64,000 nucleotides of DNA from Cordylochernes scorpioides (taxonomy: Eukaryota > Arthropoda > Arachnida > Pseudoscorpiones > Chernetidae): positions 59,774,252 to 59,838,251 of the forward strand of contig CP092876.1 in the NCBI GenBank assembly GCA_030710605.1, read 5' to 3'. Made by a program: the position numbers and the translations under genes. The notes beneath the pieces are model-generated. The model saw only the letters and a list, made by a program, of their open reading frames with translations, was not told the DNA's origin and made no database searches. Positions 1-64,000 of this stretch are shown one piece after another (position 1 is the stretch's first letter; every line of letters begins with the position of its first letter).

Positions 1-85
1 AATTCTAATCAGTCTATTTACTTTAGTTTAACCAACTATAATTCAACACATCTACTTTAATTAAACATCTCTTTTAATACTAGAA
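1..85. repeat. Degenerate Tigger-type MITE fragment
   Basis: This AT-rich stretch has the phrasing (tttactttag, ataattcaacac) seen in the TA-flanked Tigger-type MITE at 17518-17702. A matching outer piece (attctgatcccttgggga) lies near 702-722, so one old copy may be split by the foldback element at 81-274. The left end is cut by the window edge. Confidence 0.4.
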
Positions 86-274
86 AATAAGACCTAATCC
101 AAATAATTTAATAGTGTGTGACGTTTCGGCAACAGCATTGTCACCATCATCAAACAAAAGAATAAATGAGAAAAAATATCACAGGAAGTTTTTAAATAGT
201 ACAGTTATCAAGTGTCAAACACATTTTCTTGTATTGTAATCTATAATCCAAATTGTGCTTTATCATAAACATCT
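81..274. mobile_element. Foldback MITE family A, copy 1
   Basis: Family A is the commonest repeat here. A half unit reads outward-in as gataaggtacaatttggatt, then ataagaccaaatccaaat, a short AT stretch, gtgtgacgtttcggtaac, a small loop, and gttaccatcttcagac. Complete copies carry two such halves in inverted orientation. This copy has the inner motif at 118-160 and the outer motif near 240-274. Confidence 0.6.
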
Positions 275-776
275 CCTTAATGGGTGACCACAATATGTCA
301 TGGCCACCAGCAAAGTGAATATTAAGACATCTCCTTATCAAGCAACTATAAGTTACTGATGGCTTGCATCATCTGTTGAACTAATCATTCAATTTTAATT
401 ATTCCAGATTTGGCCAAATACCCTTTTTTTGATTAATCAAGAAAAGCTAACTTGGTATGTGTTTTGAGCTGTTGGCCCTTATCAGCGTGGTGCAATTCTG
501 AAATAATAAAAAAATCACAGATTAGTTGATATTTATTTCAACAGATGGCGTAAGCTATCAGCAACTTTTAGTTGCATGTGATCACGAGATTCCATTTTCA
601 TAATTTATCCACCTGATCTTAGTACAATTTAATTTTGTATTATTTTTTTCTCTAAGTGAATATTGTAAGGAATTGATAATCACCTTAACAGATTTCAACC
701 AAAAATTCTGATCCCTTGGGGACTCTTTATTTCAAAATGAAATTTTACACACAGTATATGTTAGTATTAAAAGAAA
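275..776. other. Unassigned AT-rich DNA with a short repeat (family F)
   Basis: No gene seen. Bases 525-595 hold family F (cagatggcgtaagctatcag, then caacttttagttgcatg), which recurs at 25481-25540 and 26326-26395. A Tigger-like fragment (gatcccttgggg) lies near 711. Confidence 0.5.
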
Positions 777-1027
777 ATGATAAAGCACAATTTGGATTAT
801 AGATTATAATAAAAGAAAATAAGACCTAATCCAAATAATTTATTAGTGTGCGACGTTTCGGCAACAACATTGTCACCATCATCAGACAAAAGATTAAAAA
901 AAAAAGTATATGTTAGTAGTTTTCCTCAGATTTTTGTTTATAATTTATATATTTGCACCCGCGTGTATCACAATGCTGATTATATTTTCTTTTATTATAA
1001 TCTATAATCCAAATTGTACTTTATCAT
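777..1027. mobile_element. Foldback MITE family A, full-length copy
   Basis: The two ends are inverted copies of about 43 bp: gataaagcacaatttggatt at the left and the complementary aatccaaattgtactttatc at the right. The conserved core gacgtttcggcaacaacatt lies at about 852-871. There is no coding capacity. Confidence 0.75.
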
Positions 1028-1141
1028 CCTTTGTACAAGTTATATTGATAGAGCCTCTGTGATAAACATCATTCTTAGATTAATGACCTCACATGATGAC
1101 ACAGAACAATGAGATCATAATACCATTATGTAGTGAATAGC

Positions 1142-1282
1142 TACAAGAAAATAAGACCTAATCCAAATAAATTTATAGTGTGTGACGTTTCAGTAACAGC
1201 ATTGTTGCCACACTATTAATTTATTTGGATCAGGTCTTATTTTCTTGTAGCTATAATCAATAATCCAAATTGTGATTTATCA
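1142..1282. mobile_element. Foldback MITE family A, short palindromic copy
   Basis: Both inverted halves are present (aagaaaataagacctaatcc on the left, ggatcaggtcttattttctt on the right) around a shortened core, followed by the outer motif aatccaaattgtgatttatc. Confidence 0.7.
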
Positions 1283-1289
1283 TTATGTA

Positions 1290-1456
1290 GTGAAATAAAA
1301 ATGAATAAGACTAAATCCAAATAAATAGTATGTTACAATAACAGCATTGTTACCGTCATGATGGTAACAACGCTGTTATAGAAACCTCACACAGTATTTA
1401 TTTATTTGGATTTGGTGTCTTATTATTTCTAATCTATAATTCAAATTATCATTATG
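1290..1456. mobile_element. Foldback MITE family A, palindromic copy
   Basis: Inverted halves meet at gttaccgtcatgatggtaac near 1347-1366. Flanking arms (gactaaatccaaataaat and atttatttggatttggtgtc) pair with each other, and the outer motif follows on the right. Confidence 0.7.
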
Positions 1457-1733
1457 TAGTGTAAATATGCAAATGTGGCTGTTGGATGCCAAACACTTGA
1501 GCTGAGTAACTGCTGTGTTTGCCAGCATTGTTTGCCGGAAATAGACATTTAATCACTATCTGAGTTTGCTACTTCACCTGTTGTGCATATATATATGTAT
1601 TAGTCTAACTCTTGTTGGAAGAGACCAAAGGTAGATGTGACAAGTTAATTTATTTATAAAGACATTTGTTGCGTTTCCCTTAGGTCTCTCCCACCAATGT
1701 TATTCTGTGATTTCTTTTATTGTAATATATATA

Positions 1734-1905
1734 CAGTAGAACCTCCCTGTAAAGGACACCTAATTGCAGAGCCAAAGTGTCCTTTAGGGAGAGATGTCCT
1801 CTTACTGGAGAGTTGCTAAGTAAAAATGATAATTTTACAAATGAAAACTGTCCTTTGTAGAGAGGTGTGCTCTAGTGCAGGTGTCCTCTCATGAAGGTTC
1901 TACTG
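1734..1905. mobile_element. TA-flanked MITE family B, copy 1 (172 bp)
   Basis: The ends are cagtagaacctccctgtaaa and its imperfect inverse (gaaggttctactg), flanked by TA on both sides as in Tc1/mariner/pogo insertions. Internal blocks (gtcctttagggagagatgtc, gtcctttgtagagaggtg) recur in at least six other copies. No ORF is present, so it depended on a transposase made elsewhere. Confidence 0.8.
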
Positions 1906-2244
1906 TAACATTATCCTTTAGAAACAATAATGACAGTTTTATTTTAAACTGCTCATTCTCTTCATTGTATTTTTGTCATTGAAAAGAATACCCTCATGGA
2001 CCAAAATGACATTATGTTAATTATAACTTTGATTAGTAGGCATGAGGATTCTAATACATCATTATTACTATCATTGTCGCTTTGTGTTTCATTTAAAAAT
2101 TTTGTGTTTATTTACAAATTATTTAACTTTAGAATGATAATAAGATCATAATAAATAATATTTATTTCAATTTAAAACGCTATGTCCCCCTAGAGACATT
2201 TGCACTGTCATACATGTATGCCTTTACAATTGTCTATACATATA
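1906..2244. other. Unassigned AT-rich DNA
   Basis: No gene, RNA or recognisable repeat is seen in these 339 bases. Confidence 0.5.
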
Positions 2245-2368
2245 CAGTCAAACCTCTTTAATTCAACACCCCAAGGGATCTCTCAGAGCTTTCGGTTGAA
2301 TTAAAGGAAGTGTTGAATTAAGGTTAGATGATTAGCTAATCATCTAACTAGCTAAAATAATATATATA

Positions 2369-3131
2369 CGAGGGGCATCCAATAAATAAGTGTCCCTATT
2401 TTGTAACAAATAAACAACTTTATTTACAATTATGCAGTTATTTTATTTTCATTATACAACTCATAGACTACTTCTCTACATAATCACCATTTCTGTCCAA
2501 ACATTTTTGGTACCGTTGTAGCGATTTTTTGATACCACTGTTGTACCAAGCCGTGTCCTGTCTTCATAGCCAGTGGTTCGCCTCCGCCTGTTTTCAATTC
2601 AAATTCAAAACATCTGACATGATTGTTCCAATCGAAGAGCATCCAATTTCGATTCCAGGAGGCAGTCGAATCATTATTTCGTCAATGGTGACGCGGCGAT
2701 TTGCTTCCACCACATTCCGAACAGCAGCCACGGCTGCATTGTCCGTAGCAGTAACGGGCCTGTCGCTTCGCTCGTCATCATGCACGTTTTGCCGTCCTTC
2801 CAAGAACCATGAACGCCATCGGCGAACCATTTGGATGCTCATACATCCTTCACCATACACTGACACTAAATTGCGATGAATATTGACCGCAGTTTCATTT
2901 TTCGCTGTGAAAAAACGAATTACAGAACGGAGTTCGCAAGTGGACACGTTCACCAGTGGTAGCTCCATGGAAACTGAAGCGCTACGGACTTGCGCGTACG
3001 AGTAGAGTGATTTTGAAAGGTCACCAGCTTCCAACGCATCCTAGTGACCATTTCTTACCTACTAACTAATTTTTACAACGTTTCGTTCGCCGAAAAAAAA
3101 ATAGGGAAACTTATTTATTGGATGCCCCTCA
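2369..3131 (-). mobile_element. Internally deleted mariner element nested in Tigger
   Basis: The ends are inverted repeats sharing the core gaggggcatccaataaata, flanked by TA (2367-2368 and 3132-3133). At 763 bp it is well short of the roughly 1.3 kb of a complete mariner. Only the N-terminal, DNA-binding part of the transposase remains. Confidence 0.88.
2594..3034 (-). pseudogene. Truncated mariner transposase, HTH region only
   Basis: The frame encodes 146 residues. Residues about 34-90 match the N-terminal helix-turn-helix of Mos1-like mariner transposases (RSVIRFFTAKNE, then YGEGCMSIQMVRRWRSWF and the DDERSDRP linker). In the family this domain binds the terminal inverted repeat. The catalytic DD34D domain is missing, so the product could at most bind DNA. 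The reading frame then runs into unrelated residues, consistent with an internal deletion. The start at 3034 is assumed from the first methionine near the right terminal repeat. Confidence 0.75.
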
Positions 3132-3356
3132 TATTTTTTATAAATAGCTTTGTAATATAAATTAATGATATTAATTGAAACCATTGTGTGTGTACTTTTT
3201 TATATTTATTTTTTTTTATTTTCATGATTAACTTTTAGTATGTGGGACAAAATGGCAATAATACATATTTTCGAAACAAATAATATTTTATTCCAATTGT
3301 GTGAATAATAGTTTGAAGAAAATAAATATGGAAAATAAAAATAAAATTAAAAAATA

Positions 3357-4919
3357 TTATTTGAAAAGAATCAAGATTAAAAAATATATATTTTTTATAG
3401 ATGTCTGTTTTTTCTCTGAAATCTTATTCAGGATGTATTCCAGATAGTCTATTTTTAAAAGACATGCATGCCTTTCTTCCTCAGAAATGTCTTTTAAATA
3501 ACAAAGAGTTTTTATTGTATTAAAGGCATCCACTGCTGCTGCAGGTGTTATTGATGTTTTGTTTAAATCTTTTTCTGTTGGCTCTACCTCTTCATCTTCT
3601 TCTTTTCCCATTACCTCCTTTACAATTTCTTCAATGGGCTGTTCCCCAGCAACTTGCACATCTTTATCAACTTCCAAGAAGTCAATATAGTTGACATCAA
3701 TGGCTTGATGTTTTTTTAATGCCTCAAAACATCTGTTCATTTCTTCTTCAACAACTTCTTCCATTGCTTCATCCATCACAAATCCTGAATGAGAAAAACA
3801 ATTTTTTATTGTGGAAGAACTAACCCCAACCCATGCAGCCTCTAGCCAGCTAATTGCAAAGAGTAAATGTACTTGAGCATTTTTTTTTTCTTCCATGCAA
3901 GTGAGAAGATACGTTATTATTCGTTTCCTATATTGGTCTTTTAGGGCTTTAATGATACCCATATCACAGGGTTGTAATGCACTTGTAGTTAGGGCGGGCA
4001 AAAATCTTATTTCAATGTTCTGTAACCCTTCAGGTATTTGGTGGGCTGGGCAATTATCTAAAATTAATAAAAATTTTCTTTCTCTTCTTTTGAATATTTG
4101 GTCCAATTTTTTCAGCCAATCCGTAAAAAATGCCCCAGTCATCCAGGCTTTTTTATTAAAATGATAATTTAAGGGAATATTCATGCCATGGAAGCATCGT
4201 GGTCTTCTATATTTCCCAATATAAAGTGAAGGCAGTTTTTCACTTCCATCCATATTACAGCATACCAACACTGTAATTCTCTCTTTAGACTTTTTACCCC
4301 CTTCACATTTCTCACCTCTGATAGTCATTGTTTGATTAGGCAAAAGTTTATAAAATAACCCTGTTTCATCAGCATTGAAAATGTCCTGTGGGCTGTATTT
4401 AGCTAAAAGTGAAGGAATAATCCCACCTTTCCAAGTGGCTACACTATTGGCATCCACACTTCCAGCTTCTCCATGAAGTCGTTTAAAAGCAATATTCCTT
4501 CTGGCCTTAAACTTTTCTAGCCAGCCATTGCTAGCTTCAAAATTATCTTGACCCATTTTCAAGGCCAAGAGTATAGCCTTTTCTTTCAAGATATTGCCAT
4601 TTATGGCAAGTTTCATGGCATTTGCCTGCCTTATCCACCTAAACAGGGCTTCTTCAATCTCTGGGAATTCCCCGTCACGATCATGTTTCAAGGTAGAGCT
4701 AAAATTAGATTTTAAAAGGGCAGATTTTATGGCGAATTTATTTTTAAAAATTGTGCTAATGGTGGACCGTGGAATATTTCTCTCTCTGGAAACTTGACTA
4801 TGTGATTTTCCTTGTTCTATTTCTTCTATAATTTTCATTTTTTCCACATAAGTGAGCTGGTGATACTGACTACGTTTCCAATTTTTTTTTGGCAGAACCT
4901 GACATCTTGCCCCACTCAT
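3357..4919 (-). CDS. Tigger/pogo-family transposase, full-length ORF
   Basis: The predicted protein has 520 residues, with no stop or frameshift. Residues about 22-65 form a psq/CENP-B-type helix-turn-helix (KMKIIEEIEQGKSHSQVSRE), and residues 75-150 a second CENP-B-like DNA-binding domain. The DDE_1 core follows, with acidic residues at D184 (FNADETGLF), D288 (LLILDNCPAH) and D319 (ALQPCDMG), a DD30D spacing typical of pogo-like enzymes. The C-terminal third is acidic. In the family the enzyme binds terminal repeats and catalyses cut-and-paste transposition into TA. It lies between matching terminal repeats at 2245 and 5443. All three catalytic residues survive, so activity is possible but untested. 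Confidence 0.93.
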   Translation of the reverse strand: MSGARCQVLPKKNWKRSQYHQLTYVEKMKIIEEIEQGKSHSQVSRERNIPRSTISTIFKNKFAIKSALLKSNFSSTLKHDRDGEFPEIEEALFRWIRQANAMKLAINGNILKEKAILLALKMGQDNFEASNGWLEKFKARRNIAFKRLHGEAGSVDANSVATWKGGIIPSLLAKYSPQDIFNADETGLFYKLLPNQTMTIRGEKCEGGKKSKERITVLVCCNMDGSEKLPSLYIGKYRRPRCFHGMNIPLNYHFNKKAWMTGAFFTDWLKKLDQIFKRRERKFLLILDNCPAHQIPEGLQNIEIRFLPALTTSALQPCDMGIIKALKDQYRKRIITYLLTCMEEKKNAQVHLLFAISWLEAAWVGVSSSTIKNCFSHSGFVMDEAMEEVVEEEMNRCFEALKKHQAIDVNYIDFLEVDKDVQVAGEQPIEEIVKEVMGKEEDEEVEPTEKDLNKTSITPAAAVDAFNTIKTLCYLKDISEEERHACLLKIDYLEYILNKISEKKQTSIKNIYFLILILFK

Positions 4920-5453
4920 TTATTCAAATTAACACAGAATATTGAATTAAAATGTTATCATAATCATTGTTGGATCATTTTATAAAGATTTATTTATTTA
5001 AAAAGAAATTATTTATAAATTTAAAAATAGCTAAAATATTTCAATGTTAAAAATAAAAAAATAAAAATTATTATTAGTTAGCGCATGATTCCAAAATTCC
5101 CGCGTAAAAAAAACAACAATAACATCCGCGAAATTGCGCAACGGCACTGCAAAGTGAGACTTAAACTAACCAGAAACCAAAAGTGCGCAGGCGCGATCCT
5201 ATTGGCGCCCGCCGATGCCGATCGTCGCCGCCGTAATACCGTTTAGCGGTAAAGTTGCATGTAAAATAACATTCAACTGTCGAAATTCGAATTTTAAAAT
5301 GGTCGAACTATCGGAACTGTCGTATTATCTATACTGTCGAATTACGTTTGTTATTTGATAGGCCGGAGGTCGGGACATCGGAACATGGTCGAATTATCGC
5401 CGAGTGTCGAATTGGGGTGTGTCGAATTAACGAGGTTATACTGTATATATATC

Positions 5454-6019
5454 TCTATATATATATAAGTCAATGTCTGTATGTCTGTTTCGCGATAAAC
5501 TCAAAAACTACTGAACCAATTGGTACCAAATTTTGCATGTCGCTTTTTATAAACCTGAGGAAAATTTTAGGCTGCATTTTGATTAGTATTTTTGGCTATT
5601 TCTTTTTTTCGTTTGAAGAACTTTTTTTTGCGCGGACTAATCCGGAATGGAATGAATACCTAAATATGGCCATTTTTTTTAAGCATCGGTGGTTCAGTGG
5701 TAGAATGCTCGCCTGCTACGTGGGCGGCCCGGGTTCGATTCCCGGCCGATGCATTTTTTTTTTAACAATTTTTAAAACTTATTTATATTATATATAATAT
5801 AAATATATATTATTATATCAACTATATTAATTAAATCAAATACCTAAACACTAATATAATACAATTTTTGCCATCACACACACTTTTTTCCTGTAGTTTA
5901 TGTGTTACTTCTGTATTGCTATTCTATGGCACTTCTAATATTTATTATTGATATACTTTTAGTATGAAGGAAATTGCACCCAAGGGATTTCTCGGGCGAA
6001 GCCGGGTCATTCGCCTAGT
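5454..6019 (+). mobile_element. Helentron-like non-autonomous element with a tRNA-like insert
   Basis: The left end has the pattern of this class (tatatataagtcaatgtctg), and the right end is a GC hairpin plus CTAGT (gggcgaagccgggtcattcg then cctagt at 6014-6019). There are no terminal inverted repeats and no coding capacity. A 71-bp glycine-type tRNA sequence lies inside at 5683-5753. Similar ends occur at 11347, 18393-19120, 37596, 47789 and 54205. Confidence 0.7.
5683..5753 (+). tRNA. tRNA-Gly-like sequence with GCT anticodon
   Basis: The 71 bases fold as a complete cloverleaf: a 7-bp acceptor stem (GCATCGG with CCGATGC), an A box (TGGTTCAGTGGTAG), a B box (GGTTCGATTCC), discriminator A, then a T-run that could end Pol III transcription. 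The body is that of tRNA-Gly(GCC), but anticodon position 36 reads T, giving GCT, which would read serine AGC/AGT codons. A second change in the anticodon stem leaves a G-T pair. It sits inside a mobile element, so it is probably a hitch-hiking copy rather than a housekeeping gene. Confidence 0.75.
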
Positions 6020-6063
6020 ATACAATAATTGTAGGTCGTGAAGAATAGTCATATGATATTAAC

Positions 6064-6097
6064 AAGGAGAAAGAGAGAGAGAGAGAGAAAAAGAGAA
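6064..6097. repeat. GA-rich microsatellite
   Basis: A run of (GA)n with A interruptions. It has no coding relevance. Confidence 0.8.
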
Positions 6098-6849
6098 CTT
6101 TGTACAAAAGAAATGAATGTCTGGCAATATATCTACAATCAACATAATAAATAAGCAGTTTCTTAAATAATATTTGCTAAAGCATTATTCATATTGTCGC
6201 GTATATGAGCCTTCAAAACACCTACAACCTCCACCAATAGATGGCGCTTTAGCCTATTTCTGGTCTGGAAATAATGTGGGAATTGCCGACTGCTGTGGTC
6301 CTGTTTCCTGGGGCAAATGTTTCTAAATACATGTTTATATTGGCCCTAGGAGGTAACATGATGTAAATACCTGCTAATTGTTATTCTAGTTATATGTAAT
6401 GTGTAGTAGAAATGACAATAAAAGAGGAGGAGTGTTAGAAGTCTTGTTGCCGGTTGTTGTTATAACTCTCTCACCAACACCACAGTAGCTACTCTTTTGG
6501 TAAGTCTCTTGTGTCCCCCCACCAGTGGTAAGGCCGAGAGATACTGCCAGAGGAAAGGAGATCCACTTGAGTGGTGGTTCTTGAATGTCTTTGGGTGGAC
6601 TGCAGGATACAGCTGCAGAGGAGAGCAACGGAGCTTGGGTTAGGTGAACCACGGTGGAAGAAGCGGCGTAGTCGCGAAAGAACCAGAGGGATAGAGCGCA
6701 ACAATATTGAATTTCATTCAATCCTGGAGAATTCGACCATTGGTGTGTACATTCAGCTAGGAATACACAATTTAATCAAATGGGTCATGGTTATTTACAA
6801 TTATAAAGAACAATTTTTGATTATGAGAAAAATTACTATAAGAGACAAT
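6098..6849. other. Unassigned; possible LTR-like segment at 6195-6486
   Basis: No gene is recognised. Bases 6195-6486 begin TGTCGCG and end CACCACA and contain aataaaag, so they could be a solo LTR. No partner LTR or convincing primer-binding site is seen. The overlapping short ORFs at 6386-6885 resemble nothing I know. Confidence 0.25.
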
Positions 6850-8297
6850 TTAACCCTATGGATGCCAAAGGTGAATAACCCTTAGGTGCCAAGGCTTGCT
6901 AAGCCTAACTTACTTCATGGGGAATGTATCGATTAAAATTTAAAAAAATAATATTTTTACAAATAGAAAACTTTAATCAATTTTTTATTAATTAAAATAT
7001 ACCTTTAAAAATAATATTAACTTATTTTTATTATGAATATACATGCTAATAAGGAATGAAAAATTATTAAGCTAAAGCATACATACAAAATTATTAACAA
7101 AAAATGAACATTAAAAAAAAATTAATAAAAAAAAATCTATGAACATATTTACATTTCTTTATGCTCATTCCAGCAGCCAGGACATACACCTTTATCACAG
7201 GAAATGCATTGGTATCTGGTACGCTTCTTTCTCCCTAATTTTGGGGTGCAAACAACGCATTGTCTTTCTTTCTTTTCAGGAAGCCTCTTCAGACTATGTG
7301 TAGATGACATGGGTCTTTTGATGTACTTTATTTCTTTTCTTTTGGCATAATCTTTGGTGAGTTCTGTTATCAAAACTTTCTGAAAGTCATATCTATCCAG
7401 AGGCTTGTCAGTATTTTGCCTATAAATGATATAAGCATTCAAAAGAGTCCGATGAATCATGCTTATAAAGACTTTTCTCCACCACTTGAGAGATTTTCTT
7501 TCATCTTGATACATGTTCATCATTTGATCACATAAATCTACGCCTCCCTTTCCAGAATTGTAGTGTTTTACTATTTCTGGCAAATTCTTTTCCTTGCCTG
7601 ACGAGGTTTTTTCAAGTTGTGTACTAGCCCCAGCATATGTTGAAAGCAAGAGGACAGGTGAAGTTTGAGACTTCTTTTCACGCCAACTGAGGAGCAATAC
7701 AGGCTCCTTGTATCTGTAGATCCTCTCTCCAACTCCAATTCTTTTGACTTTGATTCCTTCTGGTAAATATTTACGGTTTCTTCTCAGTGTACCTGTAAGA
7801 TGGGTGTGTCTCTTGTATAAATCATTTGCCATTTCTACAGAAGTGTAAAAATTATCGCATATCAGGTGATATCCTTTGAATCCACGGTGATGTAAAGGAG
7901 CTAGAAACTATTTTTGATTCGTCATCGCTACTAATATCATCCTCTGAGCCAGAAATATCTTCTTCAAGATCATAACTAATGGTAGATTCGTCAGAAAAAT
8001 ACTCACAAGGGTCATGGGAGCTTGTAGATGGAAGCGCAGATTCCATCTTAGCGAGCGAACATGCAAGCCAAAACTGAAACTGAAAGTAAAAATATAAAAA
8101 CAACTAAGAGATAAACAAACGGCGGTGAAAAATGATCATCAAAGAGTCCTATTTCATCTATGACTAACGCAATGGCCGGCAACCTTCTAAAAATAAACAG
8201 GAGGGGGATGAGAGGGAGGGACGATTATATCGTACCGTGGCAATTTTGAAAAATTTCTAGGGACGATTATATCGTCCCGTGGCACCCTTAGGGTTAA
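6850..8297 (-). mobile_element. piggyBac element, internally deleted
   Basis: TTAA lies at both ends (6850-6853 and 8294-8297). Inside these are inverted repeats ccctatggatgcca and, on the other strand, ccctaagggtgcca. Subterminal copies of gggacgattatatcgt lie near 8219 and 8260. TTAA duplication and CCC-type ends are diagnostic of piggyBac. The element is about 1.45 kb, short for the family, because the middle of the transposase is gone. Confidence 0.88.
7149..8046 (-). pseudogene. piggyBac transposase, internal deletion derivative
   Basis: The N-terminal piece begins at about 8046 (MESALPSTSS) and is acidic (DLEEDISGSEDDISSDDE), as in piggyBac transposases. It then joins out of frame to the C-terminal half. 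That half carries a DDE_Tnp_1_7 signature (ICDNFYTS around 7855; YNSGKGGVDLCDQM near 7530-7570) and a C-terminal cysteine-rich zinc-binding domain (CVVC, YQCISC, CPGCW). The stretch that should hold the first catalytic aspartate is deleted, so no active transposase can be made. Family members cut and paste at TTAA. Confidence 0.85.
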
Positions 8298-8607
8298 AGA
8301 AGCCTTTTTCATTCAAAAGAAATGTGCTACAATTAACAGAATGGAAGAAGGAGGAAATATCAATGATCTTTACAGATATGCTTTTAATTATTTCTAAAAA
8401 AAGTGTGTTTTTCCACTTCTAATTCTAAGAATAATATTTTAGGGTTCTTAGAAATCTATCTTCTTCTTATCTGCTATCTTGTTTACACACTTGATAACAG
8501 TAACTATTTAAAACCTGCTGTGGAATAATTTCTCTTTCTAGTCATTAATCTCACACTTTGGTTAGAAGCCTGTAAAACCATATTCTTTCTCTATAATTTC
8601 TCATTCA
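8298..8607. other. Unassigned AT-rich DNA
   Basis: No gene or recognisable repeat is seen. Confidence 0.5.
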
Positions 8608-8880
8608 GCACTTTTGTCTGAAGATGGTAACAACGCTGTTCACACTATTTATTTATTTGGATTTGGTTGTTGTTGTTGTCGTGCCCAACTAAGAGCCTCA
8701 GATGTCTCCCTGCATCTCTATCACAGCAGCAGCAATGTCCACTATCTCTTCATTGGAAAATAGGTGCCGTTACCACGTTAGTCACCTTGGACCAGAATTT
8801 GGTCAAATATTCCAAGGGTTCAGGGGTGACTGGTTTGGTTGGACTTCTCTCCCCCCCCTTTGGATTTGGTCTTATTACTT
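8608..8880. mobile_element. Family A foldback half split by a LINE 3' end
   Basis: The family A motif (ctgaagatggtaacaacgct, then atttatttggatttggt) stops at 8668 and resumes at 8862 with the same nine bases ggatttggt. Between lie about 193 bp that, read on the minus strand, end in (AAC)n like the 3' tails of other LINEs in the window. The duplicated ggatttggt is therefore a plausible target-site duplication. Confidence 0.55.
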
Positions 8881-9526
8881 TTTGATCCAATTTTTAAAAT
8901 ATTCTAAAAATTGAATTATTATGATGAATGAGCAAGTATAACCTTGTTCATTTGACACCCTATAATTCAACACTTGTGATAATTCGGCTGTGTTTTCATG
9001 TCCCAACCTCCAGCCTATCAAATAACAAACATTAATTTGACCTAATGATAATTGTCACTATTGATAATTCGACCAATTTTTAAAATCAAATTTTGACATT
9101 AGATAATTCTTGTTAAAATACAAATTCTTTAGTATACAATACTCAATAAAAATATAATACTTTGACGTGCAGGACACAGCGACCATTGTTAGTGACCAAT
9201 CTTTTAAAAGCCCATTAATGACTTCTTGTCTAAATTCTTTTCAACTAAAAAAAAATGAAGGAAAATGTTACGAGTCTTTCACAAGCCAACCCAGCCAACA
9301 AAGATCAAATGTCCTACGTTGAGTGGGCAGAAATGAGTCAGCAGTGTCAGATTCTAATGGAGCAATTAGCTTAGACTGCTGTACTGAAAGGATTTAATTT
9401 TTATAGTACGTGGACTCTTCCCGCACCCACAGACTAAATCTTCGAAGCTACTAACCTAGCCTTCTGCCCCCAAAATGTTAATTTAACCTAACTATTCCTC
9501 TAGCAATTAAAAGATTTTTTGCACAA

Positions 9527-9868
9527 TTGAGACTCCTATGGACGATCTTCCCAGAAAATCGTTCAAAGCGCTGGAAGATTGATTTGACTCTAACTTGCGA
9601 TCTGTGTAAAAACAGAATCCAAGACGAAATTATACATATAATATTTGGATGCTCTTGCTTAGAGAAACAGGGGAAAGAAATTTTGGGTGACTTACCCTGG
9701 TCTCAACCTGACTGCCAACAAATTTGCAGCTGGATGAACACACTGATGGTTGATCAGGGTCTCTCCCTCGGTTTATATAGATTCTACAAGGCCGCAGTCA
9801 ATGTCCGTTGGAGAATAATGGATTCGCCGAATGTCGTGGTTTGCTTGGAGGAAGAAAGCGAAGATTGA
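9527..9868 (+). pseudogene. LINE ORF2 C-terminal fragment
   Basis: The 113-codon frame contains a zinc-finger-like motif, CDLCKNRIQDEIIHIIFGC (C-X2-C, later H and C), common at the C-terminus of Jockey/R1/I-type LINE ORF2 proteins. A likely 3' tail resumes after the SINE (gggctggatgccccaataaa near 10511-10545), similar in wording to the tail of the LINE at 45515-46715. It is 5'-truncated and non-functional. LINE clade is uncertain. Confidence 0.5.
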
Positions 9869-9906
9869 ATGCGGCTGATTCCACACTAGCCCTCTCAAAG
9901 ATATCC

Positions 9907-10216
9907 TTTTTTTTTTTTGCTTATCCCTAGTACACGTGGTACAGGCCATGATAATCATGGTGGGTAGTTAGCGACTGCTTTTTACTGTAAGCGCACCACA
10001 TGTCTACACATGTGAAAAGCAGTTCGACTTTGCACTTACAAATGCCAGAGCCCCGTTTGGTTACTTGCACTCGCTGGTGGGGTTGGACTTTTGCAAGAAT
10101 CGGGGGCCATTGGAGCATTTTTTTTTTTTAAACAGAAAAAAGTGTCCAATGCGGGAATCGAACCCGGGTCCTACTGGTCGAAAACCAAACGGTTTAACCA
10201 GCCTTCCACCGACCCC
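9907..10216 (-). mobile_element. tRNA-derived SINE, copy 1
   Basis: On the minus strand a tRNA-like head (A-box region ggtggaaggctggttaaacc, B box ggttcgattcc) lies at the high-coordinate end. A body follows (cttgcaaaagtccaacccca; gtgcgcttacagtaaaaagc), ending in ctagggataagc plus poly(A), seen on the + strand as the T run at 9907. The direct repeat caaagatatcct at 9896 and 10292 may mark the target duplication. At least eight copies of this family lie in the window. Confidence 0.8.
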
Positions 10217-10851
10217 CCAAAAATTATATCCTTCTTTTGTCTGATGATGGTAACAATGCTGTTACTTGAGGATGTAAGATTGATATAAAAGCAAAGATAT
10301 CCTAACCTTGACATATTCTAAACATTGGTACTTTAATTTAAATATTTAATCATGTACGGTTCCTTTTGCTCTGTAGGTTTATTTTTTGTATATATGGTTA
10401 TATTTCTTTTTATTTGGTTTTTCTTTCTTCTCTCTTTCCTTATTACTTCTTGTATTCTAGTTTTTACTTTTGAAATATCTTCCTTTGCTAAATCCTGTAA
10501 TGGGGAATCATGTATAGGGCTGGATGCCCCAATAAATGTGTGTGTGTTAATTTAACCTAAAAGTTTGATCTCTTGGGGTGTAGAATTAAAGAGGTTAGAC
10601 TGTATAGTTTCTATAAGTTCTGATATCCCAATAGATGTATTAGGGTGGAATAGCAACTTTTGTTAAACAATCACAAGTCAAGTGTACTTAATGTGGTGGA
10701 TGTCCCAGTAACAGACTTAAAAAATGAAGTTGACCTCTCACCTAACAGAATCAGAAGCATTTAAAGCTGTACAAACTAAAGATATTACTTTTCATCATTC
10801 TATCTTGTGAATCAAGACAAAATCTTTCAAAAATATCTCTCTATGAATATA

Positions 10852-11015
10852 CAGTTAAACCTGTATATAGCGCCCCCTCTAAATAGTGCCTTCCTCTCTA
10901 TAGCGCCCGATTTTAAACATTAAAATGTAAACATTTTACATTAAAAGTGACCACCTGTCTATAGCACCCTATTTTGGTGTGTCCCAAGAGGGGGCACTAT
11001 AGACAAGTTTAACTC
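10852..11015. mobile_element. TA-flanked MITE family C, copy 1
   Basis: It starts cagttaaacctgtatatagc and ends with the imperfect inverse (ctatagacaagtttaactc). The repeated block agcgccccctctaaatag marks the family; other copies are at 14331 and 43146. The pogo/Tigger-like ends suggest mobilisation by a pogo-type transposase. Confidence 0.75.
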
Positions 11016-11067
11016 TATATAAAGAAAAATAGTAGTATTGATATATGGGTAAATAAAAAAAGGGGTG

Positions 11068-11230
11068 TACAAGTAATCAAACGGGGCTCTAGCACATTTG
11101 TAAGTGCTAAGTCGAACTGCTTTTCACATGTGTAGATATGTGGTGCTCTTACAGTAAAAGCAGTCGCCTACTTCTACCCACCATGATTATCATGGCCTGC
11201 ACCATGTGTATTAGGGATAAGCAAAAAAAA
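11068..11230 (+). mobile_element. tRNA-derived SINE, copy 2, head-truncated
   Basis: This copy is in + orientation. Body sequence (aagtcgaactgcttttcaca; ttagggataagc) ends in a poly(A) run at 11222-11230. The tRNA-like head is missing. Confidence 0.75.
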
Positions 11231-11346
11231 ATAATAATAAATGAAAAAGGGTTTAAAATAATTTTGAAAATAGTAAATATATTGTAGCAAAGTATTTATT
11301 ATATTTTTTTGTGTCCTGATTATTAATTTTGATATTTATATTATTT

Positions 11347-11900
11347 ACTAGCCGAATGACCCGGGCAACGCCCGTGTTTTACCCGATTGAATGTTTTGAT
11401 TCAAATACTATTTGTTACAATTATAAATTGGCGCCTTATATAAATGCATATATTAGTTAATAACTATAGCCTATGTGCTTTATCTGTCTATGTACTGTTG
11501 GCTTCCGTAGGCGTCTCTTACTGGGAAAAAGAAAGAGAGGATTCCATTTGGTTATTATCTAATATATGCATTTATTTAGGGAGTGACCCGCTCCAACACA
11601 ATAGTTACATAAATAGTGAGTGGGGGGGGGCAAAGGTGGCGTGATCGTAGCCAACCAATAGGAGGGCGCCATTCCAAAAAAAAAAGCAAACAGTGACAGA
11701 GATGAAACTGATTAAGAGATGAAGAACGCATGACACTCGTAACTGTATATTGAATATTTTGCTACTCTGGAAACTTCCCTCATTGCTTAACTTGTATTTT
11801 ATAAATGTTGATTTGCATTTGTGCCTTATAAATAAATTTCTGCGTCACATCCTGAAGTTTGTCTTTCCTGATTTTCTACATTACAATATATTTAACAGAG
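11347..11900 (-). mobile_element. Helentron-like element, minus orientation
   Basis: It begins actagccgaatgacccgggc, the inverse of the usual 3' hairpin plus CTAGT end. It shares the stretch ctgaagtttgtctttcctg with related elements near 47899 and 54457. The far end is not sharply defined. Confidence 0.55.
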
Positions 11901-11925
11901 AAGCATGCTTACTCTGATCTAATAT

Positions 11926-12420
11926 AAATAGAAAACAATGAAGAGTAAGAGAAACAAAATGAGTATAAAAAAGTTTTTTTTTTAGGTGAATATTCTGAAT
12001 GTATCAATTAATATTTAAAATATTTAACGGCAAGATTTAACAATGGAACCAAGCATAAATTATAGCATTTACACGTCATACACCTGTCCAAAAAAATAAA
12101 ATAATAACTAGGGTAATAGAAAAAAATTTACAAAAATAAAAAAATAATAATAACACTTTGTCTTTAGATTACTCTTTTACCTTATCCTTTTTTGAATGAG
12201 GAATATCTGGTTTGTTTCCGTGGTCATTTTTTTTTTTTTTTGGACAAGTGTACGATGTGTAAAAGCTGAGCTTGGTTCCATTGTTATATCTTGCCATTAA
12301 ATATTTTAAATATTTATTGATAAATTCAGAATATTCATATAAAAAATAATGATATAAACTTTCTTCTACTCATTTTGTTTCTCTTACTTTTCATTTATTT
12401 TTCATTATTTTCTATTTATA
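11926..12420. mobile_element. Large imperfect foldback (palindromic) element
   Basis: Two arms of about 230 bp are inverted copies. Matching pairs are agagaaacaaaatgag with ctcattttgtttctct, aacaatggaaccaagc with gcttggttccattgtt, and gacaagtgta with tacacctgtc. The loop is AT-rich at about 12095-12225. It directly abuts the mariner at 12423. No ORF is present. Confidence 0.7.
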
Positions 12421-12599
12421 TACAGTGCGGCAAATAATTTTTAAGACTCTTGCTATATATCAGCCAATAGCAAAGCCACTTATGTAATCGCGTATCCATA
12501 GTAATTTTCGAAGCCTTATCTGCTCTGTGGCGAAGTTTCAGCCATTTTGGTTAACTCTTTCTAGCAATACAGCTGATTATAAAGAAGTAAACATTTTTG

Positions 12600-13620
12600 C
12601 TTATCAGAATTCATTAAATTTAATACGAAACTTGGTAAAAGATCATCTGAAACATTTATTTTGATGAAGCAAGTTTACAGTAAGTTATGTTTGAGTAAAT
12701 CAAATGTTTTCATTTGGCACAAATGGTTTTTAAGCAGAAGAAATACATTAGATGATGATAAGCATACAGGATGACCAACTTCTTCAATGAAACCTGAGAT
12801 TATAGAAAAAGTGCAGGAATTTGTTGCAGACAATTGCTGTACATCCCTGCGAATTATGGCAGAAGTTTCAGACATCAACAAAAAAACAATTTGGACCATT
12901 CTGCATGAAGATTTGGGTAAAACAAAAGTCTATGCTAAATTTGTTCCACAGACTTTAACGGATGAGCAAAAATCTTTGAGAATCGCACATTGCAGGGATA
13001 TCATTTCTGCCTCTGAAAATGATTCAAACATCTTGAAATCAAGTGTTACAGGTGATGAAACCTGGTGTTTTCAGTATGACCCAAAAGCAAGCGACAAAGT
13101 GCTGAATGGAATTCAAAAAAATAACCATAAGCCAAAAATAAACTTGAAAAGTTCCATAAAAAATCAAAGCAATGCTGATTACATTTTTCAATAGTAAGGG
13201 TATTATCCACAAAGAATGTGTTCCAACTGGACAAACCATTACTGGTGGGTATTATTTAAATGTTTTAAAGCTTTGATTGCTAGATTTCATCGTATTCATC
13301 CAGAAAATCTCTTTCAAGACAGTTGGTGTTTGTTGTCTGATAATGCAGCCAGTCATACCTCACTCATTGTTTGTCAATTTTTGTCCAAAAATAACATATG
13401 TGGGTTGAATCATCCACTGTACTCGCCTGATTTAGCACCATGGGACTTTTCTTTATTCTCAAAAATCGATATGAAATTAAAAGGGCGTATTTTTGATGAC
13501 ATCCTGACCATCCAAACAACTACAACATGCACTTTGGAGGTGATCCTCAATCATTATTAAATCTCTGTAACAGATGTATTGAATCCAGAGGGGATTATTT
13601 TGTATAAAAAATAGCTGAAA
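12600..13620 (+). pseudogene. mariner transposase, frameshifted
   Basis: The two best-preserved pieces are 12787-13194 and 13216-13560, in different frames with a break near 13195. The N-terminal part before 12787 has several stops. The first piece has the second HTH region and the first catalytic aspartate (SVTGDETWCFQYDP). The second has LLSDNAASHTS and YSPDLAPWDFSLF, giving the DD34D spacing that defines mariner (34 residues between the last two aspartates). All three catalytic positions are legible but the frame is lost, so it is inactive. Family members cut and paste at TA. Confidence 0.88.
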
Positions 13621-13663
13621 TTTTATTATCTTGTTTTTATTTTATTTTACAAGCTCATTATTA

Positions 13664-13838
13664 CAGTAAAACTTCCATGAGCAGACACTCGTGCTAGAGG
13701 ACACCTCTCTACAAAGGACAGTTTTCATTTTCAAAATTACCATTTTAACTAATAACCAACTCTCTGGTAAGAGGACACCTCTCCCTATAGGACACCATGG
13801 CTCTGCAATTTGGTATCCTTTACAGGGAGGTTCTACTG
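13664..13838. mobile_element. TA-flanked MITE family B, copy 2
   Basis: The ends are cagtaaaacttccatgagca and ttacagggaggttctactg with TA outside. It is inserted in the 3' part of the mariner at 12423-13859, so it is the younger of the two. Confidence 0.85.
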
Positions 13839-13859
13839 TAACAATTATTTTCCGCACTG

Positions 13860-14234
13860 TATATATATATATAAAAATTGGGTATTTATCCATACTAGAG
13901 TCATGTGTGTGTGTTGTTGGAAATGGACTTTGTAGAAAGGTACAACCAGCAAGCTTATCTAATCAGTGTGTGGGTTTAATCATGTTTGATGTCTGTGATA
14001 AGTTACATGTCCCATGGGCAACATTTCTCTCTATTATTGGTGGTGGAAATTCCACTATTGGGGAAATTCATCACCAGAAGGATTTCCCAAATTTCTTCTA
14101 CAGCAAAATGCTATGGAAATGTCAACATTTGTACTTAGTACTCTACCTTCCAACCATAGATAGAAATTGATGTGCTACTTATTCTATAATACTCTTGTTA
14201 CAGATTTATATTGAAAATAGATCAATCCATAAAT
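13860..14234. other. Unassigned DNA
   Basis: A (TA)n run at 13860-13872, then unique-looking sequence. The open frame across 13691-14170 starts in the MITE and has no recognisable protein features. Confidence 0.45.
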
Positions 14235-14320
14235 AGATATCTTTAATTAAAAAGGCATATATTGGATCAAAAAATGGGAGATTTTTTATCCAATATATGC
14301 CTTTCTCTAACTAAAGATTA
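14235..14320. repeat. Short inverted repeat (hairpin)
   Basis: Arms aaaggcatatattggat and atccaatatatgccttt flank a loop of about 20 bases. It ends next to MITE C2. Confidence 0.75.
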
Positions 14321-14330
14321 TATATATATA

Positions 14331-14466
14331 CAGTTAAACGTGTCTATAGCTCCCCCTCTTGGGACTCACTTTTAATGTAAACCCCGCATCATACTATGTA
14401 TTTAAAATCGGACGCTATAGAGAGGGAGGCACTATTTAGGGGGGGCGTTATAGACAGGTTTAACTG
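14331..14466. mobile_element. TA-flanked MITE family C, copy 2
   Basis: The ends are cagttaaacgtgtctatagc and ctatagacaggt ttaactg in inverse orientation. The internal block ctatagagagggaggcact is as in the other family C copies. Confidence 0.75.
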
Positions 14467-14499
14467 TATATATAAATATTTAAAACAAATAATATATAT

Positions 14500-14945
14500 T
14501 ATATTTAAATAAAAAAAAAGATAAGATTTTTGTTGTTTTGGATCATATTGATTATGCTATGGTGGTGCAGTCGTGGTTGAAATCTTGAAAAGATAATAAT
14601 AAAAATAGTCTTGATAAGAGAGATTGCTTTAATTGAGTTTTAGGATAAACATAACTTGGTAAATTACTGCCTGGCTTAAGGCGTAAGAATAAAAAAAATG
14701 AAAAGCGTATTTACATAATGTACAAATGTTTTGGGCCGACCACGTGAAACAACAACAATCGGTTTTATATAGGGTAAGCATGACCTCTGGCGGTCGATTT
14801 AACAGAATATTTGTATCTATGAAATATATTTTAAATAAAATAATATTTTAATATAACATTTTAAATAATATCTTAATATAACATTTTAAATAATATCTTA
14901 ATATAACATTTTAAATAATACCTTTATATAACATTTATATATATA
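14500..14945. repeat. Interspersed repeat G, copy 1
   Basis: About 440 bp are found again in inverse orientation at 29895-30320. Shared landmarks are ggatcatattgattatgcta, ggtggtgcagtcgtggttga, cagtactt/taatccaggc against actgcctggctta, and gacctctggcgg. The inverse strand contains a polyadenylation-like tcaataaaga, so a solo LTR is one possibility; no family was recognised. Confidence 0.6.
14848..14935. repeat. 25-bp tandem repeat, about 3.5 units
   Basis: The unit begins ttaatataacattttaaata and ends atatc. It occurs about three and a half times within repeat G copy 1; copy 2 has fewer units. Confidence 0.8.
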
Positions 14946-15139
14946 TCCTTGGGTAGGCCAAATATCAGGGAACAAGTTAAATCAACGTTTAGTTGATTTT
15001 TTTCCCCACTAGATGGCGCTCTGCCATCTAAAATGGTCATGTGAGGGGTCAGGAAATGCCATTTTTGTTTTTAATATCAACACCTGACCTTTATATATAC
15101 ATGTATAACCTAAGGTAAACCCCAATTTCCTTACATTGA

Positions 15140-15242
15140 AACACAATAGGTAAAAAGACCAAATCCAAATGAATAAATAGTGTATTGGATTTGGTCTTAG
15201 TACCTTGTGTTTCTAATCTATAATCCAAATTGTTCCTAATCG
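15140..15242. mobile_element. Foldback MITE family A, core-deleted copy
   Basis: Two inverted arms (agaccaaatccaaatgaata, then tattggatttggtcttagta) meet without the usual core. The outer motif aatccaaattgttcctaatc follows. Confidence 0.65.
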
Positions 15243-15414
15243 TCCATTCCATTGCAAATACTATTGTTAAAATGGAGTTTGAGATTTAGTAAAATAATGA
15301 AATACCCCTATAACAAACCTAATTTTAAGTCCTAAAATAATAAATTATAATTAAAATTCAAGGCTTATATATATATAGAGAGAGAGAGAGGGGGTGGGCA
15401 TACTTAAAATTATG

Positions 15415-15625
15415 AAGTCGGTGGACAAGTGGTTAAAACCCTTGATTCCCAACAGCCATGAACTGGGATTGAATCCTGCATTGGACACTTTGTTTTAATA
15501 TGTGAATAACCTTTACCTAATATTCATTGTTGTAAATATCATAAGCTATGTTTCTCTTTTTGAACAGCGCCTAGTAAAGTTATTTTGGAACCAGGATACA
15601 TAAAGTTTGGATTAATTTTTAAATA
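15415..15625 (+). mobile_element. tRNA-headed SINE-like repeat
   Basis: Bases 15417-15485 read like a tRNA-derived head: gtcggtggacaagtggttaa (A-box region), then gggattgaatcctgc (B-box region) and attggacac, the same closing motif as the SINE family heads. The body differs from the main SINE family and ends in AT-rich sequence. A microsatellite (TA)n(GA)n lies just upstream at 15368-15392. Confidence 0.5.
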
Positions 15626-15967
15626 AAACATCAAAATTTTGAACATGTTTTTCATCTTGCATATTGCAATTTCAAAATTTTAAATTTGGCAGCATTGTTT
15701 GTTTACATCCATGTTCTATTTTTTGCCACATGATAAACTTTTGCACTTATAATTTAGTAGAAAAATCTTTTCATTCATCAAATTTGAAATAGAAAAAAAA
15801 TAATGCAAATTGCTTTTAAAAAAATAGGCAAAGAAAAAGCGTCATTACAAAGTGAATTCAAAGTCATTTCAAAGTGAAACAATGTAGGCAAAACTTCAGA
15901 GCAAGTTGAAAAAAGAAAATGGGTAACATTTCTACTATAAGATATAAAAATAGAAGGCCCAGTACTC
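15626..15967. other. Unassigned AT-rich DNA
   Basis: No gene or clear repeat. The 77-codon minus-strand frame here has no recognisable features. Confidence 0.45.
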
Positions 15968-16340
15968 TTGTCTGAAGATGATAACAACGCTGTTACACAA
16001 ACATCACACACTATTTATTTATTTGTATTTGGTCTTATTACCTTGGGTTTATAATCTATAATCCAAATTTGCCTTATCAATAATAGAAGGCTATTAAAAA
16101 TTGCTACAAAGAGCAAAATCCCAACTTATTATATATTATATATATATTTTGAACTATACTTGTACTAAGAGTACTTTGAGCCAGTACCATTTAAAAACAT
16201 GCTGTGGTATTTTTTTTATTCAGTACTTTTGTCTGAAGATGGTAACAATGCTGTTACAGAAACGTCACACATTATATATTTGGATTTGGTCTTATTATCT
16301 TTTGTTTCTAATCTAGAGTTCAAATTGTACCTTATCATAT
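15968..16340. mobile_element. Two foldback MITE family A half copies
   Basis: Half copies in the same orientation lie at about 15968-16080 (ctgaagatgataacaacgct) and 16229-16340 (ctgaagatggtaacaatgct). Each continues into the atttggtcttatta and outer-end motifs. The spacer 16085-16225 is AT-rich and includes the motif aaaacatgctgtggtat, which also occurs near other family A copies. Confidence 0.65.
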
Positions 16341-16649
16341 CTCCTTTATATTAACTTGATAGTAATAATGTTGTGTCATTATTTGACTATTCTCAGAACA
16401 GATGTTGGGTGTGAGGCACAAAAGGTTTGTCTCTTTAGATATGAAAAAGTTGTGCTGACCTGACAGATAACTCTTGTTTATTGAATTTAAATATTAAGAT
16501 TTCATGTTGGTAGTGTGGATTTAATGAATATAATGTTGCTAAAACCATCCTTCAAAGGACATGGAAAAGTTTGAAGTACGGTGAAGTTGAAGCCTGTAGG
16601 ATTTTTTATCTTAGAATGATAAATTCTATTTTATCCCGGTAGAGAGTTA
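16341..16649. other. Unassigned DNA
   Basis: No gene or recognisable repeat is seen. Confidence 0.45.
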
Positions 16650-16837
16650 CAGTAAACATACTCCATGAGAGAGGGTACTCACGCTAAAAGACACCTCTTC
16701 CCTCTCCACAAAGGGCAGTTTTCAGCGTCAAAATGATCATTTTTACTAATTAGCAACTCTCCAGTAAGATGATACCTCTCCCTAAAGAACATTTTGGCTC
16801 TGCAACTAGGTGTTGTCCTTTACAGGGAGTTGTGCTG
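16650..16837. mobile_element. TA-flanked MITE family B, copy 3
   Basis: It starts cagtaaacatactccatgag. Family blocks acctctccctaaagaaca and ctgcaactaggtg are present and the right end (ggagttgtgctg) is degenerate. Confidence 0.7.
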
Positions 16838-17169
16838 AAATAGTTTCAGAGTTTTAATTGCGGTCAAACTTTAAGATATTCTTTTGTTTCTATTGATGCC
16901 CTTGTTTCTCAATTGATTATAGAACATTCTTGCATCTGCATTATGATCACATGGTTTCATCATGCACTCTTCTCATTCTTTTTTTTTTTACAATTCTTAC
17001 CAATAATTCTTATATTCATTTTTTTTAATGGCATTAGATTAAATATATAAAATATGAATACAGTAAAACACAGCTAATAACTGACCATTATCAAGAAGTA
17101 GCCTTTATCTGTGTATATGGCTGTCCTTTTATTATACAATCTACATATTTTGAAGAGTAAAAAATAATA
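16838..17169. other. Unassigned AT-rich DNA
   Basis: No gene or clear repeat is seen; a fragment near 17060 (cagtaaaacacagctaataa) may be an isolated pogo-type end. Confidence 0.4.
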
Positions 17170-17425
17170 CAGTAGAACCTCTTTTTAAAGGACACCTAGT
17201 TGCATAGCAAAAGTTTCCATTAGGGAGGGTTGATACCAAAGAGTTGATGATTTGTAAAAATGGCACTTTTGCCAATGAAAACTGTCCTTTGTAGAGAGAT
17301 GTCCTCAAGAAGAAGTAGCCTCTCTGTAATAATAATAGCTAAACCGTATGTGGCTATAATGAACCATGGCTATGGTGAACCAAAAGTTCAGTCCCATTGG
17401 GGTTCACTATTGAACATTTATATTT
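17170..17425. mobile_element. MITE family B copy 4 fused to a pogo-type fragment
   Basis: Family B sequence from cagtagaacctctttttaaa runs to about 17320. It then passes into a different pogo-type repeat (tggctataatgaaccatggc, gttcagtcccattggggttc), the same wording as the elements at 21581 and 24848. The junction suggests insertion and partial deletion. Confidence 0.55.
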
Positions 17426-17517
17426 TATCTTGTTTTCAATATAAGAGTGATAAAGCCAGGTTTGACGCTTGCTCTAGCCAATGTTTGAAAAATACCATAT
17501 TTCAGGAATTTGCAGGT

Positions 17518-17702
17518 ACAGTATAAAGTCTTTAATTCAATTGACTTTAGTTCAACAATTACTTTAATTCAAACAGTTTTTTTGATCCCCAATCATCTAT
17601 TTACTTTAACCGACTATTAATCAACACCCCACACAACATTAATTCAACAGAAAATTCTGATCCCTTGAAGTGTTGAATTAAAGAAGTTAGAGAAAGACTG
17701 TG
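17518..17702. mobile_element. Short Tigger-type MITE
   Basis: The left end is acagtataaagtctttaatt and the right end gaattaaagaagttagagaa, both degenerate forms of the Tigger terminal repeat. The internal motif gatcccttgaagtgttgaat is shared with the left end of the Tigger at 2245. Confidence 0.6.
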
Positions 17703-18029
17703 AAGTTAATTATTCCTATTAACTAATGTGTGGTAACAAAGGTAGTTCAGCAACTATCTCCCCCCACTGATAAGCTGCCATCAGCTATTGTTTCACATGG
17801 TTTGGCAATGTTTCTGTCACCGCACTAATCTCTTGTTGGTCATTGTATCCATTCCTTCATCAACTTCTTGTTGGACTTCTGAAGCCAACACCTAGAAAGG
17901 ACCAAGAAAGATGCTAAGTTTTAGCTCAATGCTCACTGAAAGTAATTCTTTCTCTTAATTGAGGATGATCCATCCTTGATAATTGGCACTATTTCAAAGT
18001 TTTAATATGACGTTTTTTTCTTTAAAAAT
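17703..18029. other. Unassigned DNA
   Basis: No gene or recognisable repeat is seen. Confidence 0.45.
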
Positions 18030-18300
18030 GAAAGATAATAAGACCAAATCCAAATAAATAACTATTTTAAAATGATATAGCACATTTTGGATTATAGATT
18101 AGAATTACAAGGTAATAAGACCAAATCTATATAGATATTTGTGTGTGACATTTCGGTAACAGTGTTGTAGAAACATCACACACTACTTATTTATTTGAAT
18201 TTGGTCTTATTACCTTATAATAGCTATTTATTTATTTAGATTTAGTCTTTTTACCTTGTGCTTCTAATCTATAATCCAAATTATAGCTTGTATCATGACA
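18030..18300. mobile_element. Overlapping foldback MITE family A copies
   Basis: At least two copies overlap: ataagaccaaatccaaataa at 18037 and, after an inverted outer motif (cacattttggattatagatt), a fuller copy 18105-18300 with both arms. The core gtgacatttcggtaacagtg lies near 18145. Confidence 0.6.
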
Positions 18301-18392
18301 TTTTTTTCTCGCACCACTGGGTCCTTTTTATTTTTTTCAGAATGTTACATAATTAACTTTTAGCAATGGATAAAATTGCATTATAATAAATC

Positions 18393-19120
18393 CCTATATA
18401 TATAAAAGTCAGTGTATGTATGTGTGTTTGTTCCTATGTCGACTATACACGTCCACAATACGTAACTAATCTGACTGAAATTTTAACAGTATATAGAGTA
18501 GAATCTGAAAAAAAAAAAATTATAGTGAAAATTTCAGGTCTCTATTCCGAATATTCGTCGAGTTATTTGCAAATTGCGTTGCAAATTTGCCCTTTCGCTC
18601 GCAAGCAGCGCCTCTAGCGGTGAAGATGGGAGGTAATATCAGCTGACCTAATGTACATGTAAAAAGGGGTTTTAACAGGACATAGAGAAAAATATGGAAG
18701 AGATATTTGTCACATTTTTAGCCAAGAAAAATTGAAATTGACAGGTTCTGGGCAGAAATAGTTGTTTGTTTGTTTTTTTTTGTCAGAAAATGATGATGAC
18801 AATATTGCTGTATCATCATTTGATCATCAGATACAAAATTATATCGGGAAAAATATTACAAAAAGCAGAGACCACGGGTGAAGCCAGTTCATTTTTAGTA
18901 TTCAGGAACAAGATTCTAACAGAAAAAAAAAATCATTCGAGCAGAAAACACAAAGCCAGATCATCTCTCTATAAAAATATCGCTTCTCAGACACAAATTT
19001 GTAGTGGGACGTTTCACAAGAGTGACATCCATGGCGACAATTTATAATTGTAACAAATAGTATTTGAATAAAAACATTTAATCGGGTAAAACCCGGGCGT
19101 TGCCGGGTCATTCGGCTAGT
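18393..19120 (+). mobile_element. Helentron-like non-autonomous element
   Basis: It starts with the class-typical tatatataaaagtcagtgta and ends with a GC hairpin and CTAGT (acccgggcgttgccgggtca, then ttcggctagt). No terminal inverted repeats or helicase coding are seen. The internal small frames are not convincing genes. Confidence 0.75.
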
Positions 19121-19299
19121 TTTGAATAAAATGAATATTTTAATATAAGTAAATAAATGCAATGGGAGTAAAACGAATAAATTTAGATGATAAAGAAAAG
19201 GCTAAAAATTGTATTTGAAGAAATCATAATCTTTTAAATAAATATTTTATGGTTGTTTACTTTTAAACTAGAACCCTATATAAGTGAGCATTCTAAATA

Positions 19300-19452
19300 C
19301 AGTAGAACCTCCCTGTAAAGGACACCTAATTGCAGAGCCAAAGTGTCCTTTTCAAAATACAAAATAGTAAAAATGGTAATTTTGCAAATGAAAACTGTCC
19401 TTTGTGGAGAGGTGTCCACTAGCGGGGTGTCCACTAAAGGGAGATTCTACTG
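19300..19452. mobile_element. TA-flanked MITE family B, copy 5
   Basis: The ends are cagtagaacctccctgtaaa and aagggagattctactg with TA outside. It lies about 100 bp upstream of the first coding exon of syntenin. Confidence 0.8.
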
Positions 19453-19554
19453 TATATTTAAATAGAGATATATGTTCTGTATAAACACCAGTGTTATAAA
19501 TACATCACTGCTATGTCTGACTCTAAAACTTGGATGTGTTGCAGCACAATCACC

Positions 19555-19605
19555 ATGTCCCTCTACCCAAGTCTGGAAGACTTGAAAGTTGACCAGCTGC
19601 ATCAG
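19555..19605 (+). CDS. SDCBP: Syntenin coding exon 1
   Basis: Encodes residues 1-17 ([17 protein letters not shown]), including the first LYPxL motif. The donor is CAG|GTAAC, phase 0. A possible acceptor (gttgcag) lies 10 bases before the ATG. Confidence 0.92.
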
Positions 19606-22600
19606 GTAACAACACACCTATCCTCTTTCTATTCTATATCAGGTATTTGATCTCTTTAAAAAATAATATTTTTAAAATGTTATATTTACATGAATTGATT
19701 TAATTTAGAGAGGGAGTGTTGTGTCCCAAAATAGGTAAAAAAAAAAACAACCCAAAAGCAAGCCATGTGTGATGTTTGGGCTATATAGAGCATTGCTGGC
19801 AAATTTTGTTCATCTTTAGCCTTCATATGTAATCTTTTTTGAATTTTTTTTTTATTTCAAGTTTTAATACAATAGTAGAGCACTGTAATGGACAACACCT
19901 AGTTTCAGAGCTAAAGTGTGTTTTATAGAGGTATTAGTCAGTATAATTGCCAAAGGTTTCTTTATCAAGTTGAAATGGCAAGCTTTCAAGTGGTAACTCA
20001 TCATCAGGCCAATTTGTCACATGTTATATATGTATTCTTCTTTCTTATCTTCACTCAATCATATTAGGGTATCAAGTTTGTAGAGCTTGAGACTTTTGAT
20101 GACGTCTGTCGGGGATGAGTAGAGCTCATCAATGGAAGAGCCAATACAGTCAATAACGTAGTTTGGGGTTGCATATGTGTAAATATGAAAAGTCACAATT
20201 TGGATTATAGATAAGAACTATAAGGTAATAAGACCAAGTCTAAATAAATAAATAGTGTGTAATGTTTCGGTGACAGCATTGTTACCATCATCAGACAAAA
20301 GACTAATATGTAAATTCCTTCTACACCTCTATGTATATTGTTGGTATTTGCAAAAAAATTGGCCTGATGATTGAAAGTTTTCTTTTTGACCTCAATGAGG
20401 AACCTTTTAGAATTATATTGATTGGTATAGTGTGTTTAAATGTTTGTGATTATTTAAAGAATATTTAGAGAGAGATGTCCTCTAACTTAAGAACTGCTCA
20501 ATTGGTAAAACAAATTGTTATTTTGGGGATCAAAACTCTCCTTTTGTAGAAAGGTGTGCTCTAGTGGGATAGTCCCCATATGGAGGGTCTACTGTATTGA
20601 AAATTATATTGACCAAATCATTCATTGACCAAAAATGGTAATATTGACCTAATCTCCAAATAATTAATTAATAAAAATACAGTATAACCTCGTTAATTCG
20701 ACACACCCCAATTCGACACTCGGCGATAATTCGACCATGTTCTGATGTCCCGACCTCCGGCCTATCAAATAACAAACCGTTATTCGACATATCAATAATA
20801 CGACACTTCTGATAGTTTGACCATTTTAAAATTCGAATTTCGACAGTTGAATGTTTTTTACTTACAACTTTCCGCCAAAAAGGTATTACGGCGGCGATTG
20901 GCGGGCGCCGATAGGATCGCGCACGCGCACTTTTGGTTCCTGGTTAGTTTAAGCTTCACTTTGCAGTGCCGTTGCGCAATGTCGCGAGAGTTATTTAGGC
21001 TTCGTGCGCTAATTAACAATAATATTTTATTTTTAAATTTCAGCATTAAAATATTTTAGTTATTTTAAAATTTACTAATAATTTCCTTTTAAATAAATAA
21101 ATCTATAAAATGTAGCCACAATGATTATGATAACATTTTATTTCAATATTCCATTTCTGTGTTATTATGAAAGATTTAAACACAAAATCAATAACACCTG
21201 CAGCAGCAGTGGATGACTTTAATACATTAAAATTTATTTATTAAAAGACATTTCAGAGGAAGAAAGGCATGCATGTTTTTTTCAAAATGACCATCTGGAA
21301 TACATCCTGAATAGGATTTCAGTGCAAAAACAGACATCTATAAAGGAATTTTTTAAAAGATCTTCATGATTATTTTTAAATAATATTTTAAAATTTCCTT
21401 TTTATTTACCATATTTATTTCCTTTCAACTGCTATATTTTTCAATTAGAATAAAATATTATTTAATATATTATATTTAATATTTTAATAAGGTCTGTAGA
21501 GTTAATATTTGATTATATTACTGAAAAGAAACACATTACCAGTAAATTTATTTGTTACAATTATTTATGTTTCTAAAATACAGTAAAACCCCTCTATAGT
21601 GAACCCCATTGGGACGGGACTTTTGGTTCACTATAGCCACGGTTCACTATAGCCACGGTTTGGATATTTAAATTTTTTTTTATGATATAATTAAAGGGCA
21701 TGCGCAAAAAAAAAAAGGCTACCTCTTAATATTGGCTGCTTTTTTTCCCCCTAAATTAACCTATTTCTATATATTAAAGCTGTATATTAAAATAAAAACA
21801 AAATCATGTGAAAATATTGCCTTTTTGATCAGTTCCTCAGATAATTTAATTAGTATAAATGCAACCTGCCCCCCATATGTCAAAAAAAATCCAAGAAAAG
21901 TATACCTTATATATAAAAATTAAATAAAAACTTTATTAATAATATTTTAAAAGGTATAACAATATATTTTATATAAATAAATATTATATTACAATATAGG
22001 ATACAGAGGCTTACTTGAAGAAGTCTGTTATTTTTTTCTGCTTTAACATATTCCTCAAAAATTTGGTTTCATATCTAGCAAAGAAATCTTCATTTTTTTA
22101 AATGAAGCCTAGCTTGTACTAACCACGTATACAAGGCTTCTAAAAGTGGATAATGACACTGACGATAGCTGCAATAGTTGGGATTGATTCCTCTTTGTAG
22201 CATTTTTTTTTTATAGTCTTCTTTTTTGCCCCATATCGTAGAAATGCTACTTTTGCTCATTTTCATTTTCTTCCGAAGTTCCGCTTGCGATGTACCACTC
22301 TCAATAGCTTTTATGATGGTTAATTTCTTTTCAAGTGATATCTTGGTACGAGCGACTTTTTCTTTGGCACTTCCATTATCTTTTAAAACTGGTTTTAATA
22401 ATTTAAATCATGTTTTAAGGAATTTTCCTAATGTAGAGTTAAGAAATTTAGTTTTCAATAAGGCATGAAAAATTTATAAAAGGGCGCAGTATAAAAATAG
22501 AACGTAAATAAAAACACCCAATGTCGCTAAATTCTTTGTTTTGAATTGCGATCTGTGAGCTAGAGCTCACACAAAATTTTAATTAATTTTGGAATTAAAA

Positions 22601-25600
22601 TTAGAAGTTCGTTATAAGCATGGTATTTTTGATAGAATTTAATATTTTGGGACCAAAATTGGGTTTGTTATAGCGATAGTTCGCTAGTTTGAAAAGTGAA
22701 AAATTCGTTATAACGATGGTAATTTTAATGGAATAGAATTGGGATTTTCGATGGGTTCGTTATAAGGGAAGGTTCGTTATATCCATGGTTCGTCTTAGCG
22801 GGGTTTTACTGTATATATTAATGCCATTTTGTCACTGATACTAAAAGTTAATCATGAAAATAAAATAAAAACACACAATGGTTTCAATTAATATCATAAA
22901 TTTATATTACAAGGCTATTTTAAAAAAATATTATTTTAGCGAGTTAGATGATTACCTAATCATCTGACTTTAATTCAACACTTCCTTAAATTCAACTGAA
23001 AGCTCTGATCCCTTGGGGTGTTGAATTAAAGAGGTTCGACTGTACTTCTAAAAACTTTTATCAGAATGAAATAAAAAGGAAAAAATAGATATTTCAGCTA
23101 TTGCTGTTGAACGATTAGTACTTATTTAAGCTAAAAAATAAAATCAGTGGCGGAAGATCATATATGGAGTGAAGAGGTTAAAAATTTAGTAAAACTTGAT
23201 ATTCAAATTATTGAAATGTTTGTGACATTTTTATAATCTATAATCCAAATTGTACTTTATCATGGTGCATTAAAATAGTAAGGATCACAGATTTTTCTTA
23301 CCTAGGAACATAGCAAGCTCTAAAGTGGCTGTTGTTCCCGAGGGGAGTGCGACCAATAAATGAGGTTGTCCTGATATCTGAGGGTTGTTGTAATTTCCCA
23401 GTGCCCACGTATATTCCTGAAACTTATTTGCTAATTCTAGCAAAGAGAACCCGTTGTAATTATTTCAAACCCCGTCATACAAAATTATTGCATAACCCAG
23501 GCAAAAAAAAAAGGAAGAATATTGCCAAAGAATTTCAGTTTTTGACCAAAAGTAAAGGATTAAATCTTTAAAACAGTATAGTAATAAAAGTATTCTTTGG
23601 TTTATTTGAATCAAGCAGGAGTTTACAAACCTGTTGTGGAAATATAGGCTTCTGTGACACTTTAAATGTGAGTAGGAAACACTTTTAGCATCAAATTGGA
23701 TTCATTAAAGCTATTTTAAAAAGTTTTTATTGGAAAATTTCCAGCTGAGTATACCTTACTATTTAACAAAATGCTTATGGGGAAATGTTATTTGTACTTA
23801 AAGCCTGATAATAAATATGGAACAAAAATAGTTAATACTAGAAGACTCAAGAATAGATTATGTATATAGTGTGTGTGTGTACAACTCAGAGAAAATATAC
23901 ACAATGATAATAAAATTTCAATCCTACAAGGAACTCTGCCTTTGTCAGTTCCAAGCTCGGATGAAAAAGGAAGAGGGGGAGCAGTAAAAAGCTCTCTAAA
24001 AAACCTGGGCTCAGCTGGCCCGGCTGATAGTACCCTGTAAGGGCTCCTGATCCAGGGATATAGGAGGAGCAGCATCTGTACTCCATGTTAGGAGCAGCTG
24101 GACATGGTGTCTGTTCCTCATGTCAGAGGTTACAATTTCATATTCGAGATAAGTCTGCCTGCTACTGAGTAGTGCTCCCAGTCTTAATGACAAAGGTAGA
24201 TGCATCCTACTTCACCCAGTCATAATGGTGTTCCAATCTCCCTGCTATGCTGCATTGGCCGTTGCACAGACTTGTTACCCTAATAATGATTGAGTGGAGA
24301 TATGAGAAAGAAGAAGAATCCTAGAAGGTACAACAATCTCAGCTACATTTTTTTAAATAAATGATAGAAAGTAGGGAGAGAGAAAAACACAAGGTGGTGG
24401 TTGGTCAGGTTGGGGTGGAAACAATGAAAGATAAAAGGACAACAAGATATGATAGGGATAAGAGGGAGAGAAAAAAAGGTCTGGATTGAAGGCCATATTA
24501 AGGCAACACCTGCGAGACAACAAAGGTTTCCTAAACACAAGGTAAAAAGACCAAATCCAAATAAATAAATAGTGTGTGATGTTTCAGTAACAGCGTTGTT
24601 ACTGAAACGTCATGCACTATTTATTTATTTGAATTTGGTCTTATTACCTGTTTATAATCTATAATCCAAATTGTACCTTATCGTTTCCTAAGCAATGAAC
24701 TAATGTTGAAATCACAAGATTTAGTAGTAATTATGCTAGAGGTTGGATATATAATCTGTGACTTGTCTCACTAACTGGATTCTTTACCAAACATCCAGCA
24801 CCCAAAGAATGGTGTTAACTATTTGTTGGTTTATCATATTATATACACAGTAAAACCTAGATAAAATGAACCTGGGATATAGTGAATCTTCCCTTTTAAC
24901 GAACCTGAAATATTCCATATTTTATAATACAGTGAACTATGGCTATAAGGAACCATGGCTATAGTGAACCACAGGTTCAGTCCCATTGGGGTTTGCTATA
25001 GAGGATGTTGGATCCTGTTATTTATAGATATCTAAAATCTCAATCTTTTATTTATTCAAAATGGTCCTAAACCTCACTAAATTCTATTTTTTATTGTATC
25101 ATATGAAATATATTAATACCTAAATTCAATACTTTTGAGAAAATAATTCTATTCATAATAATCAGAATTTGTTTTTTTACTACCTTGTGTTAACTGGAGT
25201 CAATCAAATATACAGTAAAACCCCGCTAATACCAACCCTGGATATAGCGAACCTTCCCTTATAACAAACCTAAGGAGATTCCCAATTCCATTCCATTGAA
25301 AATATCATTATATTGAACTTTGCGATTTTTAAAATTGCGAACTACCCCTATAACAAACCTAATTTCAAGTCCCAAATTAATAAAATTTATTTAAAATATT
25401 TGTCTTATAAAGAACTTAAAATTGTAAATGATTAATTTTTAAAATAAAAAATTTTTGAGCATGTTGAGCATGAATAGTGGATATTTATTCTGACAGATGG
25501 TGCAAGCTATCAGCAACTTTTAGTTGCATGATCAGAAGATGCCTTTTTTTTTTTTTTATCCCTAGTACACGTGGTACAGGCCATGATAATCATGGTGGGT

Positions 25601-28600
25601 AGTTAGCGACTGCTTTTTACTGTAAGCGCACCACATGTCTACACATGTGAAAGCAGTTCGACTTTGCACTTACAAATGTGCCAGAGCCCCGTTTGGTTAC
25701 TTGCACTCGCTGGTGGGGTTGGACTTTTGCAAGAATCGGGGGGCCATTGGAGCATTTTTTTTTTTTATTAAACAGAAAAAGTGTCCAATGCGGGAATCGA
25801 ACCCGGGTCTTAGTGGTCGAAAACCAAACGGTTTAACCAGCCTTCCACCGACCCCCCGCCTTTTTCTTAAAGTTAATAAGTGTTTTTTCTTCCATTTCCT
25901 CTTTCCACATATTCTTCTCAAGTCTAGATTTGGGTTTCTTTTGAACCTGTCATGCAAACCATTGATTGCTCTAAAATCACCATAGCTCATGGCATAAAAA
26001 TTAATTTTTATAGCATCAAGTGTGTTTGTAGAAACTAATATATATTGCACAAAGTTGTGTTGTGGGCCCTCCCCCATTAAAAAAAAAAAAAAAGTCAAGA
26101 ACCTGTAATAGGAAGGAAATGCGACTCATACATCCTTCCAGACATTTATCTCGCCCTTTTATTTTGTGTTTGTTTATGTGTGTATTACAGAGAAAAAAAA
26201 AAGCTTTTGATATTTGTGCAAGCTTGGGAAAATCTATATATAAATCTCATATATTTTTGGCCTCAAACCTTTTTTTTTCTTCTAATATTTAGCCAATTCT
26301 GGAATAATTTAAAAAATCAACGAACAGTTGATATTTATTCTGACAGATGGTGAAAGCCATCAGTAACTTTTAGTTGTTTGATCAGCAGATGCCTTTTTTT
26401 TTTATTTTATAGTAAGTTTGGGTAGTACACTTTGTTCTGTACACTCCAGGAACTTAAATCAATAAATATATAGTAGAAAATATTATTTTGTAAATTCATG
26501 ATAATAAGGCCAAATCTAATTAAATAAATAGTGTGTGACAGCATTGTTGCCATCTTCAGACAAAAGTGCTGAATGTGATAAGGTACAATTTGGTTATAGA
26601 TTACAAGGTAATAAGACCAAATTCAAATAAATAATTTAGCACTTTTGTCTGAAGATGGTAACAATGCTGTTACCAAAATGTCACACACTATTTATTTATT
26701 TGGATTTGGTCTTATCACAATCTAAATTTTTCCTTAAACACAAGATAATAAGACCAAATTCAAATAAATAAATGTTGTATGACGTTTCAGTAACGGTGTT
26801 GTTACCAAAATGTCCTACACTATTTATTTATTTGGATTTGATCTTATTACCTTGTGTTTATAATCTATAATCCAAATTGTGACTTATCATAATTGTGCCT
26901 TATTATTTTGTAAATTGTTTATATATGGAGAAGAGTCTTCAAAACTGATTAGCATCTAACAGGTCAATTTGGTCCTAAACATGGATTAGTCCAGTTAGAT
27001 ATATCCAGTGAGGTGATGCCCAATAATTATTTTGCTCTATCTCTCGGAAGGAAATTTATACAAAAAATTGTAAACTTTCTCTCCCTTGTCAATTTTTCTT
27101 TTTTCAAAAGTCATTATTAATATCGCTTTTATAACTTGGCAAATTCTATGGTCTCAATTCACACTTTTTGGTCCCTAGGTAAGTTATCATAGTGAAGTTT
27201 GACTGTCTTAATAAAGTGCAAGCTATCAAATAGCTTGCAGGATAGGCAGCCATGAAGTGTTCTTACAGTAGTAGCAAGTTACTGTAGTAGTTTGTGGAAG
27301 AGCATTGCTCTATGCAAATATTTATATGTAATTCTACTGTCCTAAAAGCTTATGTCCATAGTTTGCTTAAATACCATTTCTAAGATTCCACCCTTCAGTG
27401 TTGCATATAAAAGCAGAATGATCCAATACAGTATTAGAGCTCTAAAGAGGTGGCCTGGTAGGTTAAATTGGTGAAACCGCTGGGAGGGTTCACCACTGAT
27501 GAGCCAAGCCCTCCCAATATATTTTTTTTTCATCTCAGTAAGGGCAGCAGAAATTTGATTTATATGTATAAGAAACATTCACATTATGTTGTTTTCATTT
27601 GTATTATATAGATGGTGCGTTATTGCCATGTATAACTATTCTGTACTACATATGGTATGGAAATAAATTATAACAGACTTGTGCTGTACCTCATCCTGCC
27701 TCACTCGCTAGCATCACTTTGTTAGCCTTCTTATAGTCAGTTCCTCTACACTTACCTAATATCATTTGTCTAAGAGGGAATAGATAAAAAGTTAACTGTG
27801 ACGCTTTTCTTTATTGAAAAGGTAAAGGCTTGGTGAACTTTCGGACAATAATTTCCTTCAACAGGCTGAATACGAATTACAAGCTTGTATTTATATTCAG
27901 CCTGTTGAAGGATGTTATTGTCTGAAAGCTCGCTAAGTCTTTATCTTTTCAATAAAGAAAATCGTTACCTTTGGTTTTATCTCTCCTTAGAAATGATATC
28001 AGGCGCAATTTCTCCTATTGTAATAATTTGTCTAAGGAGACAGTACTCTGCTGCTCCTTGTCATTCTTGTCTGCTACCATTTAAACCATGTGCTGCAGGC
28101 TCAACTCTCTGCCCTAAATGGAGGAGCTCCTCCCAGCTATGGACAGCCCCTGGCTCCCATGCCTGAGGAGGCCCCTGGCTCTGCCCCTTCTGTAGTCAGC
28201 CTCTACCCCAACCTACGGGACTACATGGGACTGGACCTGAGTCCTGAAGCCATGGCTTCCCGGCTGCCCTCTACTGCCGTGGTGCCAGCTCAGCCTGTGA
28301 GTAGTCTAGTCAAATAACTGGTCTTCTATGTAACACAAGATTATAAAACTATTATAGACACGTATGATTCTTTTTAAACAACTTCTACTGCCCTTACTGC
28401 AATGGAAAATTAATGGGAGGGTTCACCACTGATGAGCCAGGCCCTCCTATTAATTTTTCATTGAAGTAAGGGCAGTAGAAATTGTTTAATTTTTAAAAAG
28501 AATAGTACGCGTCTATAATAGTTTCAAATTTTCATAACAGATGGCGCATTAATGCATCACAAAGTAATAAGACCAAATCCAAATAAATAATTACTGTGTG

Positions 28601-31600
28601 ACATTTCGGTAACAATTTTGTTACCATAATCATACAAAAGACTGCATTAAAAAAAAAATACAGCATGCTTTTAAATAATTACTATAATCAGGTATGTAAA
28701 CATTAGTACACAGTAACCATTTAAAAGCATGATGTGATATTTTTCTCATTCATCTTTTGTCTGATGATTTAATGCTGTTACCGAAATGTCACACTGTATT
28801 TTTGGATTTGGTCTTATCACCCCTTGTTTCTAATCTATAATTCCAATTGTACCTAATTGGTTCTTCTAAGTCTTTAGAAGGAAGGCTAAGCTAGGGAACA
28901 CAAGTGTCACTCAATAATTTAAACGAATGAACCATTCCTCTCTCAGCCTCATACATAGTTTATTCACACAGCTACATAAATAAGGAGATGTGCAAATGGA
29001 GATATATTATTTAGAAACTAGAGTATCAACCCAAGTGTGACATTTCAAGATTAATTAAACCTAAAAATGTGCCGTTGTGTAATAAAAATCAAGCAATTAC
29101 TACAATGCACTCACTATAATGCCATTAAATAACAAAATTGATGTAGTTTGGCTTTGACAACTCTGGATGAATGTGATGGTGCATTGTCATGGTGAAAAAA
29201 CACTTTTTTTTCTTCACCAAATGTGTCTCTTGTTGAAGCCATCTAGTTTTTTTTATTATTATTATTATTATTATCCCTAGTACACGTGGTACAGGCCATG
29301 ATAATCATGATGGGTAGAAGTTGGCGACTGCTTTTACTGTAAGTGTACCACATGTCCACACATGTGAAAAGCAGTTCGACTTTGCACTTACAAATGTATC
29401 AAAGCCCCATTTGGTTACTTGCACTCACTGGTGGGGTTGGACTTTTGCAAGAATTGAGGGCTATTGAAGCATTTTTATTATTTTTTTTTTATTAGAAAAA
29501 CGTGCCCAATGCGGGATTCGATCGTGGGTCGTAGCCGTTGAAAACCAATGGTTTAGACCATCCTTCCACCGACCTCCCAGTCATCTAGTAACTTGCTGCA
29601 GTATTGACCAAGGATGGTTTTCCCTTATCTAAGATGTCTGCAACACCCTTCATATTCCAAAAAAAAAAAAATTATTGCCATAACTAATCATCCAACTGGA
29701 ACCACCTTCTTTGGCACAGATTCCCATAGAGTAACTCCTTCTTGCTTGGTTTAATACTGTCGCAACTCTATTTACAAGAAAAAAAACTTTGGATCTTGCT
29801 TAAATTGCTCCGAACACTGCTTTGAACTTCTTTTGTCCACTGTGAGCAATTGTAGCATCCATCTGGTCTATAGCTTATTTATGTCCAACCTTTTTAAAAA
29901 ATATATATATGTTAAATTAAAAGATATTATTTAAAATGTTATATTAAGATATTATTTAAAATGTTATATTAAGATATTGTTTTATTTAAAAATATATATC
30001 ATAGATAAAAATATTCTGTTAAATCGGCCGCCAGAGGTCATGCTTCCCATATAAAATCACATTGTTGTTCTTCCCGGTTGGTCGGCTCAAACATGTTTGT
30101 AATTATGTAAATAATATTTTGTTTCATTTATTCTTACGCCTTAATCCAGGCAGTACTTGTACAAAATTATGTTTTTCATGTGAATTCATTCCTCAGCTCA
30201 ATAAAGAAATCTCTAATCAAGACATTATATTTTTCAAGATTATTGTTCAACCACGACTGCACCACCATAGCATAATCATCAATATGATCCAAAACAACAG
30301 AAATCTTATCTTTTTTTTTTAAATATAATATATATATATATTATTATCCCTAGTACACATGGTATAGGCCATGATAATCATGGTGGGTAGTTAGCGACTG
30401 CTTTTACTGTAAGTGCACCATATGTCTACACATGTGAAAAGCAGTTCGACTTTTGCACTTAAAATGTGCCAGAGCCCTGTTTGATTACTTGAACTCGCTG
30501 GTGGGGTTGGACTTATGTTCAAAAAAAAATTTCATATAAAATATTAAAATCCATTCCCCACACCTGCTACTTCACACACTTGGGTTTGTCAAACTCATCT
30601 TGTCATGGACTTCAATGGTTTGATTGGTAGCCACATCTACCTGGGTGATCCTCATCAATTGTTTTCATTTCTTCACAGGTTTTCTCATCCTATTGCTATA
30701 ATTTAGCCCTCCTCAGACCACTGGTGTTACTGTCCGCAACCCAATGTCAACAGCTTTGTGTCAGGGTTCACTACCTGGCCGCAAGCCACTCTCAGTGGCT
30801 TCTGTGTAAACAAGGGAGGCTGGCACCGATGTCGCGTTTACTGTAAATTACGTGGGAATCTTACTGAATCATCCTCCACTCCCTCTCACCTCGATTTTTT
30901 ACTTATTTAGCTTGCCTTTTTAAAACTTTTTTCAATGTCGTTTCTACTTCGACCGCTCGCTCCGAATCTCCATTTTTAGATGATTCTTCAATTAAGATTC
31001 TAATCTTGGAGAAGGAGTCAAAGTAAAGGGCAACGAGTTTCTTTTATTTGTGCGGTATAATCAGCAAGCTTTCTGACTATGACGTCCTTCTACAGGCTAC
31101 TATCATTGTTCGTGGCATGAATGTTCAGTAAAAGATACTAAGAAGCACTTTGCCACTTGTCTTGAATTAGTTTATTATCTTTGGGTTTTAGATTTATGAG
31201 TAGCTACCACATGAATTTTATTTAGATTACATGAATTGACTTAGATTTTGATACTAGTGGTAGAGAGAGAGAGAGAAAACAAAAAACTATTAATTAACCA
31301 AAACTAGAAATTTACATACATGTTGATTGCTTTAAAATTTACATATTAAAGATTTATATTGTACAATTGAATTTAGAATATTTTGGCTTAATTTTCATAT
31401 ATAAAATTGAATTTAAGGAAATTATTAACTATAGGATCCAACATACTCCCCCGGCTGGGAAGAGATGACCAGAAAATAAAAAATAAAAAAAATAAATAAA
31501 AATAAAAAAAGAGTTCCAATAGTATAGATGCTGGACTAATTGATTCCGACTATGTAGCTAAGATTACAATTCTCATTGTTTGAAAGGCAATGGAATCAGC

Positions 31601-34600
31601 TTTGTAATGGGTCTCTTGAAGACTCCTTTTGAAGTCTTTATCTGGACTACCCGGACATTCTTGTCCTCTCCTGGAAATATCTCCTGAATCCTAGCCAAAG
31701 GCCAGTGAAGTGGAGATATTTGAGCCTCTTTGAGGTAAACTAGTTGACCTAATTGGATATTGTCTTGTTTGATTCGCCATTTACCACGGCCTTGGAGGTT
31801 GCTCAGATATTCCTTGGGCCATCTTGACCAGAATGAGTTTTTTAGTTTTTGAATCAGCTTCCATCTTTGAGTATCCGATTGAGGTGAATCTTGGATGAGA
31901 TTTTCAGATTCGTTGGCCAGTTCTCTTTCGGGAACTGCTGGATTATCAGACTCTGCAGCTGCAAAGTCGGATTCAATAGGATCTTCCCAAGGTTTTGATT
32001 CAGCCTTTATGCATGAGCCTTGTTCGGTCGATTCCTCTAAATGTTCTTTGGAGAGTTGTCGACTTTCTGCCGCCTTCTCAAAATCTTCCAGATTGACTGC
32101 CTTTTCTAAAGCTTCGGGTCTTAAGACTTCTTTCTTCAAGATTTCTGGCCATTCTATATATGCCGATGAACTGTAATTTTCATCGTCGTCTTCAGATTCC
32201 TTGACGTCTTCTAAGCATAGAGAATCGATGGGTTTCCAACGGGATAATTTAGCCTTTTCACCGCTCTGTAGATAATCCTTTGTTGATGTATCCACAATTT
32301 CAACAGGTACAACTTTCTCTTTGCTTGACGATTCATTAGCTTCTGTATAAACATTGATTATGCCACTGGTAGCCTCTTTAGGTCGATTAAGATCAGCTTC
32401 AACTACATTGAGGTGAGCTGAGTCATCATGGCACAGTTCTTGCTTATCCAGAGCTTCTACACTGACCACTGGTTCTTTCGAATATTTGCCTTCCGATTTA
32501 TCAATAACCGAAACTTCAGAGATTTCAATCTTTGGAGTCCCGATATCTTTGTTAGACTCTTCGTCTTCAATGACAAAAGTGGTTTCTAAAATTGAAGAAT
32601 CTTCTTGATTCTCATCAATAGCCTCAGGAATGTCGGCATTCTCAGTTAAGAGATTTTTGATAAGTGATTCCTGGCGTGGGGATTTTGGTTGTAAGAGAGG
32701 GAATTTTTGATTTTCATTTAAATAGGAATACTTGAGTCTACCTCCAACTCTTAGAAGTCCTTGAGTGTCTAAAAAGGGATTTAGAGAAGTTAGCTTGTTG
32801 GACAGAGGTAGTTGCTTGTTTGACTTCAGTAATTTTATTTCCGTGCAGAATTCAACTTGCTGGATTGATTTGACTAAGACTTGAATTGCCTTTGTTAATT
32901 CTCTTGTTGTCAAAGGTCCTTTCTGACGAATTGGATCAAAGAGGAGGCAATTGTAGTAGAATCTCCAACACCAAGCTGTTATTCGGATCAATTTGGTCAT
33001 TGTGGAATACCTTTCAATGAATTCTAGATTTAACATAGTTTCTGAATTTTGAATTAAGGTTGTTTGATCCAACACTTGACCCTCACCGACTTCTTCTTGA
33101 ATGATATTGAGATTTACTTGGGTTGGTGAAGAAGGAATATATCGAACATTATTTTCTTGAAGCCAAATAGGACCCCGCCACCAAATTCTATGATTGACCA
33201 AGTCTTGAGGCATGATTCCTCTTGATGCGCAATCAGCTGGACTATCTTGACTGGATACATGGAACCAATCAGTGATTTGAGTCAAATTTTGAATTGACGA
33301 CACTCTGTTCGAAACAAAGGCCTTCCATCTGCTGGCATCTGATCTTATCCAATCTATGCAGATTTGTGAATCAATCCACAAAAAGGTTTTGTCAGGTTGA
33401 AAAGGAAATGATTCAAGAATGACTTGATTCAGTTGAGCCAAAAGCAATGCTGCACTTAGTTCAAGTCTTGGAATTGTAATGGTCTTTAATGGTGCAACCT
33501 TAGTTTTTGAGGTTATCAGATTGATTTTGATCTTTTGAATTTTGAATCTAGTTTTCAAGTAAAAAACTGCTGAATAAGCATTAAGGGATGCATCACAAAA
33601 TCCATGTAGTTGTAATTCTTCTATTTCAGAAGATGAACTGTTCAGGTATCTTGGTATTTTGATTTCCTTTAGGCACGATAGTTGAGTTTGGAATTTATTC
33701 CAATTTGACTTTATATCTGATTCAATTGGTTCATCCCATGAAGTTCTCTCAGCAGGAAGTTGACGTTTTCGCCTATAATAGGGTGGTGGCTTTATCTTAG
33801 GAATAATCGAAGTTTCTTTCTTAGATGAGAGTGGTTCACTTGACTGAGAAGCGAGAGGTTGTTCTGGAGTGGATGGTTGACTTGATTCAGAAGGAAGTAA
33901 TTGGTTTTGTTTAGAAGTAATTTGTGGAGTTAACTTGGAGATACGTGACCTTTTAGATTTACTTGGAATTTCTTCAGATTTACTTGGATTATCTTCGGAT
34001 CTACTTAGATTTTCTTCAGATTTACTTGAATTATCTTCAGATTTACTTGGATTTTCCTGTAGCCCTTTTTCCAATGCTTGAGATCTTGAATCACCTAAAT
34101 TGGGTGTTGATTTAAAAGGGAGATTGACTGAATATCTGCCCTCAATGTCTCTTTTGAGGTTTGACTTGAATAATATCTCACAGGCATTCTTTGTACCCAA
34201 CTGGGCCTTAGAAATTGGGACATCTTCAAGTTCCCAGAATTTTCTTATGCTGGAATCAAGTTCAGTGGTACAGTGGTTGATTACCGAAGTATTCGACTTA
34301 ATAGTTGAATGGATTCTCCCAGAAACAAGCCAACCTAACTTGGTATTAAGTGCTATAGGATGGTGCTTTAAATCTGTTTTATGACCTAGAATTATTTCTA
34401 CAAAGGTATCTGCACCCAAAATTAGGTCTATGGGCTTGGTGACATAGAATTCTGGGTCTGCCAAGAGCAAATTTTCTAAATGAGGAAAGTCTGCTGACTG
34501 AATTTGGAAGTTTGGAAGGTCTGCAGTTACCCTCCCAACCACAAATGCTCTGGCAGAAAATAATTGATCATTATGATGTGGGGTGAACTCTATTTCAACC

Positions 34601-37600
34601 TGCGATGTTGTCCTGTTGACAACAATGTCACCTACACCTTTTAGTGTATAAGAATTTTTCCTTTTTTCAAGTTCCAACTTGTGGCAACATTGTTCTGAAA
34701 TTAGGCTTATTTGGGACCCATTGTCCACTAATGCTCTACATAGCACAAATGAGCCATCCTTCGCCTTGACTTTAATAAGGGCTGTTGACAGTAGAATATT
34801 TGTTTCCGTTTCCAAAGGCATCGCATTACAGATGGTATTTGTTGAAATCAACATCTCTTGAGAGGTTGTTGGTTGTGGAATGGATGGTTCAGAGTTGTAT
34901 TCATGCAGAAGAGTATGATGGTTCTGCTTGCAGTTTTTACATCTTGATGTGATGAGACATTTGGATATCTCATGATTTGCTCTAAGGCAATTTTGACAAA
35001 GTTTATGTTTTTTAACTAATTCCCATTTTTTAGGCAAGGGAAGATTTATGAATCTCTGGCAGTCATTTAGTTTATGAATTTGATGACATAAAATACAATT
35101 TTGACCTTTGTTGACATAAAGGCCATGAGCCATCATATTTTTGCTAGAGATTTTTTGTTCCTGGAACAAAGGAATTCTCATACCTTGCAGGCTTCTAGCA
35201 TGTTTTTCTAAAAAATTCACAAAGTTTTCAAATGTTGGATATTCTTCATTTTGAAGGGTTAATTCCCATTCTTTCCTGAGGGCTTCACCGATTCTTTTTT
35301 CAAAAAAATTGATCAGGATTAGATCTGTTAATGTGTTTTTCTCAAGTCCTAGCACTGAGAGATTTCTAATGCCTTCATTGCAAACATCAAGGATCTCATA
35401 GAGAGAACCAGCCGAAATAGATTTTAATGGCCTTATGGAGAATATTTTGTTGATTTGTGAAAAAGCCAATTCTCTTCTGTTATTAAATCTATTGCATAAG
35501 GTATCCCATGCTTGCTGGTAGTTTTTGTCAGAAATGGGAAAACCCCGAATCAACTTTTCCGCAGGACCCTTAACAGATGCATTTAGATATTGAAATTTTT
35601 GTATTTCCGTTAGTGTTTGATTTGAATTGATGGTGGAGTTAAATATTTCTCTAAAACTAAGCCAATTGGCTGAATCACCATTGAAAATGGGTAAATTTAT
35701 CTTAGGTAAATTAACATTGGATTCGGGCAGTTGTTTATCACTATGAGTATTTTCTTTGGTTTCAATCAAAGATAAAGCCTCTTCAATAGACACCAACATA
35801 TTAAAAATATCCTTTTTGGCCTTTGAATAATCGCCATATTGTGTATCATCTAACTCTGATTCTAATAATGTGTTGATAACTTGATTTAGGCTAATTTTCC
35901 TTTCATTAACTTCTTGTTGGAATAGCTTTAATCTATGTATGTTTTTGGATTCTACAATAGCTTCATTCTCTGATTCCAGATCCTTTATTTCCTGAATAAT
36001 AAAGTTGAATTTGTGCCGAATTTTAACTTCTGATTTAGGCATGACTTTATTTTAAGAATTTTAAGTTTTCAAATGGCTTACCTTAATTTTTTAAAGTATC
36101 CGACTCGATGAGGGACCATAATGTTCGTGGCATGAATGTTCAGTAAAAGATACTAAGAAGCACTTTGCCACTTGTCTTGAATTAGTTTATTATCTTTGGG
36201 TTTTAGATTTATGAGTAGCTACCACATGAATTTTATTTAGATTACATGAATTGACTTAGATTTTGATACTAGTGGTAGAGAGAGAGAGAGAAAACAAAAA
36301 ACTATTAATTAACCAAAACTAGAAATTTACATACATGTTGATTGCTTTAAAATTTACATATTAAAGATTTATATTGTACAATTGAATTTAGAATATTTTG
36401 GCTTAATTTTCATATATAAAATTGAATTTAAGGAAATTATTAACTATAGGATCCAACAATCATTGTAAAACGACATTTGAAAATTATCCCTCATGTGTTT
36501 CTTTTCAACGAAAAATCAAAGTTTATTTTAAGGAGAAATAACGATTATTTCTAACCTTAGCGATGAGGTATGGAAGGATGAAATGTGAAGAGTAATGATG
36601 AACGGAAAAATAAAAGTGTCCAGGGATGGGAATCGAACCCACATTGTTTTGCTTACCGGGCAGATGCCATGTCCACTAGGCTACCCTGGAATAATTTTCA
36701 AATGTCGTTTTACAATCACAAGCCGCATTATATTATATTGTATTATAAAAGGCTACTATCAGTTAGTTGCCTGTTGAAGGACGTTCTCATAAAAACTGTA
36801 AAATGGTTGAGAAAAATATTTTTCTGGGACCTAGAAGTGGTTACTGTCAACTCATGCATCCTATACACCTAGAACATGAAAATAAAGGACTAAGGCCAAT
36901 TTGACATGAAAAATATCTCAACATTTGGTGCAAGAACTTGTGGAATGAATGTCCAAAACGTATGAAAGCTTCAACTTCAGCAAGCTAGGAAAGGATGGCA
37001 AATCAGTTCCACAAAGCTAACATCCAGACTGTCAAAGAGATCAAGGTCTATTGTCTCCAATCCACACCTGGTGGATAGAGAAATAACATTATTGTGAAAC
37101 CTGTAGTGACAAACCTGCTCTTCATTTTGGGGATTGTTTCTGGAAATACCTTACTTTATTGAAATATAAATTAAAGTATCTATTATTTTTTGTGCATTTT
37201 TATTATTGTATGCACTATTAAATATATTTCCATTTGTAAAACATAATGTTTTCCATTATATTTTATAATGTAGGGGTTTAAGGGAAGATGCACAAGCGGA
37301 TCTTATTACATGCACAGTAGGGATAATTTTACTGTTAATTTTCATTTTGATGTATTGTATACAGTTGATCATTAATAAATTATGTTTGAGTTATCAAAAC
37401 TGCCTTCTTTTTTTTTTCAGGCACAACAACGTGTGAACAGGTACAGCTAGATGAAGCAGAGTATCAAACATAAAGTTATCTTGACAAGTATAGATTCCGT
37501 AGCGATTGGATGTTTGCTAGAATCCTTTTAACAAATGTCTGTTAGGCAATCTTTTACGTGGGTAAAAACCGGGCGAAGCCGGGTACATTCGCTAGTTATA

Positions 37601-40600
37601 TATATTTTACATGTAAGCTTGTTATCAAGCTTATTGTGCAATAAATTAATGAAAAAGGAGCAATCCCTCAAAATATTGTGAGAAAAAAAAAATTTTTTTT
37701 CCTTCACAGACACAATTACTTTCTTTTTTAGTAGAGTAGTTTGTAAAATTACCATTTTTACTATTTTGACATTCTCTGGTTAGAGGACACTTCTCCCTAA
37801 AGGACACTTTGGCTCTGCAATTAGGTGTCCTTTACAGGGAGTTTTTTTTTTTGTTGTTGTTGTTGTTTCTTATCCCCTTGTGTAAAGATTACACAAATTC
37901 CATGAGTTCATGCTCCTCGAGCTGTTTTATGATAAGCAGCGGCCTCTCTCAAAGGTCCTGTTTAGTGCATCTAATTCAAGCCAAAATGTGTTCTGGAGCT
38001 GCAGGTACCAAGCTACATTTTGGGCAAGTGGAGTAGATTTTTTTTTATTATTTTCTATCTTCAATGGCTTGAGATGGCCTGTTCTGAATCTTGTTAGTGT
38101 TGTTTGATGCTGTCTATTTCTGAGGTTCAGAGCTCCTCCTGGGTCCACTCCACTTTTTTTGCTTATCCCTAGTACATGTGGTACAGGCCATGTTAATCAT
38201 TATGGGTAGAAGTAGGCAACTGCTTTTACTGTAAGTGCACCCCACATGTCTACACATGTGAAAAGCAGTTCGACATTGCATTTACAAATGTGCCAGATCC
38301 CCATTTGGTTACTTGCACTCGCTGGTGGGGTTGGACTTTTGCAAGAATTGGGGGCCATTGGAGCATTTTCAGGGAAGTTCTACTGTGTATATAAATACCC
38401 ACAATATATTATAACATTGATAACATATGTCAGAAGGGGGCAACAATGCTGTAACAGAAACATCATTTACAGTTAAATATTTTTGAGAAGTGTGATCTTT
38501 TTTTTTTATCATTTTTGTTTATTTTGTGTGTGTTTTTGGTCATGGCGTCCAAATTATAATTAGTTTATAAAAATTGCTAATGATTGGGTAAGGTCACAGG
38601 TGTTGAGCCTGCCATCTGTGGTGGCTGCTGCCCTTGCCATCTCTTCCACAGACGCCAGGTTCTAGATGAATATGTAAGGCCTGCTTTCTACCAGGAATTC
38701 TGCCATGTTTATAATTGCAGCCACCTGTAACTTCTAGGATGCTTGTCTCCCATTGGTGTAGACTGATCATGTGATGGCTGCGTGCAGCAAACAGTGGCAG
38801 TTCTGCCTGGCATCCGCGGAGGTCAACTTGTGGCACCCCTGAGCTCTCAGACCCTAGGGCTGGCTCGCGCACAAGTCAACCACGGCATACGCGAGGTGAT
38901 CCTATGCAAGGATCAGGCTGGTAAGGTGGGCCTGCGCATGCAAGCCATCAATAAGGTAAGTTGCTCCCACTCTGTATAAACGACTGTTTTAAAATATACT
39001 CATGGGCAAAACTTAAGGAAGTTGTACCTTTTAACATATCGGGATTAAGAAAATAACTCTGAACAATATTTGATACACATTGAAGACACACCAGATTACC
39101 AAGTGTGAACAAAAATTTTAAAATCATGTGATGTTTGTAGCCAAAATGCTGCCATTGATTTATTAATTTGGAATCAGTTTTCTTATCTTGTGAATTTTAT
39201 CTATAATCCAAATTGAATCTTATTATTGAAAAAACAGGGTTGCAATTTATAAAATACGCATATATATACACTCATGAACAAAACTTAATATTAATATACA
39301 TGCTAAAAGGTAAAACTTCCTTTGTTTTTGTCAGAGTTATTGTCTGAATACTGAAAGATATTTGATACACAGTGACCTTTATTGAAGACACATAAGCTAA
39401 CAAAGTGTGAACAAAATTGACTCTGTCTTCTTCTTCTTTTTCAAAAAAAATAATAAATAGATGACCAATGACATCAAATTATGAAACTTCCTTTAGTTTT
39501 GTCCATGAGTGTATATGTATGAAGAGTTCATGTAGGTTAAAGCAGGCCTCACCTAAAGGATGTGTGCAGGGAGTGTTTGTGGTGCTGGTGCAAGCCAACT
39601 CCCCAGCAGCTCTGGCTGGCCTGAGGTTTGGCGACCAGATCCTGCAGATCAACGATACTGTTGTTGCTGGCTTCACCATGACCCAGGTTCACGACCTCAT
39701 CCGCAAGGCCAATCCCAAGCGCATTGTGCTCCACGTCAGAGACAGGTATTCTCTCTCATGTAGATCTAATCATGGGCCAAATACACAATTTAAGTTTTTT
39801 TTTTTTTTTGCTTATCCCTAGTACACGTGGTACAGGCCATGATAATCATGGTGGGTAGTTAGCGACTGCTTTTTCTACTGTAAGCGCACCACATGTTTAC
39901 ACATGTGAAAGCAGTTCGACTTTGCACTTACAAATGTGCCAGAGCCCCGTTTGGTTACTTGCACTCGCTGGTGGGGTTAGACTTTTGCAATAATCGGGGG
40001 CCATTGGAGCATTTTTTTTTTTTAAACAATAAAACTGTCCAATGCGGGAATCGAACCTGGATCGTAGTGGTCGAAAACCAAACGGTTTAACCAGCCTTCC
40101 ACCGACATATGAAGATGTACTCATTTATAATCAACAGAATTGTTCTTTTTGATCATTGTGTTCAACATTTGATCATAACTAGTATAAGGCCATTTTTTTT
40201 AAATATGAGGCCTATTATTTTGTTGACATCACACTGGTGTGACATTTCTCAATAATTCCTGCTACTTTTTCGTTAGCCAGGCGCAAATGAAAAATCACCA
40301 AATAATGTAGAATTCTGCTAAATTTCTTACAACCATAAGGGGAATGTTTGTTTGGGGCCATGTGATCTATTCTCTTCATTCAAAACAAAGCGCAGTTTCC
40401 TTTTTTTTTTTTCATCTTAATTTTTGTTTTTAAACCAATATTTTTAAACCTAACCTAATTTCATCATAAATTTGTTTATAGTTGAATATTTATGAATTTT
40501 ATTCTGTTGACTGTTTTATCATTCACTTCACTTGGCGGCTTGGCTTGTGTTTGTTGTTGTTTCTTATCCCTTGTGTAAAGATTACATGAATTCCATGAGT

Positions 40601-43600
40601 TCATGACTTAATGGCTTGTGTTTGATTCACAATTGACAGCACCTGTCTAACAGAAAATTACCCAATTCCTTGTATTTGATGCATGACCAGAAGGCCAACA
40701 AACCTATGTTACTATGGCCTTACTAAGGCCGTTGCTTTCACCACTCAGCCAAGGTTTTACTGCCATTTGCTATCTCAAATGTTGATTGGCTGATAAGATC
40801 ACATGATTCAAACAGACAGATAGGGGGACAGGGCATTGCCATAGAGAATAAACAATTAAATAATAGAATAGAGAAACAGATTAATACTTATATTTGTCAT
40901 TTAATTTGAATCTGCTACGATGGGAATCATCTTTACTTGTTAATAGTATCTTGATTCTAAATAAATCTTTAACAGTGATTTGAACACTTTTATTTTATCA
41001 ATAAATTCTTGAATCTTCATTTTGATTTGAAAGACTCCTCGTCCTCACCACAGTGACAATAGAATTGACAGCTTACCTGATGGCCATCAGTTCCCCTATC
41101 CTCCACCTGAGGAAACCTCCCTCTAGAACGTGCAAAGAAACCTCCTTCATTCAACCCACTATAATTCAACACTTACTTTACTTCAACCCTTTTTTTTTTT
41201 CAAATCCAATCAGCCTTTTTTTTTTACCTACTTTAATTCAAATCCGATTTTTTTTTTTAATTTCCACAGAAAATTCTTACCTTTTGGGTTGTTGAAAAAT
41301 GTTGCAAAAAGATTTTATATAGACATTTGTAAATGTTTTTTTCATTTTTAAATCTATTTATTTTCAACGCTATATTTTTAAAATTTTAAAATCTATATCA
41401 ACACAAGGTAATAAGACCAAATCCAAATAAAAAAATAGTATGTGACGTTTCGGTAACAGCGTTGTTACCATCTTCAGACAAAAGTTTTTACTTTTTTAGT
41501 CAGTACTTTTGTCTGAAGATGGTAACAACGCTGTTACCGAAACGTCACACACTATTTTTTTATTTGGATTTGGTCTTATTACCTTGTGTTTATAATCTAT
41601 AATCCAAATTGTGCCTTATTAAAAATTGAAAGAGGGAGAGGGCTTGGCTCATCAGTGTTAAACCCTCCCACCACTGATAAGCCATGCCCTCCCTCTTTCA
41701 ATCTTCCAATAATTGCAGGATAAGGACTGTAGAAAGAATTGTAATTATATAGATTTTAAAATTTTAAAAATAGTGTTGAAAAATATGTTTATTATTTTCA
41801 TTAATAGATGGCAGCTAAGTTAATGAAAATAATTTTATAGAAATAAAATGTTCAAAGTTTGTTAACATTTTGTTTATCTTAAAAATGTAGTGCTGTAAAT
41901 TTGAAGTACTAATGAAAATGCGCAAGAAAATCCTACAGATTCATTCTAAAAGCTTTGCCTCATTTTTATTTGTAATTTTTGTCAAAATGTCAATGAAATT
42001 GAAAACTTCATTGGACCAAATATCCCAATTTTCTCTAAATATTATTTTTGTAGGTACATTGCCTTCATCTTCTTTCTTATCTCTACTCAATCATATTAGG
42101 GTATCAAGCCTGTAGAGTTCATCAATGTATCAGCCAATATAGTTCCCACATGATTTGGGGTTGCAGGTTGAGAATTGCACTTAATACATGATGGGAAAAC
42201 CTTGCAACCATTTCTGGAAAGTCCTTGTCTGTAGATGACTAGACTTAAGTCTGGAAATCAAGGACTGCTGTTCCCTTGGGAGGATAGGATTGGTGCTTGT
42301 GGTACATTCCCTAATTTCCTAAAGGTGGATTAGCCAGAAATTTGTATCCTGTATGTGACTGGCCCAAAATCACATTCAGGCTTCCATTCCAAAGAAAGTG
42401 CATAATTCCTACAAGAAAATAAGACCTTATAATAACGAAAAGATTCAAAAAGGATAAGTTTCTTTATTTGAAAAATAAATTCGAGCTTTCGGGCGTAAGC
42501 TGCCCTTCTACAGGAATAATGGATATAATTTTAAGTAGTCTTACGCCCGAAAGCTCGAATTTATTTTTCAAATAAAGAAACTTATCCTTTTTGAATCTTT
42601 TCGTTATTATAATTATTGAAAGGATTATTCGTCTTAAAATAAGACCTTATCCAAATAAATTAATGGTATGTGATGCCTCACTAACGGCATTGTTAACATC
42701 ATCAGACAAAAGAATAAAATCATTTTATTCCTTTGTCTGATGATGGTATGATGATGTTACAGAAAAATCACACACTATTAATTTATCTGGATTTGGTCTT
42801 GTTACCTTGTAGGTATAATCTATAATCCAAATTGTACATTTCATGTATAATCCTATGTATAATTTGATCATGATGCTTGCAGGCCATTTGAGCGCACGGT
42901 CACTATGCACAAGGACAGCATTGACACCATCGGCTTTGTCTTCAAGAATGGCAAGATCATCTCCCTGGTGAAGGATTCCTCTGCTGCCCGCAATGGACTG
43001 CTTACTGACCACCAGCTCCTGGAGGTGAGGACAGTTCTTGGCATGGAGTTGCCATAACTGTGGTGGCTTTTAGTACTGTGGCTGCAGCACACTCGGGTTC
43101 AAACTTAACTAACCACTTATATACACCTTGGTCAGTTTATATATACAGTTGTCTATAGCGTCCCCTCTAAATAGCACCTTCCTCTCTATAGCGCCCGATT
43201 TTAAATACGTAGTACGATGCGATTTACATTAAAGGTGACCTGCTTAAAGCACCCCCTCTCTATAGCACCCTATTTTGGTGAGTCCCAAGAGGGGGCGACA
43301 GGTTTAACTGTATATATATCAGTACAATTGTGCGTATTTTCAGTTTATTTACTCGCTGATTGGTTCTCCAATATTGTGTCTCCTTAATTATCCAATCAGC
43401 ATGCAGCGGTTTTTTTTTTAGATTGCATTGAGCAATGAAATTCTAAATATAAGATTGTGATAAATTTAAACTTATTTTTGGTTCATATGATTATTTTATT
43501 TCAAAAAGAATTATACGCGTCAATGGGCTAATGCATAATGTTATATAGTTATATGCATAAAGTTTTTTTTGGTAATATGGAGTTTGTTATAACAATGATA

Positions 43601-44099
43601 TTTTCAATGGAATGGAATTGGGGGGTTACCTTCGGTTGTTGTTGTTTCTTTCTTAACTCCTTGTGTAAAGATTACACTAATTCCATGAGTTCATGCTCCT
43701 TGAGCTACCTTAGGTTGGTTATTAGGGACAGTCTGGTATATCCCAGGTTTGTTTTAGCGGTATGAGACTCTCCATGGAAATGCTACTAGCACAAAATAAG
43801 TTTACTAGCACCATTGTAATGGTTTGTAGAGAGGTTGTCTAACAAAGATGGCTGTCCAGGTGAATGGACAGAATGTGGTGGGCATCAAGGACTCGGAGAT
43901 CACCAAGATTATCCGGGAGGGTGGCAACGTGGTGACAGTGACCATCATGCCGTCCTTCATCTATGATCACATGATGAAATTGTAAGTGATGAAAGTTGCG
44001 ATATTGTGTTGTTGTTGTTTCCTTACACCGGGGTGTGTATGTAGCATGGCCACAAGCATCGTCAAGAAGCTGATGGACCACTCCATCCCTGACCTCTAA
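19555..44099 (+). CDS. SDCBP: Syntenin (SDCBP) PDZ scaffold protein, seven coding exons
   Basis: Joined exons 19555-19605, 28099-28296, 38788-38955, 39570-39745, 42883-43024, 43860-43981 and 44045-44099 give 912 bases: 303 residues and a stop, against 298 for human syntenin-1. All introns are GT-AG with consistent phases (0,0,0,2,0,2). Residues 3-7 (LYPSL) and 52-56 (LYPNL) are LYPxL motifs, which in the family bind ALIX. PDZ1 spans about 118-198 and PDZ2 about 202-280; the carboxylate-binding loops are KVGLRM and TIGFVF. The tail ends MDHSIPDL. Syntenin is a cytoplasmic adaptor that binds syndecan and other C-terminal peptides and membrane phosphoinositides and works in exosome formation. 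Start is the ATG of the conserved MSLYPSL. An AG at 19543-19544 suggests an upstream 5'UTR exon, not located. Confidence 0.95.
19606..19869 (+). other. Start of syntenin intron 1
   Basis: Intronic sequence without recognisable repeats or genes. Confidence 0.6.
19870..20594. mobile_element. MITE family B copy 6, split by a foldback insertion
   Basis: The left part (acaacacctagtttcagagc) ends near 19930 and the right part (agagagatgtcctctaactt) resumes near 20465, ending ggtctactg with TA outside. Between lie a foldback element and a nested family A copy. Confidence 0.65.
19939..20425. mobile_element. Foldback element with nested repeats
   Basis: Arms caggccaatttg at the left and attggcctgatg at the right pair in inverse orientation, with further imperfect pairing outward. 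Inside are a repeat shared with 42060-42160 (actcaatcatattagggtat) and a family A foldback half at about 20195-20315 (gtttcggtgacagcattgtt). Confidence 0.55.
21175..21368 (+). pseudogene. Tigger transposase C-terminal relic
   Basis: The translation in shifting frames matches only the last part of the 520-residue transposase at 3357-4919 (the [23 protein letters not shown] and LEYILN segments). Everything upstream, including the catalytic core, is deleted. Confidence 0.8.
21581..22811 (-). mobile_element. pogo-type element nested in Tigger (family E)
   Basis: The terminal inverted repeats are cagtaaaacccctctatagt and the inverse of cttagcggggttttactg, flanked by TA. The wording differs from Tigger, so it is a separate family. 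Shorter members occur at 24848, 25213 and 43556. The 1231-bp element keeps only the DNA-binding N-terminus of its transposase. Confidence 0.88.
22090..22385 (-). pseudogene. pogo-type transposase, CENP-B-like HTH fragment
   Basis: On the minus strand the frame reads [19 protein letters not shown], followed by a [12 protein letters not shown] motif, the N-terminal psq/CENP-B helix-turn-helix of pogo-like transposases. It then passes into a second DNA-binding region ending [13 protein letters not shown]. No catalytic domain follows, so this is an N-terminal remnant. Confidence 0.75.
23043..24534. other. Intronic DNA, mostly unassigned
   Basis: A family A outer end (ataatccaaattgtacttta) lies near 23234-23262. 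Bases 23920-24320 are less AT-rich than the surroundings and have several short frames on both strands without recognisable domains. They may be an old retroelement fragment. A CA/TG microsatellite lies at 23869-23879. Confidence 0.4.
24535..24690. mobile_element. Foldback MITE family A, palindromic copy
   Basis: Both arms are present. The core is gtttcagtaacagcgttgtt followed directly by actgaaacgtcatgcact. The outer end aatccaaattgtaccttatc is at the right. Confidence 0.75.
24848..25015. mobile_element. pogo-type MITE family E, copy 2
   Basis: The left end is cagtaaaacctagataaaat, and internal blocks agtgaaccacaggttcagtc and ccattggggtttgctataga match the ends of the element at 21581-22811. 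The right end is decayed. Confidence 0.6.
25213..25440. mobile_element. pogo-type MITE family E, one-ended copy
   Basis: It starts cagtaaaaccccgctaatac and continues through accttcccttataacaaacc and aattccattccattgaaaat. The right terminal repeat is missing. A matching internal fragment is at 15243-15362. Confidence 0.6.
25481..25540. repeat. Short repeat family F, copy 2
   Basis: The motif cagatggtgcaagctatcag followed by caacttttagttgcatgatc is shared with 525-595 and 26326-26395. The SINE follows directly. Confidence 0.6.
25543..25857 (-). mobile_element. tRNA-derived SINE, copy 3, full length
   Basis: The minus-strand head (ggtggaaggctggttaaacc; ggttcgattcc) is at 25857, the body runs through aagtccaaccccaccagcga, and the poly(A) tail appears as the T run at 25543-25556. 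It looks nearly identical to copies 1 and 7. Confidence 0.85.
26326..26395. repeat. Short repeat family F, copy 3
   Basis: It contains ttgatatttattctgacaga and gtaacttttagttg, matching the copies at 525 and 25481. Confidence 0.55.
26505..26900. mobile_element. Cluster of foldback MITE family A copies
   Basis: Three partly overlapping copies or halves begin near 26508, 26575 and 26740. The inverse core gaagatggtaacaatgctgt lies at 26651 and a compact palindromic core at 26787-26815. Outer motifs lie near 26860-26890. Confidence 0.65.
26901..27344. other. Intronic DNA, unassigned
   Basis: No gene or clear repeat is seen; an inverted pair (agctatcaaatagct) lies at 27223-27237. Confidence 0.4.
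27345..27625. mobile_element. Foldback MITE family D, copy 1
   Basis: The core gggagggttcaccactgatg, then agccaagccctccc, closes a hairpin near 27482-27516. The flank agtaagggcagcagaaattt is shared with copies at 28344 and 41625. Confidence 0.55.
27802..27970. mobile_element. Foldback element family I, copy 1
   Basis: The inverted arms are ttctttattgaaaaggtaaa with tttatcttttcaataaagaa, and ttcaacaggctgaatac with attcagcctgttgaa. The inner motif tgtctgaaagctcgctaag resembles the one at 42540-42560. Confidence 0.7.
28099..28296 (+). CDS. SDCBP: Syntenin coding exon 2
   Basis: Encodes residues 18-83, a Pro/Ala-rich linker with the second LYPxL motif ([15 protein letters not shown]). The acceptor is ctgcag|GCT and the donor CCT|gtgagt, both phase 0. 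Human syntenin has overlapping LYP motifs at this place; here there is one. Confidence 0.93.
28344..28535. mobile_element. Foldback MITE family D, full-length copy
   Basis: The outer inverted ends are aaaactattatagacacgta and the complement of gcgtctataatagttt. The inner arms are ttctactgcccttactgc and agtaagggcagtagaa, closing on the hairpin gggagggttcaccactgatg. It lies 47 bp after coding exon 2. Confidence 0.7.
28562..28860. mobile_element. Foldback MITE family A, full-length copy with spacer
   Basis: The left half (ataagaccaaatccaaataa, gacatttcggtaac) and right half (gctgttaccgaaatgtcaca) are separated by about 130 bp containing aaaagcatgatgtgatat. Outer motifs lie near 28835-28858. Confidence 0.65.
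29120..29880 (-). pseudogene. Degenerate mariner transposase, split by a SINE
   Basis: Translated on the minus strand in several frames, the C-terminal part shows a mariner-like second catalytic motif (HDNAPSHSS, near 29180-29210). The upstream part (29580-29880) contains scattered mariner-like phrases such as [18 protein letters not shown] interrupts it at 29273-29577 and many stops are present. The terminal repeats were not identified. Confidence 0.5.
29273..29577 (-). mobile_element. tRNA-derived SINE, copy 4
   Basis: The minus-strand tRNA-like head is at 29577 (ggtcggtggaaggatggtct), with the family body and tail ctagggataat followed by (AAT)n. The direct repeat catctagt at about 29240 and 29582 may be the target duplication. 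Confidence 0.78.
29895..30320. repeat. Interspersed repeat G, copy 2 (inverse of 14500-14945)
   Basis: It carries the complement of copy 1 throughout: gacctctggcgg appears as ccgccagaggtc, and caaccacgactgcaccacca as its inverse. Its AT-rich end holds two units of the 25-bp tandem repeat. Confidence 0.6.
30342..30521 (-). mobile_element. tRNA-derived SINE, copy 5, head-truncated
   Basis: The tail ctagggataat and body are present on the minus strand; it stops at the caagtccaaccccaccagcg block, before the tRNA-like head. Confidence 0.72.
30522..31106. other. Intronic DNA, unassigned
   Basis: No gene recognised. Bases 31080-31100 (gacgtccttctacaggctac) resemble a foldback family I end, and ggctactatca recurs at 36751 beyond the BEL and MITE insertions. 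Confidence 0.4.
31107..31443 (-). repeat. BEL/Pao 3' LTR (337 bp)
   Basis: TG...CA ends. A (GA)n run at 31263-31277 lies inside. It looks identical to the copy at 36122-36458. Confidence 0.93.
31573..36042 (-). CDS. BEL/Pao-derived polyprotein, 1489 aa, without RT palm or integrase
   Basis: The ORF opens with ATG at 36042 and ends 130 bp before the 3' LTR. Residues 1-100 are coiled-coil-like; about 110-260 are gag (DUF1759; [18 protein letters not shown]); 316-380 hold Cys/His knuckles ([19 protein letters not shown]); 436-545 are an aspartic protease ([12 protein letters not shown], later LGAD). Residues 596-660 match the lead-in to BEL reverse transcriptase ([17 protein letters not shown]). 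Then 664-765 is Ser/Lys/Glu-rich with repeated SKSE units and no YxDD motif. Residues 766-980 match the RT-RNase H connection and RNase H ([36 protein letters not shown]). Residues 1121-1390 are acidic and lack the zinc-binding and DDE motifs of integrase. Residues 1393-1489 are the usual C-terminal domain (DUF5641; [21 protein letters not shown]). The frame is open throughout. Confidence 0.92.
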   Translation of the reverse strand: MPKSEVKIRHKFNFIIQEIKDLESENEAIVESKNIHRLKLFQQEVNERKISLNQVINTLLESELDDTQYGDYSKAKKDIFNMLVSIEEALSLIETKENTHSDKQLPESNVNLPKINLPIFNGDSANWLSFREIFNSTINSNQTLTEIQKFQYLNASVKGPAEKLIRGFPISDKNYQQAWDTLCNRFNNRRELAFSQINKIFSIRPLKSISAGSLYEILDVCNEGIRNLSVLGLEKNTLTDLILINFFEKRIGEALRKEWELTLQNEEYPTFENFVNFLEKHARSLQGMRIPLFQEQKISSKNMMAHGLYVNKGQNCILCHQIHKLNDCQRFINLPLPKKWELVKKHKLCQNCLRANHEISKCLITSRCKNCKQNHHTLLHEYNSEPSIPQPTTSQEMLISTNTICNAMPLETETNILLSTALIKVKAKDGSFVLCRALVDNGSQISLISEQCCHKLELEKRKNSYTLKGVGDIVVNRTTSQVEIEFTPHHNDQLFSARAFVVGRVTADLPNFQIQSADFPHLENLLLADPEFYVTKPIDLILGADTFVEIILGHKTDLKHHPIALNTKLGWLVSGRIHSTIKSNTSVINHCTTELDSSIRKFWELEDVPISKAQLGTKNACEILFKSNLKRDIEGRYSVNLPFKSTPNLGDSRSQALEKGLQENPSKSEDNSSKSEENLSRSEDNPSKSEEIPSKSKRSRISKLTPQITSKQNQLLPSESSQPSTPEQPLASQSSEPLSSKKETSIIPKIKPPPYYRRKRQLPAERTSWDEPIESDIKSNWNKFQTQLSCLKEIKIPRYLNSSSSEIEELQLHGFCDASLNAYSAVFYLKTRFKIQKIKINLITSKTKVAPLKTITIPRLELSAALLLAQLNQVILESFPFQPDKTFLWIDSQICIDWIRSDASRWKAFVSNRVSSIQNLTQITDWFHVSSQDSPADCASRGIMPQDLVNHRIWWRGPIWLQENNVRYIPSSPTQVNLNIIQEEVGEGQVLDQTTLIQNSETMLNLEFIERYSTMTKLIRITAWCWRFYYNCLLFDPIRQKGPLTTRELTKAIQVLVKSIQQVEFCTEIKLLKSNKQLPLSNKLTSLNPFLDTQGLLRVGGRLKYSYLNENQKFPLLQPKSPRQESLIKNLLTENADIPEAIDENQEDSSILETTFVIEDEESNKDIGTPKIEISEVSVIDKSEGKYSKEPVVSVEALDKQELCHDDSAHLNVVEADLNRPKEATSGIINVYTEANESSSKEKVVPVEIVDTSTKDYLQSGEKAKLSRWKPIDSLCLEDVKESEDDDENYSSSAYIEWPEILKKEVLRPEALEKAVNLEDFEKAAESRQLSKEHLEESTEQGSCIKAESKPWEDPIESDFAAAESDNPAVPERELANESENLIQDSPQSDTQRWKLIQKLKNSFWSRWPKEYLSNLQGRGKWRIKQDNIQLGQLVYLKEAQISPLHWPLARIQEIFPGEDKNVRVVQIKTSKGVFKRPITKLIPLPFKQ
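36122..36458 (-). repeat. BEL/Pao 5' LTR (337 bp)
   Basis: It looks identical to the 3' LTR. On the minus strand, tatggtccctcatcgagtcg follows directly and is a candidate primer-binding site (TGGTCCCTCATCGAG); its tRNA was not identified. Confidence 0.93.
36464..36716. mobile_element. Small TIR element carrying a tRNA-like sequence
   Basis: It has near-perfect 26-bp terminal inverted repeats: the left begins tgtaaaacgacatttgaaaa and the right ends ttttcaaatgtcgttttaca. Bases 36618-36690 are a tRNA-like sequence on the minus strand. Internal wording (gaacggaaaaataaaagtgt, atttctaacctt) relates it to the 350-bp units at 49866-51349. It directly follows the BEL insertion site. Confidence 0.75.
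36618..36690 (-). tRNA. tRNA-Thr(GGT)-like sequence in a mobile element
   Basis: On the minus strand TCCAGGG pairs with CCCTGGA as acceptor. An A-box-like tagcctagtgg and B box ggttcgattcc follow. The loop CCGGTAA would give anticodon GGT, but position 33 is C instead of the near-universal T and the anticodon stem has a mismatch. It is better viewed as a tRNA-derived repeat than a working gene. Confidence 0.55.
36780..37090 (+). pseudogene. piggyBac-like transposase fragment
   Basis: The + strand reads [20 protein letters not shown], resembling the KWW+KVFFWLLEVA motif in the C-terminal part of piggyBac/PGBD4-like transposases. Further fragments (LRPI, HEKYL, LVQELV-like) continue in shifted frames. 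Short, broken and without TTAA ends. Confidence 0.5.
37091..37535. other. Intronic DNA, unassigned
   Basis: AT-rich; no gene or recognisable repeat except the start of a Helentron-like end. Confidence 0.4.
37540..37596 (+). mobile_element. Helentron-like 3' end
   Basis: It has the GC hairpin gtaaaaaccgggcgaagccg, then gggtacattcgctagt. The 5' part is not defined. Confidence 0.6.
37850..38150 (-). pseudogene. LINE ORF2 C-terminus and 3' tail (family K), copy 1
   Basis: On the minus strand the frame reads [15 protein letters not shown], a conserved phrase at the end of Jockey/I-like LINE ORF2, then a decayed Cys-rich finger. It ends with the ELM(E/D)FV-type terminus and a tail ataagaaacaacaacaacaa. 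Related 3' fragments lie at 40552, 43638, 45070 and 47078. It is 5'-truncated. Confidence 0.65.
38151..38370 (-). mobile_element. tRNA-derived SINE, copy 6, head-truncated
   Basis: It has tail ctagggataagc and body to the ccaatggcccccaattcttg block on the minus strand; the tRNA-like head is absent. Confidence 0.75.
38386..38787. other. End of syntenin intron 2
   Basis: Includes a short family A-like phrase (gcaacaatgctgtaacagaa). The less AT-rich stretch 38590-38780 has no recognisable coding content. Confidence 0.45.
38788..38955 (+). CDS. SDCBP: Syntenin coding exon 3
   Basis: Encodes residues 84-139, covering the linker and the start of PDZ1 ([19 protein letters not shown]). The acceptor is cgtgcag|CAA and the donor AAG|gtaagt. 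An alternative AG six bases downstream would remove two residues. Confidence 0.93.
38956..39268. other. Syntenin intron 3, first half
   Basis: One end of the MITE family at 39269 is present (tactcatgggcaaaacttaa, near 38997), followed by similar internal text, and a family A outer end near 39195-39220. Confidence 0.5.
39269..39511. mobile_element. mariner-type MITE (243 bp)
   Basis: The ends are cactcatgaacaaaacttaa and the inverse of agttttgtccatgagtg, flanked by TA. There is no coding capacity. It lies 58 bp before coding exon 4. Confidence 0.75.
39570..39745 (+). CDS. SDCBP: Syntenin coding exon 4
   Basis: Encodes residues 140-197 plus two bases, most of PDZ1 ([20 protein letters not shown], then ILQIN). 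The acceptor is gtgcag|GGA and the donor ACAG|gtattc, phase 2. Confidence 0.94.
39797..40107 (-). mobile_element. tRNA-derived SINE, copy 7, full length
   Basis: The head is at 40107 on the minus strand (cggtggaaggctggttaaac; ggttcgattcc) and the poly(A) appears as the T run at 39797-39810. It is very similar to copies 1 and 3, so the family was probably active fairly recently. Confidence 0.85.
40108..40551. other. Intronic DNA, unassigned
   Basis: No gene or clear repeat is seen. Confidence 0.4.
40552..40612 (-). mobile_element. LINE family K 3' end, short copy
   Basis: On the minus strand gtcatgaactcatggaattc leads into the tail ataagaaacaacaacaaaca. Severely 5'-truncated. Confidence 0.6.
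40613..41139. other. Intronic DNA, unassigned
   Basis: No gene or recognisable repeat is seen. Confidence 0.4.
41140..41305. repeat. Degenerate Tigger-type MITE with T-rich tracts
   Basis: It contains ccactataattcaacactta, ttactttacttcaaccc and attcttaccttttgggttgt, as in other Tigger-type MITE remains, broken by several poly(T) runs. Confidence 0.4.
41400..41625. mobile_element. Foldback MITE family A, best-preserved palindrome
   Basis: The left arm (taataagaccaaatccaaat through gtttcggtaacagcgttgtt) and right arm (aacaacgctgttaccgaaac through atttggatttggtcttatta) are almost perfect inverted copies of about 85 bp around a 25-bp centre. The outer end aatccaaattgtgccttatt lies at the right only. 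Confidence 0.85.
41625..41850. mobile_element. Foldback MITE family D, copy 3
   Basis: The hairpin arms gagggagagggcttggctca and ccatgccctccctcttt flank a centre containing ccctcccaccactgataagc. The flank ggataaggactgtagaaag is related to other family D copies. Confidence 0.55.
41851..42414. other. Intronic DNA with one shared repeat
   Basis: Bases 42060-42165 (actcaatcatattagggtat, then caagcctgtagagttcatca) recur at 20035-20165, so this is a second interspersed repeat of unknown class. The rest is unassigned. Confidence 0.45.
42415..42840. mobile_element. Foldback family I copy 2 inserted in a family A element
   Basis: Bases 42430-42612 are a near-perfect palindrome: ataagtttctttatttgaaa on the left and tttcaaataaagaaacttat on the right, with ttcgagctttcgggcgtaag and its inverse inside. 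The family A left end (ctacaagaaaataagacctt) at 42411 and its continuation (aaaataagaccttatccaaa) at 42637 flank it, with aaaataagacctta-type duplicated flank. The right family A half ends near 42840. Confidence 0.75.
42883..43024 (+). CDS. SDCBP: Syntenin coding exon 5
   Basis: Encodes residue 198 (split codon) to 245, the first half of PDZ2 ([36 protein letters not shown]). The acceptor is cttgcag|G and the donor GAG|gtgagg. Confidence 0.94.
43146..43310. mobile_element. TA-flanked MITE family C, copy 3
   Basis: It starts cagttgtctatagcgtcccc and ends gggggcgacaggtttaactg, with the family block cttcctctctatagcgcccg inside. Confidence 0.72.
43311..43555. other. Intronic DNA with family D remnant
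   Basis: ttcaaaaagaattatacgcg near 43500 is a family D end, also seen at 46818. The rest is unassigned. Confidence 0.4.
43556..43765. mobile_element. pogo-type family E remnant split by a LINE 3' end
   Basis: tttgttataacaatgatatt and ttcaatggaatggaattggg are family E interior, and caggtttgttttagcggt is close to its right terminal repeat. A LINE family K 3' end (ttgttgttgtttcttt through gttcatgctccttgagct) separates them at about 43638-43712. Confidence 0.5.
43860..43981 (+). CDS. SDCBP: Syntenin coding exon 6
   Basis: Encodes residues 246-285 plus two bases, the second half of PDZ2 ([37 protein letters not shown]). The acceptor is tccag|GTG and the donor TT|gtaagt, phase 2. Confidence 0.93.
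44045..44099 (+). CDS. SDCBP: Syntenin coding exon 7 (C-terminus)
   Basis: Encodes residue 286 (split codon) to 303, [17 protein letters not shown], then TAA. The preceding intron is only 63 bp (43982-44044). Confidence 0.92.
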
Positions 44100-44640
44100 A
44101 CTACTGCCAGCCAATCTGCCGCCCTCCTAGAAAACCCTCTCTTTTATAAATTTTGTCCTTCCCTCCCTACACACACCTTTTTTTCCTTTTTTTAAAATGT
44201 CAAATTTGGATATTACCTTGCCAAAGAAGCCAAAAACAATTTGTATAGAGGATTACATATAATATTCCTATCTTACTTTTATATATATATCTCTATATTT
44301 ACACACAAATTTTTAATTTTGACATTAAATTTACATATCTTTTAATAATTAGAAAAGTTTTCTTCATACATACATGTATGAATAGGAGCGTACATAATGT
44401 TATTATTGTCCTCTCTTATTATTTTTTATATATATATGTATTCTTTTTTTTTCTCAGATAATAATTTTTTTTCTTCTCTTTTTCATACTTTGCATACTAT
44501 TTTGTTGTTTACATATATATTAGTATATTTATATATAATAAAAAATGATTTATAATAAGAGTATGTCTCTTAATGAAATTATAAAAGCTAATTCATCAAG
44601 CTAATTTTAAATAAAATATGTTATAAAATTGTATAAATGT
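44100..44640 (+). other. Syntenin 3'UTR with polyadenylation signals
   Basis: AT-rich sequence follows the stop codon. AATAAA occurs at 44610-44615 and a similar ataataaaaa near 44535. The true 3' end cannot be fixed from sequence. Confidence 0.6.
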
Positions 44641-44670
44641 GTTTTATTTAATTTATGCATTTATCTTCTT

Positions 44671-44978
44671 TTTTTTTTGTTTATTCCTAGTACATGTGGT
44701 ACAGGCCATGATAATCATGGTGGGTAGAAGTAGGCAACTGCCTTTACTGTAAGTGCACCACATGTCTACACATGTGAAAAGCAGTTCGACTTTTCACTTA
44801 CAAATGTGCCAGAGTCCCGTTTGGTTACTTGCACTCGCTGGTGGGGTTGGACTTGTGCAAGAAACGGGGGCCATTGAAGCATTTTTTTTTTAACATAAAA
44901 AAGTGCCCAAAGCGTGAATCAAACCCGGGTCGTAGCGGTCGAAAACCAATAGTTTAGACCCTCCTTCCACCGACCCCC
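44671..44978 (-). mobile_element. tRNA-derived SINE, copy 8, full length
   Basis: The minus-strand head at 44978 (ggtcggtggaaggagggtct; acccgggtttgattc, a changed B box) is followed by the usual body and a poly(A) tail at the 44671 end. More diverged than copies 1, 3 and 7. Confidence 0.8.
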
Positions 44979-45069
44979 ATTTAATTTATACATTTTATCA
45001 ATCTTATCATCAAACAGGTAGAGAAGCATGGACTTATGGAATTTGTGTAATCTTTGCACATATAAGAAT

Positions 45070-45360
45070 AAACCTTGTGATTTATTCTTATATGTGTAAA
45101 GATTACACTAATTCCATGAGTCCATGCTCCTCTAGCTGTTTGATGATAAGCAGCGGCCTCTCTCAAAGGTTCTGTTTAGTGCATCTAATATAAGCCGAAA
45201 TGTGTTCTGGAGCGGCAGGTTCAAAGCTACTTATTAGGTAAGTGGGGTATATTTTCTATCTTCAATCGTTTGAGATGGCCTGTTCTCTAATTCTTGTTAG
45301 GCTATCTATTTCTTAGGCACAGAGCTCCTCCTGGGTCCACTCCACTGTACCAGCTGTGTT
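45070..45360 (-). pseudogene. LINE family K ORF2 C-terminus, copy 2
   Basis: The minus strand matches the copy at 37850-38150: ctccaggaggagctctg-type start, agaacaggccatctcaaacg, gaacctttgagagaggccgc, and the terminal atggaattagtgtaatcttt. It is frameshifted and 5'-truncated. Confidence 0.6.
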
Positions 45361-45514
45361 TAGGTTGGATCCTTCAGTTAAAAAGAACAAATTCAAAATC
45401 CATGGATTTGGTCTTATTACCTTAAAGAAACCTCTTGTTAAAACACCTGTAATGGATATATGATAAAAGTACAAAATGGTGTTTAGAAACGGTGGAAGGA
45501 CAGCTCGTTCCTAG

Positions 45515-46588
45515 ACATGGTTTTGGGGTCAGCAACCCCTGACAATAGTAGCTAAGTATACATATCTGGGTTACCCTCTGACTACAAAAATTTCGACCCA
45601 ATATGCTTCCCAATACTTTAGAAACAAAGCACTGAATGCAATTAATGCACTTTGGAGAATCCTTACAAAGGCGCGAATAAAGTCCTTTACCTCAGTGATG
45701 AAACTTCTTGACACTATTGTTCTTCCTACGTTACTATATGCTGCACCAATGTGGGCAATTAACCAGCTGAAGACAGTCAATAATACCCAAGATGCATTTC
45801 TTCGTCGTCTCTTAGACTTACCAAACTTCACACCAGGATATATCCTCAGAAGAGAATGTGGAAGAATATCAACTAAACTTAATGCTGTAAAACTCACATT
45901 GAAGTTTTGGGTCAGGATCTTAAAAATGGAGACGAGCAGATTACCACATGCTTGCTTAAACTATCTCTGGAAAGTCACCGCGAAAAAGGAAATAGAAAAC
46001 AGTTTTACTCAAAATTTAATAAAAATTTTAGACTCTAAGGAATATTCCTTTCTTAAGGGCTGCGAAGACTACTTAGCCATACAGAAAGAACTGCCAGGTA
46101 TAATTAGAACCACCACAGACCAACTAATTCAAAACGATCAGATGAAAATCATTGATTCAACCCACTTTGCTCACTACAAATTTAGGAGTGAATCATTCAT
46201 GACAGAGGAGTACCTACGATTAAATATCCCGCTTCCCAACAAAAGACTAGTTGCACAACATAGAGTTCTATGGCAATTTTTCAGGGAAGAAAGAAAAGAC
46301 TTCTGGAAAGAAAATGGCTGGAACTGTTTACTTTGCAAGGATCTCATGGATGATAATTTGGTTCACTATTTCTTCCAATGCCCTCTCTTAACAGAAAAAC
46401 GTACTGAAATTTTCCCAAGCCCTAACTTTGGTCAATTTAGATACCAACGCATATGTCAACTTCTCTCTTCAGCTCTGGATGATGAATTACTGATTGTTAG
46501 ATACTTTAAGTTCTGCACAGAAGCTGGGCGCATGAGAAAGAATGCAGGGCAAAGGATACTGGAGGATGACCTATCTGTAAATAGGTAA
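45515..46588 (+). pseudogene. LINE ORF2 C-terminal half (family L)
   Basis: The open frame of about 357 codons has no start of its own; it is the 3' part of a 5'-truncated LINE. Near the beginning AKYTYLGYPL matches the late RT motif YLG. Then VLPTLLYAAPMWAINQLK is the usual post-RT segment of Jockey/R1-like ORF2. Near the end a CCHC finger is present (CLLCKDLMDD, later HYFFQCPLL). The frame is surprisingly intact over 1 kb. Followed by a 3' tail with a ggggcggaatgccctaag motif and (TTG)n up to 46715. The exact LINE clade is not certain. Confidence 0.7.
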
Positions 46589-46715
46589 CTGAATGTGAGA
46601 CAAACTTTATTTAGTTGTAAATGTTTCCTCTTCCCTCTCCTCTTGTTGATGTGTAAATACGGTGAATCTTATATGGGGCGGAATGCCCTAAGTAAAGGCT
46701 TTTGTTGTTGTTGTT
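46589..46715 (+). other. LINE family L 3' tail
   Basis: The tail runs from the ORF2 stop to ttttgttgttgttgttgat. A comparable gatgcccc motif is near the end of the LINE at 9527-10550. Confidence 0.55.
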
Positions 46716-47219
46716 GATAAAAGTACAATTTGGATTATAGATTAGAAACACAAGGCAAAAATACCAAATAAATAAATAAGATTGTGATAAATTTAAACTT
46801 ATTTTTGACGCATATAATTATTTTATTTCAAAAAGAATCATACGTGTCAAAATTAGTTTAAATTTTGTCATAACAGATGACAGGATAATGCATATTGTTA
46901 ATAAGATTGTGAGTTTAATTCTATAAAGTTTTTTTTGGTAATAAGGAGATGCCTTTTTCTAAATTTACGCACCTTATCCCAGTACAATATCACATTTGTA
47001 CTATTTTTTTACAATATGGAGTTTGTTATAAAAATGATATTTTCAATGGAATGGAATGGAGAGGGTTACCTTAGGTTGTTTCTTATCCCCTTGTGTAAAG
47101 ATTACACTAATTCCATGAGTTCATGCTCCTTGAGCTACCTTAAAATATTATTAATAATAAATAAATTATATGTGATGTTTCACACAGTAACACGCACAGC
47201 GTTGTTACTATCCATCCTC
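46716..47219. repeat. Patchwork of family A, D and E pieces and a LINE K 3' end
   Basis: The order is: a family A outer end (caatttggattatagattag, 46730), a family D end (caaaaagaatcatacgtgtc, 46818), a family E fragment (atatggagtttgttataaaa, 47016), a LINE K 3' end on the minus strand (47078-47140), and a family A core-like phrase (cacagcgttgttacta, 47195). Confidence 0.5.
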
Positions 47220-47224
47220 TCTAC

Positions 47225-47640
47225 CCAGGTATTATCTCTTGAGAGTGAGGTATCAGATGAGGGAATTTATGAGGATCTCTCATCTAACTATGCCATCCAA
47301 ACCCTCTCTGGTCAATGCTCCATTAAGGTGGTCTAGGAACAGTACTCCGGACACAGCTACAGTCTTCGAGGAAGTGGAGAACCAAGTGGCGGAAACCCTG
47401 GGCCAACACGGACATATTCCCTTAGTCTGAACAGTCAGCCACACCCTGAGGCAGTGCTTCCGCTGCTGTGGATTTGGACACTGAGCCCCCAATTGCACTG
47501 CAGCCACATCTACTTGCTACAAATGCGGCTCATCAGAGCATAAAGGTGAGCAGTGGCACAGTCAAGGCAAGCAAGGTATGCTGCTGGTGCTGCCATCAAC
47601 CACCTGGCAACCTCCTCCTCTTGCCCATTTGTAAAGGCAA
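47225..47640 (+). pseudogene. LINE M gag-like remnant with zinc knuckles
   Basis: CFRCCGFGH, a stop codon, then APNC gives a C-X2-C-X4-H-X4-C knuckle near 47458-47500. A second, CYKCGSSEHKGEQ, follows with its last cysteine changed. In LINE ORF1 these bind RNA. Stops and frameshifts make it non-functional. Confidence 0.6.
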
Positions 47641-47689
47641 AATAACACAATCCAGAAAATAATGTTTAGACCTTTAAGGCTGCAGACTA

Positions 47690-48560
47690 ATGCCCACAAG
47701 TCCCCTCCTGCCATCTTGGAGCTTGCAAATTTTGCAGAAGCAACTAGAGCCAACCTTATGCTTCTACAGGAACTTAATTATATATATTACTAGCGGATGT
47801 ACCCGGCTTCGCCCGTGTTTTACCCGAGTAAAGGTTTGTCTAATGAATCTCTCGATAAAGTGATCATTTTTTCCCGGTCCCTGTGTGCCGTGTCATTCTG
47901 AATTTTGTCTTTCCTAATTTTCTACATTACAAAATCATCGTTTTATCTAGTGAACATTTTTTCCCGGTCCCTTGAAAAATACTCGATAAGTTGAATAAAA
48001 TCATGGTCGTTTATGGAAGATGGGACGAAGTTCCCGGAGGTCATCTTGGGCAAGCCCCCGTGAGGCTTTTTTTCTTGTCTACTTAGCACAGCTGTGTCTT
48101 ATACCTATATACCTTCAGGTATAGTAACATGCTCTAATCTTCAAGCGCTGTACATCGATTATTCAGACCCAGCAATTACCATCTGGCTGGGGTACAGTCC
48201 TATCTTGGTCATCTCAGAAAACTGGCATGGACAAAGGGATACTGGCGACCTTTTCCCCCACCTTGAATCTATCAACAACAGGTTCTCGTTTCCTCTGATC
48301 TTAGGCATGGACGCCAATGCTCACCTCCTTGCTGGGGTATCAACGCCAGACTTGACTCACATGGAGAAAACCTTGAGGACTTTGCCTGCCTTAAGGACCT
48401 CCACGTTTTGGCCCACCAGTACAGTTTACATGATCTACTGGTCACCTCTCTTCTATTGATGTCACACTGGCGTCAGGTTCCCTATCAGCCTATGCTATCA
48501 AGCATCTGGTGGGTGATTTGGCATTCATGGACCACATTCCCATTCTTCTGTTTTCCCAGA
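47690..48560 (+). pseudogene. LINE M endonuclease domain remnant
   Basis: Before the Helentron insertion the frame reads FAEATRANLMLLQELNY, the start of an exonuclease-endonuclease-phosphatase domain. After it come FPLILGMDANAH (the GDFN-like motif) and, in another frame, SSIDVTLASGSLSAYAIK, the late DVT motif, then GDLAFMDHIPI (SDH-like). The order fits a LINE apurinic-type endonuclease, broken by frameshifts. Confidence 0.65.
47789..48095 (-). mobile_element. Helentron-like fragment inside the LINE
   Basis: It begins actagcggatgtacccggct, the inverse of the usual 3' end, and continues with ctaatgaatctctcgataaa and tgtctttcctaattttctac, text shared with 54400-54480. The 5' end is not clear. 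Confidence 0.6.
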
Positions 48561-48989
48561 TATGGTGACAAATGAACCCAGTGACACCTGGGTTAAATCT
48601 TCATATATGCAAAGGAGATGCATTCACCTCCCTCCTCGAATCATTGCTACATCAAGTTACTTTCCCTCCTCCAATAGGCGTCCACTCCTGAAGAGATTGA
48701 CAGTTTAGTCTTGCTTCTCACGTCCATCCTTTAAGATGCCTGTGACGTCTCCATGCGGAGACTGTCCAACAGTCCCAGACCAAAACCTTGGTGGACTCCC
48801 GAACTTAGTGGCCTGAAAAGACTTTTCCTATCCCTTTGTCGCTTCTTGCAGAGTCAAATTCAGTATTTCTTTCGTGGCCTCTATCCAACATGCCACAACT
48901 GATTCAAAGAAGCAATATGGAAAGCCAAGCTTAAATCTTGTATAAACCTCTGCAATGAAGTTTCAGCCTCAGCATGCAGCGCCCTATAC

Positions 48990-49810
48990 CACTTCATTGC
49001 ATTAGAGCCATAAACCCCACGGGGATCCTCCTTTCTTCCAGCACGACTATGGCTTCACTCCAGAGGAGACAAGCCACAGTCCTAGAGCATTTCCTTCTAC
49101 CAACAATTGAACACACCTACCAAAAATTGATCCTCCACATTTCTTCGGTGATGAACCAACTAGACTTCCAGCTGTGGGAAATGTCCAGAGCCATTTAGCA
49201 GTGTGGCAGCAGGAAGACCCTTGGTCCGAATGGGCTTGGCACTTTCTCTGGTCCTAGGAGAAACCCCATTACATTCATTACTGGCCAAATATTTTCCAAG
49301 TGTCTCAAAATTAGCGACTTTCCTCGCCCCTGGAAAATAGGCCGCTTCATTCTCATCCCTAAAACTTCTAGCTCAGCCCCAAATCAGCTATATAGATACA
49401 GGCCTATTACAATTTTAAACAACTTGGTAAAAGTGTTTGAAAGATGCATTTTGGCCAGATACCAATGGCTGGCAAATCGACACGGCTGGTTTTCTGATAA
49501 CCAATCCATGGGAGTTCGGCAGAAGATGCCCTGTCCAAAATCAGAGTTTATTAACAGCAGGCAGTCACACGTCGGGCAATAAGCCTTGACATCAGCAAGG
49601 ATACCATATGGAGACCACTATTGTCCAAAGCCTTGATGCGTCGCCTGTGGGTCCACCGGCCTGGATGATGACGCCCTGGCCATCCTGGCGTCTGCCAAGG
49701 CCTGTCTCTATAAGCATTATATAAACATTGAGATGAGAGCGGTTCAAATTGATCCTGTCCTTGTCTGGAGAAGGACTTTCTCAAGGTGGAGGAGCCTCCC
49801 TTCCTGAGAA
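48990..49810 (+). pseudogene. LINE M reverse transcriptase, N-terminal part
   Basis: Fragments in two frames include PNGLGTFSG, GRFILIPKTSSSAPNQLYRY and RPITILNNLVKVFERCILAR, typical of the fingers region of LINE RT. The frame is interrupted by stops and then by a long insertion from about 49810. Confidence 0.6.
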
Positions 49811-50067
49811 CAGTTTATATATATTTTTATTACCAAATTGTAAATAATCACATTTATCTTTATAAACATGACTTGAAGTTGCACCGCATAAGTTTCTTTT
49901 TTTGTGAAAAATCAATATTTTATTTCAAAGAGAAATATCTAGTATTTCTAACTTTTTAGATGACGTATGAGAGGGTGGAAATATGAAGCGTAATGGTCTA
50001 TATATAATTGGATGACGTATGAAAGGATGAAAATATGAAGAGCAATGGCGAATGGAAAAATAAAAGT

Positions 50068-50140
50068 GTCCAGGGGCGGGAATCGAACCCACAACCTTCT
50101 GCTTACCGGGCAGGTGCCATGTCCACTAGGCTACCCTGGA
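50068..50140 (-). tRNA. tRNA-Thr(GGT)-like sequence, unit 1
   Basis: Minus strand: TCCAGGG/CCCTGGA acceptor stem, A-box-like tagcctagtgg, loop CCGGTAA, B box ggttcgattcc. Position 33 is C rather than T, so decoding function is doubtful. Confidence 0.55.
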
Positions 50141-50417
50141 CATATTTCTCCGTTCGTAACTAATACTTTAAGTAACTTATAATACATTGTAAAGGACTGC
50201 GGCGTATGATTATAAACAATACTTGAAGTTGCACCGCATAAGTTTCTTTTTTTGTGAAAAATCAATATTTTATTTCAAAGAGAAATATCTAGTATTTCTA
50301 ACTTTTTAGATGACGTATGAGAGGGTGGAAATATGAAGCGTAATGGTCTATATATAATTGGATGACGTATGAAAGGATGAAAATATGAAGAGCAATGGCG
50401 AACGGAAAAATAAAAGT

Positions 50418-50490
50418 GTCCAGGGGCGGGAATCGAACCCACAACCTTCTGCTTACCGGGCAGGTGCCATGTCCACTAGGCTACCCTGGA
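50418..50490 (-). tRNA. tRNA-Thr(GGT)-like sequence, unit 2
   Basis: It looks identical to the copy 350 bp upstream. Confidence 0.55.
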
Positions 50491-51043
50491 CATATTTCTC
50501 CGTTCGTAACTAATACTTAAAGTAACTTATAATACATTATAAAGGACTGCGGCGTATGATTATAAACAATACTTGAAGTTGCACCGCATAAGTTTCTTTT
50601 TTTGTGAAAAATCAATATTTTATTTCAAAGAGAAATATCTAGTATTTCTAACTTTTTAGATGACGTATGAGAGGGTGGAAATATGAAGCGTAATGGTCTA
50701 TATATAATTGGATGACGTATGAAAGGATGAAAATATGAAGAGCAATAGCGAACGGAAAAATAATTTTATTTTATTTTTCCGTTCGCCATTGCTCTTCATA
50801 TTTTCATCCTTTCATACGTCATCCAATTATATATAGACCATTACGCTTCATATTTCCACCCTCTCATACGTCATCTAAAAAGTTAGAAATACTAGATATT
50901 TCTCTTTGAAATAAAATATTGATTTTTCACAAAAAAAGAAACTTATGCGGTGCAACTTCAAGTATTGTTTATAATCATACGCCGCAGTCCTTTATAATGT
51001 ATTATAAGTTACTTTAAGTATTAGTTACGAACGGAGAAATATG

Positions 51044-51116
51044 TCCAGGGTAGCCTAGTGGACATGGCACCTGCCCGGTAAGCAGAAGGTTGTGGGTTCG
51101 ATTCCCGCCCCTGGAC
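51044..51116 (+). tRNA. tRNA-Thr(GGT)-like sequence, inverted arm
   Basis: The same sequence on the + strand in the right arm of the palindrome. Confidence 0.55.
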
Positions 51117-51419
51117 ACTTTTATTTTTCCGTTCGCCATTGCTCTTCATATTTTCATCCTTTCATACGTCATCCAATTATATATAGACCATTACGCTTCA
51201 TATTTCCACCCTCTCATACGTCATCTAAAAAGTTAGAAATACTAGATATTTCTCTTTGAAATAAAATATTGATTTTTCACAAAAAAAGAAACTTATGCGG
51301 TGCAACTTCAAGTATTGTTTATAATCATACGCCGCAGTCCTTTATAATACATTTATCTTTGTTTGATTTATCTTTGATTCTTGTAACAATTAACTAAGAG
51401 TGTCAATAAAATATATTGA

Positions 51420-52165
51420 ACTAATGTTGCCCCATTTTTTTACCTGAGGAAAAGTTTGCCTAACGAACATTTGTTAAAACGATTCTAGAAAACATCCAAT
51501 CCACCTATATAAATATTGTTATATGGGTTTAAATATATTTTTGAAACAATTTTTTTAAACATTTATTAAATTTTAAATAAGATATTTTCTTTATATATAT
51601 TTTAGATTAATATTGAAATGCCAAGTTTTTTTCAACGTCATTGGAATATTATGACTAAATCCTCAAATTAAATATTAAATTTATTATACTTGGAACACAT
51701 TTTAGCATTTTTACAGTAATTCCACCAGATGCCGCGAGAGGCGCTGCTTGAGAGTGAAAGTAGAAAATTTGCAAATAAAATTGCAACCATAAACCTTCCC
51801 AGTAGTATAGTAAATAACTTCCTAAAGTTTCACGGCAATTGGATAATCCTACCTTTTAAAAACATTCATCGTGTAAACAAACAAACTACTTTAAAATTAT
51901 TAACCAATAAAATTCATTTATCGTCGCGACCAATGCTGCGCCAAGCGGTAAAAGGCTGGAATTAACGCTTTTTGGTTCTACATTTTTAAAAAAGCACATT
52001 AACATTTTTAGTTTTTTGACTAGCCTATATGTTAAACGAAATCTTCAGGTACCTACATGCGAAATTTCATAATGATTGATTCTTTAGATTTTGCGCAACG
52101 GGATAACAAACATCGATTTTGGATTTCATTTTTATATTATATAAAAAGGAAAGGATTTTCAATTG
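51420..52165 (-). mobile_element. Helentron-like remnant
   Basis: It contains the family phrases cctaacgaacatttgttaaa and attctagaaaac near its left end, a gccgcgagaggcgctgcttg block, and a tatattatataaaaagg end at the right, where this class begins when read on the minus strand. Confidence 0.5.
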
Positions 52166-52199
52166 ATCGCCTAGTTTGCCCAGACTCGCTGGTTTTTCT

Positions 52200-52650
52200 T
52201 GTGTAAAGTTTTTTTAAAGACACGAGAAGTTTCGTATTCCACGTGGTCATTTAAAAACTCTACACCCTCAAGGCTCTGTGTTGAGTCCCTTCCTTTGAAA
52301 TGTGGTCGCTCGTGAACTATCCCTACACTTTTAAATCAGAGAAAGTTTGCCAGTAGCTTTTGCTGACGACTTCACTAATCCAGGTTCGTGGTCTTTTGCC
52401 TCTCAGGGCTATCAACAATTCTCTGGATAGGATGACTGCTTGGTATGTTGATAATGGTCTCCAGCTTGACCCCAGGAAGACACAGGCCTGCATCTTCCAG
52501 TGGAGGAGAATTCTCCTCAATCTGGATCCTGGCTTAAAGATTCTCGGCCATCTTATAACCATAGGCCAGAATATCACCATATTGGGGGATCGAATTGATC
52601 AAACACCAAAAATCGTCCCCCATAAAAAAAATGTACTCTGATCTGCATAA
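52200..52650 (+). pseudogene. LINE M reverse transcriptase, catalytic part
   Basis: PQGSVLSPF and LPVAFADDF mark the RT palm motifs, including the (F/Y)ADD catalytic box, followed by PRKTQACIF and LKILGHLITIGQNI, a late RT motif. Stops and frame changes separate them. Confidence 0.7.
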
Positions 52651-52939
52651 TTCCCCATTTCACTAACGCCATCCCATAAAATTTTGGCCTGTCTTTGTGG
52701 CTAAAAACTACGTTTTCAAAGCAGTGGCGATCCCCTCCTTCCTCTATGCGGCCTCTGCCTGAAGCTTCTAGAGAAGGCATCAGACAGCTCCAGAGTCTGC
52801 AGTACCTCTTCGCGCGTCGCTTAGTGCGAGGTGGATCCTGCACTCCCACTCCGCTATCAGTTTGAATTTAGGCTTTGTTCAGCTGCTCTTCCATACCCCC
52901 CTTACCGACGCCCAATTACCTTCAGCCTAGGTTGCAACA

Positions 52940-53470
52940 AGGTTACTTCCCATGTTATACACACTGATGGATCAAAATCCAAAGCAGGTGTCGGTGCTTA
53001 AATTATATTTCCTTCGCACGACCATCCAATACTCTTCAGACTTCATCCTGATTGCTCAGCTTTCCAAGCAGAAGTACTTTCCATTCTTTGGGCAACTCGC
53101 CTCGTGTAAAGTATTTCAGCCACCCAATGAGTCACTATTGCGTCTGACTACAGATTTGCACTGGCTGCTTATGTACTACTGATTCAGCCCAATCAGTTTA
53201 ATATAGGGGAGATAATTATGGCGCTAGACCATGCACGACAGATCAGCCTTTGTTGGGTCAAGGGCCACAGTGGAGTCGCAGGCAATGAGCTGGTTGACCA
53301 GGGTGCAAAGACTGCATCAGCCTCTAACCTGGAACCGTCCTACTCTATATTTCCCCAAAGCCTAGCCCACAGTCGAGTCCAGTCATTTGCAATGGAGACT
53401 TGGACCCTAGTCTACTCCCAAAGACTACCCAAACAAAAGATTCCTATCCACTCCTATCTGCCTTAAGTCA
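52940..53470 (+). pseudogene. LINE M RNase H domain remnant
   Basis: HTDGSKSKAGVGA supplies the first catalytic aspartate region, FQAEVLSILWAT the glutamate, and ISLCWVKGHSGVAGNELVDQ the final conserved segment with His and Asp. Three frames are needed. The following 53470-53780 holds the C-terminal tail with a decayed cysteine motif (CPYCWEELQTVDHLLF). Confidence 0.72.
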
Positions 53471-53786
53471 TTCCTGTCCAAGATCTGTTTAGGAATGGCA
53501 GCCACTACATCCTCACTGGTCACATCCTTGCAGATCTAACGCTATGGCATAGAGGTCTGGATTCAACATGTCCTTACTGCTGGGAAGAGCTACAAACTGT
53601 AGACCACCTTCTCTTCTATCTGACTTTTATACTACACAGACTATCAACAGCACTACTACTAGGAATACAAGACTACAGCCCTGCCTCTACCTGGCTCACA
53701 GCAGCAATCTGCTTTCCCCATGACCAGATATTTCTTCTAGACTGTAGTTGTACAGCCCTAGTATTTGGCTATTATTTCAGGAACTT

Positions 53787-53787
<1 letters not shown>

Positions 53788-53817
<30 letters not shown>
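53788..53817. repeat. Homopolymer run of 30 G
   Basis: Thirty consecutive G at the 3' boundary of the dead LINE, in an otherwise AT-rich context. Confidence 0.95.
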
Positions 53818-53820
<3 letters not shown>

Positions 53821-54204
53821 CCTCTATTTTTCTCTCTATTTTTCAAAATATTAGTTTTGAATTTATTCTTAAAGTTTTATTTTAAATTTTTTTATAATTA
53901 AAATATGTATATTTTTAAATTAAAAAAATATGTTGTTGAAAGCGATAATTTGGGAGTATATTTGATGAAAATTAAATGACTTTGTATTCAAATTACTCTG
54001 AAATTTAATTTTAATAAAGAAGAAAATGAAAAAGAAACAAATTTCATATCAATTATAAATATCGTCAATTAAATCATTTTTGATCGCCATAGTAACAAGA
54101 ATGAAACAATTTTTAAAGAATATTTAAGAACTCTCATTTTAACTTACACCATAATTTGAACTTTGCGTATATATTTCAAAGAATAATAAATTCATTTTTA
54201 TTAA
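53818..54204. other. Unassigned AT-rich DNA
   Basis: No gene or recognisable repeat is seen. Confidence 0.45.
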
Positions 54205-54532
54205 AAACGCCCGGGTTTACCGAGTGAATGTTTGTCTAACGAACATTTGTTAAAACAATTCTCTATAAACTTATAAAACGTACTCGGCTTGCCCGGGTTT
54301 TACCCGAGTAAAGGTTTGTCTAGCGAACATTTGTTAAAACAATTCTCTAAAAACTTATTTAAAAAAAAAGATATATTTTGATAATTTGAAACTCGTAAAT
54401 TTGAATCTCTCGATAAAGTGAACATTTTTTCCCTGTCCCTGTGTGCTGTGTCATCCTGAATTTTGTCTTTCCTAATTTTCTACATTAGAAAATCATAGTT
54501 TTATCTAGTAAACATTTTTTCCCGTGTCACAT
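54205..54532 (-). mobile_element. Two Helentron-like ends in tandem
   Basis: aaaacgcccgggtttaccga and, about 85 bp on, gtactcggcttgcccgggtt are each followed by the same aatgtttgtcta/aaggtttgtcta and gaacatttgttaaaacaatt text. This looks like one element next to or inside another. Text to 54530 matches 47830-47960. Confidence 0.55.
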
Positions 54533-54910
54533 TGCCTTTATTCTTCATTGTTGGCTTTTTATATTATATTTACTCTTCATTGTTGGCTTTTTATCTTAAA
54601 TTTATTCTTCATTGTTGGCTTTTTATATTACATTTACTCTTTATTGTTGGCTTTTTATCTTACATTCATTCTTCATTGTTGGCTTTTTATATCATATTTA
54701 CTCTTCATTGTTGGCTTTTTATATTATATTCTGACCAAAATCTATCTGTGAACTTCACACAGACAGAATAAGGCAATTATATAAGTAGATTTACTCTTCT
54801 TTGTTGGCTTTTTATCTTACATTCATTCTTCATTGTTGGCTTTTTATATTACATTTACTATTCATTGTTGGCTTTTTAGCTTACATTCACTCTTCATTGT
54901 TGGCTTTTTG
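54533..54910. repeat. 32-bp minisatellite, 10 units
   Basis: The unit centres on tcttcattgttggctttttat with a variable AT tail. Neighbours tend to alternate between a tail with tatatta and one with tatctta, suggesting a 64-bp higher-order unit. A 64-bp non-repeat piece interrupts it at about 54731-54795. Confidence 0.9.
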
Positions 54911-55120
54911 TTGACTTTGCTTAGTATTATTAATGAAACTGATTCCAATAATTATTAATTAAACATTATATTTATTGATTAACAAGAGAGAGATATAATA
55001 TAAAAGGGAAACTTATATTGAAACAAAGGAACTCTTTTTTTTCTTGTTTTTTTTTAGCGCCTATTTACCCGTGAGCTTACACACACTCTGTGGTAACAAA
55101 TAATTAAAATATGTACAACA
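54911..55120 (-). repeat. Probable Copia 3' LTR
   Basis: Its minus-strand start TGTTGTACATATT at 55120 follows a polypurine tract. The far edge is placed where the minisatellite stops and is not confirmed, as the partner LTR is off the window. Confidence 0.45.
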
Positions 55121-55142
55121 CACGCTCCCCTGTGTGTAAGCC

Positions 55143-58100
55143 CTAATCAGCAAGTCCAAGGCTATCTGCACATTTCCGTAGTTTGTCCTTAGGTAGACTC
55201 TTCGTTAGTATATCCGCCTCCATGTCTTCACTTTTAGTGTATTCCAGCTTGATTCCATTTTGAATTTCCTCTTTCACAAAATAATACTTTCGGTTTATGT
55301 GCTTTGTTCGTGAAGTAATCTTGTCAGATTGTATCCAGTTTATTGCAGCCTGGCTGTCACTTTTCAAGGTAATTGGGAAAGTTAAATTTTCACAAAGTTC
55401 TTCTAGTAATCCCTTTAACCATAATACTTCTGAAATGCCTTCACATATTGAAATAAGTTCTGCTTCACATGTAGACAAGGCTACTAAATTTTGCTTTCTA
55501 CTTCTCCAGTTTATTAAGTTGTTGCCAAGTTTGACTGTATAGCCTGAATAGGATTTTGCGTCTCGGGTTGTGCACCAGCTCGCATCAGTACTTATTGTGA
55601 TATTGTTGTCTTTTGACTTATATGCCAACATGTTATCTCTTGTTCCCTTCAGATATCTATAAATCCTTTTAACTCCAGTTAAGTGTATTTCTCTTGGATC
55701 ATTACTATACTGTGATAAATTGCTGACGTTGAAGGATATGTCCGGTCGAGTACCCGTAGAGAGGTACATTAGTGATCCAATCATTTCCTGGTATACAGTT
55801 TTATCTACTGGCTTAGAGTCCAAATATTCATCCAAATTTTGATTTTGATCTCCAGGTGTCTGCACACTGTTGCATTCTTCCAGTCCAAATCTGTGAAGAA
55901 TTGTATCAATATAATGAGTCTGAGATAGATAAAATCCATCTTCTTCCCTTTTTATTTCAATTCCAATAAATGGTTCGCTATCTTTCTTTTCTGTTAGAGT
56001 AACATATTTTTCTATTTCTGAGGCTAGGTTGTCATTAATTTCCTTACTAGTTCCAGCAATGATGAGATCATCTACATATAGACCCAATATTGCATACTCT
56101 TCTCCTCTCTGGAGTTTATAGACACATGGATCACATTTGGTTCTAATCATTCCCAACTGGTATAAAATTTCATTGATCTTTTTGTTCCAACATTTTCCTG
56201 ATTGTGGTAGACCATACAGGCTTTTTTCCAATTTACACACTTTGTTTTCTTCTCCTTTTTGTATAAAACCATCTGGTTGTCTCATGTATACTGTCTCTTT
56301 TAACTCACCATAGAGATAAGCTGTCTTCACATCATAAGTCTTTATGGTTAAATTCTGTTGTGTTGCAAGAGCTACTATTGTTCGCAAGCTTTCCTTTTTG
56401 AGTACAGGTGAAAAAGATTCCTTATAGTCCACACCATATCTTTGATTGCATCCAACAGCAACCAGTCTGGCCTTTCGTTTATATATGCCGTCAGTTGGTG
56501 TTTTCTTCGTACTGTAGACCCATTTACTATTGATGACTTTCATACCATTTCCCCTTGGTACTAGTGTCCATACTTTATGTTTCTCTATCTCACTGAGCTC
56601 ATCTTCCATTGCTTTGTGCCATTCATTTCTTTCTCCACTATCCATTGCTTCTTTAAAGTTCTCCGGAATATAATGATCAACTTCCATAATTAAGTTTGCA
56701 TCATTCCTATCCTTTATTCTTTGTGAGCGTCGAACTCCTTCTTCAATCAATTTCCTTTCTTGTTCTTCAAGTCTTGCTTTGTGCCGTTCTTCTAAGATGC
56801 CCTTTGTTTCTCCTTTCTTTCTTCCTCCTTTTACACATCTTTCCTGTATCGGTTCAGTTTGTGATGAGTCATTTTCACAGTCACCACCTAGTTTTACTGA
56901 AGTATCCTCCTGAGACTTCATTTTACTCTCTGTGACAGGATTGTCTTCTTTCAAGATAAGAAAGTCTTCAGCAACTATTTCTTCACAATTTCCTTTATAG
57001 GTCAAATTATCACAAGTAGTATCTTCCTGAATATCATTTGCATAATCAATTCCTCTCTTATCTTCACTAAATTTTACTGATTTGACTTCATGGATTCTCT
57101 TTGTAATTATATCATATATTCTGTAGGCTTTTCTTTTAATGGAATAACCAATAAATAGTCCCTTTCTACCCTTTGGTGAAAACTTGTTTCTTCTTGGTTT
57201 GCTCTCAAGCCAATGTGTCAAACATCCAAATATTCGAATGTGTTTGACCGATGGTTTCCTGCCATTCCATCTCTGCATAGGGGTATTTTGTTGCTTGATA
57301 GACCTGTGGGGTGTACAATTCTTAATGTATGTAGCTGTAGCAATTGCCTCTGCCCAAAACATCATGGGTAATTTTGAGTCAATTAGTAAGGTTCTCGCTG
57401 TATCTATAAGAGTCCTATTCACTCTCTCTGCGACTCCATTACTTTGTGGTGAGTATGTTGTGGTGAGTTGGTGATGGATCCCACTTCTCTTGAAAAGTCC
57501 TTCAAATCTAGAGTTACAAAATTCAGTTCCATTGTCCGTTCTTACATCTTTTATTCTAAGACTTAATTCGTTTTCGGCTCTTGCTTTAAATTCTTCAAAT
57601 CTTTCAAAGGTCTCATCTTTTGATCTCAGGAAATATACAAAGATTCTTCTACTGTAATCATCTACTATAACAAGGAAATACTTAGATCCTCCTAAAGATT
57701 GACATGGCATTGGTCCACATAAATCCATATGAATCAACTGCAGGGGCTTAACTGTATAATTTTCTGTAATATTATATGGCTTCTGCACCAGTTTTCCCAT
57801 TATGCATGCTTCGCACTCTGGTAACCTTTCGAATTTTAGATCCAATCCTCTTACAATATGTCCTTGAATCATTTTTTTCATGTATTCTTCATTTATATGG
57901 TTTAATCTCTTATGCCATAAACTTATATTGCTATTTTTATTTGATAAATGTGTATTTATAACCATGACATTTTCATTTTTTGCTATTGGTACATTTCTTT
58001 GTTTTGTTTCCATCATAAACATTCTATCTTTAATATATGCTTCAGCAACTAAATCATTCCCTTCATTATAAATTTTTGCTCCATCCTTATTGAAAATAAC

Positions 58101-58873
58101 TGAATTTCCCTTGTTGACTAATTCGTATACTGACAAGAAATTATTCCTTAAACTTGGTACATGTAAGATATCTTTGATGCGAATATTTTCTTGGCCTTCA
58201 CTTGTGCATGTAGTAAGTCTCATATCTCCTTTGGCTATGGCTTGGGTAGTTTTGCCCTTTTCAGCTAGGTTGATTTCACTTTCATAATCTACCACATTTT
58301 CCATCAAAGTTAGGTTTGGGGTTAAATGTGCGGTGCATCCTGAATCTATACACCATATTTGTCTATCATTTCTCTCATCTGGTGAATCTTCAAATTCTTT
58401 TACATATGTTTCAAATGCTTGCTCATTAATTCCACTTTTCATAGTATCCACTAGGTTATTTGAATGTTCCCTACTGTATTTGTGATTTCTATAACCAGGA
58501 TTCCATTTCTTTTGGTATCCTTGTTTCTGTTTATCTCGAAACCAGCAATCATTAGCTAGATGTCCCTTTTTATTACAAACAAAACATCTTTTTGGCTGAG
58601 ATTTTTGAACTTTTCTATCTTTAATTCTGTATGCTTGTTCATGCCCATTCTCAACCGATTGATTTAATCTCATATTTCTTCTTGACTCCACTTCTCTTAG
58701 AGTTTGTTGAATCTCTTCAATTGTTGCCTCTCTCTTTGATCGTAAGACAATAGCAATATTTTCATACCTTGGATGTATGCCTCAGACAATATGAAATGAA
58801 AGTTCTCTTGAGGGAAATTGATGCCCTAATGATGAACTTCTAGCAGCAATATTTTTTGCCCTTGTTATATATT
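55143..58873 (-). pseudogene. Copia polyprotein, main part (disrupted)
   Basis: From 58691 the frame is open for 1182 codons; numbering starts there. CCHC knuckle at 36-49 (CFVCNKKGHLANDC); protease DSG at 116-118; integrase zinc motif (WHKRLNH, CEAC), then catalytic D323, D386 and E422; RT with YVDD at 872-875; RNase H (STDASW, CEAELISICEGI). The order PR-IN-RT-RH defines Copia. Upstream, 58692-58873 continues gag but has a TGA in frame at 58782-58784 and is then cut by the Gypsy insertion. The enzyme part is intact, but no complete polyprotein can be made from this locus. Confidence 0.9.
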
Positions 58874-59116
58874 TGTGGGGACCAGGGATGCAGCACCCCG
58901 CCGACGCCGCCGCCGAGATAAATAAACAGACGGCTGCCATAAATCACCACGACCGCGGCACCACAGCGGAGGAATTCCGAGAGAGGACCAGACGTGCATT
59001 CCGGGCTGTCTCCTCTAGGTCTTCCCATATAAATGTAGCCAACAAGAAACCCCAATAAACACTAACTTTGAGAGACTTTCTGAGCCATCGCTGGACCAGT
59101 AAATCGACACACCACA
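58874..59116 (+). repeat. Gypsy 5' LTR
   Basis: Begins TGTGGGGACCAGGGATGCAG and ends ACACACCACA. Holds GC-rich cgccgacgccgccgccgaga and a polyadenylation-like aataaacac near its end. Confidence 0.93.
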
Positions 59117-59340
59117 TTGGTGAGCCGGACGTGATTGAAAAGAAAAAGCATACGAAGATCTCAAGAGATAAAGAAATGCAAAAAGTGATTCAAGCTTGAA
59201 AAGAAGCATCATCCAGGATATCGGGATATCATCTCAAGACTAAGATAAGTTTTTATATTATCTTCCTTGTTATTTTATCTCAATATTTTTATTTTTAACT
59301 TTATCTCTAAGCTGTTGTGTCGAATTTAAATTTACGTAAA

Positions 59341-60135
59341 ATGGAAACAGAAAATAAGCCTAGCGATACCTCAGAAATATGCAAAGTTAGTGTTAAAATA
59401 CCGCCTTTCTGGGTTGAAAAACCTGAAATATGGTTCTTCCAGGTAGAAGCACAGTTCAAAATAGGTGGAATTATTCAGGAAGACACTAAATTTAATTATT
59501 TGATCTCCCAATTAGAACCTAAATATATAGAAAACATTTGGGACATAATTAATAGCAAAAGCGACAACAAGTACTCTGAATGTAAATCACGACTACTTGA
59601 ATTGTTCAGAGAAAGTGAAGGGTTGAGAATTAAAAAGTTAATTTCTGGTATAGAGCTCGGAGACATGAAGCCGAGCCAGTTATTACAAAAGCTCAGATCC
59701 CTCGCTACCCCAGATATCTCTGACAATTTAATAAAAACTTTATGGCTCGATAAATTGCCCACATCCATAAAGAATATACTTATTGTAAGCGAAGAGGACA
59801 TTGGCAAATTGGCCATTATGGCCGATAAAATAAATGAAATAAACTCTTCCAAAGAAATATATGATGCGGAAGTGCCTTCTTCATCAACAGATCGCTTGAT
59901 CGCCAAATTGGAAGATCTTGAACGGCAAGTGTCCGAATTGAGACTGGATAGATCAAGATCTCGATCCAAAAATAGGACTCAGTCAAGACCGAGAAGTAAT
60001 TCTCAAAGATCTTTCGATCCAAAAGGGAAATACTGCTATTACCATTTTAGATTTGGTCCTAATTGCTTGCAAAATAAATGCAGGTCTTCGTGCAGTTGGA
60101 ATGAGTCGGAAAACTCCAACCGGCGGACAGAGTAG
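59341..60135 (+). CDS. gag: Gypsy (CsRn1-like) gag
   Basis: Translation from the ATG at 59341 gives 264 residues. The open frame extends upstream to 59317 without an ATG. The N-terminal half resembles the capsid-like region of CsRn1/Mag-type gag (PPFWVEKPEIWFFQVEAQF; FNYLISQLEPKY; SRLLELF). An Arg/Ser-rich tract (residues about 206-225) follows. The C-terminus has the CsRn1-type zinc motif with a changed order, CYYHFRFGPNC with CRSSCSW. In the family gag forms the particle and binds RNA. Its stop lies inside the pol frame, overlapping by about 31 bases in the -1 frame. Confidence 0.88.
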   Translation: METENKPSDTSEICKVSVKIPPFWVEKPEIWFFQVEAQFKIGGIIQEDTKFNYLISQLEPKYIENIWDIINSKSDNKYSECKSRLLELFRESEGLRIKKLISGIELGDMKPSQLLQKLRSLATPDISDNLIKTLWLDKLPTSIKNILIVSEEDIGKLAIMADKINEINSSKEIYDAEVPSSSTDRLIAKLEDLERQVSELRLDRSRSRSKNRTQSRPRSNSQRSFDPKGKYCYYHFRFGPNCLQNKCRSSCSWNESENSNRRTE

Positions 60136-63100
60136 CGACAAGCTCTTCTGCCGGCATTCAGGATTGTCGCAATCTCCGATTATTTGTGACGGACAAAAAC
60201 ACGGGATTGCGCTTTTTAGTGGACAGTGGTGCTGATATATCTATAATACCTCCAAAGGATAAAAATAGGATGCCTAGCTCTGATTATAAATTATATGCAG
60301 CCAATGGTACAGAAATTGTTACCTATGGAACAAAGGTTAGAAATTTGGATATCGGACTTCGACGTCAATTCCAATGGCCTTTTGTAATCGCCAATACTAA
60401 CAGAGCGATAATAGGAGCCGATTTTTTGAACAACTTTGGATTGATTATTGATATAAAAAATAAACGCCTAATTGATGGAATAACTAATCTTTCCATAAGA
60501 GGCGTCATTCAGTCAATCTCAGACATGGGAAATATTAGCACTCTAAATTCATCATCCAAGGTCAGCGCTATCCTAACCAAATATCCTAACCTATGTAGGC
60601 CACCATCAGATTTTGTAGAAGCAAAACATAGCGTTAAGCATTATATTCCTACAAGAGGTCAGCCAATTCACTCAAAAGCCCGTCGTCTAGATTCACAGAG
60701 ATTAACTCTTGCTAAGGCAGAATTTCAATATATGTTGAATAATGGAATAATTAGACCCTCAAATTCTCCTTGGGCGAGTCCACTACATTTAGTTTCAAAA
60801 AAGGACGAGTCACTAAGACCTTGTGGTGATTATAGAAGACTCAATGCAGTTACACTTCCAGATCGTTATCCAATCCCTAGACTGGACGATTTCCACCACA
60901 TCTTAAAAGGTACTCGTGTGTATTCAAAAATAGACCTATGCAAGGCATTCTATCAGATTCCAATTGCTGAAGAGGATAAACCAAAGACTGCCATCATTAC
61001 TCCTTTTGGGCTATTCGAATTTAATGTAATGAGTTTCGGTCTTAGAAATGCTACTGCTACCTTTCAGAGATTCATGCATGAAGTCTTAAGAAACTTGGAC
61101 TTTGCATTTGTCTACTTAGATGATATTCTGGTAGCCTCTAAAACGGAAGAAGAGCATTATAGCCACCTAGAAACCTTATTCAGCAGACTAAATTCCTATG
61201 GATTAAGAATCAATCTTTCTAAATCTAAATTCTTAGTACAGGAAATTGATTTTCTAGGATACCTAATTACCTCTCACGGTGTGAAACCACTCCCAACAAA
61301 GGTTAAAGCTATTCTAGAATATAAGAAACCAAAAACAGTTCATGAATTACGCATATTTTTGGGAATGCTAAACTTTTATCGTACCTTTTTAAACAATGCC
61401 GCAGAGACTCAGGCAATCCTTCATGAATACTTGAGGGGAGCCAAGAAAAAGGATAGAAGCGAAATAAAATGGACTAAAGAAGCTGAAGTTCAGTTTGAAA
61501 AATGCAAACAAGCCCTAGCTAATACAGCACTGTTAGCCTACCCCGATACTGAACTGCCTATCTCACTCTGTACAGATGCTTCAGATCGGGCAGTTGGATC
61601 AGTTCTCCAACAGCTTGACAATAATAATTGGAAACCAATAGCATTTTTCTCTAAAAAATTAAATCCTGCTCAATGTAATTATAGTACATATGATAGAGAG
61701 CTTCTCGCAATATATTTGTCTATCAAATTCTTCAAGCACCTGCTTGAGGCACGTGAATTTACAATTTTAACTGATCACAAACCTTTAATTTACGCATTCA
61801 AACAAAAAAATGAGAAAGCTTCTCCTAGACAATTAAGACATCTACAATACATTTCCCAATTCACTACTGATATCAAGTACATAAAAGGTACTGACAACAT
61901 AGTCGCCGATGCTCTTTCCAGAGTTGATGCTATCACAACTATCGACTATGAAGAGATCGCCAAAGAACAAACTGGTGATTCAGAACTACAAAACCTGATA
62001 TCAAAGAATACTTCTTTAAAATTTAAGCAATGCCCACTACAATCAGGCAATTTGTTATGGTGTGACGTGTCTACCAATAATATTAGACCATTCATTCCAA
62101 TTAAATTCCGAATGATGGTTTTTAGGAACTTCCATGAACTCTCACACCCAGGCATTAAAGCCACTACTAAACAATTAACGTCAAGATTCATATGGCCCAA
62201 TATGAATAAAGACATTAGAAAATGGGCTCAAGCTTGTGTCACCTGCCAAAAGTGCAAGGTGTCGATACACACGAAATCAGAAATAGGCAAATATCAAGAA
62301 GTGGATGAAAGATTTAGTGTTGTCCACATCGATCTAATTGGTCCTTTACCTCCATCGAATGGTAACATCTACTGTCTGACCTGTATCGACAGGTACACCA
62401 GCTGGATGGAAGTTGTTCCGCTACCAGATATGAAGTCTGAAACGGTAGCGAGAGCGTTCTACGAAAACTGGATTGTTAGATTTGGAGCACCGCATACAGT
62501 GATATCAGATCAAGGAAAGCAGTTTACTTCTCAGCTTTTCAAAGATTTAACAACGCTGTGTGGTATCAAACTTCGTCATTCCACGGCGTACCACCCTCAG
62601 TGTAACGGGAAGATTGAAAGGCTTCATAGAACCATTAAAACTGCCATTCGTGCCCACAATAGTATTAAGTGGACAGAAACGCTGCCAACAGTTCTCCTAG
62701 GCTTGCGTGCTGCTATCAACAAAGATACCAACCATTCTTTGTCTCAGATGGTATATGGCAAAACCATCAGACTGCCTGGCGAATTCTTTGATGATTCTAA
62801 ACATCACCTGCATGCTGAAGAATTTGTTCAACAGCTTCAAAAGCAAATGGAATTGCTCAAACCCTTAAATGAAAAACATCATTCGAAGACTAAAGTATTT
62901 GTTCATAAAGATCTGAAAACATGTTCACATGTATTTATCAGGACAGATCGAGTGAAGAAACCTCTGGAACCACCATATGAGGGACCCTTCCCAGTCCTTG
63001 AAAGAACAGACAAGTATTTCACACTCAAAGTGAAAGGAAAAAACGTTACCACATCGATTGACCGATTGCGACCTGCTTATTTGCTGGCAGATTCGGACAA

Positions 63101-63296
63101 TATAACTGCAGAACATCCTACTGCAGCAAGACCCATCGTGTCGGGAGCGCTGCCTTCTACATCGTGCCAACAGAATCCTGACCCACCAGATGTGGAGAAG
63201 TACACAGAATTCCAAGGAACAGGATCAGCACCAGACCTGCCTAGGACAAGATCGGGGAGAATAATCAAGAAACCCGTGAGATTTAAGGAGCAATAG
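60105..63296 (+). CDS. pol: Gypsy (CsRn1-like) pol
   Basis: The frame opens at 60105, overlaps the end of gag in the -1 frame and has no ATG before the protease, so it is probably reached by -1 frameshifting; ggaaaac at 60108-60114 is a possible but non-canonical slip site. Residues numbered from 60186: protease DSGA at 13-16; RT with YLDD at 310-313; RNase H D463, E505, D530; integrase H650, H654, C684, C687 zinc site and catalytic D716, D775, E811; a C-terminal region ends at 1036. All catalytic residues are present and no stop occurs, so it may be functional. Confidence 0.93.
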   Translation, partial: VGKLQPADRVATSSSAGIQDCRNLRLFVTDKNTGLRFLVDSGADISIIPPKDKNRMPSSDYKLYAANGTEIVTYGTKVRNLDIGLRRQFQWPFVIANTNRAIIGADFLNNFGLIIDIKNKRLIDGITNLSIRGVIQSISDMGNISTLNSSSKVSAILTKYPNLCRPPSDFVEAKHSVKHYIPTRGQPIHSKARRLDSQRLTLAKAEFQYMLNNGIIRPSNSPWASPLHLVSKKDESLRPCGDYRRLNAVTLPDRYPIPRLDDFHHILKGTRVYSKIDLCKAFYQIPIAEEDKPKTAIITPFGLFEFNVMSFGLRNATATFQRFMHEVLRNLDFAFVYLDDILVASKTEEEHYSHLETLFSRLNSYGLRINLSKSKFLVQEIDFLGYLITSHGVKPLPTKVKAILEYKKPKTVHELRIFLGMLNFYRTFLNNAAETQAILHEYLRGAKKKDRSEIKWTKEAEVQFEKCKQALANTALLAYPDTELPISLCTDASDRAVGSVLQQLDNNNWKPIAFFSKKLNPAQCNYSTYDRELLAIYLSIKFFKHLLEAREFTILTDHKPLIYAFKQKNEKASPRQLRHLQYISQFTTDIKYIKGTDNIVADALSRVDAITTIDYEEIAKEQTGDSELQNLISKNTSLKFKQCPLQSGNLLWCDVSTNNIRPFIPIKFRMMVFRNFHELSHPGIKATTKQLTSRFIWPNMNKDIRKWAQACVTCQKCKVSIHTKSEIGKYQEVDERFSVVHIDLIGPLPPSNGNIYCLTCIDRYTSWMEVVPLPDMKSETVARAFYENWIVRFGAPHTVISDQGKQFTSQLFKDLTTLCGIKLRHSTAYHPQCNGKIERLHRTIKTAIRAHNSIKWTETLPTVLLGLRAAINKDTNHSLSQMVYGKTIRLPGEFFDDSKHHLHAEEFVQQLQKQMELLKPLNEKHHSKTKVFVHKDLKTCSHVFIRTDRVKKPLEPPYEGPFPVLERTDKYFTLKVKGKNVTTSIDRLRPAYLLADSDNITAEHPTAARPIVSGALPSTSCQQNPDPPDVEKYTEFQGTGSAPDLPRTRSGRIIKKPVRFKEQ

Positions 63297-63399
63297 ACTA
63301 TATTTCTCCTTATTTTATTTTCTTGCCTATATGATGTATATATATTGTACTTAACCACTTTGTGCACAAATCGTGACTACGCCACTGGAGGGGGAGTAC

Positions 63400-63641
63400 T
63401 GTGGGGACCAGGGATGCAGCACCCCGCCGACGCCGCCGCCGAGATAAATAAACAGACGGCTGCCATAAATCACCACGACCGCGGCAGACAGCGGAGGAAT
63501 TCCGAGAGAGGACCAGACGTGCATTCCGGGCTGTCTCCTCTAGGTCTTCCCATATAAATGTAGCCAACAAGAAACCCCAATAAACACTAACTTTGAGAGA
63601 CTTTCTGAGCCATCGCTGGACCAGTAAATCGACACACCACA
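63400..63641 (+). repeat. Gypsy 3' LTR
   Basis: Nearly identical to the 5' LTR; it differs within gcggcagacagcgg (gcggcaccacagcgg in the other). Confidence 0.93.
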
Positions 63642-64000
63642 TATTCATCTACAGTCTCATTATCTTTCATTCTAATGTTCTTTAATTCTAAGCCTATATC
63701 AATAATTTTATCTTCCAAATTGCCTGTGTATGTTTTTCTCAGTGAGTCCCATACTTTCTTAGCATTTGTTTCTCCTATGAACATTCCAGCTTGTTCATTT
63801 GTCAAAGTAGTGATGATTATCCCAAAAGCTTCATCATTTTTATCACTCCAAATCTCCCAAGAACTTTTGTCTTCCATATCAGGTTCTGGATCTGAAATTA
63901 CACATTTAAATAATTTTCTTCCTCTCAGAACTGCGCCGATTTTCAACGCCCATTTTTGATAATTATTTCCTGTTAATGGTTCAATTTTTGTTTGGGATAA
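63642..64000 (-). pseudogene. gag: Copia gag, 5' part, cut by the window edge
   Basis: Reading from the window end inwards the minus strand gives PLTGNNYQKWALKI, KKVWDSLRKTYTGNLEDK and LKNIRMKDNETVDEY, the standard Copia gag pattern (UBN2-type domain). It stops at the Gypsy insertion and continues at 58873. The start codon is outside the window. Confidence 0.85.

What the first reader, a model, noticed from the sequence alone, without database searches (positions are those of the whole stretch)
31107..36458. A recently moved BEL/Pao element whose RT and integrase cores are replaced in frame by low-complexity protein
Seen: 337-bp LTRs that look identical, a 5-bp duplication (ATCAT), and one 1489-codon frame. 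Residues 664-765, where the RT palm with its YxDD box should be, are Ser/Lys/Glu-rich with SKSE-type repeats. Residues 1121-1390, where the integrase zinc site and DDE core should be, are acidic. Gag, protease, RNase H and the C-terminal domain around them are still aligned with the BEL order. Inference: not simple decay, because two separate enzyme cores are missing while one frame is kept open across 4.5 kb. It may be a protein-coding parasite of an autonomous BEL element, keeping gag and spending the rest of its length on packaging, or an element with a new function for the spacers.
Basis: partly seen in the sequence, partly recalled or inferred. Interest (0 to 1): 0.88.

Follow-up and report, generated by a model that had tools for sequence, protein, structure and literature searches.

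The report
Enzyme-less BEL retrotransposon with spacer modules
In a pseudoscorpion genome, a multi-copy jumping gene has had its two copying-and-pasting enzymes replaced, in frame, by floppy filler protein, yet keeps its capsid protein and has jumped recently, most likely by borrowing enzymes from complete relatives in the same genome.

Summary
The window (Cordylochernes scorpioides) holds a 5,352-bp BEL/Pao insertion with identical 337-bp LTRs, a 5-bp target duplication and one 1489-codon frame. Residues 667-766 replace a 302-residue RT region; residues 1121-1392 replace a 278-residue integrase region. No RT or integrase remnant was found in any frame. It is not one decayed copy: all 25 LTR-paired elements examined have RT replaced, 24 have integrase replaced, 23 have perfect target duplications, 24 have LTRs with at most three substitutions and 19 keep one open frame. 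Complete relatives (1703-residue frames, identical LTR pairs) share the primer site (one with a variant), polypurine tract and 94-96% of the LTR. All four combinations of RT or spacer 1 with integrase or spacer 2 occur as recent insertions with open frames. Gag and spacer 2 show purifying selection, RNase H less clearly; spacer 1 is too short to test. Best reading: a semi-autonomous BEL family making Gag, protease and RNase H, moved in trans by enzyme-bearing kin, working like wheat Sabrina_SA and Quinta. The in-frame swaps, 2x2 modularity and a spacer shared with a second BEL family are unusual. What the spacers do is not shown.

The parts
31102..31106 (.). target-site duplication ATCAT, left copy
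36459..36463 (.). target-site duplication ATCAT, right copy
36122..36458 (-). 5' LTR in element sense, 337 bp
   Evidence: identical to the other LTR
31107..31443 (-). 3' LTR in element sense, 337 bp
36104..36118 (-). primer binding site (TGGTCCCTCATC...), shared with 4 of 5 RT-bearing relatives fetched; the fifth lacks three bases
31444..31454 (-). polypurine tract next to the 3' LTR (CCGGGGGAGTA)
   Evidence: same in L046-L050
31573..36042 (-). single open frame, 1489 aa, Gag-protease-spacer 1-RNase H-spacer 2-DUF5641
34045..36042 (-). Gag (DUF1759 at 35260-35688) and protease (VDNGSQ motif at 34711-34728) plus the start of RT
33745..34044 (-). spacer 1, residues 667-766, Ser-rich with 21-nt SKSE-type repeats, replacing RT
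32683..33744 (-). RNase H region (most of Pfam Peptidase_A17), D-E-D-D residues present
31867..32682 (-). spacer 2, residues 1121-1392, acidic, replacing the integrase zinc site and core
31576..31866 (-). C-terminal DUF5641 domain, residues 1393-1489

Best explanation
This is a young copy of a large, recently active, semi-autonomous BEL/Pao family. It encodes Gag, protease and RNase H in one long frame, but has two probably disordered spacers where RT and integrase should be. Its RNA is most likely packaged into particles together with RT and integrase from complete or half-complete members of the same family, whose LTR ends, primer site and polypurine tract it shares, and is copied and integrated in trans (inferred). 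Shown: the structure, the family, the matching partners and signs of selection on the frame. Inferred: co-packaging, movement in trans, and template switching as the way spacers were swapped between family members. The spacers probably serve as soluble linkers that keep the polyprotein in frame (inferred, weakest step).
For: 25 of 25 LTR-paired elements have RT replaced and 24 of 25 have integrase replaced by spacer 2; 23 of 25 have perfect 5-bp duplications; 24 of 25 LTR pairs have 0-3 substitutions. 19 of 25 keep one frame across the element. RT+integrase relatives L046-L048 (1703-aa frames) and RT+spacer 2 relatives L049-L050 (1611 aa) have identical LTR pairs and the same polypurine tract; 4 of 5 have the same primer site; LTRs are 94-96% identical to the window. 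dN/dS among RT-less copies: Gag-protease 0.35, RNase H 0.43, spacer 2 0.41. Variants shared by two or more copies, pooled over four modules: 40 synonymous of 97 (24.3 expected), 0 stops (5.1 expected). RNase H D-E-D-D in 30 of 30 copies examined.
Against: No expression or particle data, so movement in trans is inferred. 6 of 25 copies have a broken frame. Selection on spacer 1 is not shown: 6 synonymous of 18, P 0.30, and a wrong frame gives a lower ratio (0.45) than the real one (0.60). RNase H is not significant over all variants (P 0.22), only among shared ones (P 0.037). Spacer 2 is significant over all variants (P 0.012) but not among shared ones alone (P 0.086), and its stops (3, all private) are about the 3.9 expected. 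P values are one-sided and uncorrected. Selection seen in Gag and RNase H could be borrowed from RT-bearing copies by recombination.
Confidence: 0.82

Rival explanations
1. Plain decay: a dead BEL copy whose RT and integrase were overwritten by unrelated DNA, with the frame open by chance.
For: RT and integrase are gone; single copies do break (6 of 25).
Against: Identical LTRs, a perfect duplication, many copies with the same spacers, spacer 1 in frame in 24 of 25 copies, signs of selection on the frame.
Confidence: 0.02
2. A pure cheater: the proteins of the RT-less copies do not matter; the frame is open only because copies are young and recombine with RT-bearing relatives.
For: Copies are young. 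Window-type copies carry the RT start of RT-bearing relatives up to residue 666, where long-type copies do not, which points to recombination. Stops in spacer 2 are not depleted (3 seen, 3.9 expected).
Against: Spacer 2 is absent from the complete elements fetched, so its signal cannot come from them, yet it shows dN/dS near 0.41 and 28 synonymous of 75 against a fraction of 0.25 expected (P 0.012). RT+spacer 2 elements could still be a source.
Confidence: 0.12
3. A mutual, multipartite system: RT-less copies supply Gag and protease, RT-bearing copies supply enzymes, and an RT-bearing subfamily with an altered protease depends on the others.
For: All four module combinations exist with open frames. 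6 of 25 RT-bearing copies examined have Lys in place of the presumed protease Asp, against 0 of 22 RT-less copies; two of the six, L046 and L048, have identical LTRs, perfect duplications and open frames.
Against: The motif is DNG, not the usual D-S/T-G, so the catalytic role is assumed; other RT-bearing copies (such as L047) keep the Asp and could be the donors. The 25 were picked from 56 places for their long open frames.
Confidence: 0.25
4. Spacers are captured host gene pieces with a function of their own.
For: Codon-like composition, no stops, signs of selection on spacer 2.
Against: 35 of 35 spacer 2 relatives and 28 of 28 long spacer 1 relatives are C. scorpioides proteins. 30 of the 35 also carry another module of such elements; P0129, P0133, P0137, P0141 and P0146 showed only spacer 2, though P0146 matches the second BEL family. 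The searches were limited in protein length and to shared five-residue words, and the genome search for divergent spacer 2 did not complete.
Confidence: 0.15

Closest known systems
Wheat RLG_Quinta with RLG_Cereba (Ty3/gypsy); PMC11302176, passages seen
   Same: Non-autonomous LTR element that keeps a Gag frame, lacks RT and integrase, shares LTR ends and primer site with an autonomous partner, and has an extra domain of unknown function
   Different: Plant Ty3/gypsy, not BEL/Pao; the passages seen do not describe in-frame replacement of two enzyme cores, a retained RNase H region, or a 2x2 set of combinations
Wheat RLG_Sabrina_SA with RLG_Wilma; PMC9744471, passages seen
   Same: 'Semi-autonomous' element encoding Gag and protease but no RT or integrase; other variants carry unique coding segments
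   Different: Almost no detectable sequence kinship with its partner beyond short motifs, whereas here the shared modules are about 91-99% identical
Plant TR-GAG elements (search listing only; definition recalled)
   Same: LTR element with Gag and no pol
   Different: The papers listed are on plants; here pol parts remain on both sides of the spacers
Culex LTR elements with tandem repeats; PMC3286476, passages seen
   Same: Non-autonomous arthropod LTR elements with internal tandem repeats
   Different: They lack coding sequence and have no known partner

Membership tests
BEL/Pao LTR retrotransposon | LTRs with a 5-bp target duplication | tested here: met
   23 of 25 copies perfect
BEL/Pao LTR retrotransposon | DUF1759-type Gag | tested here: met
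   E 1.2e-29
BEL/Pao LTR retrotransposon | Aspartyl protease | tested here: inconclusive
   weak matches below cutoff; motif VDNGSQ rather than D-S/T-G
BEL/Pao LTR retrotransposon | Reverse transcriptase with YxDD | tested here: not met
   absent from the window; present in L046-L050 of the same family (YVDD seen in L046)
BEL/Pao LTR retrotransposon | Peptidase_A17 / RNase H region | tested here: met
   E 1.9e-36 over profile positions 32-162; D-E-D-D kept
BEL/Pao LTR retrotransposon | Integrase zinc site and DDE core | tested here: not met
   absent from the window; present in L046-L048 and L013 (D, D and E motifs in L046)
BEL/Pao LTR retrotransposon | DUF5641 C-terminus after integrase | tested here: met
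   E 9.5e-35; deleted in 23 of 25 copies
Semi-autonomous (Gag-encoding) LTR element | Intact Gag frame without RT and integrase, many copies | tested here: met
Semi-autonomous (Gag-encoding) LTR element | Autonomous partner with matching LTR ends, primer site and polypurine tract in the same genome | tested here: met
   (primer site of L047 lacks three bases)
Semi-autonomous (Gag-encoding) LTR element | Mobilisation by the partner | not testable with these tools
   needs RNA, particle or movement data
TRIM or LARD (non-coding LTR elements; definition recalled) | No coding sequence | tested here: not met
   1489-aa frame with Gag under selection

The most novel reading that the evidence does not exclude
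A cooperative, multipartite retrotransposon in an animal: one BEL family split into interchangeable members in which RT and integrase can each be swapped for a disordered protein cassette that is under selection, spreads by recombination between two distant BEL families, and lets Gag/protease donors and enzyme donors (some with the presumed protease Asp replaced) depend on each other.
Probability: 0.25. Interest if true: 0.82.

Novelty: new variant of a known kind. Interest (0 to 1): 0.62.

Why it matters
Non-autonomous LTR elements are usually described as empty or decayed. Here two enzyme cores are exchanged in frame for coding filler, several combinations have moved recently, and complete partners can be named in the same genome. 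That makes the question of cheating versus cooperation among retrotransposons directly testable in an animal. The spacer shared between two BEL families also suggests that such cassettes can travel between families.

Tried and rejected
Decay of a single copy was rejected. RT or integrase remnants in other frames were sought and not found. Pfam and solved-structure searches with spacer 2 gave nothing above cutoff. An AlphaFold2 model of spacer 2 had mean pLDDT 38.7 and pTM 0.15, so no fold search was run. Insertion near tRNA genes was considered: 2 of 25 elements lie within about 160 bp of one, with flanks of only 300 bp for 13 elements and no background rate, so nothing is claimed. Apparent loss of the RNase H region in some predicted proteins starts at a good splice acceptor and was treated as a gene-model artefact. 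The shared loss of DUF5641 has no GT donor and sits on a 9-bp repeat, and is seen in the DNA of copies, so it is a real deletion. A first variant count was polluted by misaligned stretches and was replaced, which cut Gag-protease to residues 1-610 and dropped L013 and L042 for RNase H. One search gave higher ratios for Gag-protease (0.55) and RNase H (0.57), with those stretches included. The RT-bearing versus RT-less dN/dS for RNase H and the RT-bearing branch of the RNase H tree include a misaligned stretch of about 31 residues and are not relied on. One element beside an assembly gap (L022, C24) has only one LTR and was left out of the 25. The number of integrase-bearing copies in the genome, and a genome search for divergent spacer 2, were asked for and never obtained.
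Full report
What is there. The window lies at C14:59774252-59838251 of a 2.62-Gb genome in 24 contigs. The length of C14 (91,489,810) equals that of a Cordylochernes scorpioides contig in the protein search, and among the 120 hits listed of 291 only proteins of that species are nearly identical, so the host is taken to be this pseudoscorpion (taxonomy). The element has identical 337-bp LTRs, an ATCAT duplication and one 1489-aa minus-strand frame. Pfam finds DUF1759, protease matches below cutoff, most of Peptidase_A17 and DUF5641.

The spacers. Against a complete relative, residues 667-766 replace 302 residues of RT and residues 1121-1392 replace 278 residues of integrase. RT and integrase searches find no remnant in any frame. 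Spacer 1 is Ser-rich with 21-nt repeats; spacer 2 is 26% Asp+Glu. Both fall on the disordered side of the charge-hydropathy line, but so does the DUF5641 end, so this test alone is weak. Spacer 2 models at pLDDT 38.7 from 14 sequences. Both are coding-like: no stop in frame and lower G+C at third positions.

The family. The LTR search scored 40 of 1270 candidates, all 94-100%. The spacer 2 search scored 40 of 765, all 99-100% over the 792 bp queried. The unscored candidates are not confirmed copies. The 40 LTR places resolve into the window, 24 other elements with two LTRs, and one place beside an assembly gap that was left out. All 25 lack RT. Twelve have the short spacer 1 and 13 a long one, with 30-nt and 21-nt units; the stretch is a multiple of three in 24 of 25. 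One (L013) keeps integrase and 24 have spacer 2. DUF5641 is deleted in 23. Sixteen LTR pairs have no substitution and 24 have at most three; L037 has 16; 23 target duplications are perfect. Nineteen keep one frame; L009, L012, L021, L026, L030 and L037 do not.

The partners. RT at 92% or more occurs at 56 places of 139 scored (11,093 candidates), then identity drops to 60% in what looks like another BEL family. Five were fetched whole, chosen for long open frames. L046-L048 have RT, integrase and 1703-aa frames; L049-L050 have RT and spacer 2 and 1611-aa frames. All five LTR pairs are identical; four of five duplications are perfect (not L047). The polypurine tract is the same in all five. The primer site is the same in four; L047 lacks three bases, as do three RT-less copies. 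LTRs are 94-96% identical to the window by MAFFT (92-95% by blastn). So RT or spacer 1, combined with integrase or spacer 2, gives four types, each found as at least one recent insertion with an open frame; the spacer 1 plus integrase type rests on L013 alone in DNA, with P0012 and P0014 as gene models.

Selection. NG86 dN/dS among RT-less copies (L013 and L042 left out) is 0.35 for Gag-protease, 0.43 for RNase H and 0.41 for spacer 2, and 0.58 for spacer 1; RT among five RT-bearing copies is 0.12. In one search the codon bootstrap for spacer 2 was 0.24-0.77, and its wrong frames gave 0.73 and 1.65; for spacer 1 it was 0.17-3.57, and one wrong frame (0.45) was lower than the real one (0.60). 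Counting each variant once against a flat ts/tv null (kappa 1.75 from 60 LTR variants): Gag-protease 43 synonymous of 117, P 0.002; spacer 2 28 of 75, P 0.012 (shared only 11 of 29, P 0.086); RNase H 23 of 76, P 0.22, but 10 of 22 among shared variants, P 0.037; spacer 1 6 of 18, P 0.30. Pooled, 4 stops are seen where 15.0 are expected; no shared variant is a stop (5.1 expected); in spacer 2 alone 3 stops are seen against 3.9. P values are one-sided and uncorrected.

How it arose. In the RNase H tree, copies with integrase but no RT (L013, P0012, P0014) sit between RT-bearing proteins and the rest, which would fit loss of RT first, but several nodes have low support and the RT+spacer 2 elements show that another order or recombination is possible. 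The short spacer 1 type keeps the RT start of RT-bearing copies up to residue 666, whereas the long type breaks earlier. This fits template switching between co-packaged RNAs (inferred).

A second family. Eight predicted proteins (P0139, P0140, P0142-P0145, P0147, P0148) carry a spacer 2 relative (44-83% identical) followed by part of a different integrase. Where a long Gag stretch is present it matches at only 23-25%. Pfam shows no RT in the four scanned (P0140, P0142, P0145, P0147); P0148 has a weak RT-like stretch (29%). The cassette therefore sits in two distant BEL families. The direction of transfer is unknown. These are gene models; their DNA was not fetched.

Known relatives and novelty. 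Wheat Sabrina_SA and Quinta are described as semi-autonomous or partly mutualistic Gag-encoding elements with partners (passages). The present family works like them and is BEL/Pao by Gag, RNase H, DUF5641 and its relatives, though RT and integrase, tested, are absent from the window copy itself. Searches for BEL or Bel-Pao with non-autonomous or semi-autonomous elements listed nothing that appeared to describe this; of their hits only PMC3286476, PMC9744471 and PMC11302176 were opened, for passages, and only the listed part of each result was seen.

Noticed in passing
L046, L048, L052, L056, L060, L066: 6 of 25 RT-bearing copies examined have Lys where the presumed protease Asp stands; 0 of 22 RT-less copies do. 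L046 and L048 are recent insertions with open frames.
   Followed up: partly
P0139, P0140, P0142-P0145, P0147, P0148: A second BEL family in the same genome has a long spacer where RT, RNase H and part of integrase would lie, and it includes a relative of spacer 2.
   Followed up: partly
31576-31866 and the copies in L009-L044: DUF5641 is deleted in 23 of 25 copies at a 9-bp repeat (AAGCTGATT); the window copy keeps it.
   Followed up: yes
36104-36118: The primer site of most copies, including RT-bearing ones, has an ATC insertion that L030, L032, L041 and L047 lack; the shorter form resembles a tRNA-Tyr primer site (recalled).
   Followed up: no
36618-36690; L012 5414-5484: A tRNA-Thr-like gene lies about 160 bp from the 5' LTR, and a tRNA-Gly about 40 bp from another insertion.
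   Followed up: partly
50066-51118: Three tRNA-Thr-like genes within about 1 kb, identical over the Rfam match, perhaps a tRNA-derived repeat.
   Followed up: no
P0009, P0128, P0150: Public gene models named CCT6A, SYT12 and TRAF4 in C. scorpioides are fused to pieces of this element, so the annotation carries transposon sequence.
   Followed up: no
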